Source: Sphaerisporangium perillae (GTDB lineage Bacteria > Actinomycetota > Actinomycetes > Streptosporangiales > Streptosporangiaceae). From it: a stretch of 64,000 nt of DNA. The notes beneath the pieces are model-generated. The model was not told the DNA's origin and did not search any database. It was given only the letters and a program-made list of their open reading frames with translations. The stretch covers positions 124,001-188,000 of the forward strand of contig NZ_JALLPO010000008.1 of assembly GCF_023276435.1 (NCBI RefSeq), in the 5' to 3' direction. Positions within the stretch are counted from its first letter, which is position 1. Every line of letters starts with the position of its first letter. A program made the translations under genes and the position numbers. This document shows, in pieces, positions 1 through 64,000 of this stretch.

Positions 1-751
1 CGGCGGCGACCCACAGGTTGTCCCTGAGCATGGCGGCGTCCTCGAGCTTGAGGTTGTTGGTGCCGTCCTTGAAGCCCATCAGGTTGCGCGGGGTGGCCTG
101 GCTGCGGGAGGTGGAGGACGTACGGCCGAAGCCGAGCTGCGACCAGCGGACAGACACCTTGCCGAAGCCGATGCGGGCCAGATTGCGCACCGCGTGCACG
201 GCGACCTGCGGGTCGTGGGCGCACGCCTGGATGCAGATGTCGCCGCCGGAGATCTCCGGCCGCAGGTCGTCCAAAGGGAACTTCGGCAGGTCGGCGAGGG
301 CGGCGGGCTTCTTGGCCGCGAGGCCGAACCGGTCGTCGAACAGCGATGCCCCGAAGCCGATGGTGATGGTCAGACCGGACGCGGGCAGGCCGAGCGCCTC
401 ACCGGTGTCGTCCGGCGGGGCCTCCACCGCGCCGCCGACGGCGCCGAAAGTCCCGGCGTCCTTGCCCTGGGTCATCCGCGCGGCCGCCGCCGTCCACTCC
501 TGGAGCATCTCGACCAGTTCGTCGCGCTTCTTGGTGATCACGTCGAAGCTGACGAAGTGCAGGCGGTCCTGCGCGGGGGTGACGATGCCGGCCTGGTGCT
601 CGCCGTAGAACGACACGGGGTCTGAGGTGGAGGCGGCCGCGGCGGGCGGCGTGCCGTCCATCACGGTGCGGGTCGCGAGCACTCCCGCGCCGGCGGCGGC
701 GACGCCGGCCGCTCCGAGGCCGAGCAGCTTGCGGCGGTTGATCTGCGTCAT
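1..751 (-). CDS. efeB: EfeB, Tat-exported DyP-type heme peroxidase (3' end off window)
   Basis: Third gene of an efeUOB operon. EfeB family members are periplasmic or extracytoplasmic heme peroxidases that support ferrous iron uptake. The protein begins MTQINRRKLLGLGAAG, a twin-arginine signal (NRRKLLG) followed by an alanine-rich hydrophobic stretch, and it reaches the DyP hallmark GFKDGTNN near the window edge (about residue 230). The ATG at 751 overlaps the efeO stop (ATGA), so translation is coupled. The family is usually about 400-430 aa; roughly 250 are visible here, and the C-terminal half with the proximal heme histidine lies outside the window. No stop was found in the visible part, so the gene looks intact. 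Confidence 0.9.
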   Translation of the reverse strand, partial: MTQINRRKLLGLGAAGVAAAGAGVLATRTVMDGTPPAAAASTSDPVSFYGEHQAGIVTPAQDRLHFVSFDVITKKRDELVEMLQEWTAAAARMTQGKDAGTFGAVGGAVEAPPDDTGEALGLPASGLTITIGFGASLFDDRFGLAAKKPAALADLPKFPLDDLRPEISGGDICIQACAHDPQVAVHAVRNLARIGFGKVSVRWSQLGFGRTSSTSRSQATPRNLMGFKDGTNNLKLEDAAMLRDNLWVAA

Positions 752-1887
752 CGGGCCACCACCGCGGCGACCTTGCTGATCGGCTCGGCAAGGGCGTTGA
801 TGGCGTCGGAGAGTTCCTTCAGATCGTCCTTGGACAGCTCGGTGTGCAGCTTCCAGCCGTCGCCGTCGCGGTGCTTGCCGAGGGTGTCCTCGGCGTGGGC
901 GAACTTCTCGTCGAGCGTCTTGGCGAGGTCGGGGGCGCGCTCGTCGAGCACGGGGCGCAGCGCGGAGACGGCGGCCTGCGAGCCCTCGAGGTTGGCGGCG
1001 AAGTCCCACAGGTCGGTGTGCGAGTAGCGGTCCTCCTCGCCGGTGATCTTGCCGGTGGCGACCTCGTCGAGCAGCTCCTTGGCGCCGTTGGCGAGCTTGA
1101 GGGGCGGGACCTTCTCGGCGGAGGCCTTCTCGACGATCTTCTTCACGTCGGCCATCAGCTTGTCGGCGATCGGGCCGTCCTTGCTGATGTCCTTCGTGAC
1201 CCAGAGGTCCTTCTCGATCTTGTGGAAGCCGGTCCACTCCTCGCCCTTGGCCAGGTCGCCCTCGCGGGCGTCGATGGCGGGGTCGAGGTCGCCGAAGCTC
1301 TCGGCGGCGGGCTCGATGCGCTCCCAGTACGTGCGCGCGATCGGGAACAGCGACTTGGCCTTGTCGATGTCGCCCGCCTTGACGGCGTCCACGAACTCCT
1401 GGGTCTTGACGAGCAGCGCGTCGGTCTGGCTCTTGACGTACCGCTGGTAGTCGGCGGTCGCCTTGGCGAGCTTGGCGTCTTCGCTGAGCGCGACGGCGTC
1501 GCCGGTGACCTTCAGCGGGTTGCGGATGCCCTTGCCGATCATGCCGGGCTTGCAGGCGGCCTCGTACACGCCGGCCGGCAACTCGATGAGGACGTCGCGG
1601 GTGAGGCCCGGGACGATGTTCTCCACCTCGCCCATCACCCGGTCGCCCGCGGCGTAGACGTAGAACTCGGTGACCTTGCTGCCGCCGTTGGTGACCGAGA
1701 ACGTAGAGGTGCCGGCGGGGAGGGCGGCCGTGGAGACCTTGCACTCGGTGTCGGAGGCCGCGACGGTGATCTTTCCGGGCTTGCCCGATGCCTGGGCGGC
1801 CGTGTCGCCACCGCCGCTCGATGACGAGCATGCGGTGAGCCCCGCCAAGGCCAGCGCGCCGGCGGTGAGGACGAGGGCGGTACGCAT
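748..1887 (-). CDS. efeO: EfeO, iron-binding lipoprotein
   Basis: Extracytoplasmic iron-binding component of the EfeUOB ferrous iron system, 379 aa. The start MRTALVLTAGALALAGLTAC is a lipoprotein signal peptide with lipobox LTAC. A cupredoxin-like N-terminal domain (roughly residues 40-130) is followed by an imelysin/M75 domain carrying the HxxE motif as HKIE within GFHKIEKDLW. An upstream in-frame GTG at 1902 exists, but the ATG at 1887 has GGAG about 6 bases upstream and yields the clean signal peptide, so it is preferred. The gene follows efeU by about 46 bases and overlaps efeB by 4. Confidence 0.93.
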   Translation of the reverse strand: MRTALVLTAGALALAGLTACSSSSGGGDTAAQASGKPGKITVAASDTECKVSTAALPAGTSTFSVTNGGSKVTEFYVYAAGDRVMGEVENIVPGLTRDVLIELPAGVYEAACKPGMIGKGIRNPLKVTGDAVALSEDAKLAKATADYQRYVKSQTDALLVKTQEFVDAVKAGDIDKAKSLFPIARTYWERIEPAAESFGDLDPAIDAREGDLAKGEEWTGFHKIEKDLWVTKDISKDGPIADKLMADVKKIVEKASAEKVPPLKLANGAKELLDEVATGKITGEEDRYSHTDLWDFAANLEGSQAAVSALRPVLDERAPDLAKTLDEKFAHAEDTLGKHRDGDGWKLHTELSKDDLKELSDAINALAEPISKVAAVVAR

Positions 1888-1933
1888 GGTTCTCCAGTTC
1901 ACGAGATCACGTTGAGCAAGGAAGGGGAGGTGG

Positions 1934-2785
1934 TCACGACGAAGCTGAGGCGGTGGTCGCGGACGGCGCGGGCTTTGGGCCCGGCCCCTTGCGAGCCGGC
2001 ATGAGGAAGAGCGTCAGCACGGGCACGAGGTAGGCGACCCAGGCGATCGTCTCCAGGATGCTGGGCTCCGGAGTGAAGTTGAACATGCCGCTGAGCAGCG
2101 TGGTGTACCAGGCGTCGGGCGGGAGGGCGCCGGTCAGGTCGAACGCCGGGCCGGCCAGCACCTGCACCACGCCGGCCTCGATGAGGTCGTGGACGCCGTA
2201 CTTGAAGATGCCCGCCGCCACCAGGATCAGCAGCAGCCCTGTCCAGGTGAAGAACTTGGTGAGGTTGATGCGCAGCGCGCTCGCGTACAGCCCCCAGCCG
2301 AGCACGACGGAGGTGGCCAGACCCAGGCAGATGCCGATCAACGGGGAGGCGCTGGTTGTCGCCCCCTGGGCGGCGGCGAAGAAGAGCAGCGCGGTCTCGA
2401 GGCCCTCGCGCGCGACCGCGAGGAAGGCCATCACGACGACGGCGGTGGCGCCGAGGTTGAGCGCCTCGCTCAGCTTGGCCCGCAGGTCACCGGACATGCG
2501 GCGGGCCGCCGTCCGCATCCAGAAGATCATGAAGGTGACGAACACCGTGGCGGCCAGCGAGGCGATCGCGTCGAAGAGTTCGTGCTGGCGCGAGTCGAGG
2601 TTGGCGGCGGTGAAGGTGAGCAGGGCGCCGAATCCGACGGACAGGGCGATGGCGGCGGCCACTCCGGCCCACACCAGCGGCAGCCGGTCCCGGCGGTCGC
2701 TCTTGACGAGGAAGGCGACAAGGATGGACACGACAAGGGTCGCCTCAAGCCCCTCTCGCAGACCGATGAGATAACTGGCGAACAC
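1934..2785 (-). CDS. efeU: EfeU, FTR1-type iron permease
   Basis: Ferrous/ferric iron permease of the oxidase-dependent iron transporter family, 283 aa with about seven predicted membrane spans. It has the two REGLE motifs that bind iron in FTR1 proteins, one near the N terminus (LIGLREGLEATLV) and one mid-protein (VAREGLETALLFF). The start is GTG with a GGGAG ribosome-binding site. First gene of the operon; two DtxR/IdeR-like boxes lie directly upstream, so transcription is probably repressed by iron. Confidence 0.93.
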   Translation of the reverse strand: MFASYLIGLREGLEATLVVSILVAFLVKSDRRDRLPLVWAGVAAAIALSVGFGALLTFTAANLDSRQHELFDAIASLAATVFVTFMIFWMRTAARRMSGDLRAKLSEALNLGATAVVVMAFLAVAREGLETALLFFAAAQGATTSASPLIGICLGLATSVVLGWGLYASALRINLTKFFTWTGLLLILVAAGIFKYGVHDLIEAGVVQVLAGPAFDLTGALPPDAWYTTLLSGMFNFTPEPSILETIAWVAYLVPVLTLFLMPARKGPGPKPAPSATTASASS

Positions 2786-2800
2786 TGGTGCTCCCTGACG

Positions 2801-2839
2801 CTTGCTTAGCCTTACCTAAATTAGGACAGACTTACCTTA
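2801..2839 (-). promoter_or_regulatory. Two tandem DtxR/IdeR-type iron boxes before efeU
   Basis: Two 19-bp sites separated by one base. Read on the minus strand, 2801-2819 is TTAGGTAAGGCTAAGCAAG, matching the actinobacterial IdeR/DmdR consensus TTAGGTTAGGCTAACCTAA at 15 of 19 positions by eye. 2821-2839 is TAAGGTAAGTCTGTCCTAA, matching at 14 of 19. They lie 16-54 bases upstream of the efeU start, where bound repressor would block the promoter. The function is inferred from the sequence match and the operon content. Confidence 0.75.
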
Positions 2840-3296
2840 GCGTTGGCAAGAGCATGACCCGCAGCCGGGCATCCTGTTCGCCTTGTTCCCTTGCCTTCGC
2901 GGTAAGCCGTTCCTGGGTTCCCGGGGTACGGTTCCCGGACTACCCTGCGAGAACGCGCGCACTGCGGCAAAGCTCCGGCTTCCCGGTGGCGGCCCCGCGG
3001 CCCCTTCGCCGTGGCCGCCCGCCAAAGCACGGCCTCGGGGTCCTTGTCGCCTTCTGGTGACAGTTGAGTGGCCGGTGAGTCGCGAGGGCCGTGCGTGCCG
3101 GCGCGGGCACGGGGCGTCCGCTGTTTCCGTCCGCTGAATCTCCGCCCGCTATAGCCGGATTGATCATCACTTTTCCCCATATGTTCCCTACGGGGTACGG
3201 CGCGGAGGTAATACGCTCAGGTAAGGAGCAGGCGGACGAATCCGTCTTGCGTTCGATCCACTCCGGCACAGCGAACAACCTGGATACGCTGACATC
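2840..3296. other. Intergenic region between divergent efeU and tmk
   Basis: About 455 bases separating two divergent transcription units. Several short open frames cross it on both strands, but none has a convincing ribosome-binding site or protein family resemblance. It presumably holds the promoter for the MFS-Tmk gene; I could not assign -10/-35 boxes with confidence. Confidence 0.4.
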
Positions 3297-5357
3297 ATGA
3301 CCACCTCCGGCCGGTCCGCTACGCGTCGCAGACCCCCTCACGTGCTGGCGAACGCCCCCTTCCGCCGGCTGTGGTCGGCCATGGCGGTCTGCAGCCTGGG
3401 CGACTGGCTCAACATCATCGCGATCACGGCCTTCGCTGCGTACCTGACCCAAGGGTCGGGGTACAAGGCGCAGAGCCTGGCCATCGGCGGTGTCTTCGTC
3501 GTCAAGATGCTGCCCGCGATCCTGCTAGGCCCCCTCGCGGGCGCGTTCGCCGACCGGTTCGACCGGCGGCTCACCATGTTCCTGTCGGACCTGCTGCGCT
3601 TCGCGCTCGTGCTCTCGATCCCGCTGGTCGGCAGCTACCAGTGGATCATCATCGCGACGTTTCTCGTCGAGTGCGTGAACCTCTTCTGGGTGCCGGCCAA
3701 GGACGCCACCGTGCCCAACCTCGTCCCCAAGGAACGGCTGGAGGAGGCCAACCAGCTCAACCTGCTGGTGACGTACGGCACGGCCCCGGTCGCCGCGGCG
3801 CTGTTCGCCGTCCTGTCCGTGAGCGTCGAGATGCTCGGCAAGGCCGTCCCCAGTCTGGCCTGGGAGCCGGCCCATCCCGCGCTGATCGTCAACGCCGTCG
3901 CCTACCTCGTCTCCGCGTTCCTGATCTTCACCCTGAAGAGCATCCCCAAGGGGCACACCGCCACGGTCTCCGCGCCGTCGGTGTTCCGGCAGATCATCGA
4001 CGGCTGGCGCTTCGTCGGCGCGAACCGCATGGTCCGCGGCCTGGTCATCGGGATGCTCGGCGCGTTCGCGGCGGGCGGCGCGGTCATCGGCGTGGCCAAG
4101 GTGTACGTCGTGGCGCTCGGCGGCGGGGACGCCGCGTACGGCACCGTCTTCGCCGCGGTCTTCATCGGTATGGCCCTCGGCATCTTCTTCGGCCCGCGCC
4201 TGCTGCGCGAGCTGTCGCGGCGGCGCCTGTTCGGGCTGGCCATCGTCACGGCGGGCGCCGTGCTCGCCGCCACCGCGCTGATCCACAACCTGGTGATCGT
4301 GGTCATGCTGGTCGTCGTGCTGGGCGCCTGCGCCGGCATCGCGTGGATCATCGGGTACACCCTGATCGGCCTGGAGGTCGAGGACGGCCTCCGCGGCCGC
4401 ACGTTCTCCTTCCTGCAGTCCATGGCCAGGGTGACCCTCCTGCTCGTGGTCGCCGTCGCCCCGGCGCTCGCCGGCCTGTTCGGCGAGCACGTCATCTCGC
4501 TGGGCGCCGGCCTCGACTACCACTTCGACGGGCCCAACCTCGTCATGCTGATCGGGGCGGTGGTCGCGATCGTCGTCGGCGCGCTCGCGCTGCGCCACAT
4601 GGACGACCGGCGCGACGTCCCCATCGCCTCCGACCTGATGGCCGCCCTCAAGGGTGAGCGGTTCGTCCCGGAGTCCACCGAGCAGTCGCGCGGCCTGTTC
4701 GTCGCCTTCGAGGGCGGCGAGGGGTCGGGCAAGACCACCCAGTCCCGGCTGATCGCCATCTGGCTGCGCGACCAGGGCTTCGACGTCGTGCAGACGCGCG
4801 AGCCGGGCTCGACCAAGGTCGGCATGCGGCTGCGGGCGATCCTGCTGGACTCCGCGCACCAGGGGCTGTCCGCACGCTCCGAGACGCTGCTGTACGCGGC
4901 CGACCGCGCGGAGCACGTGGAGAAGGTCATCAGGCCCGCTCTGTACCGGGGAGCGATGGTCGTCTGCGACCGGTACGTCGACTCCTCGCTCGCCTACCAG
5001 GGCGCCGGGCGCGAGCTGGAGCCGCAGGACGTCGCCAAGGTGAACTCCTGGGCCACCGGGGGGCTCGTCCCCGACCTCACCGTGCTGATCGACGTGCCGC
5101 CGTCGGTGGGGCTGGCCAGGTTCGCCTCGCCGGCCGACCGCATCGAGTCCGAGCCGGTGGAGTTCCACGAGCGGGTCCGCCGGGAGTTCCGGGCGCTCGC
5201 CGCCGCAGACCCCGACCGGTACCTCGTCGTGGACGGGCTCCGGACGCAGGAGGAGATCTCCCTTGTGATCCAGGATCGCGTCCGCGAGATCCTGCCCGAC
5301 CCCGTCCCGCAGGAGACCGAGGCCATCACCGGCACGATGCCCGCGATCCGCGACTGA
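3297..5357 (+). CDS. tmk: MFS transporter fused to thymidylate kinase
   Basis: 686-aa fusion. Residues about 12-445 form an MFS permease with 10-12 hydrophobic segments and a DRFDRR loop typical of the family. Residues about 460-670 are thymidylate kinase (dTMP + ATP to dTDP + ADP, needed for DNA synthesis), with P-loop EGGEGSGKTT, the TREPGSTK segment and DRYVDSSLAYQG. Fusions of this kind are known in actinobacteria; the transported substrate is unknown. The gene starts at ATG 3297. Its neighbour holB, 134 bases downstream, matches the common tmk-holB pairing. It is probably the only dTMP kinase domain of this cell, but that cannot be checked here. Confidence 0.93.
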   Translation: MTTSGRSATRRRPPHVLANAPFRRLWSAMAVCSLGDWLNIIAITAFAAYLTQGSGYKAQSLAIGGVFVVKMLPAILLGPLAGAFADRFDRRLTMFLSDLLRFALVLSIPLVGSYQWIIIATFLVECVNLFWVPAKDATVPNLVPKERLEEANQLNLLVTYGTAPVAAALFAVLSVSVEMLGKAVPSLAWEPAHPALIVNAVAYLVSAFLIFTLKSIPKGHTATVSAPSVFRQIIDGWRFVGANRMVRGLVIGMLGAFAAGGAVIGVAKVYVVALGGGDAAYGTVFAAVFIGMALGIFFGPRLLRELSRRRLFGLAIVTAGAVLAATALIHNLVIVVMLVVVLGACAGIAWIIGYTLIGLEVEDGLRGRTFSFLQSMARVTLLLVVAVAPALAGLFGEHVISLGAGLDYHFDGPNLVMLIGAVVAIVVGALALRHMDDRRDVPIASDLMAALKGERFVPESTEQSRGLFVAFEGGEGSGKTTQSRLIAIWLRDQGFDVVQTREPGSTKVGMRLRAILLDSAHQGLSARSETLLYAADRAEHVEKVIRPALYRGAMVVCDRYVDSSLAYQGAGRELEPQDVAKVNSWATGGLVPDLTVLIDVPPSVGLARFASPADRIESEPVEFHERVRREFRALAAADPDRYLVVDGLRTQEEISLVIQDRVREILPDPVPQETEAITGTMPAIRD

Positions 5358-5491
5358 CGTCCGGCCTCGGGTCCCCGGCGACGGGCCTCCAGGGGCAGGC
5401 CTCTGGGGGCGGGCCTCCGGTTACGGCCTTCGGTTACGGGCCTTCAGGGACGAGTCTTCGGGCGAGGGCATCCGCGGTTAGTCTGGCGTGC

Positions 5492-6673
5492 GTGACAGTC
5501 TTCGACGACCTGGTCGGCCAGGAGCAGGCGGCGGCCGTGCTGCGCCGCGCCGCGGCGGCCGGCGCCGAGGCCCTCGCCGGAGGGCGCGGGGCGGGCATGA
5601 CGCACGCCTGGCTGTTCACCGGCCCCCCCGGGTCGGGGCGCTCCGAGGCGGCCCAGGCGTTCGCCGCGGCCCTGCTGTGCCCCGACCAGGGCTGCGGCCA
5701 CTGCGACATGTGCCACCAGGTCGCCGTCGGTTCCCATCCCGACGTCGAGACGGTACGCCCGCAGGGGTTGTCGTACAGCGTCAAGCAGACGCGCGAGCTG
5801 GTGCTGCGGGCGTCGGGCGCCCCCACGCTGGGGCGGTGGCGGGTCATCCTGTTCGAGGACGCCGACCGTTCGACGGAGGCCGCCGCGAACGCCCTGCTCA
5901 AGGCCATCGAGGAGCCGCCGCCGCGTACGGTCTGGCTGCTGTGCTCGCCCTCCCCGGACGACATGGTGATCACGATCAGGTCCCGATGCCGCGTGGTCAC
6001 CCTCCGCACCCCCTCGACGGCGGCCATCGCCCACGTGCTCGCCACGCGGGACGACGTGCCGGTCGAGATGGCGGAGTTCGCCGCGCGCGCCACCCAGGGG
6101 CACGTCGGCCGGGCGCGGCGGCTCGCCCTGGACGACGAGGTACGACGCCGGCGCGGGGCCGTCCTGTCGCTGCCGCGGACGCTGACCGGGGTCGGCGAGT
6201 GCGTCGACGCGGCGGAACGCCTGGTCAAGACCTCCTCCGAGGACGCCGACGAGGCGACCACGCACCTCAACGAGTCCGAGACCACCGAGCTGCGCAAGAT
6301 CTACGGGGAGGGCTCGTCGGGGAAGGGCCTCAACAAGGGCCTGGTGCGCGGCGGCGCCGGAGCGATCAAGGACCTTGAGGACCGGCAGAAGTCCCGGGCG
6401 ACGCGCATCAAGCGCGATTCCCTGGACGTGGCGCTTCTCGACCTGGTCGCCTTCTACCGCGACGTCCTGGCCGTGCAGTTCGGCGCCGAGGTGGAGCTGT
6501 CCGCCGAAGACCGCAGGGCCGACCTGACCGCGCTGGCGCGATCGAGCCCGCCCGAGGACACCCTGAGGCGCATCGACGCGATCATGCTGTGCCGGGAGCG
6601 GCTGGCGGCCAACGTCAACCCGCAGATCGCCATCGAGGCGATGACGCTCTCCTTGTGGCGCCCGCGCCTTTGA
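5492..6673 (+). CDS. holB: DNA polymerase III subunit delta'
   Basis: Clamp-loader subunit, 393 aa. The AAA+ domain begins FDDLVGQEQAAAVL. It carries a P-loop variant GPPGSGRSE, a zinc-type cysteine cluster (CPDQGCGHCDMC), a DEAD-box-like segment EDADRSTEAAANALLK, and the SRC arginine-finger motif as IRSRCRVV. The GTG at 5492 is the only start that precedes the conserved FDDLVGQ segment closely. It assembles with gamma/tau and delta to load the beta clamp. It follows tmk and, in most actinomycetes, would be followed directly by ricT; here two sigma-factor modules intervene. Confidence 0.93.
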   Translation: MTVFDDLVGQEQAAAVLRRAAAAGAEALAGGRGAGMTHAWLFTGPPGSGRSEAAQAFAAALLCPDQGCGHCDMCHQVAVGSHPDVETVRPQGLSYSVKQTRELVLRASGAPTLGRWRVILFEDADRSTEAAANALLKAIEEPPPRTVWLLCSPSPDDMVITIRSRCRVVTLRTPSTAAIAHVLATRDDVPVEMAEFAARATQGHVGRARRLALDDEVRRRRGAVLSLPRTLTGVGECVDAAERLVKTSSEDADEATTHLNESETTELRKIYGEGSSGKGLNKGLVRGGAGAIKDLEDRQKSRATRIKRDSLDVALLDLVAFYRDVLAVQFGAEVELSAEDRRADLTALARSSPPEDTLRRIDAIMLCRERLAANVNPQIAIEAMTLSLWRPRL

Positions 6674-6750
6674 GGCTCCCGCACCGACATTCGTGACATT
6701 TTCCGCGTCGCTGCCGAGCAACCTGGAGAGAGCCGCCGCGTCTCTTGGAC

Positions 6751-7281
6751 ATGCAGGCTTCCGAAACCCCGGCGCGCACGTCCGGGCCCCGAGACGCCGA
6801 TGACGCGATCACCGGGCTCTACGCCGAGCACGCCCTCGGGCTGACCCGGCTGGCCGTGGTGATGGTCGGGGACCGCGAGAGCGCCGAGGACGTGGTGCAG
6901 GAGGCCTTCCTCGGCCTTCACCGCCGGTACGGCGAGCTACGGGATCCGGCCAACGCGCTGGTGTACCTGCGCAGCGCCGTGCTCAACAACGCCCGCAGCG
7001 TGCTCAGGCGGCGGCGGCTGCCTTCGTGGTTCGCCGGAACCTACGAGCCGCCCGTCTGGTCGGCCGAGGCGGCCGCGCTACTCGGGGCCGAGCGCCGGGC
7101 CGTCCTGGAAGCGCTGCACCAGCTTCCCGCACGGCGGCGCGAGGCGCTCATCCTGCGTTACTACGCCGAGCTCTCCGAAGAGGAGACCGCCCAGGTCATG
7201 GGCGTCAGCCGCGGCACCGTCAAGTCCACCACAGCCCGGGCGCTGGACGCGCTCGGGCGCCTCCTGGGGGAGCGTCCGTGA
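6751..7281 (+). CDS. SigE-family ECF RNA polymerase sigma factor
   Basis: About 176 aa. Sigma-70 region 2 lies near residues 20-90 (LYAEHALGLTRLAVVMVGD, AEDVVQEAFLGLHRRY). Region 4 lies near 120-170 (LPARRREALILRYYAELSEEETAQVMGVSRGTVKS), a helix-turn-helix for the -35 element. ATG 6751 is taken as the start; TTG 6745 in the same frame is an alternative, and neither has a well-placed ribosome-binding site. The stop overlaps the next gene (GTGA), which encodes a membrane protein likely to be its regulator. It is a paralogue of the sigma factor at 9308. Confidence 0.9.
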   Translation: MQASETPARTSGPRDADDAITGLYAEHALGLTRLAVVMVGDRESAEDVVQEAFLGLHRRYGELRDPANALVYLRSAVLNNARSVLRRRRLPSWFAGTYEPPVWSAEAAALLGAERRAVLEALHQLPARRREALILRYYAELSEEETAQVMGVSRGTVKSTTARALDALGRLLGERP

Positions 7282-8876
7282 ACGACCGCATCATCCGCAG
7301 GCTGCGCGACGCCACCACCGCCGCCGGGAACACCGTCGAGCGGGCACCCGTCCTGCGGCTGGACGAGAGCCGTACCGAAGGCGCGAGCCGTACGAGAAAG
7401 GCGTGGATCGTGCCGGTCGCGGCGGCGGCGTCCGTGACGCTCGCGATCGCGGTGGGGGTGGCGGGCGTCAGATCGGGCGGGGACGGCGCGCGCGTGGCCG
7501 CTGCCGGGACCTCCACCCCGCCGAAGTTCCTCGTCACCGCCTCGGGCGATCGGCTCACCGTGCTCGCCGTGGACGGCGGGACGACGGCGAGCGTACCCCG
7601 GCCGTCCCCTGGCGAGCTCTTCGGCGCTGTTCAGGCCGCACAGGACAACCGGCTCTTCTACGCCACCACGCTGAGCAAAGGCTGCGTAGGGCGTTTCTAC
7701 CGGCTCATGCTGGACGACTCCGGGCAGGTCGGCTCGTTCGGGGCGATCCCGCTCGTCACACCGGACGGCTTCCGGCCCACGTCCCTGGCGGTGAGCGGCG
7801 ACGGCACCAAGCTGGCGTACGGGCTGGCGCGGTGCGACGTTCCGGACGCGGCCGGCCGGCTGGTGCTCGCGGACACCGCGACGGGCGAGAGCCGCACGTG
7901 GACCTCGGCGGAACCGCACGGCGTGATCAACGTGTCGATGAGCGCCGACGGGCGGTACATCGCCTACCAGCACCTGGGCGGCGTGCCGCGCTCCTTCCCC
8001 GGCACCGGCACGCCCCAGCCGGTGCCTCCAGGAACCGCCGGGCCCCGATCGGCGGAGCCGGCGATCCCGGAAACCTCCGAACCCTCGATGCTCACATCGG
8101 CGAAGCCCGTGACGCCTCCAGAGGCCGTACCGGCGACGGAGCTGCCGAGCGCGGGTACGGAGCCGATCCCGCCATCCCCGGCGGCCACGCCCAGCGATCC
8201 GGACGACTCCGCGGCGGGCCCCCTGGCCGTACCCGAGGTCACGCTGACGGCGACGACCGAGCCCGAGGTCACGCTGACGGCGACGGCCGGTTCAGAGGTC
8301 ACGCTGACGGCGACGGCCGATCCCGAGCCCGGCGTCCCCGAATCGGTCACGGAGGACCCGGTCCTCCAATCGGCCACGGGTGACCCGCTCGTCGACACGG
8401 TCACGGTCGACCCGGGCTCGCCGGGACAGGTGGGCGGGTATCTCGAGATGCTTCCCGACTCGCCTGAGCTGTACCTGCTGGACGCCACGTCCGAAGGCGA
8501 CACGCTCGACGCGAGCAGGAAGATCACACTCAAGACCACTCTGGACAGCGTCAGCGGGCCGGTACAGGGACTGCGCCTCAGCGCGGACGGATCCCGCGTC
8601 ATCGCCTCGCTCGGCCAGGCCGCGGTGATGCTCACCGGCGGCCGGACCCAGGTCCCACCCTCACCGGCCGCGATCGTCGAGTTCGGCACGGCCGATGGTG
8701 AGCCGATGGACGTCGTCTACCGGGACGACAAGGGAGGCATGCTGCTCGTTGACGCCGATGGGGCCACCGAACGCTTCATCGTCCGGCGTGGCCCGGAACT
8801 GGGCGCGGTGAGCAAGGCGACCGGCTACCAGCGGATCGCCGACGACGAGACCGGCCTACCCCAGGCCGCCTGGTGA
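7278..8876 (+). CDS. Single-pass membrane protein with TolB/WD-like repeats, coupled to sigma factor
   Basis: 532 aa from a GTG that overlaps the sigma-factor stop. A short cytoplasmic tail contains RLRDATTAAGNTV, followed by one membrane segment at about residues 43-64 (WIVPVAAAASVTLAIAV). The extracytoplasmic part has beta-propeller-like strands (LAVSGDGTKLAYGLARC, MSADGRYIAYQHLGG, LRLSADGSRVIASLG) and a long Pro/Thr/Glu-rich linker at about residues 235-385 with three copies of a 10-residue repeat. The topology and coupling suggest a membrane-bound partner (anti-sigma-like or sensor) of the upstream sigma factor. No zinc anti-sigma (HxxxCxxC) motif is visible, so the role is inferred. Confidence 0.75.
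   Translation: MNDRIIRRLRDATTAAGNTVERAPVLRLDESRTEGASRTRKAWIVPVAAAASVTLAIAVGVAGVRSGGDGARVAAAGTSTPPKFLVTASGDRLTVLAVDGGTTASVPRPSPGELFGAVQAAQDNRLFYATTLSKGCVGRFYRLMLDDSGQVGSFGAIPLVTPDGFRPTSLAVSGDGTKLAYGLARCDVPDAAGRLVLADTATGESRTWTSAEPHGVINVSMSADGRYIAYQHLGGVPRSFPGTGTPQPVPPGTAGPRSAEPAIPETSEPSMLTSAKPVTPPEAVPATELPSAGTEPIPPSPAATPSDPDDSAAGPLAVPEVTLTATTEPEVTLTATAGSEVTLTATADPEPGVPESVTEDPVLQSATGDPLVDTVTVDPGSPGQVGGYLEMLPDSPELYLLDATSEGDTLDASRKITLKTTLDSVSGPVQGLRLSADGSRVIASLGQAAVMLTGGRTQVPPSPAAIVEFGTADGEPMDVVYRDDKGGMLLVDADGATERFIVRRGPELGAVSKATGYQRIADDETGLPQAAW
8235..8324 (+). repeat. Three in-frame 30-bp tandem repeats in the linker
   Basis: Units begin at 8235, 8265 and 8295, each opening with GAGGTCACGCTGACGGCGAC and coding for EVTLTAT plus a variable PEP/GS/DP tail. 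They lie in the extracytoplasmic linker of the sigma-partner protein and are likely prone to copy-number change. Confidence 0.85.
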
Positions 8877-9030
8877 ACCTGGGCGCTGTGACCTGGGGTG
8901 GGGGAGCCCCGAGGGTGACCAGGCTCTCTGAGACCGCCTGGTGAACCTGGGGCGCCATGACCCGGGATGCCGGAGACCGAGGGGTGACCTGGGCTCCCTG
9001 AGATCGTCTGGTGAAGCGGAGGCTGTCAGG
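8866..9030 (+). repeat. Imperfect 68-70 bp tandem repeat that copies a gene's stop region
   Basis: Units start at 8866 and 8934 (CCGCCTGGTGAACCTGGG), and a partial third starts at 9004 (TCGTCTGGTGAA). The first unit begins inside the last codons and TGA stop of the gene ending at 8876. Further shared blocks such as GGGTGACC and CTCCCTGAGA recur in register, so the 3' end of that gene has been duplicated downstream. Confidence 0.7.
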
Positions 9031-9050
9031 ACCTGTTCGGAAATGGGGGC

Positions 9051-9300
9051 GGGTGAGGCGCTGCCCTCCCCGGCTCAGGATTCCCACGGTCCGGCCTTGC
9101 CTCATGCCGCGCTTCGCCGGAACATCGGGACGATCCGGCTGACCCTGGCCCGGCGTAACGCCCCCGACTGGGTGCCCGTGGCGGTTCCCGCGGATCCCGG
9201 CCCCCACTAGCGGGCGGTCGCCGACATCGACGCCGCCCTGCGACCGATCCACATGGCCGTCACCGCACTGACGGCTGCGTCGGCTCCGATGACCCGCTGA
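9051..9300 (+). pseudogene. Possible gene remnant between the two sigma-factor modules
   Basis: One plus-strand frame stays protein-like from about 9051 to a TGA at 9300. It reads through RRNIGTIRLTLARRNAPDWV and is broken by a single TAG at 9208, after which RAVADIDAALRPIHMAVTAL continues in frame. No family was recognised. The open frame with one internal stop suggests a decayed gene, but chance open frames are common at this GC content. Confidence 0.25.
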
Positions 9301-9307
9301 TTCCCCG

Positions 9308-9895
9308 GTGACAAAAGCAGCAGACGGAAACCTCGAACGTCTCTGTTACGTGGAAACCGAACTGGACGTGAACTCCCCGCGGCTCTCCCTCGCAGAGCCG
9401 TTGGCCCGAGAACGGGTCGACATCGCCGCGCTGTTCGTGGAACACCACCTGGGCCTCGTACGGCTCGCGCTGCTGATGCTGGGCGACCAGGCCAGTGCCG
9501 AGGACGTCGTGCAGGAGGCCTTCGAGCGGACCCACGCGGGACGCCGCCGCCTCCGTGACCCGGATCGCGCGCTCGCCTATATCCGGTCGGCCGTACTGAA
9601 CGGTTGCCGTTCCGTGCTGCGCCGCCGCTCCACCGCGCTGCGCCGTCCCATGCCGTACGAGCCGTCCGTCTGGTCGGCGGAGAGCGCCGCGATGCTCGGC
9701 GAGGACCGCAGAGAGGTCCTGTTCGCCCTCCGTGACCTGCCGCGACGCCAGCGAGAGGCGCTGGTGCTCCGGTACTACGGCGGGCTGTCCGATCCGGAGA
9801 TCGCCGGGACGATGGGGATCAGCGCGAGCACCGTCCGATCGACCGTTGCGCGCGGGCTGGCCGCCCTCGCACGAGAGCTGGGAGAGAACGCATGA
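9308..9895 (+). CDS. SigE-family ECF RNA polymerase sigma factor (second copy)
   Basis: 195 aa from GTG 9308. Region 2: FVEHHLGLVRLALLMLGD and AEDVVQEAFERTHAGRRRL. Region 4: LPRRQREALVLRYYGGLSDP then IAGTMGISASTVRSTVARGL. It is clearly paralogous to the sigma factor at 6751: both share the YEPxVWSAExAAxLGxxRR segment between regions 2 and 4. Its stop overlaps the next ATG (ATGA), so it is coupled to a membrane partner just as the first copy is. The N-terminal extension of about 35 residues is poorly conserved, and a downstream start is possible. Confidence 0.9.
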   Translation: MTKAADGNLERLCYVETELDVNSPRLSLAEPLARERVDIAALFVEHHLGLVRLALLMLGDQASAEDVVQEAFERTHAGRRRLRDPDRALAYIRSAVLNGCRSVLRRRSTALRRPMPYEPSVWSAESAAMLGEDRREVLFALRDLPRRQREALVLRYYGGLSDPEIAGTMGISASTVRSTVARGLAALARELGENA

Positions 9896-10533
9896 GCCAG
9901 GACCGCGTGCTCGAGGAGCGCCCGCGCCGGGACCGCATGGTCGAGTACCGCCTGCGCCAGGCCCTGTCCGACGCCGTGAACACGGTCAACGCCGAGACCG
10001 TCCGTCCGCTGACCGAACCTCGGCGACCTAGCCACTCGCGGACGCCGTGGCTGGTCGCCGCATCCGTGCTCATGATCACCGTCCTGGGGGGCGCCCTGCA
10101 CGGCAGTACCCAGTCCCCTGACGCCCCCGAGACGGAGGCGTTCATGAGCAACCTGCAACTGGCCGGCGTTCGGGCGACCGACCAGATCGCGATCTTCCTG
10201 TGCAAGGACGATGACCCCTTTATCCGATGCAGAGGGCAGAAAGCCGCCTCGGAGGTCGAGAAGCAGCGGATCCAGCACGCGGTGTCGCGCCTCGCCGGTG
10301 TGCGGTCGGTCCACTTCGAAGATCAGGCGACCGCGTACCTGAACTTCCGCAAGAAGAACACGGGTGATTCGGATCTTCTTCGCGCCGTGAAGCCCAGCGA
10401 CATGCCCGAGTCCTTCCGCGTCATCCTCGAACCGGGAGCCGACCGGCGCGCTGTGCCGCAGGCGGTCGAGGATCTGCCCGGAGTGTCCAACATCGTCGAC
10501 TCGACCTGTCCACACGATTGGCGGGAATGCTGA
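9892..10533 (+). CDS. Single-pass membrane protein with FtsX-like extracellular domain, coupled to sigma factor
   Basis: 213 aa. The cytoplasmic tail has RLRQALSDAVNTV, resembling the tail of the first sigma partner. One membrane segment lies at about residues 52-69 (PWLVAASVLMITVLGG). The outside domain reads as an FtsX extracellular-domain fold: a first strand IAIFLCKDDDPF, helix IQHAVSRLAGVRSVHF, the middle MPESFRVILEPG, and the final RRAVPQAVEDLPGVSNIV. FtsX proper has four membrane spans and works with FtsE and peptidoglycan hydrolases; only the sensor-like ectodomain is present here. Coupling to the sigma gene suggests an envelope-sensing regulator. The domain assignment is by pattern, without a profile search. 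Confidence 0.72.
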   Translation: MSQDRVLEERPRRDRMVEYRLRQALSDAVNTVNAETVRPLTEPRRPSHSRTPWLVAASVLMITVLGGALHGSTQSPDAPETEAFMSNLQLAGVRATDQIAIFLCKDDDPFIRCRGQKAASEVEKQRIQHAVSRLAGVRSVHFEDQATAYLNFRKKNTGDSDLLRAVKPSDMPESFRVILEPGADRRAVPQAVEDLPGVSNIVDSTCPHDWREC

Positions 10534-10632
10534 CGACGTTGGACGGTATTGCCCATGGCCACCGGGGTGCGCGTAATGTGGGCCCGGAGCGCGTGGCTGT
10601 AAGCCGTACCGGCGAGGAGGCGGAGGCTTTCC

Positions 10633-11475
10633 GTGGGCATGATCATGGCAGTGAGCTTCACTCGCTACGGAAGGCTGTACTACCTCGATCCCGGCGGCCA
10701 TACTCCCAAGGTCGGTGACAAGGTCCTGGTGCCGACGGACGCGGGCCCAGAGGTGGCCGAATGCGTGTGGGCGCCGCAGTGGGTCAGTGACGACATCGAA
10801 GGACTGCCCGTCTGCGCGGGCATGGCCGGCGACGAGCACCTCGACAGGGACGAGGGCAACCGCCGCCGGCGCGCCGAGGCGCGGAGCGTGTCCAAGCGGC
10901 TGATCAAGCGGCACGAGCTGCCCATGAAGATCGTCGGCGTCGACTACCTCGACGCCGAGAACGTCTACACCGTCTACTTCTCCGCTCCCCACCGCGTGGA
11001 CTTCCGTGCGCTCGTCCGCGACCTCGCCCGCAACCTGCGGGCCCGGGTGGAACTGCGGCAGATCGGCCCGCGCGACGAGGCACGGCTGCAGGGCGGCATC
11101 GGCCCCTGCGGTCGTGACCTCTGCTGCGCGACCTTCCTCAAGGACTTCGAGCCGGTGTCGGTTCGCATGGCTAAGGACCAGGACCTTCCGGTCAATCCGC
11201 TGCGCATCGCGGGGGCCTGCGGTCGCCTGATGTGCTGCCTTAAATACGAGCACCCGCTGTACCAGGAGTTCCGGGCGTCGGCGCCGCGTGTGGGGCTCGC
11301 GGTGGACACCCCCGAAGGCGCGGGAACCGTCATCGGGCACAACGTGCCGTCCGATTCGGTCGTCGTGCGGTTGAACGACGGGGGACGCAGATGCGCCTGC
11401 TCACGCGCGAGCGTGTGCTCCCCGCGAAAGCAGCACGACGCGAGATACGGCGGGCAGGTAACCGTCGAGGAGTGA
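10633..11475 (+). CDS. ricT: PSP1-domain protein RicT (YaaT-like)
   Basis: 280 aa with the PSP1 C-terminal domain (residues about 60-145, KRLIKRHELPMKIVGVDYLD) and two cysteine clusters, GPCGRDLCC and GACGRLMCC, that in RicT-type proteins help hold iron-sulfur clusters in a complex acting on mRNA processing in Firmicutes. The actinobacterial role is less clear. The GTG at 10633 has GGAGG six bases upstream; ATGs at 10639 and 10645 are alternatives. Found downstream of holB in most actinomycetes, which supports the assignment. Confidence 0.85.
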   Translation: MGMIMAVSFTRYGRLYYLDPGGHTPKVGDKVLVPTDAGPEVAECVWAPQWVSDDIEGLPVCAGMAGDEHLDRDEGNRRRRAEARSVSKRLIKRHELPMKIVGVDYLDAENVYTVYFSAPHRVDFRALVRDLARNLRARVELRQIGPRDEARLQGGIGPCGRDLCCATFLKDFEPVSVRMAKDQDLPVNPLRIAGACGRLMCCLKYEHPLYQEFRASAPRVGLAVDTPEGAGTVIGHNVPSDSVVVRLNDGGRRCACSRASVCSPRKQHDARYGGQVTVEE

Positions 11476-11577
11476 AAGCCCACGTGGGCGGGGTACAACC
11501 TAAGCGCCGCGCGGTTGATCAACCGGCCGGCGCTCAACACGGGGGACGGCCGGCAGGCGTTCTACAACGGGGGATAG

Positions 11578-13173
11578 GTGGTCGGCGCGATGATGCGCTC
11601 TACAGGCGCTAGCCGTACGGCTACCGCACTTCTCGCGGCGACGCTGTTCGCCTCGGCCTGCTCGGCAACGGGCGACGCGCGAAACCCCTCGGACGGATCG
11701 TCACCGGTTGATCCCCCCGCCGCCACGCAGGCCGTCGAAGCCGCCACCAAGGCGCCCTCGACCGCGCTTGAGCCCTTCTACACTCAGAAGATCGCGTGGA
11801 AGTCCTGTAAGGGGGGCTTCGAGTGCGGCAAGATCGAGGTCCCGTTGGACTACGCCGATCCTTCCGGCGAGCGCATCCAGATCAGCGTGATCAGGCTTCC
11901 GGCCACCGGGAGTAAGCGAATCGGCTCGATCCTGCTCAATCCGGGAGGCCCGGGAGGCTCCGGCATCGAGTACGCCCGCGCCGCCAAGACCGTCCTGACC
12001 CCCGCGGTCCTCTCGCGGTTCGACACCGTGGGCTTCGACCCGCGGGGAGTCGGCGAGTCCGCGCCGGTCCACTGCCTGTCCGGCCCCCAGCTCGACACGT
12101 TCATCGGGCTGGACGGCACGCCCGACGACGCCGGCGAAGTCGAGGCGCTGGCCAAGGGCGCCAAGCAGTTCGCGGAAGGATGCCAGGCCAAGTCCGGCAA
12201 GCTCCTCTCGCACGTGGGCACCGCCGACGCCGCCCGCGACATGGACGTCCTGCGGGCCGCTCTCGGCGACCAAGGGCTGACCTACCTGGGCAAGTCGTAC
12301 GGCACCTACCTGGGCGCCGTCTACGCCGACCTGTTCCCGAAGAAGGTCCGCGCCCTGGTCCTGGACGGCGCCATCGACCCGGCCCTGCACCCGGTCCCCG
12401 CCGTCAACGCCGCCCAGGCGCGCGGCTTCGAAGTGGCGTTCCGCTCGTTCCTCGCCGACTGTTTCAACGCTGCCTCGTGCCCGTTCCCCACCAAGAACAC
12501 CGACACGGCGCTGGCGCAGCTGTCGAACCTGCTCAAGACCACCGACCAGCATCCGCTGCGCAACAACACCGGCGACAGCCGCAAGATCGACGAATCCTGG
12601 ACCACCCTCGGCATCGTCACCGCGCTGTACGACAAGCGCTCCTGGCCGGTGCTGCGGACCGCCCTCAGCCAGGCCTTCCGCGGCGACGGCACCACCTTGC
12701 TGCGGCTGGCCGACATCCTGATCGATCGCCGGCAGGACGGCACCTACTCCAACCAGACCGAGGCCAACATGGCCATCAACTGCGTCGACCACCCGTACCC
12801 GAAGAAGACCTCCGTCTACGAGGAGGCCGCCCGCGCCGCGCAAAAGGAGTCCCCGCACTTCGGGGCGTATGTGATGTGGGGCTCGCTCCCGTGTGAGTAC
12901 TGGCCGGTCCAGCCGACGGGCACCGACAAGCCTCTGAAGGCCACCGGCGCGCCGCCCATCCTGGTCGTCGGCACCCAGCGCGACCCGGCAACGCCGTACG
13001 AGTGGGCGAAGTCCCTGGCCTCGGAGCTGTCGTCCGGCGTGCTGCTCAGCTACGACGGCGACGGACACACGGCCTACCGCACCGGCTCCACCTGCGTAGA
13101 CGAAGCGGTCGACCGCTACCTCATCTCCCTGACCACCCCCAAGAACGGCACCCTCTGCCCCAAGGTCACCTAG
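11578..13173 (+). CDS. Secreted S33-type alpha/beta hydrolase (tripeptidyl aminopeptidase-like lipoprotein)
   Basis: 531 aa. Signal peptide with lipobox (LFASAC), so probably a membrane-anchored lipoprotein. The alpha/beta hydrolase fold carries the oxyanion motif NPGGPGGSG, nucleophile GKSYGTYLG, acid in GTQRDPATPYEWA, and histidine in DGDGHTAYRTGSTCVDEAV; the C-terminal TAP-like domain is intact. The family cleaves short peptides from the N terminus. GTG 11578 follows a G-rich stretch (GGGGG at about 11568-11572); ATG 11590 is also possible. It lies between ricT and tRNA-Thr, a conserved actinobacterial order. Confidence 0.88.
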   Translation: MVGAMMRSTGASRTATALLAATLFASACSATGDARNPSDGSSPVDPPAATQAVEAATKAPSTALEPFYTQKIAWKSCKGGFECGKIEVPLDYADPSGERIQISVIRLPATGSKRIGSILLNPGGPGGSGIEYARAAKTVLTPAVLSRFDTVGFDPRGVGESAPVHCLSGPQLDTFIGLDGTPDDAGEVEALAKGAKQFAEGCQAKSGKLLSHVGTADAARDMDVLRAALGDQGLTYLGKSYGTYLGAVYADLFPKKVRALVLDGAIDPALHPVPAVNAAQARGFEVAFRSFLADCFNAASCPFPTKNTDTALAQLSNLLKTTDQHPLRNNTGDSRKIDESWTTLGIVTALYDKRSWPVLRTALSQAFRGDGTTLLRLADILIDRRQDGTYSNQTEANMAINCVDHPYPKKTSVYEEAARAAQKESPHFGAYVMWGSLPCEYWPVQPTGTDKPLKATGAPPILVVGTQRDPATPYEWAKSLASELSSGVLLSYDGDGHTAYRTGSTCVDEAVDRYLISLTTPKNGTLCPKVT

Positions 13174-13401
13174 CCCCAAGGCACCCGATGCTCCCAACGC
13201 CGAACCGGCCGTCCCCCCACGCCGACCCGGCCGTCCTCGCACGCCGACCCGGCCGTCCTCGTACGTCGAGCGGAGACTCCTCGGTGTACGAACGGACGAT
13301 CTCCCACGTCAGACGGATGATCACCCAGCACCGGGAGGGCGTGAGCGAGAACGGCCGGAAACCTGTAGACTTCCACCACGCTGCGGGTTCACTCGCAGCA
13401 C

Positions 13402-13478
13402 GCCGCCTTAGCTCAGTCGGCCAGAGCGACGCACTCGTAATGCGTAGGTCAAGGGTTCGATTCCCTTAGGCGGCTCCA
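13402..13478 (+). tRNA. tRNA-Thr (CGT), CCA encoded
   Basis: Complete cloverleaf: acceptor GCCGCCT pairs with AGGCGGC, D arm GCTC/GAGC, anticodon stem ACGCA/TGCGT around loop CTCGTAA (anticodon CGT), T arm AAGGG-TTCGATT-CCCTT, discriminator T, then CCA. It is the last intact core feature before the IS-rich accessory zone, and tRNA 3' ends are common integration targets. Confidence 0.97.
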
Positions 13479-13486
13479 CAATGACC

Positions 13487-13513
13487 AGGGCGTTCTCCCG
13501 TTGAGAACGCCCT
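13487..13513 (+). terminator. Hairpin terminator after tRNA-Thr
   Basis: Perfect 11-bp stem, AGGGCGTTCTC (13487-13497) with GAGAACGCCCT (13503-13513), and a 5-base loop. It starts 8 bases after the tRNA CCA. No long U tract, as is usual in actinomycetes. Confidence 0.8.
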
Positions 13514-13580
13514 TGATCGTTTCTGGTTGCAGTTGAAGTTGCAGTTATCGCGAGTGGCCGTCTCCCCACAGCACCCCTGC

Positions 13581-13976
13581 GGGTGCCGATTATTCATCCG
13601 GCCAGGTCAAGCCACATGTTGGTACTCCCTAAGAATGCCGCCAAGTCGATCACGCCGGTGGACATCAAGGCAGGTGATCTCGGCCGGGACGGTGCTCGGA
13701 TCAGGGAGAGATCGGAGCGGGGCCGCCTGAAGAAGAGTTCGGTGTGGCCGGTGTTCGTTGTAGAACGTCTCGAACTCTCGCAGGACATGCAGGAGATGGC
13801 GCTGGTTCCAGATCAAGATGCGGTCCAACAACTCGCGTCGGCAGGTCTGAATCCAGCGCTCCATGATCGAGTTCATTCGGGTATCCGAATGCCGGTCTTG
13901 ACGACCCGCACTCCGGCATCGGCCAACACAGCGTCGAAGGCCGCGGTGAACTTGGCGTCACGGTCACGGATAAGGA
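13581..13976 (-). mobile_element. 3' remnant of an rve-type IS transposase, frameshifted
   Basis: Read on the minus strand it encodes the catalytic-core end of a DDE integrase-type transposase: RDRDAKFTAAFDAVLADAGV, then NSIMERWIQTCRRELLDRI, then EHRPHRTLLQAAPLRSLP and RDRLGGILREYQHVA. A one-base loss near 13885 separates the RDRDAKFT part from the MNSIMERW part. The outer end GGGTGCCGATTATTCATCCG at 13581-13600 resembles IS ends seen elsewhere in this window. The 5' half is missing because another IS (13977-15146) sits there. Confidence 0.8.
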
Positions 13977-15146
13977 TGTGGGTGCCGAATATCGTGTCAT
14001 AGGGTTGATCTGGGGTTTTGCTGTGCTCTATGGCTCGGCTCCGGCAGGATCGCAGGATGGCTCTGCGGCTGCTGTACTTGATCGTCTTACGGGTATTCGG
14101 CTGGATCGCGCTGCTCGCCCGATCACAGGCGTCTAAAGACGCAGAGATCCTGGTACTCCGACATCAACTCGCCGTGCTCAGACGCCAGGTCGCCGCTCCT
14201 CGACCATCATGGGCGGACCGGGCGATCCTTTCCGCGCTCGCGCGGCTCCTCCCCCGGCACCGCCGACACCACCTGTTCGTCACACCGCGGACGCTCCTGC
14301 GCTGGCATGCCGACCTGGTGAGACGACGTTGGACCTACCCCAAACACGGGCCGGGACGACCACCAATCCGACCCACCATCCGAGCCCTGGTGCTGCGCCT
14401 GGCCGCCGAGAACCCGGACTGGGGATACCGGCGCATCGCCGGACAGATCGCCGGTTTGGGCCGCAAGGTTTCCCCGGCCACCGTGTGGGCGATCCTGAAG
14501 AAGGCCGGCTTCGATCCAGCACCCCGGCGCAGCGGCCCGACCTGGGCCCAGTTCCTCAAAGCCCAAACATCCGGGATCTTGGCCTGCGACTTCTCTCACG
14601 TCGAGACGATCACGCTCGCGCGACTGTACTGCTTCGCCGTGGTCGAGCATGCCACCCGGCGGGTCCACGTGCTGGGTGTCACGGGGAACCCGACCGCCGC
14701 CTGGGTGACCCAGCAAGCCCGCAACCTGATACTCGACCTGGGCGATCGGACCGGCGACTTCCGATTCTTGATCAGAGACCGGGACAACAAGTTCACCACG
14801 CTGTTCGATGAGGTGTTCACGACCGAGGGCATCCGCGTCGTGCTCACTGCACCGCAGGCTCCACGGATGAACGCGATCATGGAGCGATGGGTGGGCAGCG
14901 CACGCCGCGAGCTTCTCGACCGGATCCTCATCATGAACGAACACCATCTGCGGGCAGTCCTCGGCGAGTACGAGACCTACTTCAATATGCGACGTCCGCA
15001 CCGGGCCCTGACCCAGGCCAGCCCACTTCGAGCATTACCCGATCCCATCGACGCCGACATCAAGGTCACCCGACGAGACCGGCTCGGCGGCCTCATACAC
15101 GAATACGCCCAGGTCGCATAAGGCGACACCATATTCGGCACCCACA
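13977..15146 (+). mobile_element. Intact rve-type insertion sequence, about 1170 bp
   Basis: Bounded by near-perfect terminal inverted repeats of about 21 bp: the left end TGTGGGTGCCGAATATCGTG (13977 onward) and the complement of GACACCATATTCGGCACCCA at the right end. It contains one transposase gene. It cuts into an older relative of itself on its left. No clear target duplication was seen at the two outer flanks. Confidence 0.8.
14057..15121 (+). CDS. IS transposase with integrase (rve) core
   Basis: About 354 aa in a single uninterrupted frame. The N-terminal helix-turn-helix (EILVLRHQLAVLRRQVAAP) is followed by an HTH_21-like stretch and the DDE core: first D in LACDFSHVETI, second D in RDRDNKFTTLF, and E in NAIMERWVGSARREL. 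The C-terminal signature is RDRLGGLIHEYAQVA. The ATG at 14057 is chosen because related proteins begin MALRLLYL; the open frame extends upstream to a TTG at 14018. All catalytic residues are present, so the element may be active. Confidence 0.88.
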   Translation: MALRLLYLIVLRVFGWIALLARSQASKDAEILVLRHQLAVLRRQVAAPRPSWADRAILSALARLLPRHRRHHLFVTPRTLLRWHADLVRRRWTYPKHGPGRPPIRPTIRALVLRLAAENPDWGYRRIAGQIAGLGRKVSPATVWAILKKAGFDPAPRRSGPTWAQFLKAQTSGILACDFSHVETITLARLYCFAVVEHATRRVHVLGVTGNPTAAWVTQQARNLILDLGDRTGDFRFLIRDRDNKFTTLFDEVFTTEGIRVVLTAPQAPRMNAIMERWVGSARRELLDRILIMNEHHLRAVLGEYETYFNMRRPHRALTQASPLRALPDPIDADIKVTRRDRLGGLIHEYAQVA

Positions 15147-15313
15147 CGCGATTGACCTTGTACTTGGGGACAGGCGCCGGCGCGCCGGGAGTGCCCGGCT
15201 GGCACAGCGCTCCTGCACCTGCTCCGGCGGCTGGTCCTAGGCATGATCCCGACCATGACGGCGCCTCGCCTGGGGCGGTAGTGGGGTAGTGAAAGGCGCA
15301 CTAAGGTCATTTC

Positions 15314-16837
15314 GTGCTGCCTCTCGCGTCTGCAGATCCGGGTCAGATCGACACCTTCCGGCTGAGCGGTGTACTCGGCCGAGGCGGGCAGGGGTCGGTG
15401 TATTTAGGGCAGGACGCCGCCGGGGCGAAGGTGGCGGTGAAGGTGCTGCATGCGCAGGTGGGGGATGCGGAGGCGCATCGGCGGTTCATGCGGGAGGCGG
15501 AGGCGGCGCGGCGGGTGGCGCCGTTCTGCACGGCTCGGGTGCTGGATGTCGGGGTCGCCGACGGCCGGCCGTACATCGTGAGCGAGTTCATCACCGGGCC
15601 CTCGCTGGAGCGGCTGGTGAGAGGCGAGGGGGTGCGGTTCGGCAGCGGGCTGGAACGGCTGGCGGTGGCCACCTTGACCGCGCTGGCCGCCATCCACCGG
15701 GCCGGGATCGTGCACCGGGACTTCAAGCCGAGCAATGTGATCATGGGGGCCGAGGGGCCGGTCGTGATTGACTTCGGGATCGCCAGGGCGCTGGATCAGA
15801 CCGCCACCAGCAGTGTGATGGGGACCCCCGCGTTCATGGCGCCCGAGCAGTTCGCGGGCGGGGCGGTCGGGCCGGCGGTGGACCTGTTCAGCTGGGCCAG
15901 CACGATGGTGTTCGCGGCTACCGGGCAGCAGGCGTTCAAGGGGGACACGATGCCGGCCCTGATGCACGCCATCCTGACCACCGAGCCGGATTTGTCCGAG
16001 GTGCCGGAGGGGTTGCGGCCGCTGCTCGCGCGCTGTCTGGCCAAGGATCCGGCGGTGCGGCCCGGCGCCGAGGAACTGCTGGGCCTGCTGACGGGACAGG
16101 AGCCGGGGGCGGCGGCCGGATCGCGGACCGTGCCCGTGCCGGACCGCCCGGCGCCCCCGCCGTCCGGGACGTTGCTTCTGCCCAACCCGGGATCGCAGGC
16201 GCCGGGGAGCGGGGCTCGCTTCCATGCCCCGCAGTTGGTCGCCTCCGTGGTGGCGCTGGTCTTGATGGCCCCGCTCGCGCTGACCCTGTTCGCCCAGGGG
16301 CTGGACCTCCTCGCAGGGTGGGCCTTCGAGCGCAACGTGTATGTCCTGAGTCTGCCCGTCTGGATCATGATCAGCATGGGCTGCCTGATCCTGGCGATTC
16401 CCGCCTTCTGCGTGGCGGTGTGGCGCCACAGTGTGGCCTCGGCGATCAGCATGGCGCTCATGATCCCGCTGGCCCTGGTCTTCCTGTTCTGGGGGCTCGT
16501 CCTGAACACCGAGGACGACCTGCCCGGGGTGCTGCTCGCGATCGTCCCCGCCGTCCTGCTGGGCGTGGTGATCGCGGCGGCTGCGCTCCTGCTGTGGCGG
16601 CTGAACGCCTTCATCGCGGTGCTCGGCGGGATCGGCGGCCTGCTGATGTCGGTGGAGGCCGCCGGTCACTTCGTGGACCTGATGCCGGGGTCGGCGGGGC
16701 ATACCTTCAAGGTCCTGCTGCTCGTGGTCATCCTGCTCACCAGGTTCACGCTCGGTGCCTGGCTCGCGCTGCTGGGCGTCATGCTCATACTGCGGGCCGT
16801 ACAGAGCAGAAAGACATCAGGCCGCGAGCGCGGCTGA
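15314..16837 (+). CDS. Membrane-anchored Ser/Thr protein kinase
   Basis: 507 aa from GTG 15314. The Hanks-type kinase domain spans residues about 15-265: glycine loop LGRGGQGSVY, Lys in VAVKVL, catalytic loop IVHRDFKPSN, DFG in VIDFGIAR, activation segment GTPAFMAPEQ and the DLFSWA helix. A proline-rich linker (about 270-300) leads to about five hydrophobic segments (300-495) in place of the PASTA repeats of PknB, so the C terminus is a membrane domain of unknown role. It lies at the edge of the IS zone with no partner gene. Confidence 0.9.
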   Translation: MLPLASADPGQIDTFRLSGVLGRGGQGSVYLGQDAAGAKVAVKVLHAQVGDAEAHRRFMREAEAARRVAPFCTARVLDVGVADGRPYIVSEFITGPSLERLVRGEGVRFGSGLERLAVATLTALAAIHRAGIVHRDFKPSNVIMGAEGPVVIDFGIARALDQTATSSVMGTPAFMAPEQFAGGAVGPAVDLFSWASTMVFAATGQQAFKGDTMPALMHAILTTEPDLSEVPEGLRPLLARCLAKDPAVRPGAEELLGLLTGQEPGAAAGSRTVPVPDRPAPPPSGTLLLPNPGSQAPGSGARFHAPQLVASVVALVLMAPLALTLFAQGLDLLAGWAFERNVYVLSLPVWIMISMGCLILAIPAFCVAVWRHSVASAISMALMIPLALVFLFWGLVLNTEDDLPGVLLAIVPAVLLGVVIAAAALLLWRLNAFIAVLGGIGGLLMSVEAAGHFVDLMPGSAGHTFKVLLLVVILLTRFTLGAWLALLGVMLILRAVQSRKTSGRERG

Positions 16838-17008
16838 TGACCGTTTTCCGGCCCGTACGGCTTGCGCCAGCACGAGCCCAGCGGCGGTCAGCGCCCACAC
16901 CGCCATCGCCACCCGCCCGAGCGCCTCGGTGGCCAACGCGCCGACCCGGGGCCGAGTCGGCCACAGCTCGGCCAGCAGGCCCATGACGCCGCCGATCATC
17001 GCGGTCAC
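16817..17008 (-). CDS. Possible small membrane protein
   Basis: 63 aa. It contains two hydrophobic stretches (MTAMIGGVMGLLAELWP and AMAVWALTAAGLVLAQAV) and a basic tail. It converges on the kinase gene and overlaps its last 21 bases. Plausible as a small integral membrane protein, but no family is recognised and no strong ribosome-binding site was found. Confidence 0.3.
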   Translation of the reverse strand: MTAMIGGVMGLLAELWPTRPRVGALATEALGRVAMAVWALTAAGLVLAQAVRAGKRSSAALAA

Positions 17009-17702
17009 TGCGACGATCCAACTCCAGCGCCTCTACTCTTTGAGCTCTTCTGCGACGGTCGCTCTGGGGCAATGTCCCAGCAGCGAGTACAGCAACAGGG
17101 TCACGCCGAGGCCCTCCTAATGAGTTCTAGGAGCAGGCCATCCGGCAGACTCCCTGATGGATAGCGGCCGCCGACGGGTGAGCACTCGGCCCTCCTGGAC
17201 ATTGAGTCCTTGACGAAGATCGCGCCCCCGCAGGTAGGTCGCGAGAGTTGATCGCTGCTGGGATGTCGTGCCTTCCCGTCGTGGGATGAGCACCGTTTCA
17301 TTAGGTCGCCGATAGTTCTCCTGACGTTTCTGTCCCAGGAGATGCTTGACGGGTGTCACAGCACCACAGCGAGCTCGCCATGATCAAACTCTTGGCACCA
17401 GTAGGCGGCATCCCAGTATTGAAGTGACAGCAGCGCTGACAGCAACGTCACCGCACGAGTACCACCCACGGCAGCATCGAACGATCACGGCCGAGGCGTG
17501 CAGGGCAGACAGGGAGCAGGGTCGCGTGGCCTGGCGATACAGCTCTTGTTCTGCCGCAGGGGTCCGACATCGCCCGCCGTACGGCGGAGGCATCGGGCGG
17601 CTCCCTCACCCTCGGCGACTCCGAACTGGGCGGTGCGGAGGTGCGCCTTGTTTTAGGGATCGCTTAGCGCGGCCCTAGCATGATCGCCGCGATCGTTGAG
17701 GC
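17009..17702. other. Intergenic stretch without a recognisable gene
   Basis: About 690 bases with several short open frames on both strands, none resembling a known family or preceded by a good ribosome-binding site. Base composition is slightly less GC-rich than the flanking genes. It probably holds decayed sequence plus the promoter of the PepSY gene at its right end. Confidence 0.4.
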
Positions 17703-18116
17703 ATGAGACAGACAACGCGTTTCGCCGTCGTGAGCATCGCCACCGTCGCCGTCCTGACCGGCGGCACCGCCGTCGCCCTCGCGGCGGCCCCCGTCTCCAT
17801 GTCCGCCCCCAGCTCAGTCTCCACGGCGGCCACCGCGAAGACCGCGACCACCGGGGCAGCCGCCCCCGCCTCCGCCGGTATCACCCGCGCGCAGGCCATC
17901 GCGATCGCCAAGCGGCGTGTCCCCGGCGCCCGGGTCACCGAGGTCGAGCGTGAATGGGAGCACGGCCACCGCACCTGGAAGGTCGAGCTCCACAAGGGCG
18001 GCCGGGAGTACAGGGTCTACGTGTCCATCAAGACAGGGAAGATCATCAAGTTCAGCAACCGCCACGACGACAGCGGCCACGGCGACGACGACCACGGCCA
18101 CGGCCACGACGACTAA
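17703..18116 (+). CDS. Secreted PepSY-domain protein with His/Asp-rich tail
   Basis: 137 aa. Sec signal peptide at the N terminus (FAVVSIATVAVLTGGTAVAL), a short Ala/Thr linker, then one PepSY domain at about residues 60-117 (ITRAQAIAIAKRRVPGARV, WKVELHKGGREYRVYV, KTGKIIKFS). The tail HDDSGHGDDDHGHGHDD could bind metal ions. PepSY domains are thought to inhibit peptidases or sense the envelope; the metal role is inference. A strong hairpin follows 50 bases downstream. Confidence 0.85.
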   Translation: MRQTTRFAVVSIATVAVLTGGTAVALAAAPVSMSAPSSVSTAATAKTATTGAAAPASAGITRAQAIAIAKRRVPGARVTEVEREWEHGHRTWKVELHKGGREYRVYVSIKTGKIIKFSNRHDDSGHGDDDHGHGHDD

Positions 18117-18169
18117 CCCCACGGCAGGACTGGACGTCGTCCTCAAACAGCGTCTGGGCCGGGAGCGGA

Positions 18170-18204
18170 TCCGCGGCCGCCGCGACCACCGCGGCGGCCG
18201 CGGA
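18170..18204 (+). terminator. Strong GC hairpin after the PepSY gene
   Basis: Perfect 15-bp stem (18170-18184 with 18190-18204; core GCGGCCGCCGCG) around the loop ACCAC. Likely transcription terminator for the PepSY gene. Confidence 0.75.
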
Positions 18205-18360
18205 CATCTCTTGGATCCCCAGCCCCAGCCCGACGCATGGAGTGCCGTCTGGCTCCGCTCGGGTCTTTCCCTTCCCGGGCGGAGGCAGCGTGGCGAAGCC
18301 GCCCGGTGATTCAGTCAGGAGTCTCGCACGCGTCTGTCACCCGCTCATTCGCTCTGCCAG

Positions 18361-18534
18361 AAAGTCCTGTCAGGTCTGCTTGCCCACATCGGCCCCCTCG
18401 AGAGACAGGTCCTCGCGGCCGGTCTCCGAACGATCTGGATCGACCACGGTAATTGGCCCGGCCAGGACCACGACGCGGATCACGTCGTCACCGACGTGAT
18501 CGAGGCTATGGAAATCTTGCAGGAAGAGCGGTGA
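18361..18534 (+). pseudogene. 3' remnant of a HAD-family hydrolase gene (copy A)
   Basis: The frame ending at TGA 18534 reads GPLERQVLAAGLRTIWIDHG followed by NWPGQDHDADHVVTDVIEAM and EILQEER. AGLRTIWIDHG and the ADHVVTD segment are typical of the C-terminal end of HAD-like phosphatases. No start codon or catalytic DxD part is present, so only the last fifth or so remains. A second, frameshifted copy lies at 20561-20707. Family assignment rests on the C-terminal signature alone. Confidence 0.5.
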
Positions 18535-18686
18535 TGAGCGGGTCAAGCCGCACCCGGTGGGTGGTTGCCGTACAGCAACCGATACAGCAACACCGCCTTA
18601 CGCGATCACACGTCACCGGCCCGTACCTACCGCCTGAGCAGGCCGGGACACCGCTGACGAGACATCTGCCCTTCCCTACGGATCAG
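18361..18686 (+). repeat. Duplicated block, copy A (HAD 3' end plus TACAGCAACACCGCCTTA element)
   Basis: About 325 bp that recur at 20561-20866 in the same orientation with scattered differences. After the HAD stop, both contain a doubled ACAGCA motif and TACAGCAACACCGCCTTA (18583-18600), and both end in CATCTGCCCTT..CCTACGGATCA. The second half recurs again in part at 26452. Confidence 0.7.
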
Positions 18687-18777
18687 AAGGTGCGCCCCGG
18701 TCGAAGGTCAAGCATCTTGCTAGGAGTGTCCTGAAGATCTTGGTGGGTGGGCTGGTATGACCTGGCCCGTCCGCAGG

Positions 18778-20213
18778 TTATGGGGTGGTGGGTGTGAGCA
18801 TCCAGGTGTTGTTGAGGTAGGCGAGTCCTAAGTTGACGAGGCGGCGGAGGTTGAGAGCGGCGGCGCGGTGGTGGAGCCAGCGGTCGTTGGCGTGGGTGCC
18901 GCGGTAGGGCAGGCGGCGGTTGCCGCGGGCTACCAGCCAGGCGACGGCGCGTTCGACCATGGGGCGCCAGCGTCGGTAGTCGTGTTGCCAGTCGGGGTCG
19001 GTGGTGGCTTGGTGGCGGGCGGCGGCTTGCAGATCGTGGTGGGGGCGGATGGTGAGGATGCGGCCGGTCTTGGCGGTGGTGCAGCGATCGTGGAGGGGGC
19101 AGGCGGCGCACAGGCCGGTGAAGGTTGCGCGTCGCTGCTGGTAGCGGCCTGCGGGTGCGGCTAAGAGAACGGTGTGTCCTGCGGGGCAGGTGACCGTGCC
19201 GGCGCCTGTGTCGATGTGGAAGTCGTCCAGGGTGAACCCGCCGGGGACGGCTGGCTTGAGCGCGGGTGGTTTGATCAGCAACTGGTGTCCGGCGGCTGTC
19301 AGGGCGGCGCGCAGGTCGGCGGTGGCGTAGGCGGCATCGGCCAGGATCTGCAGGGGGCCGTTCTCACCGGAGAGCAGTTCGGGGGTGAGGGCGGCTTCGT
19401 GGTGGTCGGCTCCGGCGCCGGGGCGCAGGGCCACCGCGGTGAACAGGCCGGTCTCCGGTTCGACGGCCAGGTGGGCCTTGTAGCCGTCCTGTCGCTGGTG
19501 TGCGCTCTTGTGGATGTGGCGGGCCTGGGGGTCGACGGTGGAGATGATCCGGTCCGGTGAGGTGCGGCGGGCGATCTGCCACCGTCCGTCGGTGCCGTCG
19601 GAGCCGTCGGCGGGCTCGACGTCTTGGCCGGCGATCAGTGCCAGCAGGCCGACCGCGCCGGCGCCGACCTGGTCCAGGTTCTGACCGGCCAGCTGGTCCA
19701 GCAGGGTGAGCGCGTCGGTGACCAGGCCGCTGACCAGAGCGGTCTTGGCCTCCTCATCGTCCCAGGCGATCTTCGGTTTGCCCGGATCGGTGTAATCGTG
19801 GGCGTGGCAGTGCGCTGCGACGATCGCGGCGGCCCCGTCCACCTGGCGGGTCACCCGGCGGATCGCGGCGATCAACTGGGTGATGGTGTCCTGGGTGGCG
19901 ACCGCGTCGGTGAGCACTGTGGAGTCCAGCGCCCGCCGCATCCGGCCTGTCAGCGCCCCGGTCTGCTCGACCACAGCACGGACGATCTGGAAGATCCGGT
20001 CCGGATCCGACGAGCGGGCCAGGCGGCGCCGGAAATACGTTAACAGCGACGGATCGAACCCCTGGTCGTATAACCCCAGCCCGCAGGCGGCCTTCCAGCG
20101 CAGGTCGAACCGCAGCGCCGCCACCGCTTCGGTATCCGACAGCCCGTGCAGCGCTTGCAGCACCACCACCGTCGCCAGCAGATCCGGAGGCACCGACGGC
20201 CGCCCGCGATCGT
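18778..20213 (-). pseudogene. IS1182-family transposase, 5' end replaced
   Basis: About 478 aa of genuine transposase: DUF772-type N domain (FDDRGRPSVPPDLLATVVVL, FDLRWKAACGLGLYDQGFD), DDE segment (RRALDSTVLTDAVATQDTIT), the KSAHQRQDGYKAHLAVEPET and ILADAAYATADLRAAL regions, and the C-terminal RWRPMVERAVAWLVARGNRR with the GLCAACPLHDRC cysteine motif. The open frame continues upstream to 20373, but that part is the complement of an IS256 fragment, so the native start is lost. The left IS end probably lies in 18710-18777. Confidence 0.8.
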
Positions 20214-20510
20214 CAAACTGTGGGAGGACGCCTGGGCGGAGTTCGTGCCCTTCCTCAACTTCGACACCGAGATCCGCCGGGTCATCTGCTCGACCAACGC
20301 GATCGAGTCGGTCAACGCCCGCATCCGCCGGGCGGTCAAAGCCCGAGGCCACTTCCCAACGAGCAGGCCGCACTCAAGTGCGTCTACATGGCCATCATGA
20401 GCCTGGACCCGACCGGGAAGGGCCGCAAACGCTGGATCACCCGCTGGAAAGCCGCCCTCAACGCCTTCGCCATCACCTTCGAAGGCCGCCTAACCCCGGC
20501 CCCTCGATAG
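20210..20510 (+). pseudogene. IS256-family transposase C-terminal remnant
   Basis: Encodes LWEDAWAEFVPFLNFDTEIR, then RVICSTNAIESVNARIRRAV, then ALKCVYMAIMSLDPTGKGR and the closing WKAALNAFAITFEGRL, matching the end of IS256-type (mutator) transposases. A one-base loss near 20357 breaks the frame between KARGHFP and EQAALK. The 5' part is missing at the junction with the IS1182 fragment near 20210. Confidence 0.8.
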
Positions 20511-20560
20511 AAAATCAAGATCGAGTTACACCGTTTACGTTTACTACTGGACACACCCCG

Positions 20561-20707
20561 TTGCTGCTGCGGACATCGATGGAGATGCGCAGCCGGTCTG
20601 CGAACGATCTGGATTGATCGGGGTACGTGGCGGGGCATGAGCATGGGGCGGATCATGTCGTTACTGACGTGCTTCAGGCGATGGAGATATTGCATGCCGA
20701 GCAGTGA
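20561..20707 (+). pseudogene. 3' remnant of a HAD-family hydrolase gene (copy B, frameshifted)
   Basis: Reads AAGLRTIWIDRGTWRG, then shifts frame into HEHGADHVVTDVLQAMEILH and stops at TGA 20707. It is the degraded twin of the remnant at 18361-18534. Confidence 0.5.
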
Positions 20708-20866
20708 TCGAGCGGCCAGGCCGTAGTTCCGCGGGGGAGCGCTGTACTATACAGCAGCCGGTACAGCAACACCGCCTTACAGGATTATTCTCCACCAACT
20801 CGCATCCACCATCTGAGCAGGGCGAGATGCCGTTGACGAGGCATCTGCCCTTGACCCTACGGATCA
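20561..20866 (+). repeat. Duplicated block, copy B
   Basis: Second copy of the block at 18361-18686: HAD 3' end, then ACAGCA doublet, TACAGCAACACCGCCTTA at 20762-20779, then CATCTGCCCTTGACCCTACG. Copies A and B flank the IS1182/IS256 debris as direct repeats. Confidence 0.7.
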
Positions 20867-21209
20867 CCGACGTTGAAGCTCGACTCGCCATCCCGCCACA
20901 AACTGCCAAAGCAGTCGCTTGACATAGGAGCGTCAGAAGGTTGGGGGATCGAGTCCTCTCAACTGCGAGCTGCAGGAAGACCGCGAGACCAGGTCTGTGA
21001 ACTTCTTACGCGCTCTGTTGAACGCGAAGGTGTTCGTCACGGTGAGGTAGGCCAGACGCAGCAGCACGACAGATCATCATGCCCCGGCAGCGCAGGCCTC
21101 GCGACTCCTGGATTCGAAGCATGTGCTCGCTGATCAGCGCTGTGATCTGCACGGATGAATTATCGGCACCCGCACCTGATCGGCAGTCCTTCGCCACGTG
21201 AGCGTGGGA
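20867..21209. other. Non-coding stretch ending in an isolated IS end
   Basis: No convincing gene. At 21152-21171 the sequence CGGATGAATTATCGGCACCC is the exact reverse complement of the IS end at 26277-26296. No transposase sequence was recognised to its left. Confidence 0.5.
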
Positions 21210-24200
21210 TCAGCATGTCTTTCGGAAGGGGAGGCCTACAACGTGGACTTGCCATTCCTGCTCGGTAAGCCCACGCCTGACGGTGGAGCATGCACGCTGA
21301 ACTGGTTGCGTCACTGCGTCGCGTATCCGGGCGACATTCCAGAGGTGGATTGTGCCACCGCCGCCCACGACCAGGGTCCCGTCGTCACTGCTGAAGGTGA
21401 TCGGGGAGTTGCTGCCCTCACTTGTCATGGTGGCCACCTGGTGGGGATTGGCGTGGTCGGTCACGTCCCATATGACCACAGAGGATCTCGGATCCACGAC
21501 GGCGAGCAGGTGGCCGGTGTGGCTGAAAGCGGTTCCGAGCGCCAGACCCTCGCGGCCGACCGCGACCGCGACCCTCCGAGGGTTGGTGCGATCGGTGACG
21601 TCCCACAGCATGAGGGAGCCGTTCAAGTCACGGGCAGTGAGGGTTTCCCCGTCGGGCTTGAACGAGACGTCGTACATGTTCGGCAACGAGGCGAGCCACC
21701 TGGGCTTCACGGGGTTGGACACGTCGAAAAGGGTGGACAGATACCCCGTGTTCATGTCGTAGGTCGAGATCGCCAGGGTACGGTCGTCGCGGTTGAACGC
21801 CAAAGACCATGTTTGGCCTCCTGGAGCGGTCAACGGGGGTTTCACCAGTTTGGGGTTCGCGGGGTCTCTCACGTCCCAGATGGTGACGACGCCGGCGCGG
21901 TCTCCGGCGACCAGAGTATTGCCGTCCGAGCTGAGCACGATCGCATCGATCGGTTGCCGGGGGTACTCGGGAGAATCGGGGCCGTATAGCGGCGGCCCGA
22001 ACGCGCGCGGGTTTCGCCTATCGGCGACGTTCCACAATATGACCGCACCGTCCTCGTCCCCGGAGGCGAGGATCCTGCGATGTGGGCTGAAGGCGAGCGA
22101 TAGAACGGCATTCTTGTGACCATTGAGTAGAGAACCGGCGGGTCGGGGATGGTCGGGATCGGCGATGTCGTACAAGGCGATGACGTATGGCTCATGTGAG
22201 ACGGCGGCCGACTCGTAGGTCACGGCCAGTAGGTCGCCGTCGGGGCTGGTTACCGCGATACTGCCGGTCAGAGTGGTTCTTTGCTTGTCGGTGGGGTCGG
22301 CTGCGTCCCAGAGAGTCACGCTTCCGTTCTGGCTACCGGTCGCCACTGTGCGGCCGTCCCGGCTGAACGCCACAGTCGCAACCCCTTCGTCGGATCTGTC
22401 ATCGTCATACCCGGCCAGCGTTGTGATGATTCGAGGGCTGGATGGGGCCGTGACATCCCACAGAATGGCGGTCTTGTCCGCCGAGGCCGTCGCCAGCATT
22501 ACGCCGCTCGGGCTGAACGCCAGCGATGTCACCTCGCCGGCGTGGCCGATCAGCGTGGCGACCTTTTTCGGCTGGCTGGGAGCCAGGTCCCACAGGTACG
22601 CGACCCCGTCCAGGCCTCCTCCCACCGCCAGGAAACGACCATTGGGGCTGAAGGCTACCGAGTGCTCGTTACCCGCCTCGTCGTCAAAGGGCCCTGCGCT
22701 GCGGTGCGGTGCGTCTAGATGGGTCACATCCCACAGCTCCAAGGCGTTATCCGAGGCGTTATCACAGCGCAGGGCTAGCATGCCGCTGCGCGGGCTGAAC
22801 GTGACCGAACGCTCCTCCCAGGACCCTTCTTTGGCCCCGCAGTGGAGGGGACCACCTGTGTGACGGACCGATGGGATCCGTGTGATGTCCCAGAGATGGG
22901 CGCCGAAAACGCCAGCGGTGGCCAGGGTCTGGCCGTCTGGGCTGAAGGCGACAAACTCCACGTTCTGGTCGCTCTTCCACTTCCTGACATGGGTGGGGCG
23001 TGCCGGATCGGTGAGATCCCACAGGACGACGGTGCCGTCTTCGCTCCCCGCGGCCAGAAGGGGAGAGACCGGGGAGAACGCCGTAGACCGCAGACGGTTG
23101 CCCGCCTGTTCAGTGAGGCGGTTGATCTGCCGGGGGTGCGCGGGATCGGCGATGTCCCACAGAGTCACAGATCCGCCCTCGTTTGCGGCAGCCAGCGTGC
23201 GGCGGTCGGCGCTGAAAGCAACCGAGCGGACGTAGTCATCGGCCTGGGTGGTGAACCTGGACAGAAAGCGATCACGAGCGACCAGGTTCACTAATGCCGA
23301 CTTGGCGCCAGTGTCAGCGGAAATGCTCGCGGCCGCGATGCCCAGACGTAGGGCCAGCTGAGGATTGCTGTCGCGAAGAACGGTGGCCTCTGCGGCGAGC
23401 GCACGCCCAGCGGCGATCCTGGCCTGGGCCTCCGCAACCGCGCTCTGCTGCCGCGCCTGCTGCCAGAGGACGGCCGTGGCAACGAGCAGGAGCGTCAGCA
23501 CGAACGCCCCGCCGACAAGGAACCGGAAGCGGCGCCGGGCCGCCCGCTGCTCAGTCCGTTCACGCAGGTCGCTGACTTGGAGGAAGTCGAGGGTCGCCGG
23601 ATCGAGCGATGCGGGTTCCGATTCCGCGGCCCAGTCGCGGGCTATGGACAGCCGACTGCCCCTGTACAGCTCGGCGGCGTCTCGGCCGCCCTGCTGCCAG
23701 GCTCGCGCGGCGTCCACAAGCCGCTGCCGGATAATCAGCCCAGCTCGGTCCGCCTCGATCCAGGTGCGCAGCTGGGGCCAACCGCGGATAAGCGCCTCGT
23801 GAGCGAGTGCGACGCTCTGGTGATCCACTGTGATCAGTCGCGCGCGCACAAAATGGTCAAGCACGTGCCCAAAGACGGCATAGTGCGGAGTGTCGGGCGG
23901 GGGACCCAGGTCGGCGAGGGAAACCGTCCGTCCGGTGTCCTCGGTTCCCTCGCCCAGGCGCACCAGTTGGGGTATCAACCGTCTGGCGATCTTTCGTTGA
24001 TCCAGGTTCAGCTGGCCCAGCGCCGCATCGGCTGACCGGGCCAGGGACTGACTGATCCCGCCGGTCGCACGGTACCCTGCCAGGGTAAGGGTCCGGCCCT
24101 CGCGATGCTGCCATGTGGCCAGCAGAGTGTAGGAGAGTAGGGGAAGCGTACCGGCGGCTCCTCCGGAGCCGAGATCCTCCAAAATAAGATCGACGAGTCC

Positions 24201-25622
24201 GGTCTGCAGCGTCAGACCGGACTTCTCGGCCGGTTTCTCGATGGCCTCGCGCAGCTGTGCGGTGGTCATCGGGCTGACGATCACCGGGTGTTCGAGGGCA
24301 GTTATCAGTTCGGCGTGTATGGTGCAGTGGCCGGAGAAGTCGGCCCGCATCCCCAGAACGACGACAGCTTCCTGGGCCGCGCACACCGCGTGCAACGCCT
24401 GGACGAAGACTCGGCGCTGCTGCTCGTCGACCGGTGCCGTGAAGACCTCCTCGAACTGGTCCACCACGATGACCGGTCGGCTGGCGCGGTTCTCGGCGGT
24501 ATGCCGGAGTATCTGCCGAAAGACACCGGGGTCGGCTTCCAGATGTCGGCGTACGTCGGCTGGGTGCGAGCCGTCCGCCGGGGCGAACCGCGCGGCCAGG
24601 GCGCGGACCGGATCTGCGCCCGGAGTCAGCCAGACCGCAGCTCCGGGAGTAGACACGTCCAGGTGGGCGATCAACCCGGCGCGCAGGAGCGATGATTTGC
24701 CCGAGCCGGACGGGCCGGTGACCAGCAGGGGCCCCTCCCGGTCCAGTTGATCGGTCACACGGTCGAGAAGGTTGGCAGTCAACTCCTCACGTCCGAAGAA
24801 GTCCGAGGAATCATCGGGCCCAAAGGCGGCCAGCCCCCGATATGGGCTGAACTCCCCCGGATCGGGGTTGGAATATGCGGCGTTGGGAGCAAATGGCGGC
24901 CTGTGCCCGTGGTCGGTGACGTGTCGATGGGGCTCAGGGAAACCCTGATCGGCCAGCGTCCGCGCCAGCGACCTGTGGACATCGTCCAGCGTCAACACAC
25001 CGGGCGCGGTCGGATCACCGCTAACCAGCAGTCGAATCAAAGCGCCCGAGAAGGCGGTGTACGGCTCGCCCTGTGGAGCCCATGCCGCCTGGTCCCGACC
25101 GGTGGCCGCCAGCAGGTACATGCCGTGCCGAGCACCACGGAACATCTCCTCGGTATTCGCCCTCGCCACTCCCCCCGCGCGACCGGCGAAGCAACAGTCC
25201 AGCACGACCAGGGTGAACGGCGCCCTGGAGCCCTCCAGGACCCGGCCCACCTGCCAGTACGGCAGCGCTTGGTGAGCGGCGATCCCCTCGGTCAGATCCA
25301 CGGTCGCGCGCGTGGCCAGATGCAGTTCATTTCGCGCGTCCACCAGGCCATGCCCCACGTAGTAGACGACCAGCACCTCTCGAGCCTGCCCGGCTGCCTC
25401 CACCAGTGCCTGGCCGAACTCGACCGGGCTGGCAGGGTCGATCAGCATGGTCAGATGAGCCTGATCGAGGCCGGTCTGCTCCACCAGGCAGCGGCCCAGA
25501 TCACTCACCGTCGCAGCCACCGCGGGCACCGCCGACAGCCGGGAGCCGGCCGCATAGGTGCCCGATCCCACCAGCAACACCCGAGCGCCCGGCGACCCCA
25601 GCAGCAGCTCACCCGGCTCCAT
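21210..25622 (-). CDS. Caspase-like / STAND ATPase / WD40-repeat protein
   Basis: 1470 aa. Residues 1-235: caspase-fold (C14) peptidase with catalytic His91 in VVYYVGHG and Cys144 in LDCCFAG. Residues about 258-600: nSTAND-type NTPase opening FSPYRGLAAFGPDDSSDFFG, Walker A GPSGSGKSS (303-311) and Walker B VIVVDQFEEVF. One membrane-like segment follows at about 700-725 (FLVGGAFVLTLLLVATAVLW). The C-terminal ~650 residues hold about a dozen WD40 repeats (VAFSADRRTLAAANEGG, LAFSPSGVMLATASAD). STAND proteins typically keep an effector silent until the repeats sense a trigger; here a protease effector is probably released. It overlaps the upstream EACC1-like gene by 14 bases. The frame is intact in a zone where neighbours are broken. 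Confidence 0.9.
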   Translation of the reverse strand: MEPGELLLGSPGARVLLVGSGTYAAGSRLSAVPAVAATVSDLGRCLVEQTGLDQAHLTMLIDPASPVEFGQALVEAAGQAREVLVVYYVGHGLVDARNELHLATRATVDLTEGIAAHQALPYWQVGRVLEGSRAPFTLVVLDCCFAGRAGGVARANTEEMFRGARHGMYLLAATGRDQAAWAPQGEPYTAFSGALIRLLVSGDPTAPGVLTLDDVHRSLARTLADQGFPEPHRHVTDHGHRPPFAPNAAYSNPDPGEFSPYRGLAAFGPDDSSDFFGREELTANLLDRVTDQLDREGPLLVTGPSGSGKSSLLRAGLIAHLDVSTPGAAVWLTPGADPVRALAARFAPADGSHPADVRRHLEADPGVFRQILRHTAENRASRPVIVVDQFEEVFTAPVDEQQRRVFVQALHAVCAAQEAVVVLGMRADFSGHCTIHAELITALEHPVIVSPMTTAQLREAIEKPAEKSGLTLQTGLVDLILEDLGSGGAAGTLPLLSYTLLATWQHREGRTLTLAGYRATGGISQSLARSADAALGQLNLDQRKIARRLIPQLVRLGEGTEDTGRTVSLADLGPPPDTPHYAVFGHVLDHFVRARLITVDHQSVALAHEALIRGWPQLRTWIEADRAGLIIRQRLVDAARAWQQGGRDAAELYRGSRLSIARDWAAESEPASLDPATLDFLQVSDLRERTEQRAARRRFRFLVGGAFVLTLLLVATAVLWQQARQQSAVAEAQARIAAGRALAAEATVLRDSNPQLALRLGIAAASISADTGAKSALVNLVARDRFLSRFTTQADDYVRSVAFSADRRTLAAANEGGSVTLWDIADPAHPRQINRLTEQAGNRLRSTAFSPVSPLLAAGSEDGTVVLWDLTDPARPTHVRKWKSDQNVEFVAFSPDGQTLATAGVFGAHLWDITRIPSVRHTGGPLHCGAKEGSWEERSVTFSPRSGMLALRCDNASDNALELWDVTHLDAPHRSAGPFDDEAGNEHSVAFSPNGRFLAVGGGLDGVAYLWDLAPSQPKKVATLIGHAGEVTSLAFSPSGVMLATASADKTAILWDVTAPSSPRIITTLAGYDDDRSDEGVATVAFSRDGRTVATGSQNGSVTLWDAADPTDKQRTTLTGSIAVTSPDGDLLAVTYESAAVSHEPYVIALYDIADPDHPRPAGSLLNGHKNAVLSLAFSPHRRILASGDEDGAVILWNVADRRNPRAFGPPLYGPDSPEYPRQPIDAIVLSSDGNTLVAGDRAGVVTIWDVRDPANPKLVKPPLTAPGGQTWSLAFNRDDRTLAISTYDMNTGYLSTLFDVSNPVKPRWLASLPNMYDVSFKPDGETLTARDLNGSLMLWDVTDRTNPRRVAVAVGREGLALGTAFSHTGHLLAVVDPRSSVVIWDVTDHANPHQVATMTSEGSNSPITFSSDDGTLVVGGGGTIHLWNVARIRDAVTQPVQRACSTVRRGLTEQEWQVHVVGLPFRKTC

Positions 25623-25992
25623 TGGTGTCCTCGGCGTTCTTGAGCACCTCGGCTAGGTGCGTGGTCAACGCGCGGGTCTGTGCCAGATCCAGGGACTTCA
25701 CACCCTTGGCGCTGACCTCCGCCACCGCGTCACCGCGGGTGATCTTCACGGTCACCTCGCCACCGCGATTGCCCAGCCACGCGATCACCACCCCGGCCAG
25801 GGTGGCCAGCGCACCCCCGGCGCCAAAGGCGACCTGCAACATCTCCGGAACCGGACCGAGCGCCCCGGCGGCCGGCTCGGCCTCGACCAGGCCCACCCGT
25901 CCACGCAGCTCCGGTTCCTCCACCAGCCAGGACCGCAAATCACGCAACCCGTCCGCCGAATCACCGACTGTGACGGTAACCAGGATCTCCAT
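25609..25992 (-). CDS. EACC1-like small membrane protein, partner of the caspase-STAND protein
   Basis: 127 aa. An N-terminal beta-rich part (MEILVTVTVGDSADGLRDLR, WLVEEPELRGRVGLVEAEP), one membrane segment at about 55-75 (AFGAGGALATLAGVVIAWLG), then GGEVTVKITRGDAVAEVSAK and a C-terminal helix. This is the layout of the effector-associated constant component 1 proteins described in actinobacterial NTPase/caspase conflict systems. ATG 25992 has GGAG five bases upstream and is preferred over TTG 26010. First gene of the two-gene operon. Confidence 0.75.
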   Translation of the reverse strand: MEILVTVTVGDSADGLRDLRSWLVEEPELRGRVGLVEAEPAAGALGPVPEMLQVAFGAGGALATLAGVVIAWLGNRGGEVTVKITRGDAVAEVSAKGVKSLDLAQTRALTTHLAEVLKNAEDTNGAG

Positions 25993-26010
25993 CAGGCTCC
26001 AAGAGGCCAA

Positions 26011-26176
26011 GGACTCACGACACCATCGCCGGCCGTCATGCTCCCCGACACTTCATGAGCGCAGCCACCCACAAGCTTGGCCCAAGTCACCGAGATCAGC
26101 TAGGGCAGAAGTGGAGTTGGCCCGGTTTGGTGGACACCTGATTTCTGAGGAACCCTGTTCCCGAAAGGAACCCACT
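26011..26176. other. Probable promoter region of the EACC1-caspase operon plus IS3 end
   Basis: The upstream region of the operon runs into the outer part of an IS3-type element at about 26124 (TGGTGGACACCTGATTTCTG). No clear -10/-35 pair could be assigned. Confidence 0.3.
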
Positions 26177-26262
26177 GTGCCGAATAACTATCCGCCGGAG
26201 TTTCACTGGCAGGCAGATGGTGGAGCTGGTGTGTGCGGGACGGTCGCGTGATCACGATGCTG
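26177..26262 (+). pseudogene. 5' remnant of an IS3-family orfA
   Basis: Starts GTG with PNNYPPEFHWQ, then shifts frame into RQMVELVCAGRSRDHD, matching the first 25-30 residues of IS3/IS911-type OrfA (helix-turn-helix) proteins. It is truncated near 26262. Confidence 0.55.
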
Positions 26263-26276
26263 CTCCTCCGCCTTGT

Positions 26277-26335
26277 GGGTGCCGATAATTCATCCGCCCA
26301 GGTCAAGCGGCATGGTGGTACTCCCTCAGAATGCC
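26277..26335 (-). mobile_element. End fragment of an rve-type IS
   Basis: IS end GGGTGCCGATAATTCATCCG at 26277-26296. Beyond it, on the minus strand, the last codons GILREYHHAA and stop of the same transposase family as at 13607. The rest of the element is gone. Confidence 0.7.
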
Positions 26336-26451
26336 AATAGGTGCCGGAAACTCGACCATCGGTCGCGACCTGGGGTTTCTGTTCGGCGGACGAGAGGTAT
26401 CCGAGACCGGCAGGATCGAGACTTGTGGCGGTCACATCCAGTTAAGTGGTG

Positions 26452-26535
26452 TACAGCAACACCGCCTTGCACGATCGCACTCCGTCGGACCGCATCCACC
26501 GTCGGATCAGGACGAGGAGCCACCAACAAAGGCTG
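26452..26535 (+). repeat. Third copy of the TACAGCAACACCGCCTTA block (partial)
   Basis: TACAGCAACACCGCCTT at 26452-26468, followed by the same spaced blocks as copies A and B (GCATCCACC, GGATCAGGACGAGGA, GTGCCCTTG). The HAD remnant found upstream of copies A and B is absent here. Confidence 0.6.
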
Positions 26536-26725
26536 TGCCCTTGCAATGAGGGGAACAGCACTGGATGACTCCCCCGCTGCGGAACATGTACGGAATGATC
26601 AAGAACAAGATGATCGGCAACTGTGTTGTTTCGGCAGGTCACGATAGCCATGCAGGGCGAGAAGCGATCGCACTCCTAAAGACCCCATGCCACTTCGTGA
26701 CGCCCGCGGATAGGTGAAACTTGGG

Positions 26726-26917
26726 GTGCGTCGCCCGCTCGACGTCGTACTCGCTTGGACCTGCGAGGCTGTCCTACATAAAGACTGACGCTGGAGCCTG
26801 CCCGGTAGGTACCCCGGATTGCCGCTACGAGCGCGTGTCACAGCATCTCGATGTTGTCGCGGGCTCCGCGGGCGGCGCACCGTTGTCCATCTTCGGGGGA
26901 CAGACCGCGGAGGCGCA
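26726..26917 (+). ncRNA. Candidate bridge-RNA region of the IS110 element
   Basis: IS110 recombinases of the IS621 type are guided by a bridge RNA transcribed from the non-coding stretch upstream of the gene. This 190-base stretch occupies that position and has several self-complementary patches, but I have not folded it and cannot place the target and donor loops. The assignment is positional inference. Confidence 0.3.
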
Positions 26918-28210
26918 ATGGAGGTCGTCCATCCCCGGGCAGCCGGGATCGACGTGCACAAGAAGATCGTTTGGGTGGCGGTGCGGCTGCCCGGCGAGCA
27001 CAAGCCGATCGTCAAGAAGTACCCGACGTTCTGGCGAGCGTTACAGAAGATGGCCGCCGACCTCGTCGAACTGGGCGTCACCGATGTGGCGATGAAGTCA
27101 ACCGGCATGTACTGGTGGCCGGTCTACCACGCGCTGGCCCAGACCGGGCGGATCGAGGTGTGCGTGGCCAACGCCGAGCACCTCAAGAGCGTTCCGGGCC
27201 GCAAGACCGACATCCGCGACTGCCAATGGATCGCCGAACTGCACCAGTTCGGGCTGCTGCGGCCCAGCTTCATCCCGGCCCAGGAGGTGGCGGCACTGCG
27301 GGCCCGCACCCGCTACCGCAAGAAGCTGATCGAACAGCGGATGAGCGAGGGACAGCGGCTGGCCAAGGTGCTGGAGGACGCCGGGATCAAAATTGACTCG
27401 GTGGCCTCCACGCTGCTGGGCGTCTCGGCCCGGGACATGATCGAGGCGTTGATCGCCGGGGAGCGTGACCCGCGCGTGCTGGCCAACCTGGCGCGCGGGG
27501 TGCTGCGCGCCAAGCTCGATGATCTGGTCATGGCCTGCGACGGCCGTTTCACCGACACCCATGCGCAGATGTGCCGGCTGCACCTGGACGCCTACGACCA
27601 CGCCACCGCCAGGATCGCCGAGCTGGACACTCTGGTCGCCCAGGCGGCCGCACCTTTCGAGCCGGTCATCGCCCGGCTGATGACCATCACCGGGATCGGA
27701 CGGCGCACCTCGGAAGTGATCGTCGCCGAAACCGGCGGCGACATGTCCCGCTTCCCCACCCCCGAGCAGCTGGCCGCCTGGGCGGGCCTGGCCCCGGGCA
27801 ACCGGGAATCGGCGGGCAAACGCAAGCGCGCCGGCACCCGCAAGGGCAACAAGCATCTCAAGGCCGCGATGGTGGAAGCGGCCTGGGCCACCGCCCGCAC
27901 CCGCTCCAGGATGGGAGCCCGGCTGCGCCGTCTGACCCGCCGTTTCGGCAAGCAACACGCCAAGAAGGCCGCGGTCGCCGTCGCTCACACCCTGCTGCGG
28001 ATCGCCTGGGCCGTGATGGCCAACAACGAGGATTACCGTGAGGACGGCGGCGACTTCTACGACCGGCGTGAGGCCCGGCACGCCCAGCACCTGGCCTCCC
28101 GCTACCAGAAAACCCTGGAACGCCTCGGCTACCAGGTCACCCTGATTCCGCCGGAGCCCGACCCGGCCAACAACCCCGTCTCCGACCCCCCGGAGGAATT
28201 AGCGGCTTGA
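26918..28210 (+). CDS. IS110-family recombinase, catalytic Glu changed to Lys
   Basis: 430 aa. RuvC-like DEDD domain: D12 in AAGIDVHKK, then KSTGMYWWP where the family has ESTG, then D98 and D101 in RKTDIRDCQW. The C-terminal Tnp domain with the serine region (TITGIGRRTSEVIVAETGG, AAWAGLAPGNRESAGKRKRA) follows. The second acidic residue is Lys60 (AAG at 27095-27097), so this copy may be catalytically dead. ATG 26918 begins just before the conserved GIDVHK; the open frame extends to 26819 without support. Confidence 0.88.
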   Translation: MEVVHPRAAGIDVHKKIVWVAVRLPGEHKPIVKKYPTFWRALQKMAADLVELGVTDVAMKSTGMYWWPVYHALAQTGRIEVCVANAEHLKSVPGRKTDIRDCQWIAELHQFGLLRPSFIPAQEVAALRARTRYRKKLIEQRMSEGQRLAKVLEDAGIKIDSVASTLLGVSARDMIEALIAGERDPRVLANLARGVLRAKLDDLVMACDGRFTDTHAQMCRLHLDAYDHATARIAELDTLVAQAAAPFEPVIARLMTITGIGRRTSEVIVAETGGDMSRFPTPEQLAAWAGLAPGNRESAGKRKRAGTRKGNKHLKAAMVEAAWATARTRSRMGARLRRLTRRFGKQHAKKAAVAVAHTLLRIAWAVMANNEDYREDGGDFYDRREARHAQHLASRYQKTLERLGYQVTLIPPEPDPANNPVSDPPEELAA

Positions 28211-28347
28211 CACCCGGCAAGTCAGCAGCCGGTCACACCCTCACGACCGCGCCGTCGATCCCGCCTACCCACCTACTGTCCGCTGCCGCGCTGTGGCTGA
28301 GGCCCAAGTTTCGTCACAGCGGGTGCCTCTGGCTCATGGCGCGCCCG

Positions 28348-29199
28348 TCAAGACGGTCCTGTCGCGCGGGGCTCGACAAGCGCGTGTATCACGTTGGGCC
28401 TGTTGGTGATGACGCCGTCCACCCGGTCGGAGATGAGGCGGCGCATGATGTCGGGGTCGTCCACGGTGTAGGCGAAGACCTTCATGTGGTGACGATGGAC
28501 GCCCTGGATGTACTCCGAGGTGAGCCGCTTGTACGGCGTGTCGATGTGGCTGGCGAACCCGGCGAGCTCCGGGATCTGGGCGGGGGTCGGCGTGCCGAGC
28601 AGGCCGATGGGCACTTCCGGGATTTCCTGGTGGAACTTTCGCATTGAGTCCCAATTGAATGACTGCACGACGAGCCGGCCGGGGCGCAGCCATGAGGGGT
28701 TCTGCCGCAGTTCGCGGGCGACGCGGGCCTCGATGCCCGGGGAGAGCCGGGGCGACTTGATCTCCAGCAGCAGGCCGAGCCGGCTTCCGTCCATCGCGCG
28801 CAGCGTTTCCGCGAGCGTGGGCACCCGTTCACCGCTGTATTTCCGGGCGAACCAGGAGCCCGCGTCCAGCTTCTGGATCTCGGCGAGGGTGAGGTCGCCG
28901 ACCCGCCAGGGTGCCCGGTCCGGGAAGACCCTTGCGACGTTGGTGGTACGGGTGAGCGTCTTGTCGTGCATGACGACCAACTGGTGGTCCTTGGTCTCCC
29001 GGATGTCGAGCTCGAACATGTCGGCATGCTGCTGTTCCGCCAGCTTGAAGGCGGCGATGGTGTTCTCCGGGGCCTGCGCGGACGCCCCCCGGTGAGCGAC
29101 ATTGGTGATCGTGGACGTCGGTGCGGCGGTCGCAGTGGGCACAGCCGCTGTCAGGGCCACCAGCGTGGTCGTGATGGTGAGGCCGAGTCGTCGCAACAT
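28348..29199 (-). CDS. Secreted glycerophosphodiester phosphodiesterase
   Basis: 283 aa. Signal peptide at the N terminus (LGLTITTTLVALTAAVPTAT), then the GDPD TIM barrel: VAHRGASAQAPENTIAAFK (catalytic His and Glu), ELDIRETKDHQLVVMHDKTL (metal-binding ELD and second His), LLLEIKSP, and the C-terminal VDGVITNRPN. It hydrolyses glycerophosphodiesters to glycerol-3-phosphate and an alcohol. ATG 29199 is preceded by GAGGAGA; the 15-residue upstream extension lacks such a site. Confidence 0.92.
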   Translation of the reverse strand: MLRRLGLTITTTLVALTAAVPTATAAPTSTITNVAHRGASAQAPENTIAAFKLAEQQHADMFELDIRETKDHQLVVMHDKTLTRTTNVARVFPDRAPWRVGDLTLAEIQKLDAGSWFARKYSGERVPTLAETLRAMDGSRLGLLLEIKSPRLSPGIEARVARELRQNPSWLRPGRLVVQSFNWDSMRKFHQEIPEVPIGLLGTPTPAQIPELAGFASHIDTPYKRLTSEYIQGVHRHHMKVFAYTVDDPDIMRRLISDRVDGVITNRPNVIHALVEPRATGPS

Positions 29200-29320
29200 G
29201 GGTCTCCTCGGGCTTAGACAGACACCTTCGCCCAAATCTGACATTTATCCGCGACGAGTAGTTGACGCATGAGTAACCCATGAATGCCACATAAATGAGG
29301 ATTTGATCTGCGGCTGGACA

Positions 29321-29506
29321 TCAGGAACCGCCCTTGCGCAGCCAGCAGGTACCGGACACTCGCTCCTGGGTAAGGGTGAGCATCCGCCAAGCGCCCCGCC
29401 GGGGTAGCTGACCAATGCCTAGGCGTCCCCTCCAGCGACCTGCGCTGTAGTCGGGATTAATGAGGATTTCACCTGGCTGAACGGCTCCTTTCGCCTTCAC
29501 AGTCAA
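29321..29506 (-). CDS. Possible small protein of unknown function
   Basis: 61-codon frame containing KGAVQPGEILINPDY and WRMLTLTQERVSGTCWLRKG. The composition is protein-like and the region is less GC-biased, but there is no family match and no strong ribosome-binding site. It could equally be a remnant. Confidence 0.25.
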   Translation of the reverse strand: MTVKAKGAVQPGEILINPDYSAGRWRGRLGIGQLPRRGAWRMLTLTQERVSGTCWLRKGGS

Positions 29507-29923
29507 GCCCCCCAGGCAGGCGACGCATCAGTTCAGCGGGCCATGAGCACGTATGTGCGTCAGCATTCGACCAAGGGGAACTTAAAAAGGCGGACTTTGG
29601 CCACTGATCGACGTCGCCCAGCTGCGGGAACTGCCTCGGCGAGCCGACCGCCGCCCTCATGCCGGCGACGCGCGCCGGGACCCACGGCTTGCGTGTGGCG
29701 CCGGAGTCGACGTGTGGCCCTGTTCGTGCTGAGCAACATCACGTGACCCGCGATGACCACGGTGAGATCACCGCGAGCGGGGGCAAGGCGTCGATCTTCC
29801 AACCCTGGTCGCTTGACCGGACTCGACTGGCACCCGTCGGCTACAAGTACCGGCTGCCCGAGGGCGACCAATAGTCCGAATCGTGAGGTGTGCATCTCCC
29901 GGCCTGTGGTGCGGGCAGGAGCT
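29507..29923. other. Non-coding or decayed stretch
   Basis: About 420 bases with only short overlapping frames. A plus-strand stretch ending at 29874 (GYKYRLPEGDQ) looks vaguely protein-like but could not be assigned. No RNA or repeat was seen. Confidence 0.3.
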
Positions 29924-30675
29924 TCATGCGATGTGGGCGCCCGCTGGTGGTGTCCACACAGCCGGAAGTAGTTCTGTCGCCCTTTGGTAGGCGAGCTTGA
30001 GGGTGGCGTGTCGGACGGTCGCCGTTTCCCCGGTCTGGGCTATGAGTACTTCACGCAGCGGATGACGCGATTCGATGAGGTCGTTGTTGCGCTGTTCGAG
30101 CCATGGCATCCAGGTTTCGTGTGGTGCTCGGTCCTGCTTCGCCTGATTGCAGGGCTTGCATGACAGAACCAGGTTCCAGATGGCGTCGACATCGGGGCCG
30201 TTCCAACGGCGGGTAAGCAGCTTCCAGGGCAGGACATGCTCGACGACGGGCCCGGTTCTCGTGTCCTGCGCCATGACCTCGTTGCAGTAGGCGCAGCGGC
30301 CGTCTTGATATCCGCTGAGGGCGGCGACGACTCCGGTGACGCTCTTGCGGCGCTGCTTGGTCTGCAGTACCAGGTGCTGAGTGTCAGGGTCGTAGACCAG
30401 CGAGGGAGCGAGTACGGCGTCGGATATGCCGGTCTCCCACGCCGTCTCCACCAGCCGCCAACGGGCAGCGGTTTCGGCATCGAGATCCTGGGCGTGTACC
30501 GACCGGGCGAGTTCGAGTAGTTCATCGCGCAGCACCAGGCCTGGATGTCCAGCAGGGTCGCGCCGAAGGCGAACTTGTAGGTAGCCGAGTTGGCGCCGTA
30601 CAACACGATGGCACGCCATACGCTCTCAGCGGTGACCACGCCACGTCGGTAATCCACATACGAAGTATCGGACAA
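29924..30675 (-). pseudogene. HNH endonuclease, frameshifted
   Basis: The upstream frame encodes YVDYRRGVVTAESVWRAIVL then YGANSATYKFAFGATLLDIQ. After a one-base loss in a G/C run near 30545 the protein continues as GLVLRDELLELARSVHAQDL, and later carries the HNH core CAYCNEVM, VVEHVLPWKLL, LVLSCKPCNQAK. All nuclease residues are present, but the frames are separate, so only a truncated product would start downstream. The probable start is TTG 30675, divergent from the next gene by 12 bases. It could be a lone defence-type nuclease. Confidence 0.7.
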
Positions 30676-30687
30676 AAAGGTGACATT

Positions 30688-31028
30688 TTGAGCCAGGAGC
30701 AGACGATCATCTACGGCAAGCTGGTCCGTGATCGGATCCCGGAGATCATCGAGGCCGACGGCCGGACGGCCAAGGTGCGCGTCCTTGATGAGTCGGAGCT
30801 GGTCTCCGCTCTGACAGCCAAGCTCGCCGAGGAGGCCGAAGAGCTGCGCCAAGCCGAGCCCGATGATCGCCTAGGGGAACTGGCTGACATCTACGAGGTG
30901 CTGGCCGCCCTCGCCGGAACACTCGGATCTCCGACGAGCAGGTCCAGGAGGCGGCACGCCACAAGCGGGCCAAACGGGGTGGCTTCAGCCGCCGACTGTG
31001 GCTTGACGGGGTGACGTCAGCTGAGTGA
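30688..31028 (+). pseudogene. MazG-like NTP pyrophosphohydrolase, frameshifted near the C terminus
   Basis: Starts TTG 30688 with IIYGKLVRDRIPEIIEADG, then LTAKLAEEAEELRQAEPDDR and LGELADIYEVLAALAG, the acidic helices of phosphoribosyl-ATP-pyrophosphohydrolase-like house-cleaning enzymes. A one-base loss near 30930 diverts the frame. The correct tail ISDEQVQEAARHKRAKRGGF and SRRLWLDGV follows in another frame and ends at 31028. The core acidic residues survive in the first frame, so residual function is possible. Confidence 0.75.
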
Positions 31029-31211
31029 ATCGTGCCGATCTTCGACGGCGACCGGGTTGGATGAAGTCACCTTCTGCACGATGTCGTTCAGCGCCAAGCC
31101 GCCGCGGGCGATGTCCGGGGCACCGCACACGATGCCTCGTGGGAACTACCGAACATAAATGGGTCTTGTCGGATAGCTGACGAGCGCTGACCTGTCGTTT
31201 ACGACGAGTCT
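31029..31211. other. Short non-coding stretch with probable IS630 left end
   Basis: No gene. The left end of the IS630 element probably lies within 31150-31205, but no matching inverted end was confidently found near 32310. Confidence 0.3.
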
Positions 31212-31751
31212 GTGCGATACGCGCAAGGTGGTGGATTCACCCCCCAGGAACAGCAGCGTCGCGAGCGGATACGGCTGGAAGCGGCCGAGATGTTCGCCAA
31301 CGGGCAGAAGAACGCGGTGATCGCCCGCAAGCTGCGGGTCACTGAACGGTCGGTGGAACGATGGCGGCGTGCCTGGCGTGAAGGCGGCACCACGGCGCTG
31401 CACTCAGCAGGCCCGCCGGCGCTGCCCAAACTCAGTGCTGAGCAATTCGCGCGGCTGGAGACCGAGCTGGAACGCGGCCCGCTGGCGCATGGGTTCACCG
31501 ACCAGCGCTGGACGTTGGCACGGATCAAGACGCTGATCGGGAAGATGTTCCACATCGGCTACACCGTGCCGGGAGTGTGGCTGCTGCTGCGGCGAAACGG
31601 CTGGTCATGTCAACGCCCGGTGCGGCGGGCGATCGAACGCCAGGAGCCGGCGATCGAGGTGTGGAAGAAGGAGATCTGGCCACAGGTGGAAGATCCGCGG
31701 CGGCCAAAGGCGCCTGGATCTGCTTCGAAGACGAAGCGGGCCAGGGCCTGA
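31212..31751 (+). CDS. IS630-family transposase, N-terminal part (OrfA)
   Basis: Starts GTG with RYAQGGGFTPQEQQRRERIR, a typical IS630 N terminus. A helix-turn-helix follows (GQKNAVIARKLRVTERSVER) and the second winged helix (FTDQRWTLARIKTLIGKMFH, YTVPGVWLLLRRNGW). The frame leaves the conserved sequence at about 31700. IS630-type elements often split their transposase into two overlapping frames joined by ribosomal frameshifting. The junction here (GCGGCCAAAGG) is only weakly slippery, so it may instead be a mutation. Confidence 0.8.
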   Translation: MRYAQGGGFTPQEQQRRERIRLEAAEMFANGQKNAVIARKLRVTERSVERWRRAWREGGTTALHSAGPPALPKLSAEQFARLETELERGPLAHGFTDQRWTLARIKTLIGKMFHIGYTVPGVWLLLRRNGWSCQRPVRRAIERQEPAIEVWKKEIWPQVEDPRRPKAPGSASKTKRARA

Positions 31752-32308
31752 GGCCGCCTGCCGCCCGTAGCTGGGGCCCACGCGGGCGCACCCCGGTGGT
31801 GCACGTCCGCGGCGGCGGCACCGGGTATGTCTCCATCGCCGGGATCTGCTGCTACAAGCCAGGGCAGCGTTCCCGGCTGATCTACCGGCTGCATCTCTAC
31901 CGCGGCCGCAAGGGCGAGTCCAAGAGCTTCGCCTGGACCGACTACCGCGACCTGCTCATCGCCGCACATCACCAGCTCGGCGCACCGATCGTGGTGGTCT
32001 GGGACAATCTCAATCGCCACCTGGTGCCGGGCATGAGAGCGTTCATCGACGAGCACGCCGAATGGCTGACCGTCTACCAGCTTCCCTCCTACGCCCCCGA
32101 TCTCAACCCGGCCGAAGGCATCTGGTCGCTGCTCAAGCGTGGCGTGCTGGCCAACGTCGCCGTCGCCGGCCTGCCCCAGCTCGTCCGCGTCGTCAAGCGC
32201 GGTCTGAAGAAGATCCAGTACCGGCCACACCTGATCGACGGATGCCTCGCCGAGACCGGCCTGACCTTGACTTACACCCCACCCACACAACTCGACTTCA
32301 CGAATTAA
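31700..32308 (+). CDS. IS630-family transposase, DDE part (OrfB)
   Basis: Continues OrfA in another frame from AAAKGAWICFEDEAGQGLRP (first D). It then has YRLHLYRGRKGESKSFAWTD, VVVWDNLNRHLVPGM (second D), SYAPDLNPAEGIWSLLKRG (E) and a C-terminal tail ending TPPTQLDFTN. The complete DDE triad is present. The open frame begins earlier (31577), but homology starts at about 31700. The element could be active only if the two frames are joined. Confidence 0.8.
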   Translation, partial: AAKGAWICFEDEAGQGLRPPAARSWGPRGRTPVVHVRGGGTGYVSIAGICCYKPGQRSRLIYRLHLYRGRKGESKSFAWTDYRDLLIAAHHQLGAPIVVVWDNLNRHLVPGMRAFIDEHAEWLTVYQLPSYAPDLNPAEGIWSLLKRGVLANVAVAGLPQLVRVVKRGLKKIQYRPHLIDGCLAETGLTLTYTPPTQLDFTN

Positions 32309-32398
32309 AGATCAGTAACCTGGCCTAAGATTATTAATGTATCTCCGCAGTCTGGCTACCAGATCTATGTTCAAGCATCCCAGGCCAAGGGTACAGGG

Positions 32399-32689
32399 AT
32401 GTATCGTGTCTCTGATTCGGAGTATGTCAGCGCCGTAATCGATACAGTAGCCAGGATCCAGCGTCGGGAAATCGTCGGGTCGCCAGGTCAGCGGGATACA
32501 GCGAAGACCACTCAGCATATCAAGAGTGAAGTATGGCGGCGAGACCAAGGTAGGTGTGTGGAATGCGGATCGACTTCGTATCTCGAGTTCGATCACGTCA
32601 TCCCGCGCAGTAAGGGTGGCGTTACGTCGGCAGGCAATTTGCAACTGCTGTGCCGTGCCTGCAATCTTCGCAAGAGTGACCGGATATAG
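32399..32689 (+). CDS. Small HNH endonuclease
   Basis: 96 aa with a complete HNH module at the C-terminal half: VWRRDQGRCVECGS, LEFDHVIPRSKGG, NLQLLCRACNLRKSDR. The two CxxC pairs would bind zinc, and the DH is catalytic. The N-terminal 40 residues are unremarkable, and the region is clearly less GC-rich than its surroundings, pointing to foreign origin. It may be a fragment of a longer protein. Confidence 0.65.
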   Translation: MYRVSDSEYVSAVIDTVARIQRREIVGSPGQRDTAKTTQHIKSEVWRRDQGRCVECGSTSYLEFDHVIPRSKGGVTSAGNLQLLCRACNLRKSDRI

Positions 32690-32859
32690 ATTCGCTGACG
32701 ATCTGGCGCAGGTCGGTGACGGCAAGGGCGGACGACCCTGCTAACGCGGGTGCTAACAGCGTCCCGAGACGACGGTAGATGCCTGAAGGCACTGATCACG
32801 GTCAAAGGTGCTCTGACCAGGTTGGAAGAGGACCTTCCTGCCCTGAACGGTGTGCATGG

Positions 32860-33046
32860 TTAGTGAAGGTTCTGCACGAAGGTGCTGTAGGCCAACGTTG
32901 CGTCGTCGTGGGTCTTAAAGCGTGGCCAGCGTTGGCCGTGTGGGTCGCCGCGCTCGGCTGCGCGTACGTCCTCGATCAGGGCGGTGGGGCCTTGCGCACG
33001 GAGGACATTGAGGATGTCGGGCCAAGTGGCCAGGCGTCACATCTCC
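32860..33046 (-). pseudogene. C-terminal fragment of an unrecognised gene
   Basis: The minus-strand frame ending at TAA 32860 reads WPDILNVLRAQGPTALIEDV then RAAERGDPHGQRWPRFKTHD and ATLAYSTFVQNLH. It looks like the ordered end of a real protein but has no start. Its upstream part appears to have been replaced by the gene at 33047. Confidence 0.3.
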
Positions 33047-33716
33047 ATGACGATGCTGGGCGCTGGCACGGCCCCCGCTTGGGCCCCTGTCTGGAACTGG
33101 ATCACTCATCTCGACTACGGCGATGTCCCCACTGGGTGGCAAGTATTGGCACTGTAGGCACCCTGGTATTTGCGGCTACGACAATTCGTCAACAGAACAA
33201 GGCGCTTCAGATACAAATGACGCAACTCAATGCCGAACAAGAACGCGAAAATGAAAGGTGCCAAGAAGCAGCCCATGTCCGTCAACGTGAACAGGAAGCC
33301 CGTGCGCGACTGATCAGTGTCGAAGTCGGGGAGTTGGGGGTGTTCTCGGTCGAGCAGCAGCAACTGTTGGGGTTGATCAGGAAAAACCGTGAAGGTAGCG
33401 GAGTGGATGTCCTGCCCGCAGGATGGATCGCGGTCACCAACCATTCCTCTACCGGCGTCAGAGATGTCTGGGCGGGGCTGGGGGGCGTCCAACCCATCAC
33501 ATCTGGAAGGTGAGCAGCATTGGGCTGGAGCCGGAGGCGCGGACCTCGCTGCCTCTCCTGGCTGCTGGGGCGAAGGCATATTTCGTGCGCAGACAGTTCC
33601 CAGGGGGAGATTTCGCGAGTCTACCGGCCATGGTGAAGTTCACCGATGAGGACGGGCAGTGTTGGGAGCTCATCGGCGACAGAGAAGCACGTCGGATCGA
33701 AGATCCGAGGCCGTAG
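33047..33716 (+). pseudogene. Membrane/coiled-coil protein of unknown function, two frameshifts
   Basis: Pieces in three frames assemble into one protein. First APVWNWITHLDYGDVPT. Then, after a shift near 33130, WVASIGTVGTLVFAATTIRQ (a membrane helix) with the charged coiled coil QMTQLNAEQERENERCQEA, and then LPAGWIAVTNHSSTGVRDVW. After a shift at the G6 run 33480-33485 it continues as WKVSSIGLEPEARTSLPLLA to a stop at 33716. Such small proteins with one helix and a DUF-like domain are common hypothetical proteins in actinomycetes. No function is assigned. Confidence 0.5.
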
Positions 33717-34047
33717 CGTGAGATTGCATCAAGGCGCGCAAAAGAGCTTGAAAGGTCGGGGTCTCATGGCGGAGCCGGGTCGGTGATCAGGCCGGTGTGA
33801 GCCATGAACGCGTCCAGCAGAGCGGGGCAGGTCGCGCTCCCCGGGAGTGTCCGGGACGGATTTCGGGACAAGGGCCGGCTGGTCCCCCGAGGGAGGACTT
33901 CGGCGCGCGGGGGGATCGTTTCCGTAGGGCGTTCAAGATCAACTCATGTGGGTTTCAGGCTCATGTGGGCTGCCCCCTAAATGGTTTGCCCGCAGATGGC
34001 GCGCACTGGGATGCTCGGCCGAGCAGGAACGGAGAGGAAACCGCAAA
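33717..34047. other. Intergenic region before the carboxylesterase
   Basis: About 330 bases. No gene or repeat was recognised. An in-frame extension of the esterase runs to 33946 but lacks family-like sequence. Confidence 0.35.
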
Positions 34048-35577
34048 GTGGCCGTCACCGCATCCAGCAAGCCGTCCGAGTCCGAGCCGGAAGTCCGCAC
34101 GGCGGCCGGCGTCCTCCGCGGCGGCCGGGAGGCGGGCCTGGCGGTCTTCCGCGGCATCCCGTTCGCCGAGCCGCCAGTCGGCGCCCTCCGTTTCGCCGCG
34201 CCGCAGCCGGTGTGCAGCTGGGACGGTGTGCGCCCCGCGGTCGCGTACGGCCCGCCGCCCCCGCAGTCCGGCGTGCTCGGGGTGTCCCAGGACACCGCCG
34301 GCGACGACTGGTTGACGCTCAACGTCTGGACACCGGAACCGGATCCGGCGTTAGGGCTCCCGGTGATGGTGTGGATCCCCGGCGGCGGTTACGCCATGGG
34401 AAACTCCAGCCTCCCGGAATACGACTCCGGGCACCTGGCCGGGAGCGGAGCCGTAGTCGTGACCCTCAACTACCGTCTCGGTATTGAGGGTTTCGCGCAG
34501 ATCGACGGAGCCCCGGCCAACCGGGGACTGCTCGACCAGGTCGCGGCCTTGCAGTGGGTGCGGGACAACATCCGGACGTTCGGCGGCGACCCGGACCGGG
34601 TCACGGTCTTCGGGCAATCGGCGGGCGGCGGATCGGTCGCCGCGCTGCTCGCCATGCCGCGCGCCGCCGGGCTCTTCCGCCGGGCGGTCGCGCAGAGCGT
34701 GCCGGGGACGTTCTTCTCCCCCGAGCTGGCCGCCGACATCGCCGCCGCCTGCGCCGCCGAGCTGGGGGTACGGCCCACGGTGTCCGGCCTGTCGGTGGTG
34801 GCCCCGGCCCGGCTGCCCGCCGCGGGCGACGCGATCTTCGCCAAGACGGTCCAGTGGCGGGAGCGCTGGGGGCAGATCACACACCGGCCGATCCCGTTCG
34901 CACCGGTTGTCGACGGTGACGTCCTGCCGGTGACTCCTTGGCAGGCGCTGGCTGACGGCGCCGCCCGGGACGTCGGACTTCTCGTCGGGCATACTCGTGA
35001 CGAGCACCGGTTGTTCAGCCTGATCGACGGCGTGCTCGGCCAGGTCACGCACGAGCAGACCGAGACCGCTCTGCACATGCTCGCCCCCGGCCCGGACGGC
35101 GCACGCCGATACCGGGAGGCATTCCCGGCTGCGGCCGATGAAGAGCTGTACGAACTGGTCAACGCGGACTGGCTGTTCCGCATGCCGAGCCTCCACCTTG
35201 CCGACGCGCAGATCGCCGGCGGCGGCCAGGCCCACCTCTACGAACTGACCTGGTCCGCCCCGGGATTGGGCGGTGCCCTCGGCGCCTGCCACGGCCTGGA
35301 CGTGCCGCTCGTCTTCGGCAACCTGAGCAGCGGACAGCCCGCCATGCTGATCGGCGACCCGCCCTCCCCGGTGGCGGAGGAGCTGTCCGCGCAGATCCGC
35401 AGGGCGTGGACGGCGTTCGCCGCTCACGGCGACCCGGGCTGGCCTCCGTACGACGCCGACCACCGCCTCGCACAGCTCTTCGACACGCCGTCGATGGTCA
35501 CCGCCTACCCGGAAGAGACCTCGCGGCTGCTGTGGCAGGACCACACCTTCCCGGCGCTCCCGCTGCTCGCGCGGTAA
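34048..35577 (+). CDS. Type-B carboxylesterase
   Basis: 509 aa from GTG 34048, with GGAGAGG upstream. Conserved blocks: FRGIPFAEPPVGALRFAAPQ, the LTLNVWTPEPD segment, oxyanion loop IPGGGYAMG, nucleophile VFGQSAGGGSVAAL, acid in VGHTRDEHRLF and histidine in GACHGLDVPLVFGN. It hydrolyses carboxylic esters; no signal peptide is seen, so it is likely cytoplasmic. It stands alone, with no operon partner. Confidence 0.9.
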   Translation: MAVTASSKPSESEPEVRTAAGVLRGGREAGLAVFRGIPFAEPPVGALRFAAPQPVCSWDGVRPAVAYGPPPPQSGVLGVSQDTAGDDWLTLNVWTPEPDPALGLPVMVWIPGGGYAMGNSSLPEYDSGHLAGSGAVVVTLNYRLGIEGFAQIDGAPANRGLLDQVAALQWVRDNIRTFGGDPDRVTVFGQSAGGGSVAALLAMPRAAGLFRRAVAQSVPGTFFSPELAADIAAACAAELGVRPTVSGLSVVAPARLPAAGDAIFAKTVQWRERWGQITHRPIPFAPVVDGDVLPVTPWQALADGAARDVGLLVGHTRDEHRLFSLIDGVLGQVTHEQTETALHMLAPGPDGARRYREAFPAAADEELYELVNADWLFRMPSLHLADAQIAGGGQAHLYELTWSAPGLGGALGACHGLDVPLVFGNLSSGQPAMLIGDPPSPVAEELSAQIRRAWTAFAAHGDPGWPPYDADHRLAQLFDTPSMVTAYPEETSRLLWQDHTFPALPLLAR

Positions 35578-35912
35578 ATGAAGCACGTCCACATGAACAA
35601 GACAGGCGATCTGTGGACGGCCAAACCCTGACCTGCGGGCAGAGAGCATGCAGCCACCCACCACCCCTCCCCCTGCAACCACAGGTGCCGATCCAGGAAG
35701 GTGTGGACCGGATCGTGGACCGAGAGAGCAGATCGCTACTGGGTTTGGGTGATTTGTGGAGGTAGGGGCGCGCAATCGGCGCAGGTAGATGCTGCAGGGC
35801 GCCTTCGCGTGCCCCTCGTACCTGATCAGGCTCGCAAGTACAAGGAAGCCGAGCGGCAGGACGTGCTCAAGGACCTGCTCGAGAAAGCCGTGGTCAAGTA
35901 AGTCGTCGCCCA
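35578..35912 (+). other. Intergenic region with a possible gene-end fragment
   Basis: Mostly non-coding. The frame ending at TAA 35901 closes with VPLVPDQARKYKEAERQDVL and KDLLEKAVVK, a plausible helical C-terminal end of a lost gene. No start or family was identified. Confidence 0.3.
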
Positions 35913-35943
35913 TTTCGGGGAGGCCCCGTGAGCCTCCCCGAAA
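35913..35943. terminator. Bidirectional hairpin terminator
   Basis: Perfect 12-bp stem TTTCGGGGAGGC (35913-35924) with GCCTCCCCGAAA (35932-35943) and a 7-base loop, with A and T tracts at the two stem bases. It sits 9 bases from the stop of the ABC permease gene and can serve that operon. Confidence 0.85.
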
Positions 35944-35952
35944 CAACGCCCG

Positions 35953-37179
35953 TCAGGTCGCCGCCAAGGCCTCCGTGGGTGCCAGGCGGGCCGCGCGGAT
36001 CGCCGGATACAGGCCCGCGATCGCACCGATCACCACCGTCGCGCCGACGCCGCCCGCCAGCACCCACAGCGGCACGACCGTGGGCCACTTCTGCGTCGTG
36101 GCGTACATTCCGGTCACCAGATAGCCGAGCAGCGCACCGAACGCGCCGCCGAGCAGCGACAGGAGCAGCGACTCCGCGACGAACTGCGTACGGACCTGGC
36201 CCTTTGTGGCGCCCTGCGATCTGCGCAGGCCGATCTCCGAGCGCCTTTCCAGCACCGAGATCACCATCGTGTTGGCGACGCCGATCCCGCCCACGAGCAG
36301 CGCGACCGCGCCCAACCCGAGCAGCAATGCGTCAAAAGTCGCGTTCGTGGCCCGGCGCGCGGCCAGCGCGTCCGACGGCTTCGACACCTGCACCGCGCCC
36401 GGCGCCGACGGGTTGGCCGTGGGCGCGAGCACCGCACGCACCGCCTCCACCTGCGACTCCACCGACCGCGTGTAGACCGTCGTCGGATGCCCGTCAAAGC
36501 CCAGGTACGTCGTGGCCGCCGGCCATCCCATGAGCACCGCCGAGTCGAGCTCCGGCGCGAGCAGCACCTTCTGCAACACCCCGACCACGACCCACCACCG
36601 GCCGCCGATGTAGACGGCGGGCACGTTCCCGAGCCGCTCGGCCGCCGTCGCGCCGAGCACCACCGCCGGATACCGGTCGGTCGCCGCGTTGAGCCAGGCA
36701 CCGTGGTCGAGCGTGCCGCCGACCGTCTTGAGCAGGTCGAGCTTGGCCGCGAGCACGGACAGGCCGCCGGACTGCGCCGCCGGGATCCGGTCGTTGCGAT
36801 AGGCGTAGGTGTCACTGAGCACGCCGGTCGCGGTGACCGACTGCACCGGGCCGATCCACTTGATCATCGCGACCGACTCGTCGGGCAGCGTGGCCTGCTT
36901 GCCGAACATCGTTTTGCCGGGAGACACGGTCAGCATGTTGGTGCCGAGCTTCGCGAGTTCCTGGTCGAGGTCGGCGCGGCTGGAGGCGGAGATGCCGACC
37001 ACCGCGGTCATCGCCGCGATGCCGATCGCGATGCCCAGCGCCGACAGCACGGCGCGCAGCGGGCGCGAGCGCAGGCCGTATCCGCCGAGCCGGGCCAGGT
37101 CCGACGGGCGCAGCCGGGCGGGCCGCAGCGAGCCTTTGGTCCGATTGTGGATGGTGGGCGAGGCGGTTGGGGCGGACAT
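35953..37179 (-). CDS. MacB-type ABC transporter permease
   Basis: 408 aa. N-terminal membrane helix after LRSRPLRAVLSALGIAIGIA, a large extracytoplasmic MacB_PCD domain (about 60-280), then the FtsX-like three-helix block (LLLGLGAVALLVGGIGVANT, LRRSQGATKGQVRTQFVAES, AGGVGATVVIGAIAGLYPAI). It forms a tripartite exporter with the ATPase and adaptor encoded upstream. Its ATG is one base after the ATPase stop. MacB systems export peptides, lipoproteins or antibiotics; the substrate is unknown. Confidence 0.9.
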   Translation of the reverse strand: MSAPTASPTIHNRTKGSLRPARLRPSDLARLGGYGLRSRPLRAVLSALGIAIGIAAMTAVVGISASSRADLDQELAKLGTNMLTVSPGKTMFGKQATLPDESVAMIKWIGPVQSVTATGVLSDTYAYRNDRIPAAQSGGLSVLAAKLDLLKTVGGTLDHGAWLNAATDRYPAVVLGATAAERLGNVPAVYIGGRWWVVVGVLQKVLLAPELDSAVLMGWPAATTYLGFDGHPTTVYTRSVESQVEAVRAVLAPTANPSAPGAVQVSKPSDALAARRATNATFDALLLGLGAVALLVGGIGVANTMVISVLERRSEIGLRRSQGATKGQVRTQFVAESLLLSLLGGAFGALLGYLVTGMYATTQKWPTVVPLWVLAGGVGATVVIGAIAGLYPAIRAARLAPTEALAAT

Positions 37180-37180
37180 C

Positions 37181-37885
37181 TCAGATCACCTGCCCATCGC
37201 GCATCGGCACCTGCCGCGGCAGGCTGTCCGCGATTTCGCGGTCATGCGTGATGACCAGGATCGTCGTGCCCGCCTCGTTCAGCTCGCGCAGCAGTTTCAT
37301 CACCCCGGCGCCGGAGACCGAGTCGAGGTTTCCGGTCGGCTCGTCCGCGAGCAGTAGCGGCGGGTCGCCCGCGACCGCGCGGGCGATGGCCACCCGCTGG
37401 CGCTCGCCGCCGGAGAGCTGGTAGGGGCGGTGGGTGAGCCGGTCGCCCAGGCCGACCCGCACCAGCGCGGCCTCGGCGCGCCGCTCGCGTTCCCGCTTGC
37501 CGACGCCGGTGTAGAGCAGGCCGTCGGCGACGTTGCCCAGCGCGTCCCGCCCCGGCGCGAGGTGGAACTGCTGGAAGACGAAGCCGATGCGCCGGGCGCG
37601 CAGCGCGGAGAGCTGCCGGTCGGACAGCGACGCCACGTCGTGCCCGTCGATTCGCACGGTGCCCTGCGACGGCCGGTCCAGCGTGCCGACCAGGTTCAGC
37701 ATCGTGGACTTGCCCGAGCCCGACGGCCCGACGATCGCCAGCAGTTCGCCGTAGTCGACGACCAGGTCGACCGAGCGCAGCGCGGTGACCCCGCCGGGGT
37801 AGGTCTTGGTGACACCGGCGAGTTCGATCACCGGGTGGCCGACGAGGGTGTCCGGGGCGGTCACGACGGTTGCGAGGGGATTCAC
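37181..37885 (-). CDS. ABC transporter ATP-binding protein (MacB/LolD type)
   Basis: 234 aa. Walker A VGPSGSGKSTML, Q-loop FVFQQFHLAPGRDALGNVA, signature LSGGERQRVAIARA, Walker B PLLLADEPTGNLDS, H-loop LVITHDREIA. The GTG at 37885 overlaps the adaptor stop (GTGA) and is preferred over the much longer open frame that runs antisense-like through the adaptor gene. It powers the adjacent permease. Confidence 0.93.
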   Translation of the reverse strand: MNPLATVVTAPDTLVGHPVIELAGVTKTYPGGVTALRSVDLVVDYGELLAIVGPSGSGKSTMLNLVGTLDRPSQGTVRIDGHDVASLSDRQLSALRARRIGFVFQQFHLAPGRDALGNVADGLLYTGVGKRERERRAEAALVRVGLGDRLTHRPYQLSGGERQRVAIARAVAGDPPLLLADEPTGNLDSVSGAGVMKLLRELNEAGTTILVITHDREIADSLPRQVPMRDGQVI

Positions 37886-38934
37886 GACGGCATCGCCACT
37901 TTCGTGCCGGCCTGCAGCCCGTTCCCGGTGATCTCCACCTTGCCGTCGGCGAAGAGCCCGGTCTCCACCGCCACGATTCGCGTCGTGCTTCCGTCGACGA
38001 CCTGCACCCCGTACCCGCCCTCGGCGAGCGCGAGTAGCGCAGCCACCGGAACGGCCAGCACGTTCGGCCGCTTGCCGGCGGTGAAAGCGACGGTGATGGC
38101 AGCCGTGCCCATGCTCTTGACCGCCGAGGTGAAGCGGATCGTCACCTGGATCTTGGTGGTGTCCGCTTCGCCGTTGTCGCCCTGGCTCACGACCGTGGCG
38201 AGCTTGATGATCTTGCCTGGGACGACCTTCCCGTTGGGAAGTGTGATCTGCACCGTGGCGCCCTGCTTGGCGAGCCGCCCCGAGCTCGTGTCCAGCCCGA
38301 CCGTGGCCAGCGGCGAGGTGCCGGTGACCTTCTCCACGGTGGCGCCGGGCCCGACCACGGTCCCCACCTGCGTACTCAGCGAGTCCACGCGCACCGCGCC
38401 GGCGGCGTACACGATCTGGCTGGGATCCACCGTGCCGATCTTGGGCAGATCGAGATCGTCCTGCCAGTCTTTGACCGCGGAAGCGGTCGCCCAACTGTAT
38501 GTCTTGTCGACGGTGAAGCCGCGGTAGCCGAGCGCCCGGAGGTTCTGCTCGAACTGCTTGACATCGGCGCCCTTGACGCCCGTCGAGAGCGTGCGATAGG
38601 CGGGGAGCGAGCCGTAGAGCAGGGTGACCGGCTTGTTGTCGAGGTGGAAGATCGCCTTGCCGCGGGTGATCGTCGCGCCCTCCGCGGGCAGCCCGGTCAC
38701 GGTGCCGTTGCCGCGCGACGAGATCGTCGTGGTGTCGCCGTGGGCGAGCGTGCCGTCGCGGTTCTCCCGGTCGATCAGCGTTTGCTTGGTGATGTCGGCG
38801 GTGGACGCAGGCGTGCTATTGGCGGAGCTGGGGTTTTCCTCCGCCTCCGGCAGGTTGAAGACCGTGATCGCGGCGGCCACGGCACCGACCAAGAGCACAC
38901 CGGCGACCACACCCACGGTGCGTCGTGCACCCAT
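37882..38934 (-). CDS. Exporter adaptor protein (HlyD/MFP-like) with peptidoglycan-binding domain
   Basis: 350 aa. One N-terminal membrane anchor (TVGVVAGVLLVGAVAAAITV), a barrel/lipoyl-like part (VTGLPAEGATITRGKAIFHL), a PG_binding_1 domain inserted at about residues 118-165 (VKQFEQNLRALGYRGFTVD, TASAVKDWQDDLDLPKIG), and the beta-barrel end (GKRPNVLAVPVAALLALAEG). This layout is typical of Gram-positive MacA-like adaptors. It overlaps the lipoprotein gene by one base and the ATPase by four. Confidence 0.85.
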   Translation of the reverse strand: MGARRTVGVVAGVLLVGAVAAAITVFNLPEAEENPSSANSTPASTADITKQTLIDRENRDGTLAHGDTTTISSRGNGTVTGLPAEGATITRGKAIFHLDNKPVTLLYGSLPAYRTLSTGVKGADVKQFEQNLRALGYRGFTVDKTYSWATASAVKDWQDDLDLPKIGTVDPSQIVYAAGAVRVDSLSTQVGTVVGPGATVEKVTGTSPLATVGLDTSSGRLAKQGATVQITLPNGKVVPGKIIKLATVVSQGDNGEADTTKIQVTIRFTSAVKSMGTAAITVAFTAGKRPNVLAVPVAALLALAEGGYGVQVVDGSTTRIVAVETGLFADGKVEITGNGLQAGTKVAMPS

Positions 38935-39503
38935 CAGGAGTTCCCACCGCTCTTCCGAGGCGGCAGGTACTTAGCGCACTCCTGCATCGCCTTCTGGAAG
39001 GCCGGGTCGTCGGGCTTGATACCAGAAACTTCGGAGTCGAACTTGATGGAGCCGTTCGCGTCGGGGTCGGGATACTTCGCGAATCCGTGGTCCCGTATGC
39101 ACTGCGACACCTGCCGCAGCTTATTGAGATCCTCCGCGCTGATCTGTTGGCCTTGCCGGCCCTCCCAGGGGGAGTACGCCTTGCACGCCTCCTCCGCCTT
39201 ATCAACCTTGCTCTGGTCGGCGCCGTCGGGGGCGTGCACCCCCAGATTGCCCTCGGCATCCGGGTCGGGGAACCACGTGAGGCCCTGATCCCGCATGCAC
39301 TGCGAGAATTTCAGCGCCGAGGCCTGGTCGTTTCCCGCCGTCGCGCTGGCGCCGGCCTTGGGCGTGCCGGAGGTGGCGGTCGCCACCGTTGGGTCATCAT
39401 GACGGGCGCAACCCGCCGTTCCCACGGCAAGCAGCAAAGCAACCGCGACAAGAGTTTGTCGCATCGTCTTCTTCGCCGGCGGCTTATTCGTATTCGTGGA
39501 CAT
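38934..39503 (-). CDS. Lipoprotein with duplicated CMRDxG...PDPD motif, first gene of exporter operon
   Basis: 189 aa. Signal peptide with lipobox GTAGC (LVAVALLLAVGTAGC). The mature part has two copies of one unit: FSQCMRDQGLTWFPDPDAEG and VSQCIRDHGFAKYPDPDANG, each followed by a second Cys (EEACKAY, MQECAKY), so two disulfides are likely. Similar lipoproteins accompany actinobacterial MacB-type exporters with a sensor kinase. A later ATG at 39464 is possible. It overlaps the adaptor gene by one base. Confidence 0.8.
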   Translation of the reverse strand: MSTNTNKPPAKKTMRQTLVAVALLLAVGTAGCARHDDPTVATATSGTPKAGASATAGNDQASALKFSQCMRDQGLTWFPDPDAEGNLGVHAPDGADQSKVDKAEEACKAYSPWEGRQGQQISAEDLNKLRQVSQCIRDHGFAKYPDPDANGSIKFDSEVSGIKPDDPAFQKAMQECAKYLPPRKSGGNS

Positions 39504-39552
39504 GCGTTATGTTCTACGCTTCGACCGGTCACACGACGGGCACAGAAAACGC

Positions 39553-40767
39553 TTAACCGCTATTACTCGGCTTTTCTGCAGCCGGGAAAAGCACCCTGAT
39601 CGCGAGGCCGCCCTCCGGCCGGGCACGCACGGTCAGGTCCGCCGAGTGGGCAGCGGCGATCGACTGGACGATGGACAGCCCGAGGCCGTGATGACCGTCG
39701 TCGGCCGTCCGGTCGAGCCGCTGGAACGGGCTGAGAAGCTGGTCCACCATCTCCGGCGGGACGGGCCGCCCGGTGTTGGTCACCGACAGGAAGGAGCGCG
39801 CGCCCTCCGTGCCCGTCGCCACCTCCACCCGCCCGTCCGGGACGTTGTAACTCATCGCGTTGTCGACCAGGTTGGCCACCAGCCGCTCGACGAGGGCGGG
39901 GTCGCCGGTGACCCGGGCGGGCCGGACCTCCGCCGCGACGGCCAGGTCTTGTCGTCGCGCCTCCGGGTCGGCGGCCCGCAGCACGTCGCCGGTCAGCCTG
40001 GACAGGTCGACGCTCACCAGGCGGTCCAGGCCGCGCTCGCTGGTCGCCAGGACGAGCAGCGACTCGAGGAGCCGGGCCTGCTGCTCACTGACGGCCATCA
40101 ATTGCTCGAACTGCCCGCGGAACGAGTCCGCCGTCGCGTCCGGGTCGATGACGGCTTCCTCCAGCAGGGCGTGTTCCAGCGTCAGCGGCGTACGCAACTC
40201 GTGTGCGGCGTTGGCGACGAACCGCTTGTGCGAGTCGAGTGCCGCATCCAACCGGCCGAGCAGCCCGTCGACGGTGTCCGCGAGATTCTTGAGCTCGTCG
40301 CGCGGCCCGGTGACGGCCAGCCGCTCGTGCACATTTCGCGCCGAGATGCGCTGGATGCTGGTTGTCATGGTCTGCAGCGGCCGCAGCACCCGCCCGGCCA
40401 CCAGCCAGCCGAGCACGGCCGAGAGCACCGACATGAGGGCGAGCGCCACGCCCGACTGCACGAGCAACTGATGCATGATCTCCGCCTGCTGCCGGCGGGC
40501 CTGCTCCCGGACCGCCTCGGCGATGCGCCGCTCCGCCTCGGGCAGCTGGGCGTCCCCCGGCAAGGTCTCCCCCAGGTAGATGCTGACGCTCCGCCCACCG
40601 GACGGCGTCGTGCTGGTCGTGGACATCGCGACGTTCGGCCCGCTGTGCGCGAACAGAAGATAGGTGATGGCCAGCAGAACGGCGCCGGATAGCAGGAAGA
40701 GCACGCCGTACAGGAGGGTGAGCCGCAGCCGGACCCGCATGCCGGAAATCTTGGACTTCAGGCCCAT
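39553..40767 (-). CDS. Sensor histidine kinase (HAMP, HisKA, HATPase)
   Basis: 404 aa from ATG 40767, 16 bases after the response-regulator stop. First membrane helix LTLLYGVLFLLSGAVLLAIT, a sensor loop of about 70 residues, second helix SGVALALMSVLSAVLGWLV, HAMP (LRPLQTMTTSIQRISARNVH), phosphoacceptor His in VANAAHELRTPLT, N box VANLVDNAMSYN, and G box HGLGLSIVQSI. It probably senses an envelope-active compound and controls the neighbouring exporter operon 50 bases downstream on the same strand. Confidence 0.92.
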   Translation of the reverse strand: MGLKSKISGMRVRLRLTLLYGVLFLLSGAVLLAITYLLFAHSGPNVAMSTTSTTPSGGRSVSIYLGETLPGDAQLPEAERRIAEAVREQARRQQAEIMHQLLVQSGVALALMSVLSAVLGWLVAGRVLRPLQTMTTSIQRISARNVHERLAVTGPRDELKNLADTVDGLLGRLDAALDSHKRFVANAAHELRTPLTLEHALLEEAVIDPDATADSFRGQFEQLMAVSEQQARLLESLLVLATSERGLDRLVSVDLSRLTGDVLRAADPEARRQDLAVAAEVRPARVTGDPALVERLVANLVDNAMSYNVPDGRVEVATGTEGARSFLSVTNTGRPVPPEMVDQLLSPFQRLDRTADDGHHGLGLSIVQSIAAAHSADLTVRARPEGGLAIRVLFPAAEKPSNSG

Positions 40768-40783
40768 GAGGATCCCATCCCGT

Positions 40784-41437
40784 TCAGATTCGATAGCCGG
40801 CCCGGGGAACGGTCTGAATGACGGGCGGCTCACCAAGCTTCGACCGGAGGCGGTTCATGGTCGCCTTCACCGTCGTCGTGAACGGGTCGGTGGCCTCGTC
40901 CCACACCCGTTCCAGGAGTTCCTCGGCGGAGACGACCCGGCCCTGCGCGGCGAGCAGGTATTCGAGGACGGCCAGCTCCTTGGGGTTGAGCGCCAGCCGC
41001 GCCCCGGCCCGGGTGGCGACCCGCTGGGCCGGGTCGAGCGCCAGGTCACCGCGCACCAGCACGGGCGGCACGGCGGGCTGGGAACGCCGGCCGAGCGCCC
41101 GGATGCGGGCCACCAACTCGGGATAGGCGAACGGCTTCGGCAGGTAGTCGTCCGCGCCGATGGTGAGGCCCTGCACCCGGTCGGCGATGGTGCCGGCCGC
41201 GGTCAGCATGAGCACCCGGGTGCGCAGCGGCTCCCGCATCAGCCGACGGCACACCTCGTCGCCGGAAACACCCGGCAAATCCCGGTCGAGGACCACCACG
41301 TCATAGTCGACCTCGACGGCGCGGTCGAGGGCCGTCGTCCCGTCATACGCCACGTCGACCGCCATGCCCTCGCGCCGCAGAACCCGTGCCACCGAATCGG
41401 CGAGCCGCACGTGATCCTCAACCACCAGGACCCTCAT
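40784..41437 (-). CDS. OmpR-family response regulator
   Basis: 217 aa. Receiver domain with acidic pair VVEDH, phospho-Asp in DYDVVVLDRDLPG (about residue 51), Thr in LMLTAAG and Lys in YLPKPFA. The winged-helix DNA-binding domain covers about 125-217 (ALNPKELAVLEYLLAAQGRV, TTTVKATMNRLRSKLGEPP). First gene of the kinase pair and likely regulator of the exporter operon. Confidence 0.93.
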   Translation of the reverse strand: MRVLVVEDHVRLADSVARVLRREGMAVDVAYDGTTALDRAVEVDYDVVVLDRDLPGVSGDEVCRRLMREPLRTRVLMLTAAGTIADRVQGLTIGADDYLPKPFAYPELVARIRALGRRSQPAVPPVLVRGDLALDPAQRVATRAGARLALNPKELAVLEYLLAAQGRVVSAEELLERVWDEATDPFTTTVKATMNRLRSKLGEPPVIQTVPRAGYRI

Positions 41438-41620
41438 CCGTCTCTCTCCCGACCGCCCGTGTCCGCCTCCGATCCGGAACGCCAGCGTACGGGTGAGACG
41501 GTCACATGGTTGTCACAACGGCCCCCGGCATGGCGAACACCAGCTCTACGGTGGCGGGGCGCCCCTACAGGCACCGACCCTTGACGTCTACGAGGGCACA
41601 GAGATGACCTCGTGGCTGCG
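41438..41620. other. Intergenic region upstream of the two-component operon
   Basis: Presumed promoter of the minus-strand regulator-kinase operon. A GGTCACATGGTTGTCACAAC stretch at 41501-41520 contains near-repeated TCACA words, but no operator can be assigned. Confidence 0.3.
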
Positions 41621-41740
41621 CGCCCGCGTTGGGGTGTGGAGTCGCACTCGGTCGGCGACTGCCTCCGCGTGGTGATGAGAGAACACTGCGAACACCGCCG
41701 CTTCGCGGTGCGCGACCTCGCGCTGCTCGAAGCGCGCTGA
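41621..41740 (+). pseudogene. DinB-like protein, C-terminal remnant
   Basis: The frame ending at TGA 41740 reads RPRWGVESHSVGDCLRVVM then REHCEHRRFAVRDLALLEAR. This matches the last helix pair of DinB-superfamily proteins (the VGDCLRV..NEEWEHRxFAVRDLDxLE pattern). No start or N-terminal metal ligands remain. Confidence 0.4.
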
Positions 41741-41838
41741 GTTCGGCAGTGCCGGAGCTCGCCACGACGCGAATGCAATATCGATTCAACAACGTCCTGA
41801 CATGCCGCGCGCAGCGAACTCGTTGGTTCGCCTGCTGG

Positions 41839-42102
41839 TCAGACATCGACGGCCAGGCGGACCGTCACCATGTCGCCTAACTCAAGCCCTTCGGTCTTCC
41901 GCACCCACGCCTTCACCGGCACGAGGTACCGCCCATCTTTCGGGAACAGCGATGTCTTCCACCCGGTTCCCCCGACCTGCGCCGTGACCGGGATCATCCC
42001 CCAGCCGTAGGTCACGAGGGCAGAAGTCGCTTCCAGCTCACCGCACTCCTGTTCGGGAACGGTGATGAAGTGCCACGGTGCCGGGCCTTTCCAGAACCAC
42101 AT
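41839..42102 (-). CDS. DUF1905-domain protein, possibly 5' truncated
   Basis: 87 aa from ATG 42102. DUF1905 pattern: MWFWKGPAPWHFITVPEQEC, then YGWGMIPVTAQVGGTGWKTS and PVKAWVRKTEGLELGDMVTV. The conserved LEFSGE segment lies just upstream in the same frame with no ATG, GTG or TTG before an in-frame stop, so the true start is either non-standard or lost by mutation. Function unknown; these are small beta-rich cytoplasmic proteins. Confidence 0.65.
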   Translation of the reverse strand: MWFWKGPAPWHFITVPEQECGELEATSALVTYGWGMIPVTAQVGGTGWKTSLFPKDGRYLVPVKAWVRKTEGLELGDMVTVRLAVDV

Positions 42103-42393
42103 CTCGCCGCTGAACTCCAGGTTCGTTCGATCAGGATAGGAGCCGACCAGTTCCAGCAGAAGCGTTCACGCGGCCAGTTGACCGGCGATCGCGGCCGTGT
42201 TCGACATCCGCTCATGCCGCTGATCGGGGGGCAGGGGGTACGCACAGGTGCTCGACTCTGCCGATGAGCGTGTGGGCAGCCCAGGCGGCATTCACGCTGT
42301 GAGAAGTCGGGACGCGGCGCGCGGCGTCAGCGACGCGAACGCCGCGCCCACGGTGAGCTGAAGCTACTCGTTGCTGGCGGGCATTGGCGTCGC
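42103..42393. other. Intergenic region
   Basis: About 290 bases between two minus-strand genes. Apart from the likely lost 5' end of the DUF1905 gene, I see no gene or structure. Confidence 0.35.
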
Positions 42394-43023
42394 TCATTCC
42401 TCCACGTCGACGGTGGACAGCGGCACGGTGGCGGCGGACCGCAGTCTCGCGTGGATGGCGGTCCGGGCGCGCCGGTAGGCAACAGGGTCGTCGTGTAACA
42501 GCGATGTGGCGTTGGCCATCTCCAGCAGCGCGATCAACTCGAAGGCGAGCTGTTCGGCATCGGTCGTCTTCACGAGGTCGCCGAGTTGGCGTGCGTCCTC
42601 GATCGTGCGTGTCATCAGGCGGGTCCAGTCGAGGCCGGCGGCAGCTACCGCGTCGCGAACGGGGCCCGGGCGGGCATCGAACTCGGCGGCAACGGTGAAG
42701 AAGAAGCATCCGCCCGGGAACACCCGCCGCTGTGAGTAGTTCAGCCAGGTGTCGCACAGCCGCCACAGTCGATGCAGGCCCGGCGCGATGGCCATGGCGG
42801 GCTGGACCACCTCGTCCAGGTACACGGCGGACGCGGCGCGCAGGGTGGCGAGCTGAAGTTCCTCCTTGGAGCCGAAGTAGCCGAACAGCCCGCTCTTGCT
42901 CACGCCGAGGTCGGCGGCAAGCCGTCCGATCGACAGGCCCTCCAGGCCGTCCTTCGAGGCGATGTCCGCCGCGCGACGAAGGATCGTCGCGCGGGCACGC
43001 TCGTCACGTGGCCGACCCGCCAT
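42394..43023 (-). CDS. TetR-family repressor
   Basis: 209 aa. N-terminal helix-turn-helix (TILRRAADIASKDGLEGLSI, LAADLGVSKSGLFGYFGSKE), then a ligand domain with the YSQRRVFPGGCFF segment of the TetR_C_16-like group. It is divergent from the gene at 43145, with a 20-bp palindrome in between that is the probable operator, so it likely represses both itself and that gene. Confidence 0.92.
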   Translation of the reverse strand: MAGRPRDERARATILRRAADIASKDGLEGLSIGRLAADLGVSKSGLFGYFGSKEELQLATLRAASAVYLDEVVQPAMAIAPGLHRLWRLCDTWLNYSQRRVFPGGCFFFTVAAEFDARPGPVRDAVAAAGLDWTRLMTRTIEDARQLGDLVKTTDAEQLAFELIALLEMANATSLLHDDPVAYRRARTAIHARLRSAATVPLSTVDVEE

Positions 43024-43086
43024 GCCGGAACCCTACCCTCGTTGATTCGCTCATTCAGCGTACGGACGTTCGGTTGATCGTAACTC

Positions 43087-43128
43087 AGCACGTGCTATCG
43101 TCCTTTTCAAGCACGAACGATCGTGCTT
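43087..43128. promoter_or_regulatory. Palindromic operator(s) for the TetR regulator
   Basis: AAGCACGAACGATCGTGCTT at 43109-43128 is a perfect palindrome with 8-bp arms and a 4-bp centre, lying 17-36 bases before the start of the plus-strand gene. AGCACGTGCT at 43087-43096 is a second palindrome sharing the AGCACG half-site. Confidence 0.75.
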
Positions 43129-43144
43129 AAAATAGGGAAGGTTG

Positions 43145-43558
43145 ATGGGGATGTCGGACGTCGAAAGGGGTCGCGTGCTGCGGACCTCATGGACACCGGG
43201 GCCGGACGTTGACGCCACCGGCGCCGTGCTCGTCGCGGTGACGGCGTTCCGCGCCGACCACGCGCGGGACCTGCCCGGGATCTACCGGGCCGGCATGCGC
43301 CTGCGCAGCGCCTGGCCGGACCTGGCAGGTGCGGTTGGCATGTGGTTGTGGACCAAACCGCTGAGGCGCCAGTGCGGTTCGGTGTCGGTCTGGCGAGACC
43401 AGGACGCGCTACGGCAGTTCGTGGCATTGCCCGACCACGTGGTGATCACGAAGCGGTACCGACGGCGTGGCCGTCTGACATCGACCACATGGGCGGCCGA
43501 GCGGTGCGAACCGTCAATCATCTGGCGGGAGGCCCGCGCGCACCTTACGGATCGGTGA
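43145..43558 (+). CDS. Small ABM/DUF3291-like protein under TetR control
   Basis: 137 aa. It contains AVLVAVTAFRADHARDLPGI, MRLRSAWPDLAGAVGMWLWT, SVSVWRDQDALRQFVALPDH and VVITKRYRRRGRLTSTTWAA, the alternating strands and helices of a dimeric alpha/beta-barrel protein of the monooxygenase-like type. ATG 43145 has GGGAAGG just upstream. The substrate is unknown; the TetR operator suggests inducible expression, perhaps by a small hydrophobic compound. Confidence 0.6.
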   Translation: MGMSDVERGRVLRTSWTPGPDVDATGAVLVAVTAFRADHARDLPGIYRAGMRLRSAWPDLAGAVGMWLWTKPLRRQCGSVSVWRDQDALRQFVALPDHVVITKRYRRRGRLTSTTWAAERCEPSIIWREARAHLTDR

Positions 43559-43720
43559 GCCGCTGAGAGATCAGTCGCACCCTACTGGGGAGGACATCCG
43601 ACTCTGCCGAGTGTCGTGCGTTTCGGCGTCCTGTTCGTGTGGGGTCGTGGCGGGTGCTGCCGAATACGTGGGCAGACGACATGGCCGGGCGTCGCTGGTG
43701 TGTTTCGGGATGGGCGGCGG

Positions 43721-44200
43721 TCACTTCCAGGCGTGCCGCAACCCGTCGACGAACGCGGCGAACTCGGCCCGCTGCTCATCGGTCATCGGGTCCTTCGGGA
43801 TCGTGACCGCCTGGATCTTGCCGAACATGATGTACCAGACCTCGGGGGTCTCGATGGCGCGGCCGAGGCCGGCCCACCGAAACCGCGACTCGGCTAGCGG
43901 GTAGGTCACGGTGACCCACTCGTCGTCCAGAGTCACGTGAGACCCGTCCTTGATGACGTTGGACTGCGCACGCATTGACCAAGTCAACGTGATCGGTGCG
44001 ATCGCGACCACGAACAGCAGGCCGAGGATCACGGCCAGGTAGGCGAGCGGCGTCGAGGGGTCCAGTGCCAGCAGGGCAAGGCCGAGGACGATCAGCACTC
44101 CGCCCAGGATGCGGATGAGTTTCATCTGTGGACGGAGGAGGAATTGGAGTGTTCGCCGTAGCCGTTTCTCGTCGTGGGGGACCCACATGGATATCTGCAC
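43721..44200 (-). CDS. YcxB-like membrane protein
   Basis: 159 aa. Two membrane helices (ILGGVLIVLGLALLALDPS, AYLAVILGLLFVVAIAPITL), then a YcxB-type cytoplasmic domain: VTLDDEWVTVTYPLAESRFR, ETPEVWYIMFGKIQAVTIPK, DEQRAEFAAFVDGLRHAW. No defined function. It is a single gene. Confidence 0.75.
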   Translation of the reverse strand: MQISMWVPHDEKRLRRTLQFLLRPQMKLIRILGGVLIVLGLALLALDPSTPLAYLAVILGLLFVVAIAPITLTWSMRAQSNVIKDGSHVTLDDEWVTVTYPLAESRFRWAGLGRAIETPEVWYIMFGKIQAVTIPKDPMTDEQRAEFAAFVDGLRHAWK

Positions 44201-44393
44201 CGTCGCATCCTAGATCGAGCGTCAATGGGTGCTGGCGGCCACGCCATCAGCCTGCTCGCGCTCGCGTGGCGGTGTCTCGCAGCGCCCGACGAACGTGCGG
44301 GGACTGTGGGGCGGCAGACTGCTTCATCGCTCCGGGGCGCCCACAGTCAGCGGAAGGACGTTTGGGCGTTACCGCATCAACTGCTGGTACGGC

Positions 44394-45029
44394 TCAGACG
44401 ACCCCGCTTTCGTAGGCGAGCACCACCAACTGGACGCGGTCGCGGGCGCCGAGTTTGGCGAGTACGCGAGAGACGTGCGTCTTCACGGTGGCTTCGCCGA
44501 GGTAGAGCCTCGCCGCGATCTCGGTGTTGGACAGACCCGCGCCGACCAGTCGCCACACCTCGAGTTCGCGTGCCGTGAGCTCGGCGGCGCCGGATGGCAT
44601 CGCCGCGGCAGGTGGGCGACGGACGTACGCCTCGATGAGGCGGCGGGTCACCGACGGGGCGAGCAGGGTGTCTCCTGCCGCGACCGCGCGGACGGCCGCC
44701 ACGAGTTGGTCGTCGGGGATGTCTTTGACCAGGAAGCCCGCGGCGCCGGCGCGCAGCGCCTCGTACACGTACTCGTCCAGGTCGAACGTGGTCAGCATGA
44801 CTACCTTCGAGGCCGACCCGGCCAACTCGCGGGCCGCGGCGAGGCCGTCGACGATCGGCATCCGGATGTCCATCAGGATCACGTCGGGCGTCAGCTCACG
44901 GGCCAGCTCGACTGCCATCCTGCCGTCCCGGGCTTGGCCGACTACTCCGATATCCGGTTCAGCCGACAGGATTGTGTGGAGGCCAGCGAGCACCATTGAC
45001 TGGTCGTCGGCCAGGAGGACGCGGATCAC
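44394..45029 (-). CDS. NarL/FixJ-family response regulator
   Basis: 211 aa. Receiver: VLLADDQSMVLAGL, phospho-Asp in DVILMDIRMPIVDG, VVMLTTFDLDEYV and GFLVKDIPDDQL. LuxR-type helix-turn-helix: LTARELEVWRLVGAGLSNTE, ARLYLGEATVKTHVSRVLA. The GTG at 45029 overlaps the kinase stop, so a much longer upstream frame is discarded. It is the output partner of the kinase at 45026. Confidence 0.93.
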   Translation of the reverse strand: MIRVLLADDQSMVLAGLHTILSAEPDIGVVGQARDGRMAVELARELTPDVILMDIRMPIVDGLAAARELAGSASKVVMLTTFDLDEYVYEALRAGAAGFLVKDIPDDQLVAAVRAVAAGDTLLAPSVTRRLIEAYVRRPPAAAMPSGAAELTARELEVWRLVGAGLSNTEIAARLYLGEATVKTHVSRVLAKLGARDRVQLVVLAYESGVV

Positions 45030-47008
45030 GCCGCCTCCGGGGGAGCCGGACGATACGACCCTTCCGCCGAAGGGTCCCCGGCCGGGAGCGTTGCCCGTAC
45101 GACGAATCCTCCGTCTGGAAGCGAACCCGCGGCGAGGCTGCCCTCGCGGGCGGCAACGCGTTCGGCCATGCCGCGCAGGCCGTGACCAGGCCCAGCCGGG
45201 GGGGCGGCCGCCATGCCGGCCTGCGGCGGACCATTGGTGACCTCCACGGTGATCGAGCCGCCATCTTCTCTCACGGTGACGGAAACGACGGCCCCCGGCG
45301 AATGGCGGGCCGCGTTGGTCAACGCCTCCTGTACGAGCCGGTAGGTCGTGTGGTCGATGGGCGCGGACACGTAGGTCTTCACGCGAAGCCCGCAGGTGCG
45401 GGCCCGGGAGACCAGGGCGTCGAGATTCGTACGCGGCTCCAATGGATCCTCCATCGCCAGCCACAGCACGAGCGGGCGGAGTTCTGAGACCACTTCGGCG
45501 ACGGTCTGTCCGAGGACCCGGACGTGCTCGGCGGCCAGGTCGGGGGCGGTGTGCCACACGCGGCGCGCGGCCGTAGCCTGCAGCACGATGACCGTCAGGG
45601 CGTGCCCGGCCGCGTCGTGTAGCTCCCGGGCCAGTCGAGCCCGCTCGGCTCGTACCCGCTGCGCCACAAGCGCTGCCTGCTCGGCGCGCTCGCTCACCAC
45701 CGCGTCCGCCTGCGCGGCGAGAGCGGTGGCGGCCGAGTGCAGTGCCACGCCGGCGGCCCAACAGCCCACCACGAGCGCATACAAGGGGACGACGACGCTG
45801 GCGTTCACATCGGCACCGCTGTCCACTATCGCCGCGCCGGTCGTGGCACCGAGGCACATCGCCAGGCCTGCCACCGCCCGTACGGACCGGCAGAGCAGAC
45901 CGACGACCAGCGGAGCGATGAGCGTGCACGGCACCAGTGTCAGGCCGCCCAGCGGATCTGGGGGCAAGGCCACGGCCACGTAGGCGACCGTAGCGGCCGC
46001 ACATACGGTCACCGCCCTCAACGGAGCCCGCCGTGACCACGCCAGCGGCAGGATGGTCGCCACCGTCAGGGCCGCCCCTGTGGGGAAACGAACAGCACTG
46101 CCCACAGTCGATGGATCCAGACCGACCGCCACGACCGCGTACACCGCGACGCCCACGCCGAGGAGGCGGTCGGCAAGAGCAGGGCCCAGCAGGCTGCGGC
46201 GAGCGAGCTCCGAACGGGGGTCCGGCTTGTCCACTTCGGGCAGAGCCGCCTGTACCCGGGCCCGAAGGACGGCCAGCGGCTCGATCGGCCGCAGACCTTC
46301 CGTGCCGCGGATGCGCAGGTCGCCGACGAGGCTACGCATGGCCCCCAACACCTCCCGCGCGATGCGTTCGACGTGGCCCACCTGATCCAGGGTGCGCGCC
46401 TGCCCGGCAGTGCGCAGCTCGTCGAGACCGCGCAGAACAACGAGCTCGATGTCCGAGGTGACGCGGTCGCGTTCCGCCGCGACCTGCGACGTCACGCGTT
46501 GCTCACCCAGCCGTTCCAACGTCTCAACGGAGTCGCGAAGCCGGCGCGCGAGATGGTGGCGCGTGCCTGCGAGGGTTCCCACGACGGTTGGAGCGAGAAC
46601 GAGAAGGCCGACGAAGAAGGCGATGGCGGACCCGTGCGAGTAGCCCTGCGGGGGCCCGAGATATTGCGCCCCACACACCCCGGCGACCGCGGCGGCCAAC
46701 CCGACGACCAGCTGACGGGGGGTGCCGTAAGCCGCGAGCGAGTAGGTGGCGATCATGATTGCGAGAAACGCGGGTGCTTCGCTCCCGGACGGTGCGGCCA
46801 CCACCTCCACCAGCACCACCACGATCGCCGCCCCGAGCGCCGGCAGCGGCCGGCGGCGTCGCTGCGCCATCGCCATCAGTCCGGCGGACGCGACGACGGC
46901 CCCCACTCGCGATACCACGCCGGCCGGCCCCGTGACCGCCACGCCTGCCGCCATGGCGAGCGTCAGGGCGACGGCGAACCATGTGTCGGCACGGGTCGGG
47001 AGTTCCAC
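45026..47008 (-). CDS. NarL-type sensor kinase with an extra degenerate kinase half
   Basis: 660 aa, longer than most of its family (about 400). C-terminal half: about five membrane helices (280-430), coiled coil, HisKA_3 with His in RARLARELHDAAGHALTVI, and HATPase (LVQEALTNAARHSPGAVVSV, GPGHGLRGMAERVAAREGSL). N-terminal half: another five or so helices (10-150) followed by AAERDRVTSDIELVVLRGLD, which resembles a second HisKA_3 region but has Glu where the phospho-His should be. It appears to be an ancient tandem duplication with one dead half. Translationally coupled to its response regulator. Confidence 0.88.
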   Translation of the reverse strand: MELPTRADTWFAVALTLAMAAGVAVTGPAGVVSRVGAVVASAGLMAMAQRRRRPLPALGAAIVVVLVEVVAAPSGSEAPAFLAIMIATYSLAAYGTPRQLVVGLAAAVAGVCGAQYLGPPQGYSHGSAIAFFVGLLVLAPTVVGTLAGTRHHLARRLRDSVETLERLGEQRVTSQVAAERDRVTSDIELVVLRGLDELRTAGQARTLDQVGHVERIAREVLGAMRSLVGDLRIRGTEGLRPIEPLAVLRARVQAALPEVDKPDPRSELARRSLLGPALADRLLGVGVAVYAVVAVGLDPSTVGSAVRFPTGAALTVATILPLAWSRRAPLRAVTVCAAATVAYVAVALPPDPLGGLTLVPCTLIAPLVVGLLCRSVRAVAGLAMCLGATTGAAIVDSGADVNASVVVPLYALVVGCWAAGVALHSAATALAAQADAVVSERAEQAALVAQRVRAERARLARELHDAAGHALTVIVLQATAARRVWHTAPDLAAEHVRVLGQTVAEVVSELRPLVLWLAMEDPLEPRTNLDALVSRARTCGLRVKTYVSAPIDHTTYRLVQEALTNAARHSPGAVVSVTVREDGGSITVEVTNGPPQAGMAAAPPAGPGHGLRGMAERVAAREGSLAAGSLPDGGFVVRATLPAGDPSAEGSYRPAPPEAA

Positions 47009-47165
47009 AGATTTGACGATAGGTGCCCGGTCAGCTCAGTGCGTCAGCGCACCGGCGGAGAAATATGTCCGCCCGGGGGCGGACGCGATATCCGTTCGCG
47101 GCCTGACGCTTCACCGCCATCGCCCGCCTAGCGTCGACCTCCTCACCCGACCGAAGGAGACGACC

Positions 47166-47774
47166 ATGTCGACACCGGCCGCGGCGGCCAAGGAACAAGG
47201 AACCCGTTCCCGGTCCGCCGTCATCATCGCGGAGATAGGGCTCATCTTCGGCACGCTCGCGGGCGCCGTCCTGGCCGCGATAGACCTGTTCGCGACCACC
47301 AGCGACACCACGTACACGTCCCCGATGGACTATGTCTTCACCGCCGACGGGTTCCCGTTTGTGCTCGGCCCGCTGCTCGCGATCACCGGGATCCATTCGA
47401 TCCAGCGCCCTCGGGACGGTCTGGCCGGCCGGATCGGCTTCGCCGTCACGGCTGTTGGCCTGATCGGCTTCCTGCCGCCGTTGGTGGCGTCACTGGTCAC
47501 GAAGCAGGCGGAAGCGCTGGGCCCCGTCTACTTCCTGTCCATGCTCACGTCGCTCATCGGAGTCATCGTGTTCGCGGTAGGCACCGTACGGGCCAGGGTG
47601 CTCCCCTGGTGGGCCGGCCCGGCCCTGGCGGTCACGTGGCTCGTCGGCGGACCGGTCGGAGAGGGTGGACCGATGGGCTTAAAGGGCTCCGCGCTGCTCC
47701 TCGCCGCCGTCCTCCTCACCATCGCGATCATCCTGCCCGGCCGCGCCGCCCGCGCCGCAGCCGCAATACCGTAG
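47166..47774 (+). CDS. Integral membrane protein of unknown function
   Basis: 202 aa from ATG 47166 with GAAGGAGA upstream. About six membrane helices (VIIAEIGLIFGTLAGAVLAA, FVLGPLLAITGIHSIQ, IGFAVTAVGLIGFLPPLVAS, FLSMLTSLIGVIVFAVGTV, GPALAVTWLVGGPV, ALLLAAVLLTIAIILPG). It is divergent from the two-component system and may be its target; no family recognised. Confidence 0.75.
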   Translation: MSTPAAAAKEQGTRSRSAVIIAEIGLIFGTLAGAVLAAIDLFATTSDTTYTSPMDYVFTADGFPFVLGPLLAITGIHSIQRPRDGLAGRIGFAVTAVGLIGFLPPLVASLVTKQAEALGPVYFLSMLTSLIGVIVFAVGTVRARVLPWWAGPALAVTWLVGGPVGEGGPMGLKGSALLLAAVLLTIAIILPGRAARAAAAIP

Positions 47775-47797
47775 CCGGCACGGCCTCCCGATCCCGA

Positions 47798-47825
47798 CCC
47801 CATCCGGTGTCCCGCCCGGATGGGG
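47798..47825 (+). terminator. Hairpin terminator
   Basis: Perfect 10-bp stem CCCCATCCGG / CCGGATGGGG with an 8-base loop, 24 bases after the stop of the membrane-protein gene. Confidence 0.8.
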
Positions 47826-48595
47826 GCCCTCGATTCTTCCGAGACACATACGCCGTACCCCGTTCGGGACAGATAGACAATTCGGTGGCGAGGTCCCAAC
47901 CGGGCAAGGGCAGGTCATACAGGGAAATGACCGCGAGGGATTCTGGCCCCCGTCACGACGTCCTGGCTGGGTTCACGCGGGTTGACTCCCTCGTCGGGAC
48001 ATCGTCAGCAACACATTCGGGATCGTCGGTTTTCACCGCGATCGGAGTGAAGGTGCTGGTCTCACCGGACGCGACCGGGGACGAGACGACCATCGTCACC
48101 ACCGTTCCTGCGACCCAGCCCGTACCCGAACAGGCCTGACCAGACGCATCGCCGCCGCCGGGACCGCCAGCGCGGTTCACCGCGACCCCTGGACCCCTCG
48201 AATCTCGAAGCGCCGGCGGCGCCGACGACGCGAACGGTGGCGCATTTCTGGAGCAGCGCCGTCGACCCCAACAACGGCGTCACCTATGGCTACAACATGG
48301 CTGGGTCTGTCCCGCCGCCGGTGAATCCAATGGGTGAGGTAGGCGACGACGTCGGCGCTTGAAAAGACGTCGCAGTCGCCGACCCCACGCCTGCCATGGC
48401 ACTGCTCCCGGTCGCCGCGGTGCCGATCGCGCCCGTCCGGGCCGCCGCACTCCTCCTGCCGGCCCGGCTGGGCCTTACTCCCGTGCCTCACCGCCCGGGC
48501 CGGGACGGGACCCCGGTCGGATGTGCCCGGGACAGGTCCCGATGGACCGTTGTGGCACTCGGCCGGATCCCGGCCGGTCACGAACGGAGCCTCCA
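47826..48595 (+). other. Long intergenic stretch with possible gene fragments
   Basis: About 770 bases without a complete gene. Two plus-strand frames look like decayed C termini: one ends at 48139 (TTIVTTVPATQPVPEQA), the other at TGA 48361 (TRTVAHFWSSAVDPNNGVTY, GYNMAGSVPPPVNPM). Neither has a start or a known family. The right end must carry the promoter of the next operon. Confidence 0.35.
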
Positions 48596-49294
48596 ATGAC
48601 ATCGCTCGACAGTCCGGTCCGCACCGCGTCGCCCGCGGCCTCCTGGAGCGTGGCGGCCCGCGTCGCCGGCGCGCTCACCCTGACTCTGTCCGGGCTGCTG
48701 TGGGCAGTCGCGGACCTCATCGAACCCGATCTGAACGGCGCGGACTCGCTGACCTGGACCGCTGCCCACCCCGGCCCAGCCGGGATCGCCATCACGGCCG
48801 ACATGCTCGCCACGCCCTGCCTCCTCGGCGCCACCGCCGTCTGGCTGCTGCTGTCCCGGCGCCGATCCCCGCGGCTCGCGTGGGCCGGGGCAGTGCTGCT
48901 GGTCCTCGGGCTCACCGGGCAGGCCATGATCATGGGGGTCGGGCTGGTCGGCTACATGGTCGCCAGAAGCGGGGAGATCGACCCCGCGGTCTTCTCTGCG
49001 GTGGTAGGCGACGGCCCCGACCCCTCGCTGCCGGGAACGGTCTTCATGGCGATGTTCTTCGTGGGGGCCTTCGTCGGTATCGTCGTGATGATGGTGGCCG
49101 TCTGGCGCTCCCGCGCCCTCCCTCGGGCGGCCGCGGCACTGCTGGTCGCCTTCCAGTTGACCGAGCTGGTTAATCCGCCGTTCCCGAGCACGCTGATCGC
49201 GGCGGCGGGGTTGGTTTGGATGGCGGTGGCGCTGCTGCGCACGCCCGTGGCGGAGAGCATCGACGGCCGCGGCGGCGTGATGGAGCGGCGATGA
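48596..49294 (+). CDS. Integral membrane protein, first gene of a two-component operon
   Basis: 232 aa from ATG 48596, GGAG six bases upstream. About six membrane helices (AGALTLTLSGLLWAVADLI, AGAVLLVLGLTGQAMIMGVG, VFMAMFFVGAFVGIVVMMVA, LIAAAGLVWMAVALL). Its stop overlaps the kinase start (ATGA), so it is co-translated with the sensor and could be an accessory sensing or target protein. Unknown family. Confidence 0.8.
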   Translation: MTSLDSPVRTASPAASWSVAARVAGALTLTLSGLLWAVADLIEPDLNGADSLTWTAAHPGPAGIAITADMLATPCLLGATAVWLLLSRRRSPRLAWAGAVLLVLGLTGQAMIMGVGLVGYMVARSGEIDPAVFSAVVGDGPDPSLPGTVFMAMFFVGAFVGIVVMMVAVWRSRALPRAAAALLVAFQLTELVNPPFPSTLIAAAGLVWMAVALLRTPVAESIDGRGGVMERR

Positions 49295-51318
49295 CCTTTA
49301 CCGGCCCGGCGACCGTGGCGGTCTCGGCGGATAACGGCCGCCGGGGCGCCCGGTCCACGGCGGCCGTCGCCCTCGGCGTCGCCGCCGTGGTCGAGGTGCT
49401 GCTGTGGGTCGTCCTCGCGCGGGTGAACGGGCAGGCTCCGGCCAGGCTGGTCAGCGAGAACGAGGTGACCGGGGCCGCCGTGGCGGTGTCCTTCGGCGTC
49501 GTGGGGGCGGTGGTCGTGCGCAGCCGGCCGAACCACGCGCTCGGCTGGATCTTCGTCGCGGAGGGCCAGCTCCAGGGGCTGTGCGTGCTCGGCGCACAGT
49601 ACGCGCAGCGGACGCCGCCGCTGCCGCTGGCGGGCGTGGCCGCCTTCCTCGGGGCCTACGTGTGGTTCCCCGGGATGCTGCTCGCGGCCGCGTTCATCAT
49701 CCCCCTGTTCCCCGACGGCAGGGCCGCCTCGCCGAGGTGGCGTCCCCTGCTGTGGGTGGGAGGCGCCGCCGTCACGTGCGGCACGGTGGCCGTCGTCCTG
49801 TCGGGCGCGCCGATGCGGGACGAGTTCCCCCGGTGGACCGATCCTCTCGCCCTGCCGCGTGGGGCCGACGCGACGCTGGAGGCGGTGGTGGGGGCGTCGC
49901 TAGCTGTGGCGGTCGCCTGCGGTCTGGCGGGCGCGGTGGGACTGGTGCTGCGCCTGCGACGGGCTGAGGGGCCCGAGCGGCGGCGCATCGGCTGGTTCTT
50001 CGTCCCCTTCCTCGTCGGGCTGCTTGCCCAGCTGCCGCGGGACGACACCGGGTTGCTTCCCGCCGCGGCGTGGGGGTTCTTCCCCGTTGCGCTGGGCGTG
50101 GCGACGGTCCGCCACGGGCTGTTCGGGGCCGACCGCCTGCTCAGCCGCACTCTCGTCTACGTCGCGCTGACCGTCCTGGTCGCGGGGGTGTTCGGGCTGT
50201 TCGTCGGTCTGGCCTCGAACGTCCTCGGCGGTCAGGGCACCGGCGCAGTGGCCGCCGCCGTGGTGATCGCTCTCGGCTTGTCGCCCGCCCGGGCGCTGGT
50301 CCAGCGGGCGATCGACCGCCTCCTGTACGGGGGCAGCCGCGACCCCTACACCGTCATCACGGATCTGGGACGCCAGCTGTCGGCGGCGATCGCCCCCGAC
50401 GAGGTGTTGGCGATCATCGTGCGGACGGTGGCGGCCGGCCTGCGCCTGCCGTACGCCGCGGTGACCCTCGAGGGGGAGGACCTCCCCGCCTCCCTGTACG
50501 GCGAGCCGTCCGCCGCCCTCGTCCACCTGCGGCTCCGGCACGCGGGGCAGGACGTGGGGCGGCTAACGATCGGGCTCCGTGAGGGGCAGCGCCGGCTCGA
50601 CCCGGCCGACGAGCGTCTCCTGCACGACTTCGCCCGGCACGCGGGCGCCGCCGCCGACGGCGTCCGGCTCACCCGTGACCTGCGGCGCTCCCGGGACCGG
50701 GTGCTGGCGGCCCGGGAGGAGGAGAGGCACCGCATCCGGAGGGACCTGCACGACGGGCTCGGCCCGACGCTGGCCGGGGTCGCGCTCGGCCTGGGCGCGG
50801 CACGGAGGGCGGTCGGCGAGTCCGGCCCCGCCGAGCTGCTCGGACGTCTGGAGTCCGAGGTCGTCGGCGGCTTGGACGAGGTGCGCCGCATGGTCGCCGA
50901 TCTGCGTCCGGCGGGGCTCGCGGACCTCGGCCTCGTCGCGGCCGTGCGGCGGCACGCGGATACGCTGTCGGCCCGGACGGGCGGTGCTCTGTCGATCACG
51001 GTCACGGCCCCGGAGGACCTGCCGTCGCTCGTCTCCGCGGTCGAGGTGGCGGCTTACCGCATCGTGCTGGAGGCGCTGACCAACGTGGCCCGGCACGCAG
51101 ATGCCCAGGTGTGTGAGGTCGACGTGTTTACCGGTCCGGGCGTGCTCCGGCTGGCCGTACGGGACGACGGCGTGGGCATCGAGCGGAGCCGGCCGGGCCG
51201 GGGGATCGGGTTGCGGTCGATGGTGGAACGGGCGGCCGAGCTCGGTGGAACGTGCGAGGTCGGCCCCGCCGACGGCGGGGGCACGCTGGTCCTCGCGATG
51301 CTGAGGCTGGAGGGATGA
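49291..51318 (+). CDS. NarL-type sensor histidine kinase with GAF-like domain
   Basis: 675 aa. About eight to ten membrane helices in residues 25-345, a GAF-like segment at about 350-460 (LGRQLSAAIAPDEVLAIIVR), coiled coil, HisKA_3 with His in RHRIRRDLHDGLGPTLAGVA, and HATPase (YRIVLEALTNVARHADAQV, GIGLRSMVERAAELGGTCEV). ATG 49291 overlaps the preceding stop. It pairs with the response regulator one base downstream. Confidence 0.9.
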   Translation: MTFTGPATVAVSADNGRRGARSTAAVALGVAAVVEVLLWVVLARVNGQAPARLVSENEVTGAAVAVSFGVVGAVVVRSRPNHALGWIFVAEGQLQGLCVLGAQYAQRTPPLPLAGVAAFLGAYVWFPGMLLAAAFIIPLFPDGRAASPRWRPLLWVGGAAVTCGTVAVVLSGAPMRDEFPRWTDPLALPRGADATLEAVVGASLAVAVACGLAGAVGLVLRLRRAEGPERRRIGWFFVPFLVGLLAQLPRDDTGLLPAAAWGFFPVALGVATVRHGLFGADRLLSRTLVYVALTVLVAGVFGLFVGLASNVLGGQGTGAVAAAVVIALGLSPARALVQRAIDRLLYGGSRDPYTVITDLGRQLSAAIAPDEVLAIIVRTVAAGLRLPYAAVTLEGEDLPASLYGEPSAALVHLRLRHAGQDVGRLTIGLREGQRRLDPADERLLHDFARHAGAAADGVRLTRDLRRSRDRVLAAREEERHRIRRDLHDGLGPTLAGVALGLGAARRAVGESGPAELLGRLESEVVGGLDEVRRMVADLRPAGLADLGLVAAVRRHADTLSARTGGALSITVTAPEDLPSLVSAVEVAAYRIVLEALTNVARHADAQVCEVDVFTGPGVLRLAVRDDGVGIERSRPGRGIGLRSMVERAAELGGTCEVGPADGGGTLVLAMLRLEG

Positions 51319-51319
51319 G

Positions 51320-52006
51320 GTGACCGCCGAGGAGCCGATCAGGGTGCTCATCGCCGATGACCACCCGATGTTCCGGTACGGCCTGCGCGCGGCGCTCGCC
51401 GACGTGGACGGGCTGGTCGTCGCCGGTGAGGCGGCGGACGGCCGGGCCGCCGTCGAACTCGCCGCCGACTTAGGCGTGGACGTGGTGCTGATGGACCTCG
51501 ACATGCCGGACACGAACGGCATCGAGGCGATCGGCGAGCTGCGGACGCGGCTCCCCGAGGTGGCGGTGCTGGTGCTCACGATGTTCGACAACGACGAGTC
51601 GCTTTTCACGGCGATGCGGGCGGGAGCGCGCGGCTACCTCGTGAAGGGCGCCGAGCAGGAGCAGATCGTCCGCGCGGTCAGGGCGGTCGTCCTGGGAGAG
51701 GTGATCTTTGGAAGCGGCGTCGCCGAGCGCGCCCTCGCCTACTTCGCCGCGGCCCCCGCCGGAGGCCGGGCCGCCCGGCCCCTGCCCGAGCTCACCGACC
51801 GGGAGATCGAAGTGCTGCGACTGGTCGCCGACGGGCTCAACAACAGCGAGATCGCCCGCCGCCTCTTCCTGAGCGAGAAGACGGTGCGCAACCACGTATC
51901 CAGCATCTTCGCGAAGTTACGGGTCGACGACCGGGCGCAGGCCATCGTACGGGCCCGGCGCGTGGGATTCGGCACCCCGGAACCCGGGGGCCCGGGGACG
52001 GTGTGA
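51320..52006 (+). CDS. NarL/FixJ-family response regulator
   Basis: 228 aa from GTG 51320. Receiver: VLIADDHPMFRYGL, phospho-Asp in DVVLMDLDMPDTNG, VLVLTMFDNDESLF, GYLVKGAEQEQIV. LuxR helix-turn-helix: LTDREIEVLRLVADGLNNSE, ARRLFLSEKTVRNHVSSIFA. Output of the kinase directly upstream. Confidence 0.93.
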   Translation: MTAEEPIRVLIADDHPMFRYGLRAALADVDGLVVAGEAADGRAAVELAADLGVDVVLMDLDMPDTNGIEAIGELRTRLPEVAVLVLTMFDNDESLFTAMRAGARGYLVKGAEQEQIVRAVRAVVLGEVIFGSGVAERALAYFAAAPAGGRAARPLPELTDREIEVLRLVADGLNNSEIARRLFLSEKTVRNHVSSIFAKLRVDDRAQAIVRARRVGFGTPEPGGPGTV

Positions 52007-52044
52007 ACCGGATCGCCGCCCCGGCCGGGGTGCGGGCTGTTCAG

Positions 52045-52235
52045 CAGTCCACGAGTTCGGGCTTCTGGTTCAGGATCTGGGCCGGGGCGTACGAACTCGG
52101 CGAGGGCGTCCGTCGTCGTTGGGTGGAACACGGCCACCCGGTGACAGTTCTGGAACGCCAGTCGTACGCCGCCGGGCTGCGCCTTCTCCCCGAAGCGGAT
52201 GTTCTCGAAGCTGGTTCGGCGTGATGGAGTCGTGC
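52045..52235 (-). pseudogene. Fragment of an unrecognised small protein gene
   Basis: A minus-strand frame without a start codon reads RTSFENIRFGEKAQPGGVRL then AFQNCHRVAVFHPTTTDALA and EFVRPGPDPEPEA. It looks like ordered protein sequence and follows the LuxR gene closely. The frame then runs on through the response-regulator gene by chance. Confidence 0.25.
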
Positions 52236-52239
52236 GGGG

Positions 52240-53265
52240 TTATCCGGTGCCGAGCGCGCGGGAGAGCAGGGTGCGCCGATTGCGGGTTCCGGTCTTGCTG
52301 AAGATCGACTTCAAATGATCCTGCACGGTGTTCGCGCTCAGGAACATGCTGGTGGCGACGGCGCGGGTGTCGGCCCCTGTCGTCAAGTGCATCAGGAGCT
52401 CTGTCTCGCGCGTGGTCAGCCCGAAGGCCCGGGCGAACACAGCCGTCCGTTCGCCGGGCGAAGCCCCCTCGATTGTGACGGCGATCTGTGCGTCGGAGCG
52501 GCTGGCCGGGCCGAGACGTGCAGCGCGGAGCGTGAGCCACCGTCCCGCGGCAAGATGCACCCGAGCGCAGGGTGGCTGCAGGTCTATCCCCTCCTCGACC
52601 GCCACGAGTTGTGCTGCGACGTTGTAGGCGCTGGCCGGGACGGGTTCCATGCCCGCGTCCGGTGGCAGCATCCGCATCAGGTAGTCGTGTGTCTGCGGGG
52701 TTTGCTCGAGCACCTGCATGTCTGGAGCGAGCAGCAGGACAACCGGACCAGGACCCTGGGCGCCACCGGTGGCAGTGAACGTGCGTGCCTGGCACCGGCG
52801 CAGGTCCTCTGTCAGCCGCTCCGCGATGCCATCGAGGAATGTCAGCTCGGGACTGGTGAAAACGCCGCCGACGCGCCACAGGTCGAGGAAGCCCCAACAG
52901 CCGTACCGGTCTCGGAAGACCGTTGAGGCGATGTCGGAAACACCGTGAGCACACAACAGCTCGCGCCACACTAGGCTGTCCGCGGGCCTGACGAGTCGAG
53001 CCGTGGCGGCCAGACTCGTCCACCGGTTCGCCTCGGTCAGGTACTTGAGGCGGATCAACTGCGGCAGCGCCGGCATGAGCGTCGGTGGTATCGAGGCGAG
53101 CGGTTCCGTTCCGACGGACGTCTCCGGATCCGTCAGGGGCCAGACGTACGCGTCAAACGGCACGACGCGGCCGATCTCGATCAGGACTTGCGACCGTAGC
53201 GTTCGCGAGTCGGTCGCTACCCGGCTGATCCGCCGCACCCGCTCCACGGCCGCTGCATACACCAC
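52240..53265 (-). CDS. LuxR-family transcriptional regulator with GAF-like N terminus
   Basis: 341 aa. N-terminal sensing region (LRSQVLIEIGRVVPFDAYVW, CWGFLDLWRVGGVFTSPELT, FLDGIAERLTEDLR) and a C-terminal LuxR helix-turn-helix (LTTRETELLMHLTTGADTRA, SMFLSANTVQDHLKSIFSKT). No receiver domain, so not a classical response regulator. It is divergent from the gene at 53334, a possible target. Confidence 0.88.
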   Translation of the reverse strand: MVYAAAVERVRRISRVATDSRTLRSQVLIEIGRVVPFDAYVWPLTDPETSVGTEPLASIPPTLMPALPQLIRLKYLTEANRWTSLAATARLVRPADSLVWRELLCAHGVSDIASTVFRDRYGCWGFLDLWRVGGVFTSPELTFLDGIAERLTEDLRRCQARTFTATGGAQGPGPVVLLLAPDMQVLEQTPQTHDYLMRMLPPDAGMEPVPASAYNVAAQLVAVEEGIDLQPPCARVHLAAGRWLTLRAARLGPASRSDAQIAVTIEGASPGERTAVFARAFGLTTRETELLMHLTTGADTRAVATSMFLSANTVQDHLKSIFSKTGTRNRRTLLSRALGTG

Positions 53266-53333
53266 CGCACCAACATAAAGCCCCCAGACATCTGGGATAG
53301 GCGGCGCGCCCGGCCATCGTTAGCGTCAGTGTC

Positions 53334-53624
53334 ATGCCGACCCTACGCATTGAACACCCGATCGTGGACTTCGCACTGTGGCGTCAAGCGTTCGACACCT
53401 TCGCAGAGGCCCGTAGTCAATCGAGAGTGTTGCGCCACCGCATCATGCGCCCCGTCGACGACGACCATTACGTCACGATCGACCTGGACTTCCTGACCAC
53501 GGACGCCGCTCGAACCTTCCTGCAATTTCTGCAAACCACCGTGTGGTCCAACCCGCAGAACGCGCCGGCGCTCGCCGGTACCCCGAACACCAGGATCTTC
53601 CAACCGGTCGACGAAGACCGTTGA
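53334..53624 (+). CDS. Small alpha/beta-barrel protein of unknown function
   Basis: 96 aa. LRIEHPIVDFALWRQAFDTF, SRVLRHRIMRPVDDDHYVTI and LDFLTTDAARTFLQFLQTTV fit a ferredoxin-like, ABM/NIPSNAP-type fold: a strand, a helix around FALWRQAFD, then strands. It is probably controlled by the divergent LuxR regulator 68 bases away. No specific function. Confidence 0.65.
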   Translation: MPTLRIEHPIVDFALWRQAFDTFAEARSQSRVLRHRIMRPVDDDHYVTIDLDFLTTDAARTFLQFLQTTVWSNPQNAPALAGTPNTRIFQPVDEDR

Positions 53625-53629
53625 GCCAA

Positions 53630-53735
53630 CGCGCTTCGGCCCCGTCGTGCCCTGTGGGCCTGCCGGCCCCGTGGGACCCTCCACGCCCGCCGGACCAGCT
53701 GGACCAGCTGGACCAGGCGGGCACCGCGCCGGAGG
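53630..53735 (-). repeat. Collagen-like Gly-X-Y stretch
   Basis: On the minus strand one frame reads GPAGPAGPAGVEGPTGPAGP and QGTTGPKR, about nine unbroken Gly-X-Y triplets. The plus strand also reads GPAGPVGPSTPAGPAGPAGP because GGACCAGCT-type repeats are near-palindromic. No start codon or full gene surrounds it; it is likely a scrap of a collagen-like surface protein gene. Confidence 0.45.
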
Positions 53736-53769
53736 AGGTCAAGGTCCTGGGATGCGGCGGCCCACGAAC

Positions 53770-55380
53770 TCAGGGCTGGAGCATGAGGGATGCGCAGTGT
53801 TCGGCGATCATCATCGCGGGGGCGTTGGTGTTGCCTCCGGTGATGGACGGCATGATCGAGGCGTCGGCGACGCGCAGGCCCTCGATGCCGCGCACCCGAA
53901 GTTCCGGATCGACCACCGCCCGCTCGTCGGCGCCCATCCGGCACGTGCCGACCGGGTGGTACACCGTCGTGGCGCGGTTCGGCAGCTCGGCGGCCAGGGC
54001 GGCCCGGTCCGGGTAGGCGGGGCCGGGGGACAGCTCGCCGGTCACGTCGGCAGAGATGATCTTGTTGGCCATCACGTCGCGGACGAGATCCATCCCGTCC
54101 AGGAGCAGCCTGCGGTCGTCCGGCTCGGCGAGGTAGGCGGGGTCGATGACCGGCGCGGCCGTGGGGTCGGCGGAGGCGAGCCGGAGGGTGCCCCGGCTCT
54201 TGGGGTAGATCAGCGTGGCCAGCAGGGTGAGGGACGGGCGCGGGTCGACCTTGTGCCGGATGGGCGCGTCCTGGTTGGGGCCGGGGTATCCCCATGGAAG
54301 CGCGTGGAGCTGGATGTCGGGGACATCGCCGGAGGCCATGGAGCTGCGGACGAAGCCGACGGCCTCGAAGACGCTGCGGCTCACCCAGGTGGTGCCGCTG
54401 CGCAGCGTCTCCCGGATCAGCCCTGCGGCGAAGTACGGCGCGGTGCCGCGGTTGCGGGCCGACTTCATGAGATACGTCATCGGCACGAACATGTGGTCGT
54501 GCAGGTTGTCCCCGACCGGCAGGTCGGCGACGACCTCGATGCCGTGCTCGCGCAGGTGCGCGGCTGGGCCGACGCCTGAGAGCATGAGGAGCTGCGCCGA
54601 GCCGAACGTGCCGGCCGCGAGTATCACCTCCTGGGCGGCCCGGGTCGTCCGGTGCCCCTCCTTGGTGATCACGTCCACCCCGGTGGCGCGGCCGTTCTCG
54701 AGCACGACGCGAGTGACCAGGCAGCCTGTCTCGATCTTGAGGTTCGGCAGGCCGTGGCCGTCCAGGTACCCGACCGACGAGCTGTAACGCAGCCCGCGGT
54801 GGGCGCTTTGCTGGAAGAGCGAGGCGCCTTCCTGGTACTCGCCGTTGTAGTCGTCGTTCTTCATGACGCCCGCGGTGTCGGCGAGGGCCTCGATGAAGGC
54901 CTGCGCGGCCGGGGTGATGTCCTTGGCCCGGGTCACCTGGATCGGGCCGCCGGATCCGCGCAGGTCGGTGCCGCCGTCCACCCAGTTCTCCATCCGCTTG
55001 AAGCTCGGCAGGACGTCGGCGTAACTCCAGCCCTCGCAGCCCTCGGCCGCCCAGTCGTCGTAGTTTTGGCGGTGGCCGCGCACGAACACCATCCCGTTGA
55101 TCGACCCCGAGCCGCCGAGCACCCGCCCACGGGTCTGCGGGATCCTGCGGTTCAGCGCGGCGGCCTGCGGGCTGCTGTAGTAGCCCCAGTCCAGCCGCTT
55201 CTTCAGCTCGGGGATGTTGTGGAACACGGCGATCAGCCCGGGTTTGCGCACCAGCCTCGAGCGATCGGATCCGCCTGCTTCCAGCAGGACGACGCGGGCA
55301 CCGGTGTCGGCGAGCCGCCTGGCCAGCACACATCCGGCACTCCCGGCCCCAACGATGACATAGTCGGCAGACTCATCCAT
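53770..55380 (-). CDS. GMC-family FAD-dependent oxidoreductase (choline dehydrogenase-like)
   Basis: 536 aa. FAD-binding VIVGAGSAGCVLARRLAD, GMC signature GGSGSINGMVFVRGH, second signature ILAAGTFGSAQLLMLSGVGP, catalytic His in VYHPVGTCRMG, and the Asn site in GGNTNAPAMMIAEH. ATG 55380 has GAGGG six bases upstream; the open frame extends 63 codons further but lacks support. It oxidises an alcohol with FAD; the substrate is unknown. Single gene, no redox partner next to it. Confidence 0.9.
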   Translation of the reverse strand: MDESADYVIVGAGSAGCVLARRLADTGARVVLLEAGGSDRSRLVRKPGLIAVFHNIPELKKRLDWGYYSSPQAAALNRRIPQTRGRVLGGSGSINGMVFVRGHRQNYDDWAAEGCEGWSYADVLPSFKRMENWVDGGTDLRGSGGPIQVTRAKDITPAAQAFIEALADTAGVMKNDDYNGEYQEGASLFQQSAHRGLRYSSSVGYLDGHGLPNLKIETGCLVTRVVLENGRATGVDVITKEGHRTTRAAQEVILAAGTFGSAQLLMLSGVGPAAHLREHGIEVVADLPVGDNLHDHMFVPMTYLMKSARNRGTAPYFAAGLIRETLRSGTTWVSRSVFEAVGFVRSSMASGDVPDIQLHALPWGYPGPNQDAPIRHKVDPRPSLTLLATLIYPKSRGTLRLASADPTAAPVIDPAYLAEPDDRRLLLDGMDLVRDVMANKIISADVTGELSPGPAYPDRAALAAELPNRATTVYHPVGTCRMGADERAVVDPELRVRGIEGLRVADASIMPSITGGNTNAPAMMIAEHCASLMLQP

Positions 55381-55670
55381 GTGGCCCTCGCAAGCGACGA
55401 CGAACGGCCACGCACACCGCAGCCAGAGCGAATGTACTCCACCAGCCAAACGCTTGGTCAAGACGTTGAACGCTATTGGAACGGGTGGGCCTTGGTCGAT
55501 CAGCCCGATCGTGGGACGCGGCACCGCCTCGCCGGTCCTCCGCCCGGCACCCACACGCTTGAATCGCATGGAGGAAGTCTTCGAAGGGCGGGCCGCTGGT
55601 CAGGATAGGAACGTGAACGAAAGCGCGTGATCGTATTGTCGGGGAACATCCCCGATGTGAAGATCAGAAA

Positions 55671-57092
55671 ATGCCGCGTTCAAGAGCCGTTCCGTCCGTG
55701 CTTGCCGTCGCCGCGTCCGCGCTGCTGATCAGTGGAAATGCCGAGGCGTCGGCGGATCCGCCGTTACCCTCGGCGATCTTTCGCGCCACGCACAACAGCT
55801 ACTCGGGCAACGTCGACGGCGCCAAGAGCTCGATCGCCTACCAACTCGACCGCGGCATTCGCTTCATCGAACTCGACATACACGACAACGGTTACGCCAC
55901 CTCGCACGACTACTCCATCGGCCACGACTCCCCCGGCAACCTGGTCGACCACACGGGAAACCCCCCGTCGAACCTCCTGCGCGACTGGCTCAACGTGATC
56001 AACACCTGGTCCGCGCAGCATCCCACCGCCGCACCGATCGTCGTCGCGCTCGACGTCAAAGACGACTTGACCGACAACACCTCGTACGCCGCAGGCAACC
56101 TGGCCGCGCTCAACCAGGAGCTCACTTCTGTCTTCGGCTCGCGGCTGTTCTGGGCCAAGGACTACCCGACGAGCCCACCGTCGGTGGACACTCTGCGCGG
56201 CCGGGTGCTCCCTCTGATCTCTGGCGACGGCAAGACCCGCACCGCGTACAAACGCGACGTCGGTTACCACCCGGCCGTCGCGATCAACGGCCGCGGCCAG
56301 GTCGTGGAGGTGAATGACTCGGGCGCGGGCGCGCTCTGGTACTGGACCGGCGCGTACGGTACCGACGGCCGCGTGACCTGGCTACGCCACGGCAAGTACG
56401 ACACCGGCGTCACGCCGGCCGTCACGCTGAACGACAACGGCGACCTGGTCGAGGTCCACCAGTCCGAGAACGCCACCACGCTGTGGTACCGCGTCGGTCA
56501 CCTCAATGCCGATGGCGAGATCACCTGGTCGCCCAGCCGCCAGTATGACGACGGCGTCCTGCCGACGGTCAGGTTCACCGACGCGGCAGGCACCCAGCTA
56601 CGCGAGATACACCGCAGCCAGAGCGGCAGCCAGAACTGGAATTGGCGCGGCGTGCTCAACGCCGGCGCGATGACGGTCTCGTGGAGCGGCAACGCCAAGA
56701 CCTCCGACGCCCGCTACGACACGGCCACCTCGACCAGCGGCGCGTCGCGCGTGCACGTGTGGAACGGCGCCGACGGCCCGACCCCGTCCCAGACCTTGCG
56801 GATGGACACCGACAGGTACACCGGCGACCGCATCCGCTACCAGCAGACCGCCTTCGACGAGTTCCAGCAGGGCGACAGCGCGGAGCTCCAGCAGGGCGCG
56901 CTGTTCTACGCGGCGCCCGCCGGCGAGTCCTCGTTCATCACCGCGGCACGGCAGGCGGGACGGCTCGTGCGCGGCTGGGATTTCGACTCAGTGAGCGACG
57001 CCACCAACCCGCTGGCCGACTATCCGGCGACCAACCACCCGTACGACACCTGGTACCAGGACCTCCTCACCCAATCCGGCGCTGTCGAGTGA
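55671..57092 (+). CDS. Secreted PI-PLC-like phosphodiesterase with three tandem repeats
   Basis: 473 aa. Signal peptide (PSVLAVAASALLISGNAEAS). PI-PLC X-type barrel: FRATHNSYSGN (catalytic His), GIRFIELDIHDNG (metal ligands), HDYSIGHDSPG (second His), and PIVVALDVKDDL. From about residue 195 the protein carries three ~45-residue repeats: VGYHPAVAINGRGQVVEVND, TGVTPAVTLNDNGDLVEVHQ, DGVLPTVRFTDAAGTQLREI, each ending in an aromatic WYW/LWY/NWNW strand. The barrel end (RLVRGWDFDSVSDATNP) follows the repeats. They look like a binding module inserted in the barrel. Probably acts on phosphodiesters outside the cell. Confidence 0.8.
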   Translation: MPRSRAVPSVLAVAASALLISGNAEASADPPLPSAIFRATHNSYSGNVDGAKSSIAYQLDRGIRFIELDIHDNGYATSHDYSIGHDSPGNLVDHTGNPPSNLLRDWLNVINTWSAQHPTAAPIVVALDVKDDLTDNTSYAAGNLAALNQELTSVFGSRLFWAKDYPTSPPSVDTLRGRVLPLISGDGKTRTAYKRDVGYHPAVAINGRGQVVEVNDSGAGALWYWTGAYGTDGRVTWLRHGKYDTGVTPAVTLNDNGDLVEVHQSENATTLWYRVGHLNADGEITWSPSRQYDDGVLPTVRFTDAAGTQLREIHRSQSGSQNWNWRGVLNAGAMTVSWSGNAKTSDARYDTATSTSGASRVHVWNGADGPTPSQTLRMDTDRYTGDRIRYQQTAFDEFQQGDSAELQQGALFYAAPAGESSFITAARQAGRLVRGWDFDSVSDATNPLADYPATNHPYDTWYQDLLTQSGAVE

Positions 57093-57428
57093 TCCGGTAG
57101 GCGCGGATCACGGTCGGTTCGACGGTGTTGCCCGAGTCGTCCGCCGACCTGGCTGGCAGCGACACGAAACCACGCTGCGGCGACGTCGGCGGATGACCTT
57201 CCACACGATCACGGCAGCGAGTACACCGCCGCCGACGACCTGCCCCCGGCCGCCGAAGCAGCAGCCAGGGCGGGACTTCAGCAGCCCATCGCCGTGTTGA
57301 AGAATCTCCACGGTTTCGGGGGCGTCATACGGTGGATGCGCCGACCCGGTACCCCAGCCGTCTGACCGCATACTCCCGACATTTTGCGAATACATGTCTT
57401 ATTTGTGATGAGGTCATGGTCACACTCA
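57093..57428 (+). other. Intergenic region with no recognised gene
   Basis: About 335 bases. A plus-strand frame ending at TGA 57365 (ARAGLQQPIAVLKNLHGFGG) and a minus-strand membrane-like stretch (GGGVLAAVIVWKVIRRRRR) both look mildly protein-like, but neither can be supported as a gene. Confidence 0.3.
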
Positions 57429-57611
57429 GACGCGAACTTCCCCGCGCTGGCCGGGCTTATGAAGGCGGCACTGACCTCGGGCCCGCTGCCCGCGCCCAGC
57501 TCCCCGCCGGACGCGGTCATGCAGAACTCCGCCGCCGCCACTGCCGCGACCATGTGCAACGACGTGGAGTGGCCCGACTCGGTCCCGCTGCACCAGCGCT
57601 CGGTCTCACGA
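57429..57611 (+). pseudogene. Fragment of an S33-type alpha/beta hydrolase
   Basis: Encodes DANFPALAGLMKAALTSGPL, then NSAAATAATMCNDVEWPDSV, then PLHQRSV. The (A)xxCNDVxWP motif is characteristic of TAP-like secreted hydrolases in the part between nucleophile and acid. The flanking catalytic parts are absent, so this is an internal scrap. Confidence 0.4.
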
Positions 57612-57780
57612 TGTGAGGAACTCCGTCAGCCCTGGGGATGTATCTCGAAAGGCTACGAATTGCTTTTGCGCGAGATCGACCTTCTCGTGGCATTCAAGTG
57701 CGCCTTCTTCCCTTGCACGAAATTTTAGCAGGAGAATAGCCAATATGGCCGGCAGGGGCGGGTACAGTTGTTGTCGTATA

Positions 57781-57797
57781 TCGCCCATTCTGGGCGA
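57781..57797. promoter_or_regulatory. Short perfect hairpin
   Basis: TCGCCCA-TTC-TGGGCGA, 7-bp stem with a 3-base loop, 24 bases before the short ORF at 57821. It could be an operator or an RNA structure. Confidence 0.4.
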
Positions 57798-57820
57798 ATC
57801 GACGAATCCGGGAGGCTGAC

Positions 57821-57916
57821 ATGAATGGACACCTACCGTATCGCGATTCCGGTCCGGCTGCCCGCATTGGGGGTGTACGCGGCTGGCAGGCGGACATTCT
57901 CCGCGGCGAGTCGTAG
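57821..57916 (+). CDS. Possible 31-aa peptide upstream of the S9 peptidase
   Basis: Starts ATG with a good ribosome-binding site (GGGAGG, 5-base spacing) and encodes MNGHLPYRDSGPAARIGGVR then GWQADILRGES. It sits between two hairpins and 83 bases before the S9 peptidase start. It could be a leader peptide, a small protein or a peptide substrate of the peptidase. No family is known and no modification enzyme lies next to it, so chance is also possible. Confidence 0.35.
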   Translation: MNGHLPYRDSGPAARIGGVRGWQADILRGES

Positions 57917-57927
57917 CTAAGTGAGCT

Positions 57928-57961
57928 GAGGTACTGCGGTGCGTATAGGCCGCAGTACCTC
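57928..57961. terminator. Strong hairpin between the short ORF and the S9 peptidase gene
   Basis: Perfect 12-bp stem GAGGTACTGCGG (57928-57939) with CCGCAGTACCTC (57950-57961), 10-base loop. Terminator of the short ORF, or an attenuator or operator in the peptidase leader. Confidence 0.6.
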
Positions 57962-57999
57962 GACCTATGGCAGGCGGGGCGATACATCGGGGGGCGTTT

Positions 58000-60126
58000 A
58001 TGGCGCGATTGTTCTACCCTGCCGCTTGGCGCAGCGATGTGGTGGAGGATCTGTCCGGATTCCTGGTTTCCGATCCCTACCGGTGGTTGGAAGACGGCAA
58101 TGATGCGTGCGTGCGGGACTGGGCGGCGGCCCAGGATCGTCTCTTCCACGCGTATCGCGCCGGATGGCGTGAGAAGCAATCGTGGGCGTCTTTGATGGAT
58201 CAGGTGTCATCCTTCGGCGTGTCGGAGCCTCCGATGGCGCGTGGTTCGGTCATGTTCCTTGCCGAGCAGCTCCGTGGGGATGAGCAACGGCGCCTGCTCG
58301 TCGTTGACGCCGAGGGCAACAGGCGGGTGCTGGTCGATCCGGTAGAGATCGATCCGTCCGGCCATACCGGGCTGTATTCCTGGTGGCCATCGCGCGAGGG
58401 CGAACGTGTGGCTGTCCAGATGGAGGTCGCCGAGCAGCCCGGCAGCGACATCATGGTGCTGGACGTGCGTACCGGCGAGGCGGTGGACGGGCCGTTGCCA
58501 CGCGCCCGTAACACCTCGCTTGCCTGGCTGCCGGGAGGGGATGCGTTCTACTACGTCAGCCGTGTTCCTGATGAGGAACTGGCCCCCGGCGACATGCGTT
58601 TGCAGCGGCGGGTGAGGTTGCATCGGGTCGGTTCGCCCTGGCAGACCGACGCGGTGGTGCTCGGCGGCGACGATGCCCCAGACCACTATTACGGGCTCAC
58701 GGTCAGCGCCGACGGCCGTTATCTGGCGATCACTGCGACGGTTGGGCCCGCCTCACACAACGACGTGTACGTGGCCGAGCTCATCGATCCGGAAGCCCCG
58801 CGTTTCATCAAGATCGTGGACGGACGCACCATACGCGCCCGTGTTCTCCCACGCTTCCTCACGGACGGCAATCTGCTGCTGGTCACCGACTACCAGGCCC
58901 CGTGTGGCCGCATCTGTATGGCGCACCGGCACGACACCGACCCGGCCGCATGGCGCGCGCTGGTAGCCGAAGATCCCCAGGCCCCCTTGGACGAGTGCCT
59001 GGTCCTGGACGACCCGGCACTTCCGCGGCCCCTCCTGCTGGTGGCACGCACCCGCCACGGCACCTCCACCCTGACACTGCACGACCTGGCCACTGGCCGG
59101 CTGCTCACCGGTCTGCCCCTTCCCGGCGCGGGCGTCGTGTCATCCCTGCGCACGAACATCCCACACGGACATCGCGCATGGTTCAGCTACTGTGACGCGA
59201 CCACACCCCCCACCATCTATCGCTACGACGCCACCAGCGGGAGGACGGAACAAGAAACCGGCGCCACGATAGCTGGACATACTCCAGAGATCCGCAGCCG
59301 CAGCGTTGGCTATCACGCCGGCGACGGCACCGAGATCACGCTGTTCCTGTTCACCCCGGCTGAAGAACATCAGGGCCCCCGCCCCACCCTCCTTTACGGC
59401 TACGGCAGCTTCGGCATGCCGATGCGCCCATGGTTCTTCCCCATGGCAGCCGCGTGGGTCAGCGCCGGCGGCACCTACGCGGTCGCCTGTGTACGCGGAG
59501 GCGGCGAAGAAGGCCAACGCTGGCACGACGCCGGCCGCGGACCACACAAACACCGCGCGGTCAGCGACTTCAACGACGCCGCGACCTGGCTCATCAACAC
59601 CGGTCGAACCACCCGCGACCAACTGGCGATCTTTGGCCAATCCGCCGGCGGCCTACTGGTCACCGCCGCCGCCACACAGCGACCAGATCTGTACGCCGCG
59701 GTCATCGCCGAAGGCCCGCTATGTGACATGGTGCGCTACGAACACTTCGGCCTGGGATGCACATGGACCGACGAATTCGGTACCGCCTCCCAATCCGAAC
59801 AACTCCAATGGCTACTCACATACTCCCCCTACCACAACATCACGCCCGGAGCCCCCTATCCCGCATTCCTCCTCACCGGCGCGGTAACCGATCTGCAGAC
59901 CGGAGAGGCCCACGTCACCAAAATGTGCGCGGCCCTCCAACATGCCACCAGCAGTGACCGGCCGATCCTCATGCGTCGAGAACCCGACACCGCCCACGCC
60001 GCCTTCCCCGCGAGCAAAGAACGGGCCTTGGCCGCGGACATCCTGGCCTTCGCCGGAAAATACACCGGTCTATCGCCGGAAAAGACAACCATGCGTCTTC
60101 ACGAGACTGCCGCAGAACCACACTAG
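58000..60126 (+). CDS. Prolyl oligopeptidase family (S9) serine peptidase
   Basis: 708 aa. N-terminal seven-bladed propeller: YRWLEDGNDACVRDWAAAQD, YSWWPSREGERVAVQMEVAE, LTVSADGRYLAITATVG. The catalytic domain starts at about residue 430: TLLYGYGSFGMPMRP, VACVRGGGEEGQRWHDAGRG, nucleophile AIFGQSAGGLLVTAAA, acid in LLTGAVTDLQTGEAH and His in REPDTAHAAFPASK. The usual GGSNGG is GQSAGG here. It cleaves short peptides after proline in the cytoplasm (no signal peptide). ATG 58000 follows a G-rich site; ATG 57967 abuts the hairpin and is less likely. Relatives process some lanthipeptide leaders, but no such synthetase is nearby. Confidence 0.88.
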   Translation: MARLFYPAAWRSDVVEDLSGFLVSDPYRWLEDGNDACVRDWAAAQDRLFHAYRAGWREKQSWASLMDQVSSFGVSEPPMARGSVMFLAEQLRGDEQRRLLVVDAEGNRRVLVDPVEIDPSGHTGLYSWWPSREGERVAVQMEVAEQPGSDIMVLDVRTGEAVDGPLPRARNTSLAWLPGGDAFYYVSRVPDEELAPGDMRLQRRVRLHRVGSPWQTDAVVLGGDDAPDHYYGLTVSADGRYLAITATVGPASHNDVYVAELIDPEAPRFIKIVDGRTIRARVLPRFLTDGNLLLVTDYQAPCGRICMAHRHDTDPAAWRALVAEDPQAPLDECLVLDDPALPRPLLLVARTRHGTSTLTLHDLATGRLLTGLPLPGAGVVSSLRTNIPHGHRAWFSYCDATTPPTIYRYDATSGRTEQETGATIAGHTPEIRSRSVGYHAGDGTEITLFLFTPAEEHQGPRPTLLYGYGSFGMPMRPWFFPMAAAWVSAGGTYAVACVRGGGEEGQRWHDAGRGPHKHRAVSDFNDAATWLINTGRTTRDQLAIFGQSAGGLLVTAAATQRPDLYAAVIAEGPLCDMVRYEHFGLGCTWTDEFGTASQSEQLQWLLTYSPYHNITPGAPYPAFLLTGAVTDLQTGEAHVTKMCAALQHATSSDRPILMRREPDTAHAAFPASKERALAADILAFAGKYTGLSPEKTTMRLHETAAEPH

Positions 60127-60731
60127 GCGACGAACGCGGCCCGCATGAGTGTGGCCATGTGGTCCGCGTATCCGTCGATGGACCAGTCGCAGTCGATCGT
60201 CAGGTTGTCGATGAGGTCGCTGGACATCAGCGCCCAGAGCATGTCGGTGGCACTGGCGATGGTCCATGAGCCCGCCAGCAGGCCCTCGCGGTGGAGCGCC
60301 TCGATGAGATGGCGGCAGATCCGGCGTTGGTCGCGGGCGACCACGTCCCAGTGCGCGGCGAAGTCGGGGTCGCTACGCCGTTGCCGTTGGATCGCTGTCG
60401 CGACCGCGCGGACCCGTGGGCGGATCCGGCCGAGGTGGGCCGCGAACTCGTCCAGCGCGGCGACTGGGTCCGGCGCGGCCAGCACCGGGCGGATGGAATC
60501 GTCTAGCCCCTCGGCCTCGTACACGTGGTCGTACAGCGCCACCAGTAGGTCGGCCCTGGTCGCGAAGTGGAGGTAGACCGAACGCCTCGACACCCCGGCC
60601 CGCTCGGCGGTGGCGCCCATCGTCAGTGCCGCCGGACCGTGCTCCTCCAGCAGCGCCCGGGCCGCGGCGAGCAGGGCGGCGCGCGTGCGTCGGCTGCGTG
60701 CGTTGGTCGGGACGGCGATAGGCCCGGTCAC
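60123..60731 (-). CDS. TetR-family repressor
   Basis: 202 aa from GTG 60731 (GGAGG eight bases upstream); the open frame reaches 60806 but would overlap the operator. HTH: ALLAAARALLEEHGPAALTM, AERAGVSRRSVYLHFATRAD. Ligand domain with VARDQRRICRHLIEALHREG. Its stop codon overlaps that of the S9 gene (convergent). A 21-bp palindrome upstream is the probable operator, controlling itself and the divergent SnoaL-YceI side. Confidence 0.9.
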   Translation of the reverse strand: MTGPIAVPTNARSRRTRAALLAAARALLEEHGPAALTMGATAERAGVSRRSVYLHFATRADLLVALYDHVYEAEGLDDSIRPVLAAPDPVAALDEFAAHLGRIRPRVRAVATAIQRQRRSDPDFAAHWDVVARDQRRICRHLIEALHREGLLAGSWTIASATDMLWALMSSDLIDNLTIDCDWSIDGYADHMATLMRAAFVA

Positions 60732-60769
60732 TGGCGACCTCCGTCGTTGTGTCACCCGGTTCGGGCGCC

Positions 60770-60790
60770 AACTATACGGGATGTATAGTT
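60770..60790. promoter_or_regulatory. Palindromic operator for the TetR regulator
   Basis: AACTATAC-GGGAT-GTATAGTT, perfect 8-bp arms with a 5-base centre, 39 bases upstream of the chosen TetR start. A weaker related site (AGTATACATAGCGTGTAGT) follows at about 60799-60817. Confidence 0.75.
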
Positions 60791-60864
60791 GAGCTAAAGT
60801 ATACATAGCGTGTAGTTCCAGCGGCGTCGAAGTCGTCCGTGCACGGCATGAGCCGAGGAGACCG

Positions 60865-61107
60865 ATGAGCGACCTTCAGGCCATCGCTGATCGCCTCGAG
60901 ATCGAGGCGCTGCGCGGCGAGTTCACCGACGCGGGAATGATGCGCGACTACGACCGCTTCGCGTCGCTGTTACACAGGACGGCGCGTGGCGGATCCCTCA
61001 CATCAACGTCCAGTTCGACAGCCGGGAGGAGATCCGCGCCGGGATCGAGCGGCTGCAGGGTCTCTGGGACTACTTCGTGCAAACCGTGCACCCGGGCACG
61101 ATGACTA
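60865..61107 (+). pseudogene. SnoaL-like protein, frameshifted and truncated
   Basis: Starts ATG with SDLQAIADRLEIEALRGEFT then DAGMMRDYDRFASLL, an NTF2/SnoaL-like N terminus. A one-base change near 60970 shifts the frame, and the protein continues QDGAWRIPHINVQFDSREEI, then IERLQGLWDYFVQTVHPGTM. The second half of the fold is missing, with YceI leader sequence directly abutting, so a deletion has removed it. Confidence 0.7.
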
Positions 61108-61134
61108 CCTCTTTCCCCCTAGGAGCGACCAAGC

Positions 61135-61680
61135 GTGACAACCACGACCAAGCTCAGCGAGCTGACCGGCGACTACGTCCTCGACACCGCCCACACGCGG
61201 ATCGGCTTCGTCGCCCGGCACACGATGGCCACCAAGGTGCGCGGGCAGTTCGACGAGTTCGAGGGCAGCGCGCGCCTGGACGGCGAGGACCCGTCGAAGT
61301 CGAGCACCGAGCTCACGATCCAGGCGAAGAGCATCCAGACCCGCAACCAGCGGCGCGACGAGCACCTGCGCAGCAAGTTCCTGGACACGGACAACCACCC
61401 GACCATCACCTTCACCTCGATCGGGGTGGAGCAGGTCGACGACACCAGCTTCAAGGTCACCGGTGACCTGACCATCCTCGGCGTGACCAAGCCGGTCACC
61501 GTGGACTTCGAGCTGACCGGCGCCGAGAACGATCCATGGGGCGACTTCCGGGTCGGCTTCGAGGGCAGCGTCACGATCGACCGCAAGGACTGGGGCGTGA
61601 ACTGGAACGCCGCGACCGGGGTCCTGGTCAGCGAGAAGGTGACGCTGGAGTTCGACGTCGCCGCGATCCGGCGGTCCTGA
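61135..61680 (+). CDS. YceI-family lipid-binding protein
   Basis: 181 aa, GTG start with AGGAGC upstream. Lipocalin-like barrel: GDYVLDTAHTRIGFVARHTM, KVRGQFDEFEGSARLDGEDP, SKFLDTDNHPTITFTSIGV, LTILGVTKPVTVDFELTG, RKDWGVNWNAATGVLVSEKV. YceI relatives bind polyisoprenoid or fatty-acid-like lipids. No signal peptide, as is usual for actinobacterial members. It may be controlled by the TetR operator through readthrough of the broken SnoaL gene. Confidence 0.92.
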   Translation: MTTTTKLSELTGDYVLDTAHTRIGFVARHTMATKVRGQFDEFEGSARLDGEDPSKSSTELTIQAKSIQTRNQRRDEHLRSKFLDTDNHPTITFTSIGVEQVDDTSFKVTGDLTILGVTKPVTVDFELTGAENDPWGDFRVGFEGSVTIDRKDWGVNWNAATGVLVSEKVTLEFDVAAIRRS

Positions 61681-61810
61681 CCGATGGCCCGGTGGCGTCG
61701 GCCATGGCGGTAGCAGGATCTGGTAGGTGACCAGCAGGTCGTAGACCTCCTGGGTGACGCCGGCGGAGGTTCGGGCGCGCAGCACCCGGCCGGCGAGAAT
61801 GCTGGATCTC
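61681..61810 (-). pseudogene. IS4-type transposase C-terminal scrap
   Basis: The minus strand reads LAGRVLRARTSAGVTQEVYD then LLVTYQIL, then after a one-base shift TAMADATGPSVR, the conserved late region of IS4-like transposases (VLRSRxPxxVxQExxxLLxxYQxLR). Only about 40 residues remain. Confidence 0.5.
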
Positions 61811-61836
61811 AGTAGCTTCGGGGGACCTTTCTCTGG

Positions 61837-64000
61837 TCAGGTCGGCCTGTGCGCCGGGGGGCGGAAGACCGGGTACGTTCCCGCGCCGATGCACACGAAG
61901 CCGGCCGCCGCGGCGGCGATCTCCGGGGCGTTCCCGCCGAGAGTCCGCTGAGCGTCGGCGAGGGCTGCGGCGGGCGGGAGGCCCGCGGCCAGGCCTTCGT
62001 GGAACGCGACCATGACCGGGGTCGTCGTCGCGTCGGGTATCGGCAGCACCGAGGCGATGAGCTGGGAGGTGCCGCGGGCGAGAAACGCCACCGCGAGGCC
62101 CATCAGTTCGTCGCCGGTGTGCACCACGGAGCGACCGCTGTCGCAGGCCGCGAGCACCAGCGTGTGCGGCACCTTTGGAAGCCGTTCCACGTCGTAGACC
62201 ATCAACGGTCCGTTCGCGAGCACGATGCCGGAGAACAGCGGGTTCTCGGCGGAAAGGTGCCCGTGCGCGGCGAGGTGCGCCAGCCCGGCGTTCGAAAGCG
62301 AGGCTAAGACCGCCTCGACCGATGCGTCGGCGCCGCTGAGCACGGTGCCGTCATGGATCGCCCCGACCGCTTTCGCCTCGGGACCCGCGGCTTGCAGCCG
62401 TGGGCCCGCTACCGCGGTCACCGGGCCGCCGGCGAACGAATCCGTCCCGTCGACCCGTGACCGGCGGGTCCACGCCAGGTGCCACAGCGTCGCGGACGGC
62501 GCCACGGTCACGGGCATTCCCGCGCAGGACGGCAGCAGGGACCACGGCAGGCTGTGCAGCGGACCGGTCGGCACCACGACAAGGGGGCGGTCCCCGACTT
62601 CGGTCAGCGGCCGGAGCAGCAGGGCGTCGAGGCGCGCGGCTGCGGTGTTCAGGAGCTCGGCGGCCGCCGCCAGCAGCGCGGGTCGGGCGGCCGGGCGGGC
62701 GTTTCGCCGCACGGCGAAGGTCAGCCGCTCTATCAAGTCGCCCACCTCGGCCATCGCCCCGAGGCGCCGGAGGCGCACGCGGCCGTCCACCACGGTGAGG
62801 ACGTACAGGATGCTGCCCCGGCGGATGTACTCCACCAGCGCCCATCGGCCAAGTGCGGCGGCGAGGTCCCGTGGTGTGACCGGAGTCGGCGGTGTACCGC
62901 CCGGTGTGCCGCCAAGGTGGCGGCTGCGATCGCGGATTCGCCGTTCCAGTGCCGCCTGCCGGGCGAGCAACGGGGCGGGCGCCGCGGCTCGGTCGGCCAG
63001 GTCCCGCGTGATGGACCGCAACAGGGCCAGCAGCGAGGTCAGCTTCCGGTCGTCGGGCGGGCGGACCGGGGCGGCCAGCAGTTGACTGGCCCGAGCCCGC
63101 TCCGACCACTCCAGGAGGCCGTCGGGGCGGCCGACCTCGAAGGCCACCTCCAGCCCGAGCGCCACCAGGTCGGCCCGGTGCGCCGCGGCGTGCACCCGAA
63201 GGTCGGTGGCGCCCATGGCGGAGCCGTGTTCGTCCAGGACCCGCAGCCCTGTCCGGACGGCGGCGAGCACGCCGCGTGCGTCACCCGCCGTCCGCCGCTG
63301 AAGCGCCCGCGCATACCAGCCGCGAGCCCGGACGAGTGCTGGTCCGCGCGTCCGGGACGCCGCCGCGGCCCGGCTCAGGTAGTCCTTGCCCCGGTCCGTC
63401 GGCTGGGCGCGGCGCTCGGCGGTCACCTGGGCGGCCACGATCGCGGCGTCCAGCGCCGCCCCTGGCCAGCCCGCCGCGTCCAATGTCTCGACCATGACGT
63501 CGATGACCGCCGTCGAGAGGCGGGGCCGCCGGCCGTTGGCCCGCTGAGCGGACAGGACGGACAGGCGGGCGAGTTCGGTCCATTCCCGCCTCCCCTGGAC
63601 ACGGAACCGCCGCAGCGCCGCACGGGCCTGGAGCAGCGCGGCGGGCGGGTTGCCGGACAGGATCTCGGCCTGCGCCAGCAGCAACTGCACCTCGGGAACT
63701 TTGAGCGAGCGGCGCTCGCGCCGGTAGGAGTCGACGGCGCGAGCGGCGGCCGCCTTAGCCTCGGCGGTCAGCCCCACCGACAGCAGCAGTTCGGCTCGGT
63801 CCTGGTGCAGCGTGCCCAGTTGTGCACCGTACGAGCCGATGATGTGCTCGGCCCGGTCGAGGTGGCGGAGCGCGGCCGGGACGTCGCCGCGCAGCGTCTC
63901 CATCAGGCCGAGGTTGTTGGCGATGAGGCCGATGGTCAGCGGGCGACCCAGCTCTCGTGCCAGTGTCTCGGCCTCCAGCAGGTCGCGTTCGGCGGCGGCG
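61837..64000 (-). CDS. TPR-CHAT caspase-like peptidase (5' end off window)
   Basis: At least 720 aa visible; the frame is open through the window edge, with the first internal ATG at 63903. N-terminal TPR-like helices (ALRHLDRAEHIIGSYGAQLG, AALLQARAALRRFRVQGRRE), then a CHAT domain in the C-terminal 300 residues: LVVVPTGPLHSLPWSLLPSC, catalytic His in LAHLAAHGHLSAENPLFSG, catalytic Cys in TLVLAACDSGRSVVHTGDEL, and the closing GTSQLIASVLPIPDATTTPV. CHAT proteins are caspase-fold proteases linked to cell death and defence. It is cut before the N terminus, so partners upstream cannot be seen. Confidence 0.88.
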   Translation of the reverse strand, partial: AAAERDLLEAETLARELGRPLTIGLIANNLGLMETLRGDVPAALRHLDRAEHIIGSYGAQLGTLHQDRAELLLSVGLTAEAKAAAARAVDSYRRERRSLKVPEVQLLLAQAEILSGNPPAALLQARAALRRFRVQGRREWTELARLSVLSAQRANGRRPRLSTAVIDVMVETLDAAGWPGAALDAAIVAAQVTAERRAQPTDRGKDYLSRAAAASRTRGPALVRARGWYARALQRRTAGDARGVLAAVRTGLRVLDEHGSAMGATDLRVHAAAHRADLVALGLEVAFEVGRPDGLLEWSERARASQLLAAPVRPPDDRKLTSLLALLRSITRDLADRAAAPAPLLARQAALERRIRDRSRHLGGTPGGTPPTPVTPRDLAAALGRWALVEYIRRGSILYVLTVVDGRVRLRRLGAMAEVGDLIERLTFAVRRNARPAARPALLAAAAELLNTAAARLDALLLRPLTEVGDRPLVVVPTGPLHSLPWSLLPSCAGMPVTVAPSATLWHLAWTRRSRVDGTDSFAGGPVTAVAGPRLQAAGPEAKAVGAIHDGTVLSGADASVEAVLASLSNAGLAHLAAHGHLSAENPLFSGIVLANGPLMVYDVERLPKVPHTLVLAACDSGRSVVHTGDELMGLAVAFLARGTSQLIASVLPIPDATTTPVMVAFHEGLAAGLPPAAALADAQRTLGGNAPEIAAAAAGFVCIGAGTYPVFRPPAHRPT

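Follow-up and report, generated by a model that had tools for sequence, protein, structure and literature searches.

Two intact ORFs on the minus strand of Sphaerisporangium perillae, at positions 21210–25992 of the window (the whole stretch of 64,000 nucleotides that was analysed), appear on balance to encode an EACC1 two-gene system of the transmembrane STAND-caspase receptor kind, with a variable sensor on the outer side of the membrane. Judged from profile matches (PF19953, NF047832) and co-occurrence, the pair belongs to the EACC1 two-gene system, ‘System 4’ of Kaur et al. 2020 (PMC7159879), known from sequence only, as the first-pass annotation had correctly supposed in assigning it to EACC-type caspase/NTPase systems. 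The main text of that paper describes a two-gene arrangement in which as many as 50 C-terminal domains occur, and the window pair resembles it in having the EACC1 gene first, the caspase gene second, and a variable C-terminal region, with STAND NTPases among the attached domains. What the present analysis adds to the catalogued system is the topology of the large protein: hydropathy, charge bias and the cysteines of related proteins suggest that the caspase and its switch are probably inside the cell and the 14 WD40 repeats outside.

The first gene of the pair (25609–25992, minus strand) encodes EACC1, a protein of 127 amino acids that matches PF19953 at 96.9 bits, far over the Pfam cut-off of 23.6. 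The second (21210–25622, minus strand) encodes a protein of 1470 amino acids and shares 14 bases (25609–25622) with the first, as annotated. Its N-terminus is a caspase domain (residues 14–225, positions 24948–25583) matching the NCBI family ‘caspase, EACC1-associated type’ (NF047832, 186 bits, cut-off 140), of which it is an ordinary member with no difference found; the catalytic His91 and Cys144 stand where the first-pass annotation had put them, and the STAND P-loop reported there corresponds to an nSTAND1 NTPase domain (PF20703, 400 bits; residues 260–649, 23676–24845). The membrane-like segment noted earlier is a hydrophobic helix, predicted to be transmembrane, at residues 701–720 (23463–23522), with seven Lys or Arg in the 15 residues before it and two in the 15 after. 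Behind it, the WD40 repeats first counted as about a dozen number 14 by WD-type motif, spaced at 41–53 residues (WD40 part about residues 775–1440, 21303–23300, supported by profile and motif and predicted from topology signals to lie outside), and the protein ends in a tail carrying a cysteine pair, Cys1445 and Cys1470 (21213–21290), recognised by tail alignment and cysteine counts. All these features lie on the minus strand.

Pairing of the two genes recurred well beyond the window. In this genome EACC1 genes and EACC1-type caspases number five each, adjacent in 5/5 cases. A caspase ORF adjoins EACC1 in 37/45 EACC1 loci, counted by eye (one of the 37 is a 69-residue fragment, and the eight without a caspase neighbour include one where the profile missed EACC1 itself). 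For caspase loci from named genomes, of which the best 80 among 542 confirmed were used, EACC1 lies upstream in the same orientation and at ≤1.5 kb in 63/80, none being detected within that distance at the other 17. The first-pass annotation had named the lack of an EACC1 match together with the lack of co-occurrence as what would count against it; the PF19953 match and the paired loci point the other way. Seven EACC1-first loci without a full caspase were inspected and showed no clear other partner; two EACC1-first loci (L029 and L052) appear to contain decayed caspases. Among the distinct caspase domains the catalytic His is present in 54/54 and the Cys in 53/54. Viral contigs contributed four loci: one (L172) with EACC1 and caspase, one (L173) with a caspase and no EACC1, and two (L174, L175) with no caspase ORF, which were left out of the 82-locus caspase set. 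At L172 (6071–8339 of IMGVR_UViG_2731957741_000002, catalogued as viral) the caspase beside EACC1 is fused to a BacA-like domain with several helices. EACC1-like matches were also seen in 6/72,556 plasmid records, all actinobacterial (H14–H19), for example at 58% identity on a plasmid of Streptosporangium sp. NBC_01495.

Topology was examined in 43 full-length caspase-nSTAND1-WD40 proteins, comprising the window's own and the 42 relatives left from 47 caspase-nSTAND1 proteins when five had been dropped (two truncated at a contig end, two lacking a WD40 match and one short ORF). A hydrophobic helix separates nSTAND1 from WD40 in 43/43, with median hydropathy 2.47. When Lys and Arg were counted over 15 residues on each flank, the NTPase side was the richer in 41/43, with two ties and no reversal. 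By the positive-inside rule the basic flank of a membrane helix lies on the cytoplasmic side, so the caspase and NTPase would be cytoplasmic, where ATP is, and the WD40 part would be outside. Cysteines are sparse behind the helix: their density there is 4.2 per 1000 residues, or 1.6 if the tail pair is left out, compared with 10.0 in the part before it. Their number is even in 36/43 behind the helix compared with 18/43 before it; 36/43 would have a chance of 4.5e-6 were the proteins independent, which, being related, they are not. A C-terminal cysteine pair, 24–27 residues apart, is found in 41/43 and absent from two, and the number of outer cysteines is odd in 7/43. In the window protein this pattern is consistent with a disulfide between Cys1445 and Cys1470.

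The same signals bear on a rival role for the protein, along the lines of the first-pass annotation: an NLR-like sensor in the cytoplasm whose WD40 part detects a phage component and whose caspase then brings about abortive infection. Kaur et al. argue in their main text that such systems answer mainly invaders inside cells (PMC7159879), which would agree with a cytoplasmic sensor. The layout of effector, STAND and WD40 resembles that of Apaf-1 and of defence STAND proteins. We nevertheless regard this role as decidedly improbable here, given the basic NTPase-side flank and the cysteine pattern behind the helix, given that long WD40 proteins lacking a helix look different (see below), and given the sparse trace of the module among defence systems and phages: PADLOC returned weak matches confined to the P-loop region (mad8, 6e-6; mad3, 0.0043) and none for EACC1, and matches in phage records (3/50,697) concerned the nSTAND1 part only. 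The division of labour in the first-pass annotation, in which the WD40 part senses, the ATPase switches and the caspase acts, agrees with STAND logic and with the pattern of divergence described below; a placement within the cell does not sit well with a WD40 part that is probably outside, and a cytoplasmic phage signal would then not be the natural trigger. Elsewhere in the window, an HNH protein (29924–30619, minus strand) has weak similarity to PtuB of Septu (PADLOC 5.8e-9).

Helix and tail were also found together in proteins without a caspase. A tail-alignment search of this genome recovered ten proteins, with an upstream helix in 10/10, six of them nSTAND1-WD40 proteins without caspase; one match (L232) is partial, its second cysteine not being seen. 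Five other genomes gave 49 tail-match rows, of which 18 were fetched, with a helix in 18/18; these were picked by hand, mostly without caspase, and are not a random draw from the 49. The number of cysteines behind the helix was even in 16 and odd in four of 20 tail-motif proteins. As a reverse control, long WD40 proteins with no helix lacked the tail pair in 7/7, with two to eight cysteines in or behind the WD40 region, although six of the seven look like a single family by their tails; an eighth control WD40 protein, of 358 residues with an N-terminal helix, had neither cysteine nor tail. Caspase-less proteins with the common helix, WD40 part and C-terminal cysteine pair (L204–L209 and L214–L231), most of them with nSTAND1, may represent a general receptor chassis whose N-terminal parts are exchangeable.

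The published model assigns the roles otherwise. In the main text of Kaur et al., EACC1 is proposed to be a membrane-spanning sensor that activates the caspase, with caspase self-cleavage helping to deploy a C-terminal effector (PMC7159879); the data here point instead to an EACC1 that does not span the membrane and to an exported WD40 sensor. We took the one spanning helix of the published EACC1, with parts of the protein on both sides, to be a way of reading the domain and did not make membership depend on it; its counterpart is taken to be EACC1's single hydrophobic stretch. In an AlphaFold2 model of the window EACC1, built from 61 sequences (mean pLDDT 81, pTM 0.75), strands occupy residues 3–9, 33–37, 50–56, 81–86 and 89–94 and helices residues 13–24, 61–74, 95–99 and 103–123, and in that sole hydrophobic stretch the model has a strand that passes through a Gly-rich turn into a helix of 14 residues, short for crossing a membrane. 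Among members, the turn contains Pro in 22/61 and the most hydrophobic 19-mer contains a charged residue in 21/61. A simple insertion energy was unfavourable for EACC1 in 61/61, and favourable for the linker helix of the large protein in 37/43. Mean hydropathy, in favour of the published model, passes a simple threshold of 1.6 in 49/61 EACC1 members and of 1.8 in 30/61. On these grounds we regard EACC1 as probably a small domain, either soluble or peripheral, that does not span the membrane, which would suit its fusions to EAD1 and EAD2 reported in the main text of Kaur et al. (PMC7159879). The first-pass annotation was right in likening the small protein to EACC1, and its membrane nature is doubtful in view of the 14-residue helix and weak hydropathy. 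A PDB sequence search with EACC1 gave weak matches to two short chains (C2-F8 and C2-B) and to a de novo protein and was uninformative. For the window pair we hold the published model to be improbable: the C-terminal part of the large protein follows a transmembrane helix and seems to be exported, a poor fit to release into the cytoplasm.

That model would better suit other members, as the C-terminal regions are diverse. A variable domain behind the caspase, a feature of the EACC1 system, is present in the window pair and its relatives alike. The other four EACC1 caspases of this genome are a caspase-helix-BNR propeller, a caspase followed by several helices and a YncE-type propeller, a caspase-nSTAND1-helix-WD40 protein, and a 718-residue caspase-nSTAND1 protein ending ~160 bases before its contig does. 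With a helix or helices followed by a propeller in three of the four, a layout of inside caspase, membrane and propeller would recur with three propeller families. We scanned 20 of the 35 caspases without nSTAND1. Three carry a solute-binding domain and one a PASTA domain, all behind helices; the others carry Hsp70 (two), KAP NTPase, TPR, amylase, ClpP, SpoIIE with GAF, SAD-SRA (two, one with HNH) or BacA (the viral contig), and six had no family. Domains that look cytoplasmic (Hsp70, ClpP, SAD-SRA with HNH), which favour the published model where they occur, indicate that one mechanism cannot fit the whole family.

Caspases of metacaspase type cleave after Arg or Lys, and an Asp two residues before the catalytic Cys is linked to a basic P1 preference. 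That Asp is present in 54/54 caspase domains, and a search of solved structures with the caspase profile returned metacaspase-4 first (PDB 6w8s, 1.1e-6), with the D-x-C motif aligned. Cleavage after Arg or Lys would therefore be expected of the window caspase, which shares D-x-C with metacaspase-4 and differs from metacaspases in its fusion to a STAND NTPase, a helix and WD40 repeats.

Divergence among relatives changes abruptly near the helix. In 50-residue blocks, the four nearest relatives are mostly 50–80% identical to the window protein up to residue 650 (extremes 38 and 82%) and 41–54% over residues 651–700; thereafter three of them fall to 22–41% and the fourth (L096) to 24–47%. DNA similarity to the locus from Planotetraspora silvatica (L092) stops at window position 23623, ~residue 666, while the L092 contig continues for at least another 454 bases. 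Averaged over 903 pairs, the caspase and nSTAND1 parts are each 46% identical and the WD40 part 28%. A diversifying sensor outside the cell would give such a step; weaker constraint alone could too. In a mirror-tree comparison of 28 members, EACC1 distances correlated with those of the caspase, nSTAND1 and WD40 parts alike. No specific tie of EACC1 to the caspase emerged, the joint fit being best with nSTAND1 (8/999 permutations as high) as against the caspase (305/999).

The first-pass annotation had held that selection keeps the module, pointing to its intactness while most neighbours are broken. Distances for changing and silent sites against P. silvatica were 0.04/0.39 for EACC1, 0.22/0.79 for the caspase and 0.24/0.96 for nSTAND1, and behind the helix 0.74/1.88 over 94 codons, where silent change is near saturation; the low ratios suggest that selection has maintained the genes, at least between the window and P. 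silvatica. The state of the neighbours lends this no support. The adjoining insertion-sequence remnants are decayed, yet six of the ten neighbouring ORFs scanned have family matches, and the match runs nearly end to end for a GDPD gene and for the two transposase ORFs closest by, so that widespread breakage is not established. The matched genes include a DDE transposase (18778–20373), presumably IS1182-like, and an IS110-type transposase (26819–28210).

An inverted repeat around the module was considered as the ends of a mobile cassette and rejected, the repeats being decayed IS ends with the right end on the left and the left end on the right. Repeat comparison identified the right-end remnant at 21027–21174 (plus strand), outside the system, and a left-end remnant of the same IS family in the other flank at 26271–26335 (plus strand), 88% identical to 13575–13639; a fuller copy of the family lies at about 13575–15150. 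Its end motif has seven copies in the genome at ≤2 mismatches, compared with none for a reversed control pattern. The bracketing ends would amount at most to a decayed composite arrangement. Two copies of the end motif lie 296 bases apart, in a MITE-like manner, and direct repeats of about 280 bases (18414–18685 and 20588–20866, 75% identical) bracket the DDE transposase gene, with a related piece of 66 bases at 26451–26516.

The receptor architecture need not serve defence; the same protein could signal development or cell-wall stress in a filamentous actinomycete. PASTA and solute-binding domains elsewhere bind wall fragments and small molecules, and it is in keeping with such a role that related caspases carry these domains behind helices. 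It is in keeping, too, that the system is tied to multicellular bacteria, which make up 650 of the 671 organisms with the system in Table 1 of Kaur et al. (PMC7159879). Distribution and rate of change are more typical of conflict systems: EACC1 occurs in a patchy 75 of 200 genomes sampled from the order (an EACC1-type caspase in 120, 94 of these above cut-off), the whole protein was found in one piece in none of the matches listed in 20 relatives, and the outer half changes fast. A developmental or wall role is possible, if rather unlikely.

In the working model that we favour, the caspase and nSTAND1 domains would be cytoplasmic, a single helix would cross the membrane, and the 14 WD40 repeats would form an exported sensor closed by the C-terminal disulfide. 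A signal from outside (candidates are a change in the envelope or wall, an adsorbing phage, or a signal from competitors or kin) would alter the WD40 ectodomain, and nSTAND1 would then form ATP-dependent clusters in the membrane, joining the caspase domains and turning them on. The active caspases would cleave after basic residues, in metacaspase fashion, leading to cell death or dormancy. EACC1, made just before the caspase from the overlapping gene, would most likely be a small cytoplasmic alpha+beta partner that restrains the caspase or relays to it.

Familiar proteins offer partial parallels. Apaf-1, a cytoplasmic protein, has an NTPase switch followed by WD40 propellers at the C terminus, and the caspase that it brings in through its CARD is a separate protein. 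PDB 3sfz, which we take to be the Apaf-1 apoptosome, is among the structure matches of the WD40 part; the likeness is one of working (NTPase switch, WD40, caspase control) and not of membership, since the window protein carries its caspase in the same chain and has a membrane helix between switch and WD40 part. PknD-type receptor kinases have the enzyme inside, one helix and an extracytoplasmic beta-propeller sensor, a layout like that proposed here, although with a kinase instead of a caspase, no STAND switch and an unrelated propeller family. Kaur et al. note transmembrane helices and an extracellular PBP domain in some members (PMC7159879), and a 2021 paper of related content names nSTAND1, sometimes within EACC1 systems (PMC8195603). 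Searches of open-access papers (main texts) yielded no experiment on the EACC1 system and no statement that the WD40 part is outside, and passages of PMC10907252, PMC5587647 and PMC6805158 did not treat the topology of such proteins.

Chances seem evenly balanced that a large class among EACC1 systems consists of bacterial transmembrane death receptors, each with a strain-variable, exported and disulfide-closed ectodomain (WD40 here; elsewhere BNR, YncE-type, PASTA or solute-binding), one helix, a STAND switch, a caspase of basic specificity inside and a soluble cytoplasmic EACC1 partner. If so, a single actinobacterial polypeptide would unite NLR-type switching with sensing at the cell surface, and for this class sensor and effector would swap the places that the published model gives them. 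That model may still apply to members that look cytoplasmic; it does not suit the helix-WD40 class found here. The side of the membrane on which the sensor lies decides which trigger to seek. Were the outside reading true, it would extend to other actinobacterial nSTAND1-WD40 proteins with the same helix and tail, and the ligands to seek would be extracellular or in the envelope rather than phage proteins in the cytoplasm.
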